From Candidatus Omnitrophica bacterium CG_4_8_14_3_um_filter_43_15 (GTDB lineage: Bacteria; Omnitrophota; Gorgyraeia; Taenaricolales; Taenaricolaceae): a stretch of DNA of 33,403 bases. The position numbers and the translations under genes are program-made. The notes below the pieces were generated by a model. The model worked only from the letters and a program-made list of their open reading frames with translations. It was not told where the DNA came from and made no database searches. Position 1 is the first letter of the stretch, and every line of letters begins with the position of its first letter. The stretch spans positions 1-33,403 of the forward strand of contig PFHB01000032.1 in the NCBI GenBank assembly GCA_002783585.1, given 5' to 3'. Shown here in pieces: positions 1-33,403 of the stretch.

Positions 1-81
1 CAAGATGAATTAAACGATCGTCCGCGTAAAACCCTTAATTGGTATACGCCTCATGAGAAATTCTGTGAAGTGTTGCATTAG
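1..81 (+). CDS. IS30-family transposase, C-terminal fragment (partial at window edge)
   Basis: Frame 1 is open from the first base to TAG at 79-81 and gives 26 residues beginning QDELNDRPRKTLNWYTPHEK. The LNDRPRKTL.W.TP pattern followed by a short tail is the typical C-terminus of IS30-family DDE transposases, which cut and join the ends of their own element. The rest of the gene lies outside the window. The following bases to about 95 (gttgcattagtagcttgaat) resemble the terminal inverted repeat that usually overlaps or follows the transposase stop in this family, but the exact IS end cannot be fixed without the other end. The element stops just upstream of the giant gene at 118. Confidence 0.8.
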   Translation, partial: QDELNDRPRKTLNWYTPHEKFCEVLH

Positions 82-117
82 TAGCTTGAATCCACCGGAG
101 CGTCCCCATTAATTACA

Positions 118-3100
118 ATGAAAAATAAATTAATCAAAATTATTGCCATAATCATTCTGCACGCGTTCTGCATAACGCAGCTCGGCCTTGCCGCGCCGTC
201 CGGCCGTTACAACCTACGCGGTTGTAACGGTAATATACGCGTAAAGGCGGCAGGCGAAAGCAGTACCGCAGGCGCAGTCGCTAACGCGCTCGGACGCGAG
301 CCGGCAGCTGCCGCTAAGGCAGGCGGATTTGACATGGAGGGGGTTAAAGCAAGGATTGAGAAAAGAAAAAGAGCCAAGTTAGAAGAACAGGAACAATCGC
401 CTAAAGACAAACCTCCTGCTGAGCCCTATAGGTTGACGATCTTTGATTCTTCAGAAACATGGTTTCCATTAGCTATTTTCGGAATTCCGATATTAACCGT
501 TATCGCATTCGCCGCATACTATCGAATTTTTGATTACATGATATCTATTACGGTCGACACTGCGCGCGCCGCAGGCGCAGCGTCAGCGGCGAACAGTAAT
601 GGCAGGCAAGGCAGAGGAAAAGTGTATACTGTAGGAGAAGCCAAAGCAATGCTTTTGAAAATGGGCTTAGGGCGTAACGCCGTACGATCAAGCTTTGTGG
701 TACATTTTGAAAGAGAGAGGCATTCTTTGGGGAGTTTAACAATAGAGTCAAAGAAGCTCGGCCTTGACAAGCTCCTTAATAAAATAGCTGCCGGTACAGG
801 TTATGTTGTTTATACCAGAAAAGGCGTGGGAGGCCGCGATATTCGTTTTTTAACGCCCACTGATTCGAAAATTATGGTGATGCATGCTCAGGCAGCAGAT
901 GCCGCGGCAAGAGGCGATGGGGATTATGATGATGAAGATTGGGCAAGCCATATAGATGAGCATGTTTTACCCGAAGGCAAAATAGTAGTTGTTAATTTTG
1001 CAAGATGGGAGGCGCCGGAAGTAGGAAGGCCCAGGCATGACCGCAGGCCGAAGAGTGAAAGAGACCGCGATAGAAAAACTGTTAGGCATACGCAAAGGCC
1101 TGTTAGAACCGCAATAGTCAGCGAACAGGAAACAGGAATTGAGGGGCCATTGATAGGCAGGTATCCCGGTGGTATTACCACAGTGGGCCATTTTGCGGCA
1201 AAGGTTATATATGCTGACAACGGCGAAATAGCATTTGAGTTTTTCAAAGTGGGCGTTTCGGTTTTTGGGGAAGAACAAGCTCAAAGAATAACGGAGATGT
1301 TAAGGAATTTACATTCAGCCGGCAGTGTATTTGATGTGGAAATAGCAGATGTTAACAAAGGAGGTTTTTTGTGCAAATTCGTTGAAAAAGGCGAAGGCAT
1401 GGAACAGCCGCGAGTTTGCGATCAACCCTTGTTATTTCTGCCTGCTTCGCATTCTCCATTGTCTGGGGTGCCATGGGGTTTGCATAGGGATACTACCGCG
1501 CGTTCATGGATAGGCCGTAGGATTAAGGTTGTATTTATACCTGAATCCGGAGCTTTTGAGACAAAATACACCGCAGGCGGCAAAATGCAGGTTTATCCTC
1601 CGGTCTCCTTTAATATTGTGCAGGAAAGAGAAAAACCTCGTTTTCTTGCTGAGCTTCAAGCTGAAGTAAATGCGTCAAAAGAGACAGGCAAACTTAATGT
1701 AAAAAGAACAGGAACTGTTAAAACGATAATTCCTTTTGAAAAAGGAGGTTTCGGCATATTCGTTGAATTAATGCCCGGGATTGACGCTATGTGCCATAGC
1801 AGCGAAGCATCTTGGGCCGCGGCCAATAATATTCAGGATATAACAGAGGCTGGCCTTGTAGCTGGAACAGAACTTGATTTTGTCGTTTTGCCTGACTCAA
1901 CGTTTGAAGGTGAAAAGCCGAGGATTAAGATAAGCAGAAAAAGGTGCGTGCCGGATCCTGCGCAAGAGTTTCTGGAAAAAGTGCGTATGCATGATGCGCC
2001 AAAGAGAGAAGGCCTTGTTACGCGAATTACTTCAAAAGGCATGGCAATAGTAAAAATAGATACAGACGAGGGCGCGTTTGAAGGTATCACATTAAATACC
2101 AGCAGTTTTCCTGAAATACACCAGGGTAGCGCCGTAGAGATTGCTATCGTAAGGATAGAGCCTGATACAAAAGACAGGTATGGCGATCCCAACGCTTTTC
2201 ATGTAATTTTAAAAATAGAAGGCTTCGTGCCAGACAAAAATATAAAAGATATGGCAGAAAGGCTTTTAGGGGATGATTGGTGGGATGAATTATCTGAGTT
2301 GGTTCCTTTTCTGGAGAAGGCAAGCAGTTCTGATTTAATTCTATTTATTAGAGAGCTTTTGCTTGAGATACCTAATGATGACATGGACATTTTTCAAGAA
2401 ATATATGAACGTTTAGTTACGATAGGTAACCGTATATCTAAACAGACAAACATGACCTCTGAATTTTTGAGACTTGCCAACCAAAGAGGGTTTGGTGACG
2501 CTAACAGCGCTGGCGATACCGTTGATATTGATAATGCGGCAAAGGACTTTGAAAATTATCCGAATCAGCTGCTTATGATAGACGAATTTTGCCCTCAGCT
2601 GAGGGATTTGTGGTGCGCAGCTGTTTTAAAGGCAATTAAGGATAATAACGGCGTCTTGCGCGAGAGCGAAGATGTTGAAGAGAAGCTGCTAAAAGGCATA
2701 CCTGTGTCTCACAGCACTATTCGTACGGCTGTAGAATATTTAATACTGAAACAATATATCATACACTCTGTCTTACCTGTAACCATATTTGATGTGCTGG
2801 GTGATAGCGGTTGCGAAGATTTAAAAAAGTTTATAGATACGCTGCGCAGCTGCCGCGAAGGCAAAATGAAAATATCCGACAGGTTTAATTTGGCAAAAAA
2901 TGGGGGGCCTGCCGCACTGGAATCCAAGATTAGAAGGATTGCCATAATAAACGAGATTAAAAGCACAGCAGGCGATAGCAGTATTGAGGGCCAAATAAAT
3001 GTAAGCCTGTTGAGGAGTGAGATTGCTTCTTATGGTCTTAATATTCCATGTTCAGCTGAGGATATACGTGTTGAAGTTGACGCTATGATTGAAAAAGATG

Positions 3101-6100
3101 TGCTTTCTATTAAGGATAGGCTAAATACGAAAGAAGATTATTCCGGTTTTGTTGTTGCAGATAGTGCCCCTGTTTTTGAAGGGTTTGAGGATATGCTAAA
3201 AAATGCAAGAGGCCTGATTATAGAAATACGTAAAATTCGCCTTGAAGATACTGTTGTCGGTATCCTTACCCCGAGCCGTCAGGATATATTGGAAGGCCTT
3301 GCCCGCATGGCAAAAAACAGGAAGGCCGAACTAAATGCCTTTGAACAGCGCCTATGTTATGTTAAAAGCGTTATCGCTGCTATTAAGGATATAAGCGCGC
3401 CGGCCATAGATGATGCACGGCTGGAATCGGCATCTTCTTTTATTTTAGGAATAAAACCTTATCATTTTGGATTGGACGGAAGAATCGAGAATGGTAATGG
3501 AACGGATGCGGAATATGCTGTTTTCATAGATATTGAACGAAGGGCGCAAAATAAAGACTCGGGGGGTTCCGGCGTTACTTTAGAACAAGAAATTTCGGTA
3601 TTAAAAAGTTTTGAGCCGGTCGCTGACTATTTATTGTTGTATAACTCTTTGTTTTTAATAAGCGTAAAGGTAGCTTCAAAAAAACTATCCAATATTGACC
3701 CAAATATATTTGATAAAGCATTTAAAGTGAAACCCTCAAATGCCGATGAGACGCTGCAGCAGTTGCGTGAATATGCAGGGGAAACAAAAGGCGCAGAGGG
3801 CACAGATATATATTCTGGTTTTTACGGCCTTTGGATTACCCTTAATAAGATGATAGAAGATTTCGAAAGTAATGCCGAAGAATTTAGCGGATACAGGTAT
3901 GCCGTAGGCAATTTTACCGACGGCAGTTTGTGGATATCGTTTGAGGGTGAGATTCCGGTTGAAAAAGAATGCCTGCCGCGGACAAAACATAATACTTACA
4001 CACTTGCTGCGGCAGTGGGAATAAAAGAAGTGGCGGATGAGTTTAATGCCGCGTATGAAGGATCGGGCTTTAATGAAGCTGTGCGCGATACAGAGCAAAA
4101 TGTCGGAAGCATATTTTATATTGATACCATATCGGACAGCCGGTATATGCTGGCGCAGGCATTTTTTGCGATGCGCGCAGGCCTGCCATGCGTGTTGTTG
4201 GCGGAAAATGAGAACATAAAGACAAAACTGCTCGAAGCCGCAAAAGTTTTTTCTTATATGAATGAAGACATGATAGCCTATGAGCTTGGCAATTCCCCTA
4301 AGGCAATTCAATCGGCAATGAGAAAGCTGTTTGAAATAAATTCCGATATAAATAATTTTAATTACAACACGTTAAATCTGTCTTCAAGCGAAGGCATAGC
4401 ATTATTAAATGACTGGTTGAAGGATAATTATCCTGGGCAGAGCAAAACTTTTACACAGCCTTCAGGGGTAATTCAAACCGGTACCAGGTGGCAGAATTAT
4501 TTTGCAGATATGGGTTTAACCGGTTTCGGCACAATTAACGAAAGAGAGAAAGAGGCAATAGGAAAAGCATTGGAATTTGCGCAATGCGCTTTGGATGCGC
4601 CTCCCAAAGAAGTGGTGGATATAGTCGCCCTTATTCACGATGTCCTGCAGCCGATGACAAGCCTTTACGGCTGGCTGGCTTTTCTGAAAACAACATTAAA
4701 AGACGGTGCTGACAGCGCTGAAATAGGCGAATTTAACAGGGTATTCGGATTAATGGATGATATAGTAGAGATGCAAAAAAATAGGGCCAGGCCATATTAT
4801 GTATGCCGTAAATACGGTGAATGGGAAAAGATGATTAATGACGGTAATGCATTAAAAGAAGAAATTAAACAGGCATATACCGCTGTTTGTGATTATTTAA
4901 ATGAGAAACCTGACAGGTTAAGAAAAATAGCCAATAGCACTGTTTTTGACGATTATCAAGAATCGTTTGACCATGATTTTTCCGATGCCGCGCTTGAATT
5001 TGCGAATTCAGGGCTTGAGATGCTGGATAATTATAATATTGAAGATATAGAAATAACGGAATTCCTTGAGAAATATTTTACTGCAATAGGCAAGGATTTT
5101 TCCGATAAAGATATTGATATTGAAATCGAAATACCGCAAGGCAAATTTTTCGTAAGGGCCAGTTACGGCGGGCTAAGGCGTATCTTAAGTAACATTATAA
5201 CCAACATTCCAAGGTATGTAAGCGCAGATGACGGCGCAAAGCATTTCGTTAAAATAAGGTTAAAATCGGTGGACGGACAAATACTTATAGAGATAGAGGA
5301 TAACGCCGGCGGTATAAGAAAACCGGAAATGTTGGAATTAGCATTAGACCCCGAAACCAAAACGCAAACCAAACGTATATTTATAAGAGGTACTTCAACA
5401 GAGGATACTTCTATGCCATTACAGAGAGGAAACGGCCTTGCCACAGCGCGGTTTTTTGCACTAAAATTCGGAGGGGATATTGACGTATCTACCAAACAAG
5501 GCGTAGGCACCACATTTACCATAAAACTGCAAACCGTTGCCGCGGCAGGCGGCATTGGCTATAAAAAGCTGCAAGAAGCAAAAGAGATGCTTAAAGCATC
5601 CGAATTAGAACGCCATAGTCCGGAAGGAAATATTATATGTGTCATATCCCCGGAGGTGGCGCTGGGGAATGCTGAGCATGCCGGCATAGGCCTTGCTATA
5701 GCGGTTAGCGACGAAGAGCAAAAAGATATATTTTTCCTTGCCACATCCGATGAGGAGGTTAAAAAACTGCAGTCTTTAGGAATATTGCGCAAACATATAA
5801 TAGAAGCCGATGATTTAGAAGATGCTTTTAATGCCGTATGGTTAAGCGCAGGACGCTTATTTACTTCAAGAGGGCTCATGGACAGGCGAGCCAAAACATA
5901 TGTACAACTTATCTGCGTTCAGGCTGAATCAATTAAAATAAAGCCTTGGCAGTATGGCACAAGCCCGGATATTAGGTATAAAATTATAAATCTTAATGAG
6001 ATTGAAAAAGAAGTGCCCGGCACATTAAGATCCATCTTAAAAGATAATGGTTTGAAGATTAATATTAATAATGACCCAACAGCAGCGCAGAAAGCCCTCA

Positions 6101-6132
6101 AACTTGCCCACGAAGCCCTCTGGGGCGTATAA
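118..6132 (+). CDS. Giant membrane-anchored protein with S1-like segments and C-terminal histidine-kinase module
   Basis: This 2004-residue protein has no name I recognise. Residues 1-28 form a signal peptide or first membrane helix (MKNKLIKIIAIIILHAF...). A second hydrophobic stretch lies near residues 115-140, so residues 30-115 are probably outside and the remaining ~1850 residues cytoplasmic. A basic Arg-rich stretch lies near 305-330. Three segments around 395-505, 525-612 and 627-703 have the V..I..GG..V.....G..G pattern of S1/OB domains; the middle one is clearest. The middle 1000 residues are helical and unassigned, with winged-helix-like stretches near 860-900. An H-box-like segment contains His1507 (LIHDVLQPMTSLYGW). 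A GHKL ATPase follows: N box near 1686, G1 EDNAGGI near 1727, G2 RGNGLATA near 1771, ending near 1805. About 200 further residues are unassigned. The ATG has only a weak GGAG 17 bases upstream. A sensory kinase role is inferred; RNA binding is a guess. Confidence 0.75.
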   Translation: MKNKLIKIIAIIILHAFCITQLGLAAPSGRYNLRGCNGNIRVKAAGESSTAGAVANALGREPAAAAKAGGFDMEGVKARIEKRKRAKLEEQEQSPKDKPPAEPYRLTIFDSSETWFPLAIFGIPILTVIAFAAYYRIFDYMISITVDTARAAGAASAANSNGRQGRGKVYTVGEAKAMLLKMGLGRNAVRSSFVVHFERERHSLGSLTIESKKLGLDKLLNKIAAGTGYVVYTRKGVGGRDIRFLTPTDSKIMVMHAQAADAAARGDGDYDDEDWASHIDEHVLPEGKIVVVNFARWEAPEVGRPRHDRRPKSERDRDRKTVRHTQRPVRTAIVSEQETGIEGPLIGRYPGGITTVGHFAAKVIYADNGEIAFEFFKVGVSVFGEEQAQRITEMLRNLHSAGSVFDVEIADVNKGGFLCKFVEKGEGMEQPRVCDQPLLFLPASHSPLSGVPWGLHRDTTARSWIGRRIKVVFIPESGAFETKYTAGGKMQVYPPVSFNIVQEREKPRFLAELQAEVNASKETGKLNVKRTGTVKTIIPFEKGGFGIFVELMPGIDAMCHSSEASWAAANNIQDITEAGLVAGTELDFVVLPDSTFEGEKPRIKISRKRCVPDPAQEFLEKVRMHDAPKREGLVTRITSKGMAIVKIDTDEGAFEGITLNTSSFPEIHQGSAVEIAIVRIEPDTKDRYGDPNAFHVILKIEGFVPDKNIKDMAERLLGDDWWDELSELVPFLEKASSSDLILFIRELLLEIPNDDMDIFQEIYERLVTIGNRISKQTNMTSEFLRLANQRGFGDANSAGDTVDIDNAAKDFENYPNQLLMIDEFCPQLRDLWCAAVLKAIKDNNGVLRESEDVEEKLLKGIPVSHSTIRTAVEYLILKQYIIHSVLPVTIFDVLGDSGCEDLKKFIDTLRSCREGKMKISDRFNLAKNGGPAALESKIRRIAIINEIKSTAGDSSIEGQINVSLLRSEIASYGLNIPCSAEDIRVEVDAMIEKDVLSIKDRLNTKEDYSGFVVADSAPVFEGFEDMLKNARGLIIEIRKIRLEDTVVGILTPSRQDILEGLARMAKNRKAELNAFEQRLCYVKSVIAAIKDISAPAIDDARLESASSFILGIKPYHFGLDGRIENGNGTDAEYAVFIDIERRAQNKDSGGSGVTLEQEISVLKSFEPVADYLLLYNSLFLISVKVASKKLSNIDPNIFDKAFKVKPSNADETLQQLREYAGETKGAEGTDIYSGFYGLWITLNKMIEDFESNAEEFSGYRYAVGNFTDGSLWISFEGEIPVEKECLPRTKHNTYTLAAAVGIKEVADEFNAAYEGSGFNEAVRDTEQNVGSIFYIDTISDSRYMLAQAFFAMRAGLPCVLLAENENIKTKLLEAAKVFSYMNEDMIAYELGNSPKAIQSAMRKLFEINSDINNFNYNTLNLSSSEGIALLNDWLKDNYPGQSKTFTQPSGVIQTGTRWQNYFADMGLTGFGTINEREKEAIGKALEFAQCALDAPPKEVVDIVALIHDVLQPMTSLYGWLAFLKTTLKDGADSAEIGEFNRVFGLMDDIVEMQKNRARPYYVCRKYGEWEKMINDGNALKEEIKQAYTAVCDYLNEKPDRLRKIANSTVFDDYQESFDHDFSDAALEFANSGLEMLDNYNIEDIEITEFLEKYFTAIGKDFSDKDIDIEIEIPQGKFFVRASYGGLRRILSNIITNIPRYVSADDGAKHFVKIRLKSVDGQILIEIEDNAGGIRKPEMLELALDPETKTQTKRIFIRGTSTEDTSMPLQRGNGLATARFFALKFGGDIDVSTKQGVGTTFTIKLQTVAAAGGIGYKKLQEAKEMLKASELERHSPEGNIICVISPEVALGNAEHAGIGLAIAVSDEEQKDIFFLATSDEEVKKLQSLGILRKHIIEADDLEDAFNAVWLSAGRLFTSRGLMDRRAKTYVQLICVQAESIKIKPWQYGTSPDIRYKIINLNEIEKEVPGTLRSILKDNGLKININNDPTAAQKALKLAHEALWGV

Positions 6133-6143
6133 TTCACACCCTC

Positions 6144-6172
6144 TTGACAAACCCTAAAACATAGTGTATACT
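6144..6172 (+). promoter_or_regulatory. Sigma70-type promoter of the AbiE operon
   Basis: TTGACA at 6144-6149 and TATACT at 6167-6172 are separated by exactly 17 bases, close to the consensus. The site lies in the 82-base gap after the giant gene and reads into the antitoxin start at 6215. Confidence 0.75.
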
Positions 6173-6183
6173 TATTTCTGTAA

Positions 6184-6201
6184 ATAATCATTTTTGATTA
6201 T
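6184..6201. promoter_or_regulatory. Inverted repeat, candidate autoregulatory operator
   Basis: The arms ATAATCA and TGATTAT (7 bp, perfect) are separated by TTTT. They sit just downstream of the -10 box and before the antitoxin ribosome-binding site. AbiEi-type antitoxins are known to repress their own operon by binding inverted repeats near the promoter, so this is the obvious candidate site. Assignment is by position and symmetry only. Confidence 0.45.
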
Positions 6202-6214
6202 ATAGGGAAACAGT

Positions 6215-6853
6215 ATGAACTTTACCGAGTTTAAAGAAAAATTCCAGGAGATGCCATTTGTTTCGGCCAGGATGGTAATGACGTTTGAGCGGGACTCTCA
6301 AGCTATGCGCAACCAGCTTACGCGTTGGCAAAAGAAGGGGCTTATTATCCAACTCAAACGCGGGATCTACGCGCTGAACAAGAGGGACAGGAAGGTTAAT
6401 CCAAGCAGGATTTTTCTGGCCAATCAGCTTTTATGGCCGTCTTATGTGAGTTTGGAATCAGCTCTTGGCTATTATAGCCTTATTCCGGAGGCGGTGGCGG
6501 ATATTACTTCGGTTAGTACCAAAAAAACCAGCTGTTTTACTAATTCGATCGGCAGATTTATTTATCAGCGTGTTAAGCCGGATGCATTTAGGGGGTATCG
6601 TTCTTATAAGGATGAAGCCGGCCTTGAGTGCCTGATTGCCGAGCCGGAAAAGGCTGTGGTGGATTTTTTATACCTTAATCTGCGTAAGTTTAAGGCCGAG
6701 GCCAAAGCGGTTTTTAAAGAATCATATCGTTTTCAGAATATGGAAGGGCTTAAACCCAAAAAAATCATCTCCTGGGCGCGTCTTTTCAAAAATAGCCGCC
6801 TTGAAGCAGTTGCCGGCGAATTTTGCGCGTTCATCAAGGAAGAAAAAGCATGA
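6215..6853 (+). CDS. AbiEi-type antitoxin (type IV toxin-antitoxin)
   Basis: This 212-residue protein matches the AbiEi antitoxin / transcriptional regulator family. An N-terminal winged-helix domain (about residues 1-60) contains the characteristic stretch LTRWQKKGLIIQLKRGIYAL. The C-terminal part holds the family pattern around YVSLESALGYYSLIPEAV (about 85-102) and EPEKAVVDFLYL. In this family the N-terminal domain represses the operon, and the C-terminal domain is needed to neutralise the toxin without stable binding to it. AGGGAAACAGT precedes the ATG. The stop TGA overlaps the toxin start (ATGA at 6850-6853), so the two are probably translationally coupled, as usual for abiEi-abiEii. Phage defence is a known role for some members; here it is an inference. 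Confidence 0.88.
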   Translation: MNFTEFKEKFQEMPFVSARMVMTFERDSQAMRNQLTRWQKKGLIIQLKRGIYALNKRDRKVNPSRIFLANQLLWPSYVSLESALGYYSLIPEAVADITSVSTKKTSCFTNSIGRFIYQRVKPDAFRGYRSYKDEAGLECLIAEPEKAVVDFLYLNLRKFKAEAKAVFKESYRFQNMEGLKPKKIISWARLFKNSRLEAVAGEFCAFIKEEKA

Positions 6854-7653
6854 TTGAACTTATCAAACAACAATTAACCAAGAGTATGCCGGATGAGGAG
6901 AAGCTCAACCGTTGCCGGGAGCTTATTCAGCTTCTCTGCCTGAAGATTTTTGATGAGCATAAGTTTTTCGATAATTTTTCCTTTACCGGAGGCACAGCGT
7001 TAAGAGTGGTTTTTGGCGTAAAGCGTTTTTCCGAGGATCTTGATTTTTCGCTGGTGAAAAAAGAGGATTATTCATTTTCCCGGATGACTGATGATTTACT
7101 TAAAGCTCTTGCCTTGGCAGGCCTAAAGGCAGAATCAAAGCCTAAATACGAAAGAACAGTTCATAGCGCTATGCTTAAATTTTCCGGAGTTTTAAAAGAA
7201 ATCGGCCTTTCTTCGCTTGAGAGCCAAAAGCTTTCAATTAAACTGGAAGTTGATACGAATCCTCCTAAGGGCGGGCGCATCCAAACCCGTATTATTCAAC
7301 GGGCGTATATTTTTAATGTGGCTCACTTTGACCTGCCATCAATGTTTGCCACTAAGCTACACGCCTGTTTTTTCAGAAAATATACCAAGGGCAGGGATTT
7401 TTATGATTTTATCTGGTATATGGGTAACAAGGTGAAACCGAATCTTATCTTGTTGAATAACGCTATTACCCAGACACAAGGCACAAATCCGGCTATTGAT
7501 GAAGGTAATCTTAAGGAATTCCTCTTAAAAGGCATAGAAAAGGTTGATTTTCAAGAGGCCAAAAGGGACGTGGAACGTTTTCTTGAGGATAAGAACGAGC
7601 TGCGCCTTTTTGACGCTAAACTTATCAAAAGTAGTATTGAAGCGGTGTACTAA
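6850..7653 (+). CDS. AbiEii-type nucleotidyltransferase toxin
   Basis: I use the ATG at 6850, which overlaps the antitoxin stop; a longer reading from 6823 would run inside the antitoxin gene. The 267-residue product has the nucleotidyltransferase core FTGGTALRVVFGVKRFSEDL near residues 44-63 followed by DFSL. GG and the ED.D acidic residues are the NTP- and metal-binding parts of the fold. A later conserved segment (FDLPSMFATKLHA, around 166-178, then KGRDFYDFIWY) is also typical of AbiEii/AbiGii toxins. Related enzymes transfer nucleotides to tRNA or other targets and arrest growth. The motifs look intact. The only unusual neighbour is the small RHH gene directly downstream. Confidence 0.9.
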   Translation: MIELIKQQLTKSMPDEEKLNRCRELIQLLCLKIFDEHKFFDNFSFTGGTALRVVFGVKRFSEDLDFSLVKKEDYSFSRMTDDLLKALALAGLKAESKPKYERTVHSAMLKFSGVLKEIGLSSLESQKLSIKLEVDTNPPKGGRIQTRIIQRAYIFNVAHFDLPSMFATKLHACFFRKYTKGRDFYDFIWYMGNKVKPNLILLNNAITQTQGTNPAIDEGNLKEFLLKGIEKVDFQEAKRDVERFLEDKNELRLFDAKLIKSSIEAVY

Positions 7654-7667
7654 ACCAGGAGAGAGGC

Positions 7668-7841
7668 ATGGGAAGGCCGATAAAGGCAGCGCAAAAAGAT
7701 AAGGATCCTATAGGGTACCAGTCAGTCACAGTGCGTCTGCCGCATGATATAATTGAAGCGCTTAACAAGCTTGATAAGGGCAGGCGCGCAGAGTTCATCA
7801 GGAACGCCATAACAACGCAGCTGAAGGCGAATAAGGCTTAA
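7668..7841 (+). CDS. Small ribbon-helix-helix (CopG/Arc-like) protein downstream of AbiE
   Basis: A 57-codon gene starts 15 bases after the toxin stop (last stop base 7653, ATG 7668) and is preceded by a good Shine-Dalgarno (AGGAGAGAGGC). The product begins MGRPIKAAQKDKDPIGYQSV. It continues with TVRLPHDIIEALNKLDKG and RRAEFIRNAI. The short beta strand (VTVRLP), two helices and the hydrophobic spacing fit a ribbon-helix-helix DNA-binding domain of the CopG type. It is probably the third gene of the AbiE operon. RHH proteins commonly act as antitoxins or autorepressors, so it may add a second layer of control. It could also be a leftover antitoxin from another system. Function is inferred from fold and position. 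Confidence 0.75.
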   Translation: MGRPIKAAQKDKDPIGYQSVTVRLPHDIIEALNKLDKGRRAEFIRNAITTQLKANKA

Positions 7842-7867
7842 ATACAGGTAATTAAAAGGATGCGCCA

Positions 7868-7900
7868 GAATGGGGTCAGGTTCGAAACCTGACCCCATTC
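7868..7900. repeat. 33-base perfect palindrome (REP-like)
   Basis: The arms gaatggggtcaggtt and aacctgaccccattc (15 bp, perfect) flank a three-base centre. It lies in the 196-base gap between the end of the + strand operon and the convergent gene ending at 8038. No T-run follows on either strand, so it is not a standard intrinsic terminator, although it could protect 3' ends. The GGGGTCAGG core resembles the palindromes linked to REP-associated tyrosine transposases in many bacterial genomes; that link is recollection, not a search. Nothing else was recognised in the rest of this gap. Confidence 0.7.
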
Positions 7901-8037
7901 TTATCGAACCGTTCAAATACCCTATATTGTAACCCATTATAATATATCTTATGTAAACTACAATAGGCGTAAAAAATTGCTGTAACTAATTGAAACTAAA
8001 TGAGTTGCAGCGTTTCTATTAAATCCTGTGGATAACC

Positions 8038-8499
8038 TTATTTTCTTTTACTTTGCTGTTTCTTCTTTGCCTGGGCTGCAGATATATCAACTATTCTGTG
8101 ATACTCAAACTTCCTCATATACCTTGCCAGGAAAAACAAGCCGTTAGGGTGGTATTGGTTAAAAACGGCATCCAGAATGATATGAAAAGCCAGGCCTATG
8201 GATACACCATACCATATTGGCCCAAGCCCAAGCCAGCAAACCAGGGCTGAATAGATAAGCACCAACTCATACGAATGCAGGAACAAATGCGCCTTTTTAA
8301 GCTCAAAGCTTTCGCATGTTTCTATTGTTTTCCATATATTAAACTTCCTGCCATAATTTATATAACACTCAAGCACATGGTCTAAATCAATCAAAAAGCC
8401 GCTTAAAAAAGCGGCTAAAGACAAAGAAATTGACCTGAATATAAAATATAATATAATACCGAATACCGCGCTGCTGGCTACATGTGCTTTTAAACGCAT
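8038..8499 (-). CDS. YdjM-like (DUF457) membrane-bound putative hydrolase
   Basis: This 153-residue protein is mostly membrane-embedded, with hydrophobic helices at roughly 8-25, 27-40, 77-95 and 97-115. The His/Asp pattern of the LexA-regulated YdjM / DUF457 metal-dependent hydrolase family is present: DLDH near residues 38-41, HLFLHS near 71-76 and FHIILD near 105-110, where H and D residues are thought to bind metal. The substrate is unknown. The C-terminus is Lys/Gln-rich (KKKQQSKRK). It is the last gene of the long - strand run, about 100 bases beyond the CspA stop, and the CspA terminator lies between them, so it probably has its own promoter. I see no LexA-like box. Confidence 0.65.
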   Translation of the reverse strand: MRLKAHVASSAVFGIILYFIFRSISLSLAAFLSGFLIDLDHVLECYINYGRKFNIWKTIETCESFELKKAHLFLHSYELVLIYSALVCWLGLGPIWYGVSIGLAFHIILDAVFNQYHPNGLFFLARYMRKFEYHRIVDISAAQAKKKQQSKRK

Positions 8500-8532
8500 A
8501 TTTTACCGGCCTCTCCTCTATTTATCGTGTTT

Positions 8533-8584
8533 AAAAAACCGCCCTTTCAAGCTAAGCAAAAATGCGTAAACCCAAAAGGGCGGC
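8533..8584 (-). terminator. Intrinsic terminator after cspA
   Basis: On the - strand CCGCCCTTT (8575-8583) pairs with AAAGGGCGG (8539-8547) across a 27-base loop and is followed by a TTTTTT run at 8533-8538. It lies 15 bases past the CspA stop. Confidence 0.75.
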
Positions 8585-8598
8585 ATTATTTACCTTTT

Positions 8599-8799
8599 TT
8601 ATGCTTTAGTAACTTTTGTAGCCTGTTCGCCTTTTGGCCCGTTGGTTATTTCAAACTGAACCTTCATACCTTCCTGAAGGGTTTTAAAACCATCGCCATC
8701 AATAGCTGAATAATGGACAAATACGTCCTTGCCATCATCAGTCGTGATGAATCCATAGCCTTTCTGGTTACTAAACCACTTTACTGTTCCTGTTGCCAC
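8599..8799 (-). CDS. cspA: Cold-shock-domain protein
   Basis: The 66-residue product is a complete cold-shock domain. RNP1 is KGYGFITTD near residues 13-21 and RNP2 is VFVHYSAI near 26-33, with [12 protein letters not shown] at the start, as in CspA-family single-stranded nucleic-acid chaperones that melt mRNA secondary structure. The start codon is GTG, preceded by a strong AAAGGAGG at eight bases. The gene is bracketed by two hairpin terminators, one upstream at 8825-8873 and one downstream at 8533-8584, so it is probably a single-gene unit. The paralogue letter cannot be decided; the symbol stands for the family. Confidence 0.93.
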
Positions 8800-8824
8800 T
8801 ATGTGTTCCTCCTTTCCTTAAGAT

Positions 8825-8873
8825 ATTAAAAACCCCACACCTATGCAGTTATAAACACTTTAGGTGCGGGGTT
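8825..8873 (-). terminator. Intrinsic terminator between the riboswitch-controlled gene and cspA
   Basis: On the - strand AACCCCGCACCT (8862-8873) pairs with AGGTGTGGGGTT (8831-8842), 12 bp with one G-U pair, followed by a short T-run (TTTTTAAT). It probably ends the transcript of the membrane protein at 8922-9197, although a role as a folded cspA leader cannot be excluded. Confidence 0.6.
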
Positions 8874-8921
8874 ATTTGATTCGATACTTTCTTCATGAAA
8901 CATTTGCTCAAGACACCTGAA

Positions 8922-9197
8922 TTAACGCTTTGGACAAACCGCCGGGGCTTGATGTCCTTGGCCTGTTATAGCATTTTTATAACACCTGAATTTATTGACG
9001 AGCGGGTATTTTCCGGATTTAACTACAATACAAAGGCTGCCGAGGATGCTTATTATTATTATTAAGCTCCCCAGAGCCAATCCGACAGCTTTAAGATTGC
9101 TACCCTTCTTTTCGGAGTTTGCCTTGGTACACACGAAATAACCTAATGCAGCGCTGCTTAACAATGCCGCGATCCCTATTGATCCGTGTCCCATCAT
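8922..9197 (-). CDS. Small membrane protein under c-di-GMP riboswitch control
   Basis: The 91-residue product is not a family I recognise. It starts MMGHGSIGIAALLSSAALGY and has two membrane helices, about 7-23 and 39-60, separated by a charged loop (KANSEKKGSNLK). The 30-residue tail has two cysteines (FRCYKN, APAVCPKR). GAGGAGGG lies nine bases before the first ATG. Its long leader contains a GEMM-I riboswitch (9297-9495) and a terminator (9255-9283), so its expression should respond to cyclic di-GMP. Genes under such switches often concern motility, pili or the cell surface, and a surface-related role is possible, but no motif supports a specific one. Confidence 0.6.
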   Translation of the reverse strand: MMGHGSIGIAALLSSAALGYFVCTKANSEKKGSNLKAVGLALGSLIIIISILGSLCIVVKSGKYPLVNKFRCYKNAITGQGHQAPAVCPKR

Positions 9198-9254
9198 ACA
9201 AATACCCTCCTCTCTCTTTGCCTGTATAATATCATATCAATACTATTCTGTCTA

Positions 9255-9283
9255 CAAAAAAATCCCCAAAATCTTTTGGGGAT
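9255..9283 (-). terminator. Intrinsic terminator, expression platform of the riboswitch
   Basis: On the - strand ATCCCCAAAA (9274-9283) pairs with TTTTGGGGAT (9262-9271) and is followed by a run of Ts ending at 9256. It stands between the aptamer and the start codon at 9197, so it is the likely on/off element. Confidence 0.8.
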
Positions 9284-9296
9284 ACAAAAAAGAAAA

Positions 9297-9495
9297 GGCC
9301 GATAAAGCTTTCTGCTCCGGCAACCCAGCTGCCATCATATTTATGGGATCTTTGACATCAGCGCTCACGTGTTTGTCACCAACATGGTTTCGCCATCATT
9401 TCTTGGCGCTCTTTGTGGCATCTTATGCCACCCATAAACATCTTAGGCCTGCGGCTTTGCGCCCCGCGGTTTCCCGCGGTTTACCTTTATCGGCC
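9297..9495 (-). promoter_or_regulatory. Cyclic-di-GMP-I (GEMM-I) riboswitch with an enlarged peripheral stem
   Basis: Read on the - strand, the closing helix is GGCCGATAAAG (9485-9495) with CTTTATCGGCC (9297-9307), 11 bp perfect. Next is CCGCGG-GAAA-CCGCGG (9464-9479), the hairpin whose GAAA tetraloop docks in this class. The conserved GGCGCAAAGCCGCAGGCCTAA core (given here as 9443-9463) follows, and the second hairpin GGCAGCTGGGTTGCC is at 9319-9333. These match the GEMM-I consensus in order and sequence. Between the core and the second hairpin lies an extra block of about 99 bases (9340-9438), closed by TTTATGGG/CCCATAAA and containing at least one further hairpin (GTGGCAT/ATGCCAC, 9415-9431). 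Such an insertion is unusual for this compact aptamer. A promoter at 9502-9530 starts transcription right before the aptamer. This region fills the ~350-base gap between 9198 and 9548. Confidence 0.9.
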
Positions 9496-9501
9496 ATTAT
9501 A

Positions 9502-9530
9502 AGTATAGCATATATTTAGGGCATTATCAA
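9502..9530 (-). promoter_or_regulatory. Promoter of the riboswitch transcript
   Basis: On the - strand TTGATA (9525-9530) and TATACT (9502-9507) are separated by 17 bases. Transcription would start about seven bases before the P1 helix. A second weaker match (TAGACA-N17-TATTAT) lies on the - strand between the terminator and the ribosome-binding site, near 9226-9254; it would bypass the switch and is less certain. Confidence 0.65.
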
Positions 9531-9548
9531 GGTATGAAAGAAAAAACC

Positions 9549-9992
9549 CTAATTTAGACATTTACCCACAATCTCGCTTAAAAGCTTGCTGTCACAGCGG
9601 CCTTTTGCCTTAGGCATAATGGCCTTCATAACCTTACCCATATCCTGCTTGCCTGTTGCGCCAACCTCTTTAATAGTATCCTGGGCCAGCTTAGTAAGCT
9701 CTTCTTCACCCATCTGCTCAGGTAAATATGTTTTTAATATATCGAGCTCTTTTGTTTCTTTGTCAACTAAGTCCTGCCTGTTGCCTTTCTTAAACTGATC
9801 TATGCTCTCTGCGCGCTGTTTGACCTGTTTAGAAATCACATCAATAACATCGGTGTCTTCCAGCTTTTGCAGTTTTTTAGCAATAATTATATTTTTGAAA
9901 GCAGAATTAAGCATACGCAGGGTAGAAACCTTGACAGCATCGCCAGATTTCATTGCATCAATCAAATCTTTATTAATTTTATCTTGCAGCAT
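9549..9992 (-). CDS. yqeY: YqeY / GatB-domain-like protein
   Basis: I start at the ATG at 9992, because a TTG start at 10004 would place the GGAGGT ribosome-binding site inside the gene. The 147-residue protein belongs to the YqeY family: an N-terminal helical part (KVSTLRMLNSAFKN) and a C-terminal domain like that of the GatB tRNA-amidotransferase subunit, with the family segments LPEQMGEEEL and DMGKVMKAIMPKAKGR ending ...LSEIVGKCL. Members are suspected to touch tRNA or amidotransferase function; the biochemical role is not settled. The gene carries one copy of the repeated structured leader in its upstream region (9997-10096). Confidence 0.9.
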   Translation of the reverse strand: MLQDKINKDLIDAMKSGDAVKVSTLRMLNSAFKNIIIAKKLQKLEDTDVIDVISKQVKQRAESIDQFKKGNRQDLVDKETKELDILKTYLPEQMGEEELTKLAQDTIKEVGATGKQDMGKVMKAIMPKAKGRCDSKLLSEIVGKCLN

Positions 9993-9996
9993 GTTG

Positions 9997-10096
9997 ACCT
10001 CCAAATTTTCCAGTTATCTCGATTTGTCCCGTTCACGGGATGCCGTGTTCGGCAAAATTTGTCCCGAGTCACCAGCTATCCCGTTTAGCGACGAGG
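9997..10096 (-). repeat. Dispersed structured leader, copy A (upstream of yqeY)
   Basis: A 43-base block (10026-10068) is identical to one in copy B at 18291-18333. On the - strand the order is: GCCCCTCGTCGC-like 5' arm, CTCGGGAC, CAAATTTT, hairpin GCCG-AACA-CGGC, hairpin CCCG-TGAA-CGGG, AAAATTTG, then GGAGG directly before the yqeY ATG. CAAATTTT and AAAATTTG can pair and would enclose both hairpins, ending at the ribosome-binding site. Confidence 0.75.
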
Positions 10097-10099
10097 GGC

Positions 10100-10318
10100 C
10101 TAGTCTAACCCAAACATTGGCGTGTAAAATATATAATAAATCAACGAACCTGCTGCCATAACGATTAATGACAGACGGAATATGCGCAGCCCGAATTGCT
10201 GATGCTCCTTTGTCTCACCCGTAGCAAGAAACATAAGCCCTACCACAATCGCTATATGCGGCGCTGCCAGGCATATAATATAATCAATCCACTTTCTCTC
10301 CATCCAGTGTTTTATCAT
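10100..10318 (-). CDS. Small two-helix membrane protein, unknown
   Basis: The 72-residue product has two hydrophobic helices (about 11-31, IDYIICLAAPHIAIVVGLMF, and 45-65, FRLSLIVMAAGSLIYYIFY) joined by a charged loop (TGETKEHQQFG). It resembles no named family that I can recall. It lies 20 bases below the radical SAM stop and directly above the yqeY leader, so it may be co-transcribed with both. The ATG is preceded by AGGGGATTATC, a usable but poor ribosome-binding site. Even composition and clean boundaries make it a plausible gene. Confidence 0.55.
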   Translation of the reverse strand: MIKHWMERKWIDYIICLAAPHIAIVVGLMFLATGETKEHQQFGLRIFRLSLIVMAAGSLIYYIFYTPMFGLD

Positions 10319-10338
10319 GATAATCCCCTAACGTTATT

Positions 10339-11253
10339 TTATACGTTTGATTTAAAATTAGTCCCTATAAATCTTTGGGTCACATCATCCGACACATCGG
10401 GTTGGAACCAGCCATTTGTAAAACCGTTGGCTAAAATAATATCTATTGCCGCCTGATATTCTTTATTTGAAATACGGCGGCTTATTACAGGATAATTTGT
10501 TGCCTTATATTCAGGATAATACTGTGACATCAGGCTTATGCGCACATCCTTTGATAGATTTTGGGCTATAAACTCCATGATTTCCTGCGTGCCGGCCAAT
10601 CCTCCCGGCAGGACCAGATGCCTTATTATAAGCCGGCCTGCGCCAACCTGCCTGTACATTTCAAGTACAGCGGCGCGGTTTATCTCAACATAATTATCCA
10701 CGCCTGAATACTTTTTTGCTACCGCGTTATCAGCATAGCGCATATCAGGAAGATATATATCAATTATGCCTTCAAGCAGTTTAAGGGTTTCGGTATTTTC
10801 ATACCCGCCGTTATTATAAACAACCGGTATAACAAGGCCGTTCTCTATTGCCATAACAAGCGCATCAAGAACCTGCGGCAGGTAATGCGCAGGGCTTACA
10901 AGATTTATATTATGGCATTTCATTGCCTGCAGGTCCAGCATCATCTGTGAAAGCCGCTTGCTGTCAATCTCTTTGCCTTCACCTGCCTGGCTGAACCGAT
11001 AATTCTGGCAATATACGCATTTCATGTGACAATTAGAGAAAAAAATAGCGCCTGAACCAAACTCGCCGGAAAGCGCAGGCTCTTCGCCGTGATGCGCCAT
11101 AAAACTATAAACCTTAACAGCCATGCCGGACTTACAAACGCCCTGCCGGCCCTTAGTCCTGTCTATTTTACAGCGCCACGGACAAAGCTGGCAGGATTTT
11201 AATACTTCAAACGCCTTGTCCCTTCTTTTTTTAAGCTCCTCAAGAGGTATCAT
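10339..11253 (-). CDS. Radical SAM protein, PflX/COG1313-like
   Basis: I use the ATG at 11253, which overlaps the Era stop (TGATG), rather than a longer reading inside era; this gives 304 residues. An N-terminal Cys-rich segment (CQLCPWRCKIDRTKGRQGVC, near residues 20-39) precedes the radical SAM motif CHMKCVYC (about 74-81), which holds a 4Fe-4S cluster. GSGAIFFSN before it and VYNNGGYE later fit the uncharacterised PflX-type activase family related to pyruvate formate-lyase activating enzymes. The glycyl-radical or other target is not in the window. Translational coupling to Era is likely, but a functional link is not implied. Confidence 0.85.
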   Translation of the reverse strand: MIPLEELKKRRDKAFEVLKSCQLCPWRCKIDRTKGRQGVCKSGMAVKVYSFMAHHGEEPALSGEFGSGAIFFSNCHMKCVYCQNYRFSQAGEGKEIDSKRLSQMMLDLQAMKCHNINLVSPAHYLPQVLDALVMAIENGLVIPVVYNNGGYENTETLKLLEGIIDIYLPDMRYADNAVAKKYSGVDNYVEINRAAVLEMYRQVGAGRLIIRHLVLPGGLAGTQEIMEFIAQNLSKDVRISLMSQYYPEYKATNYPVISRRISNKEYQAAIDIILANGFTNGWFQPDVSDDVTQRFIGTNFKSNV

Positions 11254-12158
11254 CAAGTATAACCCAGCATCTTGAGCGCATTCGGGTCGCGGCGCCAATT
11301 ATCCCGCACCTTGACCCATAATTGCAAAAAAACCTTTTTGCCGAGCTGTTTTTCAATATTCATACGGGCCGCCTCGCCTATTGCCTTTAACATTTGGCCT
11401 CTTTTACCTATTATTATGGCTTTCTGCGAAGGCCTTTCAATATACACGGTTGCGCTGACATGATAAACGTTCTTTTTTGGTATCTTTTTTATTTCATCAA
11501 TAAACACTGCCACAGAATAAGGGACCTCTTCTTCTGTTTTTTTTAAAACCTGTTCTCTTATGGCTTCGGCTATAAAAAACTCCCTTGGCCTGTCGGTAAG
11601 ATAATCATCCGGAAAAAATTTGGGGCCTTCTGACAATAATTCAAAAATCTTATGGGTTAAGGCCTTGGTATTGTCTCCGGTCCTGGCTGATATGGGTATA
11701 TAGTCCTTAAATATGCCTGTCTTTACGCATTCTTCGATAAGCGGCAAGGCAAACTTTTTGCCGGATGTGTCCATTTTATTTATAACAAGAAGCGAAGGCC
11801 TGGCAGAGTCCTTAATAGCGTCAAACAGCGCATAATCGCTTTTATCCAGCCTTTTGGTAACGTCTATTACCGCAAGCACAATATCCGCTTCCTGAAGGGC
11901 CTCTTTTGCCTGCCTTACCATATGCCTGCCTAAAAGCGTATGAGGTATATGCATGCCCGGCGTATCTATAAAATTGATCTGGCTGTTTTTTGAGGTAAGC
12001 GTGCCCAGGATTTTATTTCTTGTTGTTTCAGGCTTAGATGTTACAATAGCCAGGTCTGTACCCAGAAGATAATTAAGGATTGTCGATTTGCCTACGTTTG
12101 GCTTTCCGACAATGGCGACAAAACCGGATTTAAATGGATCAAGAACAAGCTTAGCCAC
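11253..12158 (-). CDS. era: GTPase Era
   Basis: Era is a ribosome-assembly GTPase that binds the 3' end of 16S rRNA. The G domain shows G1 GKPNVGKST, G3 DTPG, G4 NKMD and G5 SAR. The C-terminal KH domain contains IIIGKRGQMLKAIGEAAR. No ATG is available in frame at the right place. A GTG at 12158 gives 301 residues, the usual Era length, and starts four bases after the upstream lipoprotein stop. A TTG at 12203 would add 15 residues and overlap that gene by 41 bases; neither has a good ribosome-binding site, so the start is uncertain. The gene sits in a lipoprotein-era-radical SAM operon. Confidence 0.95.
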   Translation of the reverse strand: MAKLVLDPFKSGFVAIVGKPNVGKSTILNYLLGTDLAIVTSKPETTRNKILGTLTSKNSQINFIDTPGMHIPHTLLGRHMVRQAKEALQEADIVLAVIDVTKRLDKSDYALFDAIKDSARPSLLVINKMDTSGKKFALPLIEECVKTGIFKDYIPISARTGDNTKALTHKIFELLSEGPKFFPDDYLTDRPREFFIAEAIREQVLKKTEEEVPYSVAVFIDEIKKIPKKNVYHVSATVYIERPSQKAIIIGKRGQMLKAIGEAARMNIEKQLGKKVFLQLWVKVRDNWRRDPNALKMLGYT

Positions 12159-12162
12159 TTGT

Positions 12163-12504
12163 CTACTTGACGTTTCTATAACTGACGAGATTTTCGCCGT
12201 CAAAGGTAAGTATAAGTGTTTTTCCTAAATAATCGGTTTTTAGAGGCATATCGGTATAACGGCCCTGGTATATCCATTCTTCGCAGGCTGTGCTTAAAAT
12301 ATCTTTTGTCCTTGGCAGCGAACTAACGCTGTCCGGATCGCCAAGTATGCTTTTAACCTGGTCTTTAGTCATGCCAACCTTAAGAGAGTCGGTGCCTAAA
12401 GGATTTGATATAACCTTTCCGGGCGTAAAAGGCTTAAATATTGAACAACCGGCCGTTGACAGGAAAATTATCATAAGTACCATTACGATTACTTTCATTT
12501 TCAT
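12163..12504 (-). CDS. BamE/SmpA-like lipoprotein
   Basis: The 113-residue product has a lipoprotein signal with lipobox STAGC (Cys20), so it should be lipid-anchored in the envelope. Residues 40-110 carry the SmpA/OmlA (BamE) pattern: LKVGMTKDQVKSILGDPD, then an aromatic and polar strand region (EEWIYQGRY, TLILTFDGENL). BamE helps the outer-membrane beta-barrel assembly machine, but many bacteria have several small lipoproteins with this fold, so I do not assign the gene name. AGGAGG stands eight bases before the ATG. A promoter precedes it at 12528-12556. Confidence 0.8.
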   Translation of the reverse strand: MKMKVIVMVLMIIFLSTAGCSIFKPFTPGKVISNPLGTDSLKVGMTKDQVKSILGDPDSVSSLPRTKDILSTACEEWIYQGRYTDMPLKTDYLGKTLILTFDGENLVSYRNVK

Positions 12505-12527
12505 TTTATTTACCTCCTGATGGTCTA

Positions 12528-12556
12528 ATTATATACTATGCCTGTTAAAAATACAA
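12528..12556 (-). promoter_or_regulatory. Promoter of the lipoprotein-era-radical SAM operon
   Basis: On the - strand TTGTAT (12551-12556) and TATAAT (12528-12533) are separated by 17 bases, ending 24 bases before the lipoprotein ATG, in the gap after plsC. Confidence 0.65.
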
Positions 12557-12562
12557 TATATT

Positions 12563-13153
12563 TTACTGGCGTAACTCGGCAATTGACTGCATTATTGTAT
12601 CGGTGGTTTCCTTGACAACAGTTTCTTCTATAATTTCTTCCTTATGCACGGCAAACACCATCGGCTTACCGAAACGTATATGTATAGGATGTATCCTCGG
12701 AAATCTGGCGCGCCTGGGATATGCCTTATACGTACCTTCTATCCAGGCAGGCACAACCGGTGAACCTGTACGCATGGCTAATATAGCAGGGCCTTTCCTG
12801 CCTCTTGACATAAGCTCACCCGTATACGTACGCCTGCCTTCTATAAATATGCCGATTACTTTTTTTTCATTTAGCGCCTCAATCACCTCTTTTATGGCGC
12901 CGTTTACAGGTATGCATTTTGTCATTTTAAGCATTATTGAAAACGGAAATATCTTATAAAGGTCTTTTAGCGCAACCCAGTAAACCCTTTGCGGCACTGC
13001 GTCACATATTACAACCGGGTCAAAAAAACTGCAGTGATTAGAGCAAATTATATAGGGCCCGCTCTTGGGTATATTCTCGCTACCATATACCCTGTAATTG
13101 TAAAATACCCTGAATATAAACGTCGATAATAATTTTATCAGCCAGTATATCAT
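12563..13153 (-). CDS. plsC: 1-acyl-sn-glycerol-3-phosphate acyltransferase (PlsC family)
   Basis: This 196-residue membrane-associated acyltransferase should add the second acyl chain to lysophosphatidic acid in phospholipid synthesis. The catalytic NHxxxxD motif is NHCSFFD (about residues 35-41). The second block is FIEGRRTYTGEL, where the usual FPEGTRS has I for P and R for T. A hydrophobic N-terminus (MIYWLIKLLSTFIFRVF) anchors it. I use the ATG at 13153; an ATG at 13171 would begin inside the inverted repeat of the neighbouring GIY-YIG element. GGATGG lies before the chosen ATG. The element has therefore landed just 12 bases upstream of this start. Confidence 0.88.
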   Translation of the reverse strand: MIYWLIKLLSTFIFRVFYNYRVYGSENIPKSGPYIICSNHCSFFDPVVICDAVPQRVYWVALKDLYKIFPFSIMLKMTKCIPVNGAIKEVIEALNEKKVIGIFIEGRRTYTGELMSRGRKGPAILAMRTGSPVVPAWIEGTYKAYPRRARFPRIHPIHIRFGKPMVFAVHKEEIIEETVVKETTDTIMQSIAELRQ

Positions 13154-13164
13154 AAAATAACCAT

Positions 13165-13210
13165 CCGTCATTGCGAGCCCCGCCGAAGGCGGGGCGAAGC
13201 AATCTCCTTG
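13165..13210. repeat. Left inverted repeat of the GIY-YIG element
   Basis: 46 bases: outer CCGTCATTGCGAG, a 17-base hairpin CCCCGCC-GAA-GGCGGGG, and inner CGAAGCAATCTCCTTG. Outer and inner parts are identical, in inverted orientation, to 13513-13558; the hairpin differs in sequence but not in form. It ends one base before the GIY-YIG stop codon. Confidence 0.9.
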
Positions 13211-13501
13211 CTATAATGTATCGTATAAATCGTTAAAATCTGGATTTGTCTTTATGATTAATTCCATTTTATTCTTTCTTGATCCTGCTTTAAACTGTTT
13301 CTCTCTTAAAATGGCGCTTTCTATATTATCAGAAACTTCATAGTAAACTAACTTGTCAATGTTATAATTCTTGGTAAATCCGTCCACTAATTTATGTTTA
13401 TGTTCATATACTCTTTTCTGTAAATTGCTGGTAACGCCTACATATAAAACATTATTATGTTTGTTTGTCATTATATAAATATATCCTTGCTTTTCTAACA
13501 T
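13211..13501 (-). CDS. GIY-YIG nuclease domain protein
   Basis: The 96-residue protein is a single GIY-YIG domain of the UPF0213/Uri1-like group. GYIYIMTNKHNNVLYVGVTS (residues 6-25) holds the two paired motifs, the conserved Arg is in LQKRVYEHK (about 27-35), and the metal-binding Glu is in AILREKQFK (about 63-71). The catalytic residues therefore look intact. Similar domains cut DNA in homing endonucleases, UvrC and some transposons. No strong ribosome-binding site precedes the ATG. The gene is enclosed by inverted repeats and interrupts an otherwise housekeeping gene order, which suggests it is or was mobile. Its Lys/Asn-rich composition is lower in GC than its neighbours. Confidence 0.88.
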   Translation of the reverse strand: MLEKQGYIYIMTNKHNNVLYVGVTSNLQKRVYEHKHKLVDGFTKNYNIDKLVYYEVSDNIESAILREKQFKAGSRKNKMELIIKTNPDFNDLYDTL

Positions 13502-13512
13502 TTATGCGTCTT

Positions 13513-13558
13513 CAAGGAGATTGCTTCGTCGCCCCTTCGGGGCTCCTCGCAATGACGG
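13513..13558. repeat. Right inverted repeat of the GIY-YIG element
   Basis: Mirror of 13165-13210. CAAGGAGATTGCTTCG and CTCGCAATGACGG match the left copy exactly in inverse orientation; the 17-base middle is GCCCC-TTC-GGGGC-based here. The hairpin is preserved while its bases changed. Confidence 0.9.
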
Positions 13559-13567
13559 GGTTCCTTA

Positions 13568-14671
13568 TCATAAAAATTTCACCTTGAACTTTTCGGCCAT
13601 CTTTATCCTCTTTGAAACCGGCGGATGCGTATACATCATTACTTCAATAAACTTATTAGGCGTGGTATCGCTTAAATTCTGTTTTGCGAGCTTTGACATG
13701 GTTGCGATAAAAACATCCGGCATGCGCGTCATCTTAAGGGCGAACACATCGGCGCGCCTCTCAAGATACCTTGAAAAAACATTCTGAAGCGGCATGAGCA
13801 GAACGCTGAATAAAAGTAAAAGCAGGCAAAATATCGGAAACGCGCCTATGTCTGATATATCATTAAAACCGAAAAACAACAAGCACTCCTTCATTACCGC
13901 GTTTGTCGTATACAGGCCGATAAATGTCGCAACAGTGCCAAAAGCAAAAAGTTTCCAAATATGCCATTTTTTATGATGCCCTAATTCATGCGCAAGCACA
14001 ACTTCTATTTCATCGTCTGTAAAATTATCAAGCAGCGTATCGCCTATAATAATGCGCCGGGAATTGCCTATACCTATCAAGGCGGCGTTTGCCTTTCTGG
14101 TCTCCTTGCTCATGTTTATCCTGAAAACGCCTTTTACATTCGTACCGGCCTTTGCGGCAAGTTTAAATATCCTGCTTTTAAGGTTCTCGTTATCAAGCCG
14201 CCTGTATTTATAAAATAGCGGCACTATAAGAACGGGCGCTAAACGGCTTAAGATTATGGTAAATAAAACCCAGCCTATGCCTGCCAAAACCCACCAGTTA
14301 TCAGGATGCCTTCTTAAAAGAAAATAAACAGCCTCTGTAATTATCAATGTTATGGCCGCGCCCACCAATGTGCGCTTAAAGTGCCTTTTAAACCATTTAC
14401 CTAAAGTCAACGGCGAGAGCGCAAATCTATGCTCAACAACAAAGCTCTCCATATATTCCAATGGCAGGGTAACTATATATGACAACGCTCCAAACCACAA
14501 CAAGTAAAGCGCTATATACCCAAACGGGTTTAAAGTCATGCCCATGGCCTTATTCCTGAAAACTATAGACAGCCTGCTGTATAAAATAAAAAATAAAAGA
14601 ACGGCGTTTAATAAAATATCTATCAGGAATATCCAGCGCTTTATGCGCCAATATTTTTTTGCTTTTTCCAT
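13568..14671 (-). CDS. M48 family zinc metallopeptidase (Ste24/CAAX protease-like)
   Basis: The 367-residue membrane protease has the zinc motif HELGHH (around residue 228) and the downstream third ligand region RYLERRADVFAL (about 298-309, ExxAD), as in Ste24 and HtpX relatives. Hydrophobic helices lie around 13-30, 50-68, 98-116, 126-147 and two more after the zinc motif. The order and size fit the Ste24 type rather than HtpX. Eukaryotic Ste24 trims prenylated proteins; bacterial members probably do membrane protein quality control. The GIY-YIG element begins ten bases past its stop. The DUF6941-like gene ends 18 bases upstream. Confidence 0.9.
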   Translation of the reverse strand: MEKAKKYWRIKRWIFLIDILLNAVLLFFILYSRLSIVFRNKAMGMTLNPFGYIALYLLWFGALSYIVTLPLEYMESFVVEHRFALSPLTLGKWFKRHFKRTLVGAAITLIITEAVYFLLRRHPDNWWVLAGIGWVLFTIILSRLAPVLIVPLFYKYRRLDNENLKSRIFKLAAKAGTNVKGVFRINMSKETRKANAALIGIGNSRRIIIGDTLLDNFTDDEIEVVLAHELGHHKKWHIWKLFAFGTVATFIGLYTTNAVMKECLLFFGFNDISDIGAFPIFCLLLLLFSVLLMPLQNVFSRYLERRADVFALKMTRMPDVFIATMSKLAKQNLSDTTPNKFIEVMMYTHPPVSKRIKMAEKFKVKFL

Positions 14672-14689
14672 AAGATAAAACTGGCAGGT

Positions 14690-15121
14690 TTATCCACCGA
14701 TTTTGTATCTGCTCTGGTTAGCGGGATTAATCTGTTCGACAATCAGGGGATAGCGTACCTTTAGATCGCCGTCAGATAAAACCTCGACTGAATATTCGCC
14801 GGGCGCCTGCAGCAGTATATTATTAAACCTTGCTATGATGCGGTGCTTTGCCTTAAGGCTTGTTAATTGAAAGCTTGTCTCTTCATCCTGCACAAGGACC
14901 TTGCTACCGGTATCAAGTATCCTTGTCCTCTGCTTAAAAGAACCAAGGCCGCTACACCAGCAATTCATCACATATATAGTAGGGTGATGCGCCGGAAAGA
15001 CCCTTGAACCTATGGTTTCAAAAAGCCCAAGCAATATAAATTTACCGTTGTCCTCGCGCCTTATATCATCGCACAGCACCGAAAACAATAAAGTGGGTTG
15101 TATATTGGTTGCCTGCTCCAT
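14690..15121 (-). CDS. DUF6941-like protein
   Basis: The 143-residue soluble protein has no established function. Its opening (LLFSVLCDDIRREDNGKFIL, then LGLFETI) matches the start I associate with the DUF6941 family, which typically begins with a cytoplasmic beta strand, CDDVR-like and GK..L.G.F segments. The rest alternates strands in a beta-sandwich style (KVLVQDEETSFQL, EYSVEVLSDGDLKVRYPLIV). No signal peptide or membrane helix. It lies 13 bases below a PilZ protein and 18 bases above the protease, so it is probably in the same transcript. Confidence 0.6.
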   Translation of the reverse strand: MEQATNIQPTLLFSVLCDDIRREDNGKFILLGLFETIGSRVFPAHHPTIYVMNCWCSGLGSFKQRTRILDTGSKVLVQDEETSFQLTSLKAKHRIIARFNNILLQAPGEYSVEVLSDGDLKVRYPLIVEQINPANQSRYKIGG

Positions 15122-15134
15122 AAAACCGCCTCTC

Positions 15135-15503
15135 TTAGGTTAATTTCGTAAGCTGGTTTTTAACATATTCGGCTATAACGGCTTTGTTGGCCTTTGAAAT
15201 CCTGGTAAACATCACCGCAGTGTTCCAGCCGTTATTATTGTCGTCTTTTTGCGGAGGGTCATAGCGCAAGACAACGCCCTCGCATGTTATATGTTTGGGT
15301 AAAATCCTGCTCTTTTTTTTCACAGGCACAGACATGGCTATCTTCACCCTGGACATAATAGGCAAAGCCCTGTCTACATAACAGTAGGCGCCTGATGAGC
15401 TTATGTTTTTTGTCTGGGTGCTTATAACCACATAATGACAGCCTATCTCAAAAGGCAGCCTTTTATTCAGTCTCGGATCTTTTCTTTTTTCCTGCCCCTG
15501 CAT
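15135..15503 (-). CDS. PilZ domain protein, canonical c-di-GMP motifs
   Basis: The 122-residue protein is a single PilZ domain. The RxxxR motif is RKDPR (about residues 7-11), and the second motif NISSSG (about 33-38) matches (D/N)xSxxG, so cyclic di-GMP binding is likely. The C-terminal part (WNTAVMFTRISKANKAVIAEYVKNQL) is the usual final strand and helix. Stand-alone PilZ proteins relay the second messenger to partner proteins. It is followed by a DUF6941-like gene and preceded, at seven bases, by HIT. Confidence 0.88.
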   Translation of the reverse strand: MQGQEKRKDPRLNKRLPFEIGCHYVVISTQTKNISSSGAYCYVDRALPIMSRVKIAMSVPVKKKSRILPKHITCEGVVLRYDPPQKDDNNNGWNTAVMFTRISKANKAVIAEYVKNQLTKLT

Positions 15504-15510
15504 TTTTATC

Positions 15511-15855
15511 CTATCCCGGAGGCCATGACATCTGCCTGCCGCCTAATAAATGTAAATGTACATGGAATACCGCCTGTCCTGCGTCCTTATTGCAATTAAA
15601 CACCATCCTGTATCCGGAATTCAGTATGCCTTTTTTCTTCGCAATCTCATTGGCAACAAGTACAAACTCTGTTATAAGATCGCGGTGCTTTAAATCAAAA
15701 TCGCTGACTTTTTCTATATGCGCCTTTGGTATTATGAGTATGTGCACAGGCGCCTGCGGATTAATATCGTTAAAAGCAACCACCTGGTCATTTTCGTATT
15801 CCAGCTTTACCGGTATTTCTTTATTTGCTATTTTACAAAACAGGCAATCGGGCAT
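15511..15855 (-). CDS. HIT family protein (HinT-like)
   Basis: The ATG at 15855 gives 114 residues; a GTG at 15864 adds three. The protein is a HinT-type histidine-triad nucleotide hydrolase: CLFCKIANKEIPVKLEYEND at the start, PQAPVHILIIPK in the middle, and the triad HVHLHLLGGR near residues 97-106, with His catalysis on AMP-linked substrates. The first two Cys (CLFC) suggest the zinc-binding subgroup. It overlaps the glycosylase gene by 28 bases, so the two must be co-transcribed. Confidence 0.93.
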   Translation of the reverse strand: MPDCLFCKIANKEIPVKLEYENDQVVAFNDINPQAPVHILIIPKAHIEKVSDFDLKHRDLITEFVLVANEIAKKKGILNSGYRMVFNCNKDAGQAVFHVHLHLLGGRQMSWPPG

Positions 15856-16478
15856 ATATCGCACCTTGGTTTCGTTTTACAGATATTTTTTCCAAGTTCA
15901 ACTATAAGCGCGTGGTATTCGTTAAAAAGGCCTCTATCTAAAGGCAAATTATCCATAAAAAACCGCTGAATCTGATCATATGTTGCCTCGGGTTTAATTA
16001 TATCATGCCGCGAAAATATTCTTCTTGTGTATGCATCAACTACAAACACCGGCCTGTTGGCCGCGTATAAGATGATACTATCGGCTGTCTCAGGGCCTAT
16101 GCCGTTTATACCCAACAACGCCTGCCTTAAACGGGATAAGTCGGATTTAAACATCTTTTTTAAAGAACCGTTGTAATCCGAAAATAAACAATCCAAAAAG
16201 GCCCTTATCCTTTTTGTTTTGATATTATAATAACCTGACGGCCTTATAAGTTCGGCCAGCCGCACGAGTTTTAACGCGCGCAATTTCTTGGCGCTTAAGA
16301 GCCTTTTCTTTTTCAGGTTTGCTATGGCCTTTTCTACATTTGACCATGCTGTGTTCTGCGTAAGTATGGCGCCTATCACCACCTCGAAATCCGTATCAGC
16401 AGGCCACCAGTTTTGCGAACCGAATCTTTTATATAATTTATTATAAATATCAAACAGCTTAATCTGACTCGACGACAT
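15828..16478 (-). CDS. HhH-GPD DNA glycosylase, endonuclease III / COG2231 type
   Basis: The 216-residue protein is a base-excision glycosylase. The helix-hairpin-helix is LLGINGIGPETADSIILYAA (about 118-137) and the catalytic Asp follows in VVDAYTRRI. The position of the endonuclease III lysine is Glu (GIGPETA instead of GVGRKTA), so the enzyme should be monofunctional without beta-lyase activity, as in the MagIII/COG2231 3-methyladenine glycosylase group. A C-terminal Cys cluster (CKTKPRCDICPIAC) can hold a 4Fe-4S cluster. It overlaps the upstream gene by 20 bases. Confidence 0.88.
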   Translation of the reverse strand: MSSSQIKLFDIYNKLYKRFGSQNWWPADTDFEVVIGAILTQNTAWSNVEKAIANLKKKRLLSAKKLRALKLVRLAELIRPSGYYNIKTKRIRAFLDCLFSDYNGSLKKMFKSDLSRLRQALLGINGIGPETADSIILYAANRPVFVVDAYTRRIFSRHDIIKPEATYDQIQRFFMDNLPLDRGLFNEYHALIVELGKNICKTKPRCDICPIACFVK

Positions 16479-17223
16479 AATTTGTAAGGCTGCCTATCTT
16501 TTCTATCCAAACAACCACTTCATCGCCTATAGTCATGGGCCCGACGCCGCTGGGGGTGCCGGCAGAAATAATATCCCCCGGCAGAAGCGTCATAACATAT
16601 GAGGCAAAACTTACCAGCTGCTCTACGCGAAATATAAAATTGCCGGTGTTTGAGGATTGTTTTAATACGCCGTTTAAATAAAGCTTGATATCAAGGTTAT
16701 TCGCTTCGATGCCGCCGTTGACAATAAACGGCCCTATGGGGCAAAATGTGTCAAATGATTTTGAACGGCACCACTGTCCGTCTTTTGTCTGCAAGTCCCT
16801 TGCCGTGACATCGTTTACGCATGTATAGCCCAATATATAATCTTTAATCTTTTTTTCAGGAATATTCTTCGCCTTCTTTTTTATTACAATGCCAAGTTCT
16901 GCCTCATAGTCAATCTGGCCCACTCTCGGAGGATAAACAATTGATTCATTGTCGGCTATTACGCTCGTGGGTGGTTTTAAAAAAATTATCGGCTCCTGCG
17001 GAATCGGAAGATTTAATTCTCTTGCATGATCTTTATAATTAAGCCCCACTGCTATTATCTTTGACGGCTCTACAGGCGAAAGCAGTTTAACCGAATTCAT
17101 ATCAAAAACCTTGTCTGTTTTTTTGAATTCACCGAATACGGAACCGGAAACCTGATGAATCTTATTTTCTTCAACAACGCCGTAATTTACCTGATCGTCT
17201 TTTTTAAACCTGGCTATTTTCAT
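16459..17223 (-). CDS. Fumarylacetoacetate hydrolase family protein
   Basis: The 254-residue protein matches the FAH superfamily (fumarylpyruvate hydrolase, oxaloacetate decarboxylase and acylpyruvase types). Metal-binding residues are in DYEAELGIVI (about 108-117) and the following VNDVTARDLQ (about 137-146). GLNYKDHA and the closing ISAGTPSGVGPM segment are typical. The reaction could be hydrolysis or decarboxylation of a 2-oxo acid; the substrate cannot be read from the sequence. It overlaps the flavin reductase by ATGA, and the two may be a functional pair. Confidence 0.88.
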   Translation of the reverse strand: MKIARFKKDDQVNYGVVEENKIHQVSGSVFGEFKKTDKVFDMNSVKLLSPVEPSKIIAVGLNYKDHARELNLPIPQEPIIFLKPPTSVIADNESIVYPPRVGQIDYEAELGIVIKKKAKNIPEKKIKDYILGYTCVNDVTARDLQTKDGQWCRSKSFDTFCPIGPFIVNGGIEANNLDIKLYLNGVLKQSSNTGNFIFRVEQLVSFASYVMTLLPGDIISAGTPSGVGPMTIGDEVVVWIEKIGSLTNYVVESD

Positions 17224-17792
17224 ATTTTTTTTATCTTTCTTGAAAAACCGTATTCTCCTATCCTTTTATTTAAAGACCAATATTGCCTTTGATTATAAAC
17301 TACGGGCGATACCCTTGAATAATCAACCGCTCCAAAACTGTTTAATACGCCGCTATCGGCATTAACCGCCACAACCTCGCCAATAAACATATCATGCGCG
17401 CCAAGAGAAATAACGCCTTTTAACCTGCACTCTATATTAACCGGGCATTCGGCAATTAAAGGGCTTTTGACTTTTGAGGCTTTGACTGCGGTAAAATTAC
17501 AGGCCTTGAATTTATCCGTATCCCTGCCGGATACTATACCGCAAAAATCCGTTTCCACCAGGTATTTTTCGTCCGGTATATTAACGACAAAATCCGTTGA
17601 CTCTTTGATAAGTTTATGTGAATAACGCGAAGGCCTGATAGATATGCTTAAAGTTGGCGGGGATGAACATATAACGCCTGCCCACGCTATTGTTATAATA
17701 TTAGGCTTAGCGTCTATGCCTATGCAGGAAACCAATACAACAGGCACCGGGTATAGCGCTTCGTACGGTTTTAATACCTTCTTTTTTGACAT
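17220..17792 (-). CDS. Flavin reductase-like FMN-binding protein
   Basis: The 190-residue protein belongs to the flavin reductase family with a split-barrel FMN-binding fold. Typical segments are PVPVVLVSCIGIDAKPNIIT (about 15-34), ISIRPSRYSHKLI (about 50-62), FVVNIPDE and HDMFIGEVVAV. Members reduce free flavin with NAD(P)H or act as FMN-binding redox proteins. A terminator for the next upstream transcript (17833-17875) lies just before it, so it probably starts a new transcript with the FAH-like gene, though I see no clear promoter. Confidence 0.85.
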   Translation of the reverse strand: MSKKKVLKPYEALYPVPVVLVSCIGIDAKPNIITIAWAGVICSSPPTLSISIRPSRYSHKLIKESTDFVVNIPDEKYLVETDFCGIVSGRDTDKFKACNFTAVKASKVKSPLIAECPVNIECRLKGVISLGAHDMFIGEVVAVNADSGVLNSFGAVDYSRVSPVVYNQRQYWSLNKRIGEYGFSRKIKKI

Positions 17793-17832
17793 ATCGTGCC
17801 TATTTTAGCCTGATTTGAAACTATTGTCAATA

Positions 17833-17875
17833 TTAAAAAATAAAAAGCGGAGCACTTTTTACAGTGTCCCGCTTT
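17833..17875 (-). terminator. Intrinsic terminator after the TIGR04073-type gene
   Basis: On the - strand AAAGCGGGACACT pairs with AGTGCTCCGCTTT (two mismatches) around a six-base loop, followed by TTATTTTTTAAT. Confidence 0.7.
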
Positions 17876-17907
17876 ATAACCTTAAACCTTGCAAACCTGT
17901 CTTTGAA

Positions 17908-18255
17908 TTATCTTGACAGTACAAACTCGGGGTCAAGAATGGGCATATAATCCGCCGGCGCAGGAAACAAGAAAGTCACTACATCATAAACTCCCGCGCC
18001 TGTCCTTACAACAGTCATCCCGGCGCCTTTAAGCGCGCCGTATGTGACCCCTGTAAAAGGATTTGTTTCCACGCTTACATCATATATCGTCTTCGGAATC
18101 TCAATCCAGCCTGTCGCCATATTTACAATACCGCGCCCAAGCTTTCTGCCCATTTTTTCTATTACATCGCCCTGCGCAAAACACGGCGCAGCAAATACTA
18201 ACGCAAGCGTAAATATAACAAAAACAGCCGTAGTAGCTATAATGTATTTTTTCAT
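17908..18255 (-). CDS. Exosortase-system-associated protein, TIGR04073 type
   Basis: I start at the ATG at 18255, which follows GGAGG at eight bases; the ORF is open ten codons further. The 115-residue product has a signal peptide (MKKYIIATTAVFVIF..., cleavage after CFAQ near residue 28) and so is exported. The core RKLGRGIVNMATGWIEIPK, then VRTGAGVYDVVTF and PAPADYMPILDPEF near the end match the TIGR04073 family of small exported proteins found with exosortase/PEP-CTERM systems in PVC bacteria. The role is unknown; no exosortase lies in this window. It has its own consensus promoter, a structured leader and a terminator, so it is a single-gene unit. Confidence 0.82.
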   Translation of the reverse strand: MKKYIIATTAVFVIFTLALVFAAPCFAQGDVIEKMGRKLGRGIVNMATGWIEIPKTIYDVSVETNPFTGVTYGALKGAGMTVVRTGAGVYDVVTFLFPAPADYMPILDPEFVLSR

Positions 18256-18256
18256 T

Positions 18257-18366
18257 TTTAAACCTCCGAATTTTCTACCTATCACGTTTAGTCCCGTTCA
18301 CGGGATGCCGTGTTCGGCAAAATTTGTCCCGAGTAACCTGTTATCTCGTTTAGTTACGAGGGACTA
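18257..18366 (-). repeat. Dispersed structured leader, copy B (upstream of TIGR04073-type gene)
   Basis: Contains the 43-base block identical to copy A (18291-18333). On the - strand TCCCTCGTAAC pairs with GTTACTCGGGA (two mismatches), then CAAATTTT, hairpins GCCG-AACA-CGGC and CCCG-TGAA-CGGG, AAAATTCG and GGAGG. The promoter at 18375-18403 starts transcription within a few bases of the leader, so it is transcribed as a 5' UTR. Confidence 0.8.
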
Positions 18367-18374
18367 TATTGCAT

Positions 18375-18403
18375 ATTATATCTCAACAAGAACTTCATGT
18401 CAA
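18375..18403 (-). promoter_or_regulatory. Consensus sigma70 promoter before leader copy B
   Basis: On the - strand TTGACA (18398-18403) and TATAAT (18375-18380), both perfect, with 17 bases between. The predicted start falls at the 5' edge of the leader. Confidence 0.88.
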
Positions 18404-18414
18404 CACAAATAAAA

Positions 18415-18789
18415 TCATTTGCCGTTTTCAAGGGCAATCAAATCCTTAACTATCTTTTCAATCAACTCTGCCTGCTGTTTTGTAAGGTCAACAAACTCTA
18501 TCCCCGTGTCATAATAATTGACCTTCGCCTTTTTAGGATCAGAGCTTTTAACCGTCCATACAACGCTTCCGGCGCTTTTTAATGGCGGCCCGCCGTCTAT
18601 TAAGGTAATAATCAAATCCGTGTTCGAAAAAATATCAAGCCTCTCCGGCAAAATAACACATATGCCGCCTGCGCCTATATTTTCAGTCTGCGTGGTAAAT
18701 GTCTGAATGCCGTCTTTTCTTCTTATCGTGACGAAACATTTGTAGTTGGCGCGCGGGAATTTACGCCTATCCATACCATTCCACACCAT
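18415..18789 (-). CDS. PilZ domain protein with altered second motif
   Basis: The 124-residue protein has the PilZ layout. DRRKFPR gives an intact RxxxR (about residues 8-12), but the second motif reads ENIGAGGIC (about 36-44), where the usual Ser of (D/N)xSxxG is Gly. Cyclic di-GMP binding may therefore be weaker or lost. Later strands (SAGSVVWTVK, YDTGIEFVDL) and the final helix are normal. AAGGAGATAATTAAA precedes the ATG. It is five bases downstream of a single-pass membrane protein gene, with which it may work. Confidence 0.85.
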   Translation of the reverse strand: MVWNGMDRRKFPRANYKCFVTIRRKDGIQTFTTQTENIGAGGICVILPERLDIFSNTDLIITLIDGGPPLKSAGSVVWTVKSSDPKKAKVNYYDTGIEFVDLTKQQAELIEKIVKDLIALENGK

Positions 18790-18794
18790 TTTAA

Positions 18795-19169
18795 TTATCT
18801 CCTTTTATTTATTTTTGTTTTTGCCGCGGGCTTCTGTTTCGCTTTTTGAACTGATTCGTACTTAGCGCGCGCGTTGCCGGAAGCCACAACTTTTATTATC
18901 TGCCTTACGGAAAACCATATCAAAACCAGAAAAATAACAAACATGGCCAGCTGTATAACAAAATCCGGTTTTACCTTTATGGGTTTTATTTTCTTTTCAA
19001 TTTTCGGCTTTGGCTGCTCCTGTTTTACTGCTTTAGGTTTTTCGGGCTCTTCGGCCCTGGGCGCTGCAACATAAGGCCTGGCATTAAAACCGTAAAGCTG
19101 TTCTTTTATCTCTCTTTCGGTCAAGCGCTTTAAAACTTTTTCTTTTTCTGTCAGGCCTTTTCTAAGCAT
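18795..19169 (-). CDS. Single-pass membrane protein with charged flanks, unknown
   Basis: The 124-residue protein has no family I recognise. An N-terminal charged helix (KGLTEKEKVLKRLTEREIKE) is followed by a Pro/Lys/Glu-rich linker (about 40-68) and one membrane helix (about 70-90, FVIQLAMFVIFLVLIWFSV). The Lys-rich C-terminus ends KTKINKRR. Both flanks are strongly basic. It is tightly linked to the PilZ gene (five bases) and to GNAT (12 bases), so it belongs to the same transcript. Confidence 0.6.
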   Translation of the reverse strand: MLRKGLTEKEKVLKRLTEREIKEQLYGFNARPYVAAPRAEEPEKPKAVKQEQPKPKIEKKIKPIKVKPDFVIQLAMFVIFLVLIWFSVRQIIKVVASGNARAKYESVQKAKQKPAAKTKINKRR

Positions 19170-19181
19170 AACTCCTTTATT

Positions 19182-19637
19182 TTATATTTTCAAAACAAAC
19201 TTTATTATCTGTATATCTCCGAGGTTCAGCCTCTCGTCTTCCTTAAAACCTTTCCTGAGGCACAGGTTTATAGCGCCCTGCATCTGGCTGGTTGAACGAA
19301 AAACAACCTGACGATAACCGCGCTGCCTGCAAAAATCAATCGCTGTATTCATAAGCGAGGACCCGATGCCCTTGCCGCGTAATGCAGAATTCACATAAAC
19401 TCTTCTTAAAAGAGCTACCTGTTTGGTGTCTTCCTTGATACCGGCAGTACCGACAATCTTGCCGGATTCTTCCATTACGTAAAATATGTCACGCTGGCCG
19501 TTATACGCCTTTGATATACTGTCTATATCGTCTATCTGATAGGCCTTGCTTGAAAAAGGGAATTCCTTGAAAAGTATGGAGTTAACCAGTTCCTTAACAT
19601 ACGGCGCGTCTTTTTCCTGAAATTCTCTTATCGGCAT
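19182..19637 (-). CDS. GNAT family N-acetyltransferase
   Basis: The 151-residue protein is a single GNAT domain. The acetyl-CoA-binding motif A is RRVYVNSALRGKGIGSSLMN (about residues 78-97) with the R/QxxGxG/A element RGKGIG. Motif B follows (FCRQRGYRQVVFRSTSQM, about 101-118). The acceptor is unknown: these enzymes acetylate small amines, antibiotics or protein N-termini. GGAGAG precedes the ATG. It lies 21 bases below the RNase III stop. Confidence 0.88.
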   Translation of the reverse strand: MPIREFQEKDAPYVKELVNSILFKEFPFSSKAYQIDDIDSISKAYNGQRDIFYVMEESGKIVGTAGIKEDTKQVALLRRVYVNSALRGKGIGSSLMNTAIDFCRQRGYRQVVFRSTSQMQGAINLCLRKGFKEDERLNLGDIQIIKFVLKI

Positions 19638-19658
19638 ATACTCTCCTTTGTATTGATA

Positions 19659-20384
19659 TTACTCCCAGTTGTTATTTTTGTCAAGCGCTTCCCTTGCGGC
19701 CATCTGCTGCGCATTTTTTTTATTAAGGCCCCAGCCTCTACCGTATACATGATTGCATATCTTTACGTCCACCACAAATTCTTTTTTGTGTTCCGGGCCT
19801 TCCTGAGATATTATCTCATACCTTGGAATCTGCCCGAATTTCTTCAGGCAGCGCTCCTGAAGTAAAGACTTAAAATCCCTGTTGGGCCGGTCCTTTTTGC
19901 TGACATCAAACAGGTCCGATTTAAGCGCGTTTAAAATAAATCTCTCCGCGGCCTTTATTCCCCTGTCTAAGTACACCGCGCCTATAATTGCTTCCAAAGC
20001 GCCGCTTAAATTTGAAACCTGGCTCCTGCCCGCGCCCCTTTCCTCGCCCCTGCCCAACAAAAGAAAATCGCCCACTTTAAGTATTGCGGCATTTTTAACC
20101 AGCGTATCCGTGCACACCAAATGAGCCTTGAGCTTGCTGAGCTCGCCCTCTTGCGCGGTTTTAAATTTCTTGTACAGGTATTCGCTGACAACAATCCCCA
20201 GGACAGAATCACCGAAGAATTCAAGACGTTCGTTCCACTCAACCTTATGTTTAGACGGCTGCTCAAATGCGTAAGACTTATGCGTAAGGGCCAAATCCAA
20301 CAAATGTCTGTTTCTGAATCGATACTTTATAGCCTTCTCAAAAAACCTGAGTTTATTCTGCCTGTGCCTGTCAATTCTTAGCAT
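19659..20384 (-). CDS. rnc: Ribonuclease III
   Basis: RNase III cuts double-stranded RNA in rRNA processing and mRNA decay. The catalytic signature is NERLEFFGDSVLGIVVSEYL (about residues 51-70), with the second acidic residue pair in EAIIGAVYLDRG (about 130-141). A C-terminal dsRNA-binding domain (about 168-235) contains FKSLLQERCLKKFGQIPRYE and the end KKNAQQMAAREALDK. 241 residues is a usual length. The ATG overlaps the AroB stop (TAATG at 20382-20386), which implies co-translation. Confidence 0.96.
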   Translation of the reverse strand: MLRIDRHRQNKLRFFEKAIKYRFRNRHLLDLALTHKSYAFEQPSKHKVEWNERLEFFGDSVLGIVVSEYLYKKFKTAQEGELSKLKAHLVCTDTLVKNAAILKVGDFLLLGRGEERGAGRSQVSNLSGALEAIIGAVYLDRGIKAAERFILNALKSDLFDVSKKDRPNRDFKSLLQERCLKKFGQIPRYEIISQEGPEHKKEFVVDVKICNHVYGRGWGLNKKNAQQMAAREALDKNNNWE

Positions 20385-21487
20385 TACTTAACCCTTCGCT
20401 TCAACGCGTCTTCAATAAGCTTTATCGATATATCTTCTTTAATCACAGTAGCGCCTATTTTAACTGGCAATACAAACCTGTTCTTGCCGTGAATGAACTT
20501 TTTGTCATGCGACTGCGCCTGAATTATATCATGCAGCTTAACGCCATGACAATAAACAGGCAGGCCTATATTTTTAAGTAAAGCTTCTATGCGCTTTGCG
20601 TCCTTCCGGCTTAAAAGTTTAAGCTTAACTGAAATGTCGCAGGCGCAGGCAATACCGATGGCAACGGCCTCGCCGTGAGAATAGTCCTTTGTAAAACCGG
20701 CTGCCGCCTCTATGGCATGGCCTATTGTGTGGCCTAAGTTCAGCACCGCTCTTTTACCCGTCTTGTCAAACTCATCGATTTTTACCACCTGAGCCTTTAT
20801 CCGGCTGCAGTCGCAAACTATTTTTTGCATGCACTCTATGCTGAGTTTTAATATATCTTTGCAATTCTTTTCCACGTAATAAAAAAGCGCGGGGTCTTTT
20901 ATTATGCCGTATTTAACAACTTCAGCAAGGCCGTTTCTGATCTGCTTTAACGATAAAGTCCTTAAGAAAGATATGTCGGAAACCACAAGCCTCGGCTGAT
21001 AAACAGAACCAACCAAATTTTTACCCACTGCAAGGTCTATTCCTGTTTTTCCACCTATAGAAGAATCAACCTGGGATAAAAAAGTAGTAGGCACCTGCAC
21101 ATACGCTATGCCGCGCTTATAAATAGACGCTATAAATCCGGCTAAGTCCCCTATTACCCCGCCGCCTAAGGCGATTATAAAAATCTTTTTGTTCATATCA
21201 AAGGCGGCTATCTTCTGTATCACATCAAGGCACACCTTGTACGATTTACTTTTCTCCGAATCTGCCACAAGTATAAACCTGCTGCTATACCCGTACCTGC
21301 TTAAGACGCTGTTTAAATGGGCTCCGTGTAAATGATGTATAGTATTATTTGTGATTATAACCGCGTCCTGGCCTATATTCAGGCGTTCAAGCATAGGCCC
21401 CAGAATATCTATAATCTTGTACCCTATCGCAATATCGTAGCTCCTTGCGCCCAAATCAAGCGTTATATTTTTTATGTTGTTTTTCAT
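20384..21487 (-). CDS. aroB: 3-dehydroquinate synthase
   Basis: AroB converts DAHP to 3-dehydroquinate, the second step of the shikimate pathway, using NAD and a divalent metal. The NAD-binding stretch GGGVIGDLAGFIASIYKRG lies near 108-126. PTTFLSQVDSSIGGKTGIDL near 133-152 carries substrate residues, and metal ligands occur in NLGHTIGHAIE and SHGEAVAIG. 367 residues matches the family. It overlaps the site-2 protease stop by ATGA. No other shikimate gene is in the window. Confidence 0.96.
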   Translation of the reverse strand: MKNNIKNITLDLGARSYDIAIGYKIIDILGPMLERLNIGQDAVIITNNTIHHLHGAHLNSVLSRYGYSSRFILVADSEKSKSYKVCLDVIQKIAAFDMNKKIFIIALGGGVIGDLAGFIASIYKRGIAYVQVPTTFLSQVDSSIGGKTGIDLAVGKNLVGSVYQPRLVVSDISFLRTLSLKQIRNGLAEVVKYGIIKDPALFYYVEKNCKDILKLSIECMQKIVCDCSRIKAQVVKIDEFDKTGKRAVLNLGHTIGHAIEAAAGFTKDYSHGEAVAIGIACACDISVKLKLLSRKDAKRIEALLKNIGLPVYCHGVKLHDIIQAQSHDKKFIHGKNRFVLPVKIGATVIKEDISIKLIEDALKRRVK

Positions 21488-22101
21488 AAACTGACCCCCA
21501 GAATTTTAATCAAAACCGATATTACCGGCCAGATAACGCTGTTCATTATACCCAGCCATAAAAGAGCTATAAGAATAAACATTCCATACGGTTCCAATTT
21601 TATATAGCGGTACGCCAGGTTGTTAGGCAATACGCTGAACATAATCCTAGAGCCGTCCAAAGGCGGCACAGGCAGAAGATTAAAAACCGCAAGCGCCACA
21701 TTCATAACAAGAAGCTGAGTAAATATAAGCCTTAAAATACCGATTCCTGCTACAAAAGGAATTTTAATCAATAAAGCGAAAAACAGCGCCGCGATAAAAT
21801 TAGCGCCCGGCCCGGCAATGGCCACCCAAAACATATCTTCTTTTGGATTCTTAAGACGGGAAAAATTTACCGGCACAGGCTTTGCCCATCCGAAAACAAC
21901 CGGAGAATGCAACAACAAAAGAAATAAAGGCAATATTACCGTGCCTACAGGGTCTATGTGAGCCATCGGATTAAATGTAAGCCTGCCTGAATGCCTTGCA
22001 GTGGAATCCCCCAGTTTATTAGCTACCCATCCGTGCGCGTATTCATGAATAACTAGCGCCAGGAGAAAAAAAGGTATGGATATTAACAAATAAAGAAGCA
22101 T
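21484..22101 (-). CDS. Site-2 protease family (M50) membrane metalloprotease
   Basis: The 205-residue protein belongs to the compact S2P group without a PDZ domain. The zinc motif HEYAH (about residues 19-23) lies in the first helix. The third ligand is in NLLPVPPLDGSRI (about 141-153, NxxPxxxLDG). Four to six hydrophobic helices fill the rest. Members cut within membranes, for example releasing anti-sigma or transcription factors; the target here is unknown. It starts directly after the MetG-C-like stop and overlaps aroB. Confidence 0.92.
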   Translation of the reverse strand: MLLYLLISIPFFLLALVIHEYAHGWVANKLGDSTARHSGRLTFNPMAHIDPVGTVILPLFLLLLHSPVVFGWAKPVPVNFSRLKNPKEDMFWVAIAGPGANFIAALFFALLIKIPFVAGIGILRLIFTQLLVMNVALAVFNLLPVPPLDGSRIMFSVLPNNLAYRYIKLEPYGMFILIALLWLGIMNSVIWPVISVLIKILGVSL

Positions 22102-22449
22102 TTAAGATACCTTGCTTGCCGGGTCAATAGGCTTGTCTGTAGTTAATACTGTCAGGATTTTTTTATCTGTATCAGAAGCGGCCAGTATCATGCCCTCGGA
22201 TACCACGCCTCTTATAACAGCAGGCTCAAGATTGTTTACAATGACCACTGTCTTGCCTAGGATTTCCTCTTTCGCGTAATGCTGTTTTATGCCGGCAACA
22301 ACGGTTTTCTCTATTGTTTTACCGGTTTCATCCCTGCCAAGATCAAGCGTAACCAGATAAAGTTTGTCCGCATTCGGATGGTCATCTACCTTTAAAACCT
22401 TCGCTGTCCTTAAATCAAGTTTTTTAAAATCATCAAAGCTTACCACCAT
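22102..22449 (-). CDS. tRNA-binding domain protein (MetG C-terminal / CsaA-like)
   Basis: The 115-residue protein is a stand-alone OB-fold tRNA-binding domain. It starts FDDFKKLDLRTAKVLKVDDH and has HPNADKLYLVTLDLG, VVAGIKQHY, KTVVIVNNLEP and IRGVVSEGMILAAS, the run that forms the C-terminal appendage of methionyl-tRNA synthetase and the CsaA protein. In some bacteria MetG and this appendage are separate genes, in which case this would boost tRNA binding. MetG itself is not in the window. It overlaps the SH3 gene by ten bases. Confidence 0.9.
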   Translation of the reverse strand: MVVSFDDFKKLDLRTAKVLKVDDHPNADKLYLVTLDLGRDETGKTIEKTVVAGIKQHYAKEEILGKTVVIVNNLEPAVIRGVVSEGMILAASDTDKKILTVLTTDKPIDPASKVS

Positions 22450-23018
22450 AAAAAGCCTTTCTTGCGTTTTGGGGCCTTCTTTTTAATTTCAGGTTTAGAT
22501 TCTTCTTCGGGTTCTACTTGAGATTTTTGCTCAATAATTACTTTTTCCAGGAGGCTTGAATACACCCATCCATAAGCGCCTTCGGGAGGAAGTATTTCAT
22601 ACCATCCGTCGGCATCATCCGCAACAACCGCAACAATATCGCCCTTATTGGCTTGCCCGAGTATGGAAGCGCCAGCGTTAGGCTTGGACCTTATGTTAAG
22701 ATTGGATACCTTGCAGGTATATTTACCTGACTCGTCTTTTTCTATATAGTTTTTAGCAACATAACAATGGGCTGATTCCGGCAAAACAACCTTGTACCAA
22801 TCATAAGATTTGCCTACAACAGACAGTATATCGTCGCTGTTAAGCTTTGACAGCACATCAAAATTCTTGTCAGCCCCTGCCCTTATGTTAACATTATCGA
22901 CTTTGGCCTTGCCTGTAAAAGGAAATTCTTGAACAGACGCGTCATCTTCGGCAAAAATAGAAGCCGCTGATAACAAAAACAGCAAGCCCAATATTAAAAC
23001 TGCAACATGTTTTTTCAT
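22440..23018 (-). CDS. Exported protein with two bacterial SH3 domains
   Basis: The 192-residue protein has a signal peptide (MKKHVAVLILGLLFLLSAAS, cleavage near residue 24). Two SH3b domains follow: about 38-95 (NVNIRAGADKNFDVLSKLNS...) and about 103-160 (NLNIRSKPNAGASILGQANK...). Each has the N-IR-xP/A-x-VL opening and a W-Y/KV strand (DWYKVVLPE, GWYEILPPE). Such domains usually bind peptidoglycan or wall-linked peptides. The C-terminus is Lys/Glu-rich and ends GFLWW. It is two bases below the small basic protein gene. No enzymatic domain is present. Confidence 0.88.
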   Translation of the reverse strand: MKKHVAVLILGLLFLLSAASIFAEDDASVQEFPFTGKAKVDNVNIRAGADKNFDVLSKLNSDDILSVVGKSYDWYKVVLPESAHCYVAKNYIEKDESGKYTCKVSNLNIRSKPNAGASILGQANKGDIVAVVADDADGWYEILPPEGAYGWVYSSLLEKVIIEQKSQVEPEEESKPEIKKKAPKRKKGFLWW

Positions 23019-23019
23019 T

Positions 23020-23337
23020 TTACTTTTTCTTATCCTCTTTCTTCGCTGCCGGCGCCGCTGCCTTGGACGCCTGAGGCGCTGCCCCTGCTTTAGGTGCTGC
23101 TGCTCCTGCCTGAGGCGCTATCCCTGCCTCAACTGCTCCTGCCTCAGCCTCGGGCGCTGCAACCTTTTCCTTCTTTACCTTAACCTTAAGCGTCTTTACT
23201 TTCGGAAGCCCAAAGATCGATTTTGTCTCATCCCACTTTTCTTTTTCCATCAACACGGATAAACGTTCATGCCTTTTTAGAACGCTCCTATGGCCCTTCT
23301 TACCGCTGCCGGTCCTTAAACTCGGGTGCATCGTCAT
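23020..23337 (-). CDS. PVC-type small basic protein (TIGR04137 type) with an Ala/Pro-rich tail
   Basis: I start at the ATG at 23337 (MTMHPSLR...); an upstream TTG would put the GGAGG inside the gene. The first ~50 of 105 residues match the small basic protein family restricted to PVC bacteria: MTMHPSLRTGSGKKGHRSV, then LKRHERLSVLMEKEKWDET and IFGLPK. Family members are usually about 50-70 residues and of unknown, possibly ribosome-linked, role. Here a further ~45 residues of Ala/Pro/Gln/Lys repeats (AAAPKAGAAPQASKAAAPAA) are attached. The upstream region is leader copy C (23338-23448). Confidence 0.8.
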   Translation of the reverse strand: MTMHPSLRTGSGKKGHRSVLKRHERLSVLMEKEKWDETKSIFGLPKVKTLKVKVKKEKVAAPEAEAGAVEAGIAPQAGAAAPKAGAAPQASKAAAPAAKKEDKKK

Positions 23338-23448
23338 ATTGTTTTCCTCCAAATTTTACCCGCACTTAGGGGTAGTAAAATTTGTCCCGAGCCGCATGCT
23401 GTGGGGACACACCTTTAAGGTGTGTCCCCACAAACGGCGAGGGACTTC
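23338..23448 (-). repeat. Dispersed structured leader, copy C (upstream of small basic protein)
   Basis: Shares the outer parts of copies A and B: AAGTCCCTCG at its 5' end, CTCGGGACAAATTTT, and AAAATTTGGAGG before the ATG. The inside differs: CAAATTTTAC/GTAAAATTTG pair directly around CCC...GGG, and the 5' arm contains the 33-base palindrome at 23400-23432 instead of the usual stem. Confidence 0.65.
23400..23432. repeat. 33-base near-perfect palindrome (TGTGGGGACAC...)
   Basis: The arms TGTGGGGACACACCTT and AAGGTGTGTCCCCACA (16 bp) flank one base. It lies inside leader copy C. A related degenerate copy occurs at 23684-23713 within the next gene. Confidence 0.85.
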
Positions 23449-23449
23449 C

Positions 23450-24007
23450 TTATTTCTTTGTTGTTTTGATGTAACAATCCTTGTACTTCTTCCTTACCTG
23501 CGCAAGTACACCTTCTGCCTGCTGCCTGTCAGGATAATCGCCAATGCATAACAAAAAAAACTTGCCGCTTGCTTTTATATAGGCCGGGAATCCCGATTCT
23601 TTTACTTTCAGCATCTGCCTATGGGCTGATTCTTTACCTACATATGTGGCCAGGTGAATCTTATATACCGCGCCTTTTCCCAATGTGGACACTCCTTTAA
23701 GAGGTGTCCCCAGGTTTATGTTAGTTACCGGCGCAGAAATATCTGCTGGTTCGGCGTTCTGCATAACCTGCGCAGGCAAAACAGGGCGCGCCTTATTTTT
23801 TCCGCGTTCAACGCCAATGCAAAACACAATCACGACCAAAACCACCATGGCTATCGATATAAAAATCAGTTTCTCGACAGAAAAACGCAGCATAAAAATT
23901 TTATTCTGCACAAGATTGTTGTTGCCCTTTAAAAAATCAAAGCCCTTTTTGCCGGGTTGAAATTCTTCAAACAATTCTTTCTGTTTTTCTGTGTTTTCGT
24001 AAACCAT
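23450..24007 (-). CDS. SPOR domain membrane protein
   Basis: The 185-residue protein has a charged cytoplasmic N-terminus (EKQKELFEEFQPGKKGFDF), one membrane helix (about 46-68, LIFISIAMVVLVVIVFCIGV), a linker, and a C-terminal SPOR domain (about 110-183: VYKIHLATYVGKESAHRQML, FPAYIKASGKFFLLCIGDYP, then AEGVLAQVRKKY). SPOR domains bind denuded glycan strands, often at the division site. The residues NLGTPLKGVSTLG in the linker (about 97-109) are encoded by a palindromic repeat at 23684-23713. It lies six bases below the winged-helix gene. Confidence 0.85.
   Translation of the reverse strand: MVYENTEKQKELFEEFQPGKKGFDFLKGNNNLVQNKIFMLRFSVEKLIFISIAMVVLVVIVFCIGVERGKNKARPVLPAQVMQNAEPADISAPVTNINLGTPLKGVSTLGKGAVYKIHLATYVGKESAHRQMLKVKESGFPAYIKASGKFFLLCIGDYPDRQQAEGVLAQVRKKYKDCYIKTTKK
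23684..23713. repeat. Palindromic repeat inside the SPOR-protein gene
   Basis: GGACACTCCTT pairs with AAGAGGTGTCC (one wobble, one mismatch). It aligns with the palindrome at 23400-23432 (shared CCTTTAA centre and GTGTCCCCA end) and stays in frame. Confidence 0.65.
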
Positions 24008-24012
24008 AAAAA

Positions 24013-24285
24013 TTACACCTTTTGGCTGTGCGCCTGAAAATACTTTTTTATATCGCGAGCGATTTTTTTAGGCGGCGCATAAGCATAGCCCACAGTGGAG
24101 CTTACCCTGTGAGGAATTAATATGCCTGCCTTGACCAATTCTTCCAGCGCCTTTATCGCAGAGGCGCTGTCAAGGCCTGTCCATGTAGTAATACCTTTAA
24201 GCGTATCGATACTGGACGGATTGGCATTAAAAAAATGCACTACTTTCTTCCTTGCATCCGATTTTATTAATTCTTTTATCTTCAT
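24013..24285 (-). CDS. Small winged-helix-like protein
   Basis: The 90-residue protein looks like a single winged-helix domain of MarR/ArsR style size. Helices are around 4-19 and 27-38 (DTLKGITTWTGLD), a recognition-helix-like segment is SASAIKALEELVKAGILIPH (about 40-59), and the wing is VSSTVGYAYAPP. It is probably a transcription regulator or a DNA-binding adaptor, but the target is unknown. It lies four bases below the HD-GYP stop and six bases above the SPOR gene, in the middle of a long operon, so control of this operon is possible. Confidence 0.6.
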   Translation of the reverse strand: MKIKELIKSDARKKVVHFFNANPSSIDTLKGITTWTGLDSASAIKALEELVKAGILIPHRVSSTVGYAYAPPKKIARDIKKYFQAHSQKV

Positions 24286-24288
24286 CTA

Positions 24289-25668
24289 TTATTTCGCCTT
24301 TAAAAGAGATTTTATATTTGATTTGGCGATTACACGGCAGAATATATCAACTATCTCAGGGTCAAACTGCGTGCCGCTATATTTTTTAATCTCAAAAAGT
24401 GACTCGTCGCAGTTAAGGCATTCCCTGTACGGCTGCTTTGAAACCATGGCCACAAAAGCGTCAACAACAGACATTATCCTTGAACCAAGAGGTATCTGGC
24501 TGCCTTTTAAACCCTTGGGATAGCCGGTACCGTCAAATCGTTCATGGTGATACAGGATGATAGGTATTACGGGTTTTAATACTTCTATCGGCTTTACTAT
24601 CTGAACGCCTTTTATCGGATGTTTCTTTATAATCCTGAATTCCTCGCCTGTAAGCCTTTTTTGTTTTTTCAGTATCTCATCCGGTATCATAACCTTGCCG
24701 GCATCGTGCAATAAAGACGCGTATTTTAAAACCCTTAATTCCTGGGCAGTAACATTTAATTCCTTGGCTACTTCAACAACAAGCTTTACAAACATTGCAG
24801 AATGGGTCTGTATGCTATTAGGCCTTGTATCCAATATCGCCGCCAACGCCTTTATGCTGCCGATGGTAAGTTTTTCCTGCTCCTCATACAATTGGGCATT
24901 TCTTATGGCGATTACCGCCTGTTCGGCAAATGTCGTAAGTATCTCCTTGTCGAATTCGTTAAACGGCTTATCTCCCATCTTGTTTCTTATGCCTATAATT
25001 CCTATGACATCCTCATCGATTAAAGGCACTAAAAGCCTTTTTGGCGTAAGCCTAGAGGCGCCTGTTTTTGCTATGTGAGCCAATATACCATTTAATTTAA
25101 CCTTAACTTTATGTTTCTGAGAATCCTTATTTACATTTACGGATGTCTGAAAGACAAATTTTTTCTTTTTGCCCGGCTCTATCAAAAATATATCGCACAC
25201 CTCTGCGCGCATAACCTGCAGGCAAAGCCTGGCAATCCTTGGCATAAGCTCATCAAGGTCAAGGGTTGAACTTATCAGCCTGTGAACAGTATGTATTGTT
25301 GAAAGCGCTATGGCGCGCGGCCTTATAGTATCATAAAGTTTGGTAAGTTCCATCTCTTTCTGAACTTCCCTCATCAAGGTTTCCGTAAAAACCGCAAATA
25401 GGCGCATAAGCTCATCAGTAACAGGGTATTTAAAACCTAGCGCAATAATAGCCCCATAGAGCTGATTGCCTTGCTTTAACGGCATGGAGAAACCATGACC
25501 TGACTCATTGCTAAATCTCTCGACAGGCTTGTCCTTTGATTCGCCCTTTACCGGCTGAATCTGCCATGTAGCAGGGCCTAACATGGACTCAAAAACCTGT
25601 TCCTGTTTTTTGAGATTGATATTGGCAGAAAGCCTTCTTAAAAATTCCTCTGTGTATTTATCTTTCAT
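24289..25668 (-). CDS. GAF / HD-GYP cyclic-di-GMP phosphodiesterase
   Basis: The 459-residue protein has a GAF-like N-terminus (about 20-110), a second GAF domain (about 125-260; MRAEVCDIFLIEPGKKKKFV and the end FAEQAVIAIRNAQLYEEQEK), and a C-terminal HD-GYP domain (about 270-455). The metal motif is LLHDAGK (about 318-324) and the GYP part is HHERFDGTGYPKGLKG (about 373-388). Both motifs are intact, so c-di-GMP hydrolysis is expected, controlled by whatever the GAF domains sense. It complements the PilZ proteins and riboswitch elsewhere in the window. It starts directly at the dGTPase stop. Confidence 0.93.
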   Translation of the reverse strand: MKDKYTEEFLRRLSANINLKKQEQVFESMLGPATWQIQPVKGESKDKPVERFSNESGHGFSMPLKQGNQLYGAIIALGFKYPVTDELMRLFAVFTETLMREVQKEMELTKLYDTIRPRAIALSTIHTVHRLISSTLDLDELMPRIARLCLQVMRAEVCDIFLIEPGKKKKFVFQTSVNVNKDSQKHKVKVKLNGILAHIAKTGASRLTPKRLLVPLIDEDVIGIIGIRNKMGDKPFNEFDKEILTTFAEQAVIAIRNAQLYEEQEKLTIGSIKALAAILDTRPNSIQTHSAMFVKLVVEVAKELNVTAQELRVLKYASLLHDAGKVMIPDEILKKQKRLTGEEFRIIKKHPIKGVQIVKPIEVLKPVIPIILYHHERFDGTGYPKGLKGSQIPLGSRIMSVVDAFVAMVSKQPYRECLNCDESLFEIKKYSGTQFDPEIVDIFCRVIAKSNIKSLLKAK

Positions 25669-26793
25669 CTACACCCTCTCGTAAGGTTGAAATAATTTTT
25701 TATATTCGTCCTGCGCATACCTGTCGGTCATACCAGCTATATAATCGCATATAACCCTGTGTTTTCCGTCGGCTTTTATGCGGTTGCGAAAATACGGCGG
25801 CAACTGCCCCGGCCTTGAGACATATACCGCGAAAAGTTCATTTATAAACATCCGGGCTTTGTTTGACATGCGCGCTACCTTGTAATGCTGGTAAAGCCGC
25901 TCTTTTAAAAATTCGCGCAAAGGCCTTCTTTTCTCCTGCATATTCCTGCTAAAACAGACAAGCCGTGTTTTTAAGCGCCTTACGTCTAGCACAGTTTTTA
26001 TCTTTTTGTCTTTTATGTTTTTTTCAGATTCTGTTATCAGGTCCGTTACCTGCAGGTTTATAAGATGCCTTATAATCTGAAATCTACGCATATAATCGCT
26101 TATACCCGGATATTTTTTTGTTATGTTTAAATCTATATCATTCCAGAGTTCCACGCATTTTAAATCCTTATCTTTGATAAACCCGCTGGTAAGCCCATCA
26201 TCTAAATCATGATTATCATAGGCTATCTCATCTGCCACATCAACCACCTGCGCCTCAAGCGTAGGAGAAGAACCGGGATTAAACTCTTTTAATCTCGAGG
26301 GCTTATCATATGATGTAGAATGTTTGGCTATGCCCTCTCTTACCTCCCACGAAAGATTAAGCCCCTTAAATTCAGGATAGCGCTCTTCAAGCACATCAAC
26401 CACGCGCAACCCATGGACATTATGGTCAAATCCGCCATGGGACCTCATCAACTCTCTTAGCGTATCCTCTCCGGAATGCCCGAATGGCGTATGCCCCAAA
26501 TCATGCGCAAGCGCAATCGCCTCAGTTAGGTCTTCGTTAATGCCAAGCGCCCTTGCTATTGAACGGGCGATCTGTGCCACCTCAAGTGTATGGGTAAGGC
26601 GCGTGCGGTAATAATCGCCTTCGTGATTGACAAAAACCTGCGTTTTGTATTCCAGACGCCTGAATGCAGTGCTATGAACTATCCTGTCGCGGTCTCTCTG
26701 ATAACAGGACCTGTAAGGATGTTCTTTTTCGCGCCAGGCGCGGCCAAGCGTATCTTTTTCACAAAACGCAAAACTTGCTGATTTGTTTTTCAT
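25669..26793 (-). CDS. dgt: dGTPase-like deoxynucleoside triphosphohydrolase
   Basis: The 374-residue protein hydrolyses dNTPs to deoxynucleoside and triphosphate and so sets the dNTP pool. The family opening RDRDRIVHSTAFRRLEYKTQ (about 31-50) and HTLEVAQIARSIARALGI (about 68-85) precede the HD motif ALAHDLGHTPFGHSGED (about 93-109). EIAYDNHDLDDG later supplies more metal ligands. Length fits the short dGTPase-like proteins. It overlaps the thymidylate-synthase-like gene by TAATG, a pairing that makes sense for nucleotide balance. Confidence 0.93.
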   Translation of the reverse strand: MKNKSASFAFCEKDTLGRAWREKEHPYRSCYQRDRDRIVHSTAFRRLEYKTQVFVNHEGDYYRTRLTHTLEVAQIARSIARALGINEDLTEAIALAHDLGHTPFGHSGEDTLRELMRSHGGFDHNVHGLRVVDVLEERYPEFKGLNLSWEVREGIAKHSTSYDKPSRLKEFNPGSSPTLEAQVVDVADEIAYDNHDLDDGLTSGFIKDKDLKCVELWNDIDLNITKKYPGISDYMRRFQIIRHLINLQVTDLITESEKNIKDKKIKTVLDVRRLKTRLVCFSRNMQEKRRPLREFLKERLYQHYKVARMSNKARMFINELFAVYVSRPGQLPPYFRNRIKADGKHRVICDYIAGMTDRYAQDEYKKLFQPYERV

Positions 26794-27602
26794 TATCGGT
26801 TCTCGCTAAGTAGTTTATTTTTGGCATCCTCAAAAAATGCCTTCGCAAAATCACTGGTCCATGTCCTATCCTTAAATTCTCTTTTTGAAATCAGGTTAAG
26901 AAAATTCTGAAATTCATTGTGGTATGAGCCGTATATATGAAAACTGTCTGTTATATCAACATACCTGCCTATTGACACAGGCCTTTTAGCGATAGCTGAA
27001 ATCCTCTCTGCAATGGACCTCTGTAAATCCGTAAGGGCGAATATATTCATAAATGCCGCCTTGTAGGCGTCTCTTGAGCGCCAGTGAGTGTTCATATTTA
27101 AAACCCAGCCGCCTGATGAATCATCAACCACCCTGCACCATAAACGCTGAAGGCACGGCGGATCATCCGTAAAACAATCCTCCGCAGGGTTCCATGTAAT
27201 GGCCTGGGCCCTTCTTGAATGCGGCGTAGCCGCCAATTTATCAACAATATAATTAACCTGGTCAACGACTTTACCTGAGGCCTCAAAGGCAAAAAATCTC
27301 TTGTGGTATGTATAAGTCCATTTTCCCTCTTCAGGATTAATCCAGTGGTCATGCACGCCGTCAACCACTTCCTGCCGGTAAACCTCCAGGTCTTCCAATC
27401 CGCCGGGAAACGCCCTGTGTATACGCGGCTCTTTCATCGGATCCTTGACAACCATAACCATGGTGCAATCCTTGCTGGCCGCATCACCCGGCTTATCATA
27501 TTCTGTCTGTATCGGTATGCCCTTTTGCCACACGGCAACTACAGATTTTTCCCATGCCTCGGGTAATGTATCCGCTTCTATCAACAACACCGGTATCTGC
27601 AT
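26793..27602 (-). CDS. thyA: Thymidylate synthase-like protein, archaeal-type ThyA
   Basis: The 269-residue protein has the ThyA fold and methylates dUMP with methylene-THF if active. The nucleophilic Cys is in DDPPCLQRL (about 144-152), preceded by HSRRAQAITWNPAED with the phosphate-binding Arg pair. NTHWRSRDAYKAAFMNIFAL (about 165-184) and DSFHIYGSY (about 220-228) are the remaining active-site blocks. Compared with E. coli ThyA (PPCH) it has PPCL, and it resembles the methanogen-type family with a divergent N-terminus. dUMP versus dCMP specificity cannot be decided from sequence alone. It is four bases below the ATPase stop. Confidence 0.82.
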   Translation of the reverse strand: MQIPVLLIEADTLPEAWEKSVVAVWQKGIPIQTEYDKPGDAASKDCTMVMVVKDPMKEPRIHRAFPGGLEDLEVYRQEVVDGVHDHWINPEEGKWTYTYHKRFFAFEASGKVVDQVNYIVDKLAATPHSRRAQAITWNPAEDCFTDDPPCLQRLWCRVVDDSSGGWVLNMNTHWRSRDAYKAAFMNIFALTDLQRSIAERISAIAKRPVSIGRYVDITDSFHIYGSYHNEFQNFLNLISKREFKDRTWTSDFAKAFFEDAKNKLLSENR

Positions 27603-27606
27603 AATA

Positions 27607-29211
27607 TTACAACCTCACCAATTTATATTTTCCGTATAGATCCAGCAAAAGATTAAATGTTTTCAGGTTCCATATCCACACGCCTGAGGACTTGGCCATC
27701 AACTTCGCATTGTCATCCATTCCTTCGGTAACTATAAGTATTTTTCTGTGAAATCTGAATTTTGAGGCCTTTGCGTCTTTTAAAAAATCAGCCACGTGCT
27801 TATCCGTGACCTCGCGCTCCCTTATCTGGCATATCCAGTTTTTCCCTTTTGAATGGCTTATAATATAAGGGCCGTTTTCGCCTATAACCCTTGTTGAGAC
27901 CTCGCTGAATCTGGGCAGTATATACTTTTTATTTTCCAAATCCACTAAATCGTCTCTGAATGCCTTAAAAAGATCGACTGTTTTTTCATACAGGTCATCC
28001 TTGCAGGAACGCATAAAATCAAGGGATGCCTTTTTGAGATTATGCATAAACACTTTCCTGGTGTGCAGGGGGTCCGCTGTAAAATCCATCCTTCTTTTAT
28101 AATAAACGCTCTTGAGCCAGAAACGGAAGGCGCTGTCATCTATTTTATTAAAAACGCCTATCTTTTCAACAAGCCCTGCCGCCTGCATATCAGAAACAGC
28201 TGATTTTATGCTTTTAGCTGAGCCGGCCAAAGACTGCGAAAGCTGCTTCATCCTGCCCTTATGCTGCGAAATAAGCGTAAGCATAGACAACACGTCAACC
28301 CCGTTTTTATTCGCGCAATGTGTGTTTACAATATTAATAAAATGCTGATAAAGCTCCCCTGACGGATTAAACAACGCCTCGTCCAGCGCGGCCTCCAAAA
28401 TAGCCGCTGTAACCCTTGTCTTTTTCTGGGCATCCAAAAGAGACCTGACCTTTTCGCAGATAACCCTCAGATAAAGTGGGTGGCCGTCTGTAAAATTAAT
28501 GATTAAACTCGTGTATTGATCCGATATATCAAAACCTTCCAGCTTTGAGAGGATAAATTCCCTGCTGTCTGAAAAATTAAATTCCTCAAGATTAACCGTC
28601 TCAAAATTACCGAACAACAATTGGAGCTTTTCAGACAATATAAACCTTGCCTGCCTTGGAGATGAGGATGTAACGATATAAAATGTGTTGCGCTGCGCCA
28701 TTATCTTCTTTCCCAGCGCTGAAAACGGGCTTGATACCTTGTATTCGCTTAACTGATCGAATTCCTCTAGTATAACCGCGCAGCGTATGCCTGAATCCGA
28801 ATAAAAGATCTCCGGCAGATCCAGTAAAAGCTCATAGGCCGCGTCATAATTCTTTTTATTTATATTACGTTCTATTTTTTCTATCGCCTCTGCTGTCTTT
28901 GGAAGGCGGCGCCTTGAATCTTTTATAAGCAGGACTAAATCATCTTTCTGCGGTTTTACATTCTTTAAAACCAGGTACCGGTATAATAAAGACCCGATAA
29001 AGCGGTGCGCGAAAAGCCCCAGGGGCTCGTGCCTGGCTTCAACGTATACATACGCTATATTTTCAGAATAAATATCCTTAAGTAAATCCCTTATAAGAAA
29101 TGTCTTTCCTATAAAAGGCTTGCCTAAAACAGCGACATTCTGCCTGAAGCCTGAGTTAAAAGCCTTTAGGCGCTCTATTAACAGGTTTTTTTCTTTAAGC
29201 CTTGTAAGCAT
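27607..29211 (-). CDS. AAA-type ATPase with C-terminal nuclease-like domain
   Basis: The 534-residue protein resembles the archaeal-type ATPase group (STAND/AAA). Walker A is GKPFIGKT (about 31-38), Walker B is AVILEEFDQL (about 142-151), and sensor-like SSSPRQAR follows. A winged-helix part lies about 300-355 (LSMLTLISQHKGRMKQL...). The C-terminal ~100 residues (about 435-534) look like the DUF234-type restriction-endonuclease fold: NWICQIREREVTDKHVADF and SSGVWIWNLKTFNLLLDL. The acidic-Lys catalytic pattern is not obvious, so that domain may be inactive. The role is unknown; these genes are often scattered and horizontally moved. Confidence 0.75.
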   Translation of the reverse strand: MLTRLKEKNLLIERLKAFNSGFRQNVAVLGKPFIGKTFLIRDLLKDIYSENIAYVYVEARHEPLGLFAHRFIGSLLYRYLVLKNVKPQKDDLVLLIKDSRRRLPKTAEAIEKIERNINKKNYDAAYELLLDLPEIFYSDSGIRCAVILEEFDQLSEYKVSSPFSALGKKIMAQRNTFYIVTSSSPRQARFILSEKLQLLFGNFETVNLEEFNFSDSREFILSKLEGFDISDQYTSLIINFTDGHPLYLRVICEKVRSLLDAQKKTRVTAAILEAALDEALFNPSGELYQHFINIVNTHCANKNGVDVLSMLTLISQHKGRMKQLSQSLAGSAKSIKSAVSDMQAAGLVEKIGVFNKIDDSAFRFWLKSVYYKRRMDFTADPLHTRKVFMHNLKKASLDFMRSCKDDLYEKTVDLFKAFRDDLVDLENKKYILPRFSEVSTRVIGENGPYIISHSKGKNWICQIREREVTDKHVADFLKDAKASKFRFHRKILIVTEGMDDNAKLMAKSSGVWIWNLKTFNLLLDLYGKYKLVRL

Positions 29212-29219
29212 ATTTCACT

Positions 29220-29876
29220 TTAACGCGGTAAATAATAAAATGGATTTTGGGGCTTATCGCCCTTTCTTATCTCGAAATGAAGGCATGTCCTGTCAGCCCT
29301 GCCGGATGAACCTGCCTTTGCTATTGCCTGGCCCTGATTTACAGATTCACCGGTTTTCACCAACACAGATGAATTCTGGGCATAAAGCGTTGAGAAACCG
29401 TCAAGATGATCAATTATCACGGTATGGCCCCAGCCTTTTAATTTTGAATCGCAAAATACAACCTTTCCCGAACGCGAAACCAGGACATCAGCGCCTTCTA
29501 TCGCGCATATATCAATGCCTTTATTAAGCAGGCTGTCTTTTTTTGAACCAAAGAAAGATATGGTCTTGCCCTTTACAGGCCATATAAAATCAACCTGCGA
29601 GATTTCTACCGGCTTTACAACATTCGCATTGGGTATAAAAAGCATTTGTCCCGAACTTATCTGGGCCGCGTCAGGGATCCTGTTTATCTTTACTATGTCC
29701 TCGATGGGGACATTATAAAACTTTGATATGCGCCATAATGTCTGGCCTTTGTCAACCTTATGATACAACCCGGGCATATTAGGCCTTGGGATAGGTTTAT
29801 AAATATCCCTGCCGCCTGTTGTCGCGCAGCCGGCGAGAATGAATATGGCTAAAAATAATAGGTAATTCTTTTTCAT
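29220..29876 (-). CDS. LysM / M23-like lipoprotein, probably non-catalytic (NlpD/EnvC-like)
   Basis: The 218-residue lipoprotein has lipobox LAGC (Cys17), a LysM domain (about 39-84, KVDKGQTLWRISKFYNVPIE...) for peptidoglycan binding, and an M23 (LytM) domain (about 95-215). In active M23 enzymes the zinc ligands are His in HxGxD, Asp, and HxH. Here the first reads NKGID (His replaced), the YAH segment reads YAQ, and only CLHFEIR is kept. It should therefore not cut glycan-linked peptides but may activate an amidase, as NlpD and EnvC do. AAGGA precedes the ATG. It lies near tRNA-Gly in the opposite reading order. Confidence 0.88.
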   Translation of the reverse strand: MKKNYLLFLAIFILAGCATTGGRDIYKPIPRPNMPGLYHKVDKGQTLWRISKFYNVPIEDIVKINRIPDAAQISSGQMLFIPNANVVKPVEISQVDFIWPVKGKTISFFGSKKDSLLNKGIDICAIEGADVLVSRSGKVVFCDSKLKGWGHTVIIDHLDGFSTLYAQNSSVLVKTGESVNQGQAIAKAGSSGRADRTCLHFEIRKGDKPQNPFYYLPR

Positions 29877-29889
29877 GTATCCTTTTTTG

Positions 29890-30006
29890 TTCTACTTCGC
29901 CCTACTCAACGTTATTGCTGGTATGGGCTTCGTAGAAACATTCTGCTTCGCCTAATTCCTGCGAAGCCCCACCGCTATTTCTCCAAGCTAGGGGCGAAGC
30001 AGAATG
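29890..30006. repeat. Cluster of inverted repeats beside tRNA-Gly
   Basis: CATTCTGCTTCGCC (29939-29952) pairs perfectly with GGCGAAGCAGAATG (29993-30006). Inside, GCTTCGC (29944-29950) pairs with GCGAAGC (29961-29967). TTCTAC...CCC (29890-29902) pairs with GGG...GTAGAA (29925-29937). Together they fill the gap downstream of the tRNA and overlap its CCA end. Confidence 0.7.
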
Positions 30007-30078
30007 GAGCGAGCGAGGGGAATCGAACCCCCATATACAGCTTGGGAAGCTGTCATTCTACCACTGAATTACGCTCGC
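30005..30078 (-). tRNA. tRNA-Gly (CCC), CCA encoded
   Basis: The acceptor stem GCGAGCG/CGCTCGC is perfect, followed by T-CCA. The D arm is ATTCAGTGGTAGAAT. The anticodon arm is ACAGC-TTCCCAA-GCTGT, anticodon CCC. The T arm is GGGGG-TTCGATT-CCCCT. All parts fit a bacterial tRNA-Gly. The encoded CCA is shared with the inverted repeat that follows. Confidence 0.95.
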
Positions 30079-30087
30079 GAAAGCTTG

Positions 30088-30157
30088 TCAAATGAGCAGA
30101 CAACTTACGGAGTATCAACGACGTAAGTTGTAGGCCGAAGGCCGTCTGCGAATTTGA
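30088..30157. repeat. Structured inverted-repeat segment next to the tRNA remnant
   Basis: The outer arms TCAAATGAGCAGA (30088-30100) and TCTGCGAATTTGA (30145-30157) match with two mismatches. The inner arms ACAACTTACG (30100-30109) and CGTAAGTTGT (30122-30131) are perfect, and GGCCGAAGGCC (30133-30143) forms a small hairpin. It is a cloverleaf-like fold, too ordered for chance. Confidence 0.6.
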
Positions 30158-30213
30158 TCCCGCAATGCATTGTGCGGGAGGAAGCTGATATTCTACCATT
30201 GAATTACACCCGC
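30158..30213 (-). pseudogene. tRNA-Gly remnant (5' half only)
   Basis: On the - strand from 30213 the sequence GCGGGTGTAATTCAATGGTA, then GAATATCAGCTTCC, is the 5' half of a tRNA-Gly: acceptor strand, D arm and anticodon strand into the loop. It then diverges, entering a TCCCGCA/TGCGGGA hairpin (30158-30179). The T arm and acceptor 3' strand are missing or degenerate, so it should not give a functional tRNA. The TAA stop of the pfkB-family gene lies at 30204-30206, within the remnant. Confidence 0.75.
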
Positions 30214-31112
30214 GTTAATTTAATAAACTCTTTATACCGTTTTTCTATATCGCTCTTCTTGAGGCTCCCCAGGCGCTCGACGCTGAATGATTCAACGGCA
30301 AACGAAGCCATTATAGTGCCGTAAACAGCGGCCTTTCTGAGCGAGCTGCTGTTTAACCTGGCCTGATTGGACAAATACCCCATAAACCCTCCGGCAAAAG
30401 TATCGCCTGCGCCGGTAGGATCGATAACATTCTCTAAAAGGTACGCCGGTATCATAAAGGACGGATGCGACTTGGACACAAACAAAACACCGTGCTCGCC
30501 TTTTTTTATCACAACAATTTCAGGCCCCATCTTTATTATATCTTTTGCGGCCTTCATAAGGTTGCCTGTCTGGGCTAAAAGTTTGGCCTCTGAATCATTA
30601 ACAAAATATATGTCAACATTTTTAAGCAGCTTCTCCAGGGACGGCTTTTTTGTCTTGATCCAGTAATTCATGGAGTCGCAGGCAATAACCCTGGGCCTTT
30701 GTATCTGGCTTAAAACGCGGTATTGCAAATCAGGGTCTATATTAGCCAGAAACAAATGAGTTGAGCGGCTGTAACCTTCCGGTATTTTAGGATTAAATTC
30801 CGCAAACACGTTAAGCTGGGTATCAAGGGTTTGCGGATTATTTATATCGCAGGCATAGCTTGCCTTCCAGCGAAATGTCTTGCCGGATTCTTTTATCTCC
30901 AAACCGGAGATATTGATATTTTTCCTGCTTTTTAAAAAAGAAACATGATTCTTCGGAAAATCTTCTCCGACTACGGCAACCATATTAACCGGCGCAAAAT
31001 AACTTGCGCTTATGGAGAAAAATACAGCCGAGCCGCCCAGGCAGTCTATTTTTTCAGAAAAAGCTGTTTTAATTGTATCAAGCGCTACCGAACCAACTAC
31101 TAAAATTGACAT
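30204..31112 (-). CDS. PfkB family carbohydrate kinase
   Basis: The 302-residue protein belongs to the ribokinase/PfkB superfamily. The catalytic and anion-hole block is DPTGAGDTFAGGFMGYL (about 229-245, Asp base in GAGD). The N-terminal SVALDTIKTAFSEKIDCLGG contains the GG signature area of substrate binding, and VVIKKGEHGVLF is the usual strand before it. The sugar or nucleoside substrate is uncertain; the overall look is adenosine/ribokinase-like. Its last codons and stop overlap a tRNA-Gly remnant by ten bases. It is three bases below thiC. Confidence 0.88.
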   Translation of the reverse strand: MSILVVGSVALDTIKTAFSEKIDCLGGSAVFFSISASYFAPVNMVAVVGEDFPKNHVSFLKSRKNINISGLEIKESGKTFRWKASYACDINNPQTLDTQLNVFAEFNPKIPEGYSRSTHLFLANIDPDLQYRVLSQIQRPRVIACDSMNYWIKTKKPSLEKLLKNVDIYFVNDSEAKLLAQTGNLMKAAKDIIKMGPEIVVIKKGEHGVLFVSKSHPSFMIPAYLLENVIDPTGAGDTFAGGFMGYLSNQARLNSSSLRKAAVYGTIMASFAVESFSVERLGSLKKSDIEKRYKEFIKLTRV

Positions 31113-31115
31113 TTT

Positions 31116-32366
31116 TTAACCTTCAGCCACCTTCATTGAGCAAAACTCGCCGCACATGGTGCAATTATCTTTTGCCGCCTGATTTGTCTTTTTTCTTATC
31201 TTTGCGAAACGCTTGGGGGCAATGGATAATTTTTCCTGCAAGGCCCAATCCCTTTTCTTTCTGGCCTCGGAGATTTTTCTATCCCAGTCAACGGCGCCTT
31301 TTACGCCTTTTGCTATATCCGCTGCGTGCGCGGCTATACGTGAAGCAATGACTCCATCATAAACATCTTCCAGGTTAGGAAGGCCTAAATGTTCTGAAGG
31401 CGTAACATAACACAAAAAATCCGCGCCAGATGCCGCTGCTATTGCCCCGCCTATCGCGGATGTTATATGGTCGTATCCCGGCGCCACATCTGTAACCAGG
31501 GGCCCTAAAACATAAAACGGCCTGTTATTACACAGGCGTTTCTGCAGGATCATATTTGTCTCTATCTGATTTAAAGGCACATGCCCCGGCCCTTCAATAA
31601 TAACCTGCACGCCCGCTTCATATGCGCGCATGGCAAGCTCGCCTAAAAGAATCAATTCCTGCACCTGCGGCCTGTCAGTGGCATCAACTATTGTGCCCGG
31701 CCGCATGCCATCGCCTAAACTAAGCGTAATATCATATTTCTTTGCTATATTTAAAACCTCGTCAAAATCCTCATATAAAGGATTCTCTTTTTTATTCTTT
31801 TTTATCCACTCGGCAAGAAACGCCCCGCCTCTTGATACGATATCTATAAGCCGGTCCTGCTTAATCAATCTCTCAAGCGACTCTTTCGTAATACCGCAGT
31901 GCACTGTAAAAAAATCCACGCCATCCTTAGCCTGATTAATAAGCGCCTTAAATATATCATCGCCTGTCATTTTGGTTACTGCGCCGTGCTTTTTGTAAGC
32001 CGCTACGGCTGCCTCGTATATTGGCACTGTGCCGACAGGCACAATTGAATTTTCTACGATTTCCTGCCTTGTGCGCGCTATATCGCCGCCTGTTGATAAA
32101 TCCATAACCGTATCAGCCCCGGCTTCTACGGCAACGCGCAATTTTTCTATTTCATCATTTATGCTTGAATGGCCGCTTGAAGTGCCGAGATTGGCATTGA
32201 CTTTTGTCCGCAAACCGCTACCTATTGCGCAGGCCTTGATATTTTTGCCGTATTTAGCATTGTTCAGGGGAACGACGATCTCGCCTGAGGCTATATGTTT
32301 TAAAAGATATGCCTGGCCAACTGATTCGTCTTTTGCGATTTGACTTATAATATCTGCGGGAATCAT
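31116..32366 (-). CDS. thiC: Phosphomethylpyrimidine synthase ThiC
   Basis: ThiC is a radical SAM enzyme that turns AIR into HMP-P, the pyrimidine part of thiamin. The C-terminal cluster motif CTMCGEFCSM (about 402-411) holds the 4Fe-4S. Conserved blocks include NANLGTSSGHSSINDEIEKL, DLSTGGDIARTR, HCGITKESLERL and EGPGHVPLNQIETN. 416 residues fits the short bacterial form without the N-terminal extension. It overlaps thiD2 by ATGA. No TPP riboswitch precedes it in this window. Confidence 0.96.
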   Translation of the reverse strand: MIPADIISQIAKDESVGQAYLLKHIASGEIVVPLNNAKYGKNIKACAIGSGLRTKVNANLGTSSGHSSINDEIEKLRVAVEAGADTVMDLSTGGDIARTRQEIVENSIVPVGTVPIYEAAVAAYKKHGAVTKMTGDDIFKALINQAKDGVDFFTVHCGITKESLERLIKQDRLIDIVSRGGAFLAEWIKKNKKENPLYEDFDEVLNIAKKYDITLSLGDGMRPGTIVDATDRPQVQELILLGELAMRAYEAGVQVIIEGPGHVPLNQIETNMILQKRLCNNRPFYVLGPLVTDVAPGYDHITSAIGGAIAAASGADFLCYVTPSEHLGLPNLEDVYDGVIASRIAAHAADIAKGVKGAVDWDRKISEARKKRDWALQEKLSIAPKRFAKIRKKTNQAAKDNCTMCGEFCSMKVAEG

Positions 32367-32764
32367 ATATTTTGAATTTTTTTCATAGCCTTCTTTTCTA
32401 TGAAATATATTTTGAATCTCAACCCTTTAAAACCGGAGGCCGAACCGGGCGCGGCCAGCTTGAAAAACTCTTCAAGAGATCTCATTGACTCTTCCGCGCG
32501 GTGGATATTGTTGTAAAAAAGCTGTTTCAAATTTTTAGGCCGGCTTTTATCAAACGAACTTTTTTTGCCGATGTCGGTTCTTACGCTTCTTGATTTAATA
32601 ACGCTGCTTGAAAAAACATCGCTTATCTTGTGCCTGATATTTTTTAACGATTTTGTCAACGCTTTATCGTCTAAAACAAATCTTGTTATATCCTCGCAAA
32701 CCCGCAGCGCCTCGCGGCAACGGTTCAGATTAGCGTCTATCGCCCTTTGCAGCCTATCTTGCAT
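32363..32764 (-). CDS. thiD2: ThiD2-like HMP-P kinase
   Basis: The 133-residue protein matches the ThiD2 family (a domain also found fused to ThiE). It opens LQRAIDANLNRCREALRVCE and continues DITRFVLDD...LKNIRHKI. RTDIGKK and the middle helix NIHRAEESMRSLEEFFKL follow. ThiD2 is described as a strictly HMP-P kinase, which would take the ThiC product one step further to HMP-PP. Here it is stand-alone. It overlaps the RfaE2 gene by 28 bases, so the conserved first segment at residue 4 supports this start. Confidence 0.8.
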   Translation of the reverse strand: MQDRLQRAIDANLNRCREALRVCEDITRFVLDDKALTKSLKNIRHKISDVFSSSVIKSRSVRTDIGKKSSFDKSRPKNLKQLFYNNIHRAEESMRSLEEFFKLAAPGSASGFKGLRFKIYFIEKKAMKKIQNI

Positions 32765-33198
32765 AACAACCCTGTGGTTGAATAACCCCTGACAAACGGT
32801 ACTGACACTGTTTTTTTTACGATATCACTTCCGACAATATCCTTGGGCTTCCAATCGCCGCCTTTGGCTAAAACATCAGGTTTAATCGCCTTTATCAATT
32901 CGTAAGGCGTATCTTCGCTAAACATCACAACATAATCAACCGCTTCCAATGCAGCTAAAACTATTGCGCGGTCTTTTTGATTATTTATCGGCCTTTTCGG
33001 GCCTTTAATCTTACTGATAGACAAGTCAGAATTCAACCCGACAATTAATACATCACCCAACTTTTTCGCTTTTACCAAATACTCAACATGCCCGCAATGC
33101 AGGATATCAAAGCAGCCATTGGTAAAAACTATTTTTCTGCCTTTTGATTTAAGGCGTTTTATTATGCCTATTAGGTTTTTTGTGCTTTTCAGTTTCAC
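32737..33198 (-). CDS. rfaE2: RfaE2-type nucleotidyltransferase (HldE C-terminal domain)
   Basis: The 153-residue protein is the cytidylyltransferase-fold domain that activates heptose-1-phosphate for ADP-heptose (lipopolysaccharide core). NGCFDILHCGHVEYLVKAKK contains the HxGH motif (about 35-38). Further blocks are VGLNSDLSISKIKGPKRPIN, ALEAVDYVVMF and KGGDW. The kinase half (RfaE1/HldE N-terminal) is not in the window. The start is GTG, preceded by GGGAGGGG. The IS3-type element lies about 80 bases upstream. Confidence 0.9.
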   Translation of the reverse strand: MKLKSTKNLIGIIKRLKSKGRKIVFTNGCFDILHCGHVEYLVKAKKLGDVLIVGLNSDLSISKIKGPKRPINNQKDRAIVLAALEAVDYVVMFSEDTPYELIKAIKPDVLAKGGDWKPKDIVGSDIVKKTVSVPFVRGYSTTGLLCKIGCKGR

Positions 33199-33279
33199 CT
33201 ATTTAAACCCCTCCCAACCGCTTGTTTAGATATGTATGACAGAACCGCTCTTATTAGCTAAAATGCGGAGTATCGTACC

Positions 33280-33403
33280 TGTACTTCCCCTGTTTAGTGG
33301 ACTGTTTGTAAAGATGTAAAGAACTGCTTTTCAAATTCAAATGGGCTCATATAGCCCAACGACGAATGGGCCCTTTTTCGGTTGTAATATATTTCTGCAT
33401 ATT
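33280..33403 (-). mobile_element. IS3-family element, one end (partial)
   Basis: The element appears to start at TGTACTTCCCC (33280), a likely terminal inverted repeat whose TG start fits the family, and runs off the window. The transposase stop is inside this repeat region, as usual in IS3-type elements. Confidence 0.65.
33294..33403 (-). CDS. IS3-family transposase OrfB, C-terminal fragment (partial)
   Basis: The - strand frame ending in TAA at 33294-33296 gives YAEIYYNRKRAHSSLGYMSP followed by FEFEKQFFTSLQTVH. YYN..R.H..LGY.SP..FE is the C-terminus of the DDE integrase-like OrfB of IS3-family elements. The catalytic part is outside the window. Confidence 0.9.
   Translation of the reverse strand, partial: YAEIYYNRKRAHSSLGYMSPFEFEKQFFTSLQTVH

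Follow-up and report, generated by a model that had tools for sequence, protein, structure and literature searches.

Three Omnitrophota genes share a leader that is very probably a mobile DNA element aimed at gene edges and not a regulatory RNA

The question raised by this locus is why three unrelated genes in the window, that is, in the whole stretch of 33,403 nucleotides analysed here, are preceded by the same structured leader. The first-pass annotation had offered two answers: a cis-regulatory RNA of a new kind, or a small mobile element carrying a ribosome-binding site of its own. We conclude that the leader is a short piece of mobile DNA aimed at the edges of genes and not a regulatory RNA that the three have in common. 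The window holds three copies, all on the minus strand (copy A, 9998-10099; copy B, 18263-18364; copy C, 23346-23445), and the genes directly downstream are yqeY (Pfam YqeY, 1.1e-49), a gene for a TIGR04073 protein and a gene for a TIGR04137 small basic protein, respectively; as first described, each copy stands immediately before an ATG. The parts of the three copies and their borders are as follows.

9998-10002, minus strand: Shine-Dalgarno GGAGG of yqeY, whose ATG is at 9990-9992
10002-10061, minus strand: copy A hairpin 2 (CAAATTTT / AAAATTTG), whose loop holds extra GCCGAACACGGCATCCCGTGAACGGGAC hairpins
10061-10099, minus strand: copy A hairpin 1 (GCCCCTCGTCGCTAAACGGGATAGCTGGTGACTCGGGAC), whose left end overlaps the TAG stop of the upstream ORF
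10100-10102: TAG stop of the DUF3098-like ORF upstream of copy A
18263-18267, minus strand: Shine-Dalgarno GGAGG of the TIGR04073 gene, whose ATG is at 18253-18255
18267-18326, minus strand: copy B hairpin 2, with one mismatch (AAAATTC) and extra hairpins as in copy A
18326-18364, minus strand: copy B hairpin 1
18375-18403, minus strand: promoter-like TTGACA-N17-TATAAT, just beyond the left end of copy B and outside the element
23346-23350, minus strand: Shine-Dalgarno GGAGG of the TIGR04137 small basic protein gene, whose ATG is at 23335-23337
23350-23384, minus strand: copy C hairpin 2 (CAAATTTTAC / GTAAAATTTG)
23384-23445, minus strand: copy C hairpin 1, with a palindrome in place of the loop
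23403-23429, minus strand: palindrome GGGGACACACCTTAAAGGTGTGTCCCC within the hairpin 1 loop of copy C

The sequence likeness that had been reported for the three leaders was confirmed, as CTCGGGACAAATTTT is exact in all of them and AAAATTTGGAGG or AAAATTCGGAGG terminates in the Shine-Dalgarno sequence; the identical block of copies A and B also exists, but it is 44 bases long and not 43. The promoter-like site matches all 12 consensus bases and is the sole perfect one in the window, as had been claimed; such a site was found at copy B only and belongs to its surroundings. The palindrome of copy C had been overlooked, and it recurs identically in two other copies (C10:361-461 and C68:9829-9929); the left end of copy C lies 3 nt past the point where the SPOR-domain gene upstream of it stops. 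Another palindrome, TGGACACTCCTTTAAGAGGTGTCCCCA at 23686-23713, resembles that of copy C and lies inside the coding frame of the SPOR-domain gene. Elsewhere in the window, a c-di-GMP-I riboswitch aptamer (9414-9495, minus strand, 42.8 bits) was found downstream of yqeY, and 46-nt inverted repeats beginning with CCGTCATTGCGAG (13165-13210 and 13513-13558) enclose an ORF of 96 aa (13211-13501); a CCGTCATTGCGAGG stretch at L128 213-226 resembles these repeats.

The three copies belong to a large family. An exact 12-mer occurs at 20 places in the same genome (G000), 18 of which read as the two-hairpin unit, and the covariance-model search that the first-pass annotation had suggested, with a model trained on 11 copies from this genome, returned about 80 matches (E < 1e-3) in 1.28 Mb, so that copies are present far beyond chance. 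Closer analysis of this genome drew on the regions surrounding matches. The family occurs in at least 10 further families of the same Omnitrophota class, and all 54 matches to a strict pattern, searched in one genome per species across 84,980 species, were in Omnitrophota; within a sample of the phylum at least 30 of 285 genomes match. The consensus of the loop and of hairpin 2 differs lineage by lineage, which is expected if copies spread within lineages.

Each element consists of two adjacent hairpins, mostly of 60-110 bp in total. Hairpin 1 has the form RTCCC-TC-GNNNC, loop, GNNNC-TC-GGGAY, with the loop CTAAACGTGATAGCNGG in the window's genome, and the loop is variable, being extended or swapped for a palindrome as in copy C; hairpin 2 starts at once after hairpin 1 and stops at the gene edge. 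The proposed check for compensatory changes gave a positive result: pairs 7-9 of hairpin 1 vary on both sides (C-G, T-A, G-C and A-T) and are paired in 93-94% of 202 copies, and the arms of hairpin 2 change together, with 8.6 matching bases within a copy against 6.0 when arms are swapped between copies in G000, and 8.0 against 5.2 in G035. The left end, RTCCCTCG, and the right end, AAATTTG, do not form an inverted repeat. The antisense strand carries tandem GA mismatches (CGAG/CGAG) in place of the TC/TC of the sense strand, and this hints that the bottom strand may be the recognised one. About 10 copies in G000 are of a GGGAT-GAAATTT / AAATTTCA type running into ATGG (among them C2:14497-14573, C55:11058-11137 and C48:18685-18764), in which the ATG is after or within the stem of hairpin 2, an SD-like AAGG or GGAG has arisen in the loop, and an older SD-like stretch often remains to the left of the element. 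The trpD leaders of two relatives (G168 L214 and G218 L230) share the left flank and hairpin 2, but the interior of hairpin 1 has been swapped for a different palindrome (CCCGATAAATCGGG).

Covarying stems at a constant position, in sense before start codons, are also what would be seen of a cis-regulatory RNA, in which a two-hairpin 5' UTR holds the Shine-Dalgarno sequence beside a stem and controls the translation of a regulon. Also in keeping with this explanation are the promoter bordering copy B and the subtype whose hairpin 2 holds the Shine-Dalgarno sequence in its loop, with the ATG placed at the stem. However, among one-sided changes at pairs 2-10 on the sense strand, A-C (53) is as frequent as G-T (44), which means that selection is not visibly keeping the sense RNA folded, and the hairpin 1 loop is exchangeable for other palindromes. 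The host genes are unrelated, and yqeY and the small basic protein gene carry the element only in the window's genome (0 of 20 other yqeY leaders and 0 of 29 other TIGR04137 leaders). Although ribH, dnaK and groEL bear it in more than one family, the genes shared between family f1 and families f2 or f19 (these three, ssb, and genes for a glycoside phosphorylase-like protein, a saccharopine-dehydrogenase-like protein and pilins, the last three names being read from sequence starts) are little above the chance expectation of one to three, which assumes that about 60 of roughly 1200 genes per genome, the latter an estimate, carry the element. Sister species differ in presence or absence at most sites, and copies at the 3' ends of tRNA, tmRNA and 23S genes are antisense to the RNA. 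A regulon or riboswitch was rejected on these gene sets, the site polymorphism and the antisense copies, and we regard a regulatory RNA as highly improbable; that half of the original proposal is given up because relatives' yqeY and TIGR04137 genes are without the leader in all genomes examined for it, gene overlap is near chance, and copies at stable-RNA 3' ends are antisense. No plausible family match was obtained at the copies with Rfam 15, at the gathering threshold or at E up to 1.

The mobility of the element is seen directly in orthologous sites that are empty in relatives. We located the starts of seven element-bearing genes of G218 in its sister species and aligned their leaders; the empty sites come from genus g19, and the window's own copies have no exact empty site. 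For rpsS, the empty GCGTAAAAAGA^GGAGAAAAATG (G180) corresponds to the filled GCGTAAAAAGA[element]GGAGAATATCAATG (G218); for rplT, the empty CGGCTAAAGA^GGAGGTTTTAAATG (G110) corresponds to CGGCTAAAGA[element]GGAGGCAATCAAATG; and for groES, the empty ATAAAAACAA^GGAGGTGTAGTATG (G168) corresponds to ATAAAAGTAA[element]GGAGGTGTAATATG. All three are clean insertions between an A-rich sequence and the host GGAG(G), and the rpsP, yebC, rplL and tuf leaders are likewise without the element in other species. Copy numbers within this one genus range from 3 to 52 (52, 19, 15, 6 and 3 per genome), and the mobile-element option of the first-pass annotation is borne out. Its further suggestion, that the element brings its own ribosome-binding site, proved wrong where it could be tested: the empty sites already contain GGAG(G), which means that the ribosome-binding site is the host's own and is retained, not supplied by the insertion. 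Target duplication at the rpsS, rplT and groES sites is at most 1 nt, an ambiguous base since an identical purine adjoins the element on either side, and a target-site duplication was rejected for the clean g19 sites. In G000 a duplication would still be conceivable: an AAGG/AGGA-like stretch lies to the left of the element in 16 of 80 copies, and one subtype has the Shine-Dalgarno sequence plus spacer repeated on the left. Taken together, the element is very probably a non-autonomous mobile two-hairpin element that inserts directly 5' of G-rich sequence at gene edges, without target duplication.

We compared where 221 distinct copies, taken from 17 genomes, are situated with random positions in the same loci. 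The right end has a sense ATG of an ORF of at least 90 aa within -6 to +13 in 126 of the copies (random, 8.6%), and the left end lies within -2 to +14 of an upstream stop codon in 94 (random, 2%), so that in coding gaps the element occupies the space separating one cistron from the next. At least 41 copies adjoin tRNA or tmRNA ends predicted by ARAGORN: the 23 found at 5' ends are in sense, and the 18 found at 3' ends are antisense. The remainder includes copies at short ORFs, at tRNAs that ARAGORN overlooked and at the ends of tmRNA and rRNA. The first-pass annotation had held that copies far from start codons or in both orientations would mark a plain MITE; such an arrangement was found at the 3' ends of stable RNAs only, while the copies at coding genes are in sense and at the start because insertion happens there. 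It had also missed that tRNA genes elsewhere in the genome are flanked on both sides by elements. In two tRNA clusters, inverted elements bracket the tRNAs, with hairpin 2 touching the mature end. At coding genes the target is GGAGG; at tRNA 5' ends it is G-rich in no more than a loose sense, so that a fixed target motif is an incomplete explanation there.

An ordinary hairpin repeat that inserts at random could leave a similar pattern at gene edges through purifying selection in a compact genome, where short operon gaps offer few survivable positions, and the tuf and yebC gaps of relatives do hold other hairpin repeats. However, the right end of filled sites is at the first G of the Shine-Dalgarno sequence instead of being scattered over the gap from stop to Shine-Dalgarno sequence, only 1 of the 221 copies faces the 3' end of a coding gene, and the offsets at tRNAs hardly vary (-2 to -6, mostly -5 and -6). 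Random insertion is thus improbable, and insertion aimed at the gene edge remains our preferred reading.

Other repeats were observed at tRNA genes. The start of a second family (CCATTCTGCTTCGCC...GGCGAAGCAGAATG) coincides exactly with the CCA of no fewer than seven tRNA genes in G000 3' flanks (L163, L167, L169, L170, L179, L182 and L186), its stem taking in the CA of CCA, and a copy follows the window tRNA at 30008-30078. A third family (GGTCCTGTTTTGC...GCAAAACAGGATC with a hairpin abutting it) lies at both 5' and 3' ends of G000 tRNAs (L164, L166, L172, L173, L177, L187, L159, L161, L181, L182 and L185) and has a similar loop motif (AACGTNATNRCTGG). At L211 1634-1824 (G228), near an element that faces a tRNA-like 3' end, the group I intron family RF00028 matched with 62.5 bits.

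As for how the element may move, its usual target is a GGAGG that serves as Shine-Dalgarno sequence to a gene within an operon gap, and other targets are the first bases of a tRNA and the opposite-strand 3' end of a tRNA, tmRNA or rRNA. The host Shine-Dalgarno sequence and start codon survive the insertion, so that insertions are tolerated and build up. We infer that the recognised form is folded single-stranded DNA, on which an HUH (Y1, IS200/IS605-like) transposase might act in trans. Y1_Tnp genes are present in most element-bearing genomes, unlinked to the element, and a search for the end motifs at Y1_Tnp loci of G000 and many relatives revealed no autonomous copy or end-linked transposase; a partial end match was seen beside one Y1 gene, in G015 only. 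Nor do gene numbers follow element numbers, as one genome has 11 Y1 genes and no element (G012) and another has no Y1 gene and five matches (G001). For both reasons the HUH route is plausible only, and we put it forward tentatively. It is equally tentative, though conceivable, that this is a mobile family which uses Shine-Dalgarno sequences and mature tRNA ends as a safe harbour that leaves translation start and tRNA intact, possibly by an undescribed transposition mechanism.

A mobile element might also have been put to use later, its hairpins stabilising intercistronic mRNA or tuning translation so that copies are kept. REP elements protect mRNA in E. coli, the element at ribH is conserved across genera, and loops have turned into Shine-Dalgarno sequences, all of which would suit such a role; but selection for pairing in the sense RNA is not visible and turnover between sister species is rapid, and we consider this rather unlikely. 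If the element does affect translation or mRNA decay, we regard this as a presumed side effect.

Mobile elements aimed at safe places, such as next to tRNA genes, are known, but to our knowledge none is aimed at the Shine-Dalgarno sequence. If confirmed, this would mean that a tiny genome can hold about 80 insertions, many of them inside operons, without gene loss, and that hairpins conserved before start codons in metagenome data, even covarying ones, may be something other than riboswitches or leaders. Given where it inserts, the enzyme that mobilises the element would merit a search.

Searches of the open-access literature turned up no account of this element or of Shine-Dalgarno-directed insertion. 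Several known systems resemble it in part, and REPs, PATEs and the mitochondrial hairpin elements and palindromes also in the way it works. IS200/IS605-derived elements (PATEs) have terminal hairpins, lack terminal inverted repeats and target duplications, and insert beside a short one-sided target. Our element is like them in its hairpins at or near the ends and in lacking terminal inverted repeats and target-site duplication, but its ends are not found with a Y1 transposase and its target is a Shine-Dalgarno sequence or tRNA edge. A classical DDE-type MITE was rejected, since there are no terminal inverted repeats and no target-site duplication at the empty sites. We know of no description of BOX or RUP elements inserting at a Shine-Dalgarno sequence. 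These elements of Streptococcus pneumoniae (PMC3049150) are likewise small, structured repeats interspersed in many intergenic regions, but their anatomy differs. Double-hairpin elements and GC-rich palindromes beside tRNA genes (Allomyces, Neurospora, yeast GC clusters; cited in PMC2800124), compared here by their features, also have two hairpins, a frequency that varies between close species and palindromes that flank tRNA genes, but they are mitochondrial and without a Shine-Dalgarno target. The REP/BIME/REPIN repeats with their RAYT genes (PMC3733652, PMC3116915) share with our element the short intergenic palindromes in many, lineage-specific copies, and RAYT-like Y1 genes do occur in genomes that carry it; these genes accompany a different GGGGACAG repeat. 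A RAYT-borne REP was rejected because Y1_Tnp loci are without the element ends, except for the single partial match, and the numbers are uncorrelated. The GTAG and CGTC tags were each found at the hairpin foot in 4 of 80 copies, and as the element has neither the REP tags nor a linked transposase, we file it as neither REP nor PATE; it further differs from REP/RAYT in being fixed at the edges of Shine-Dalgarno sequences and tRNAs.
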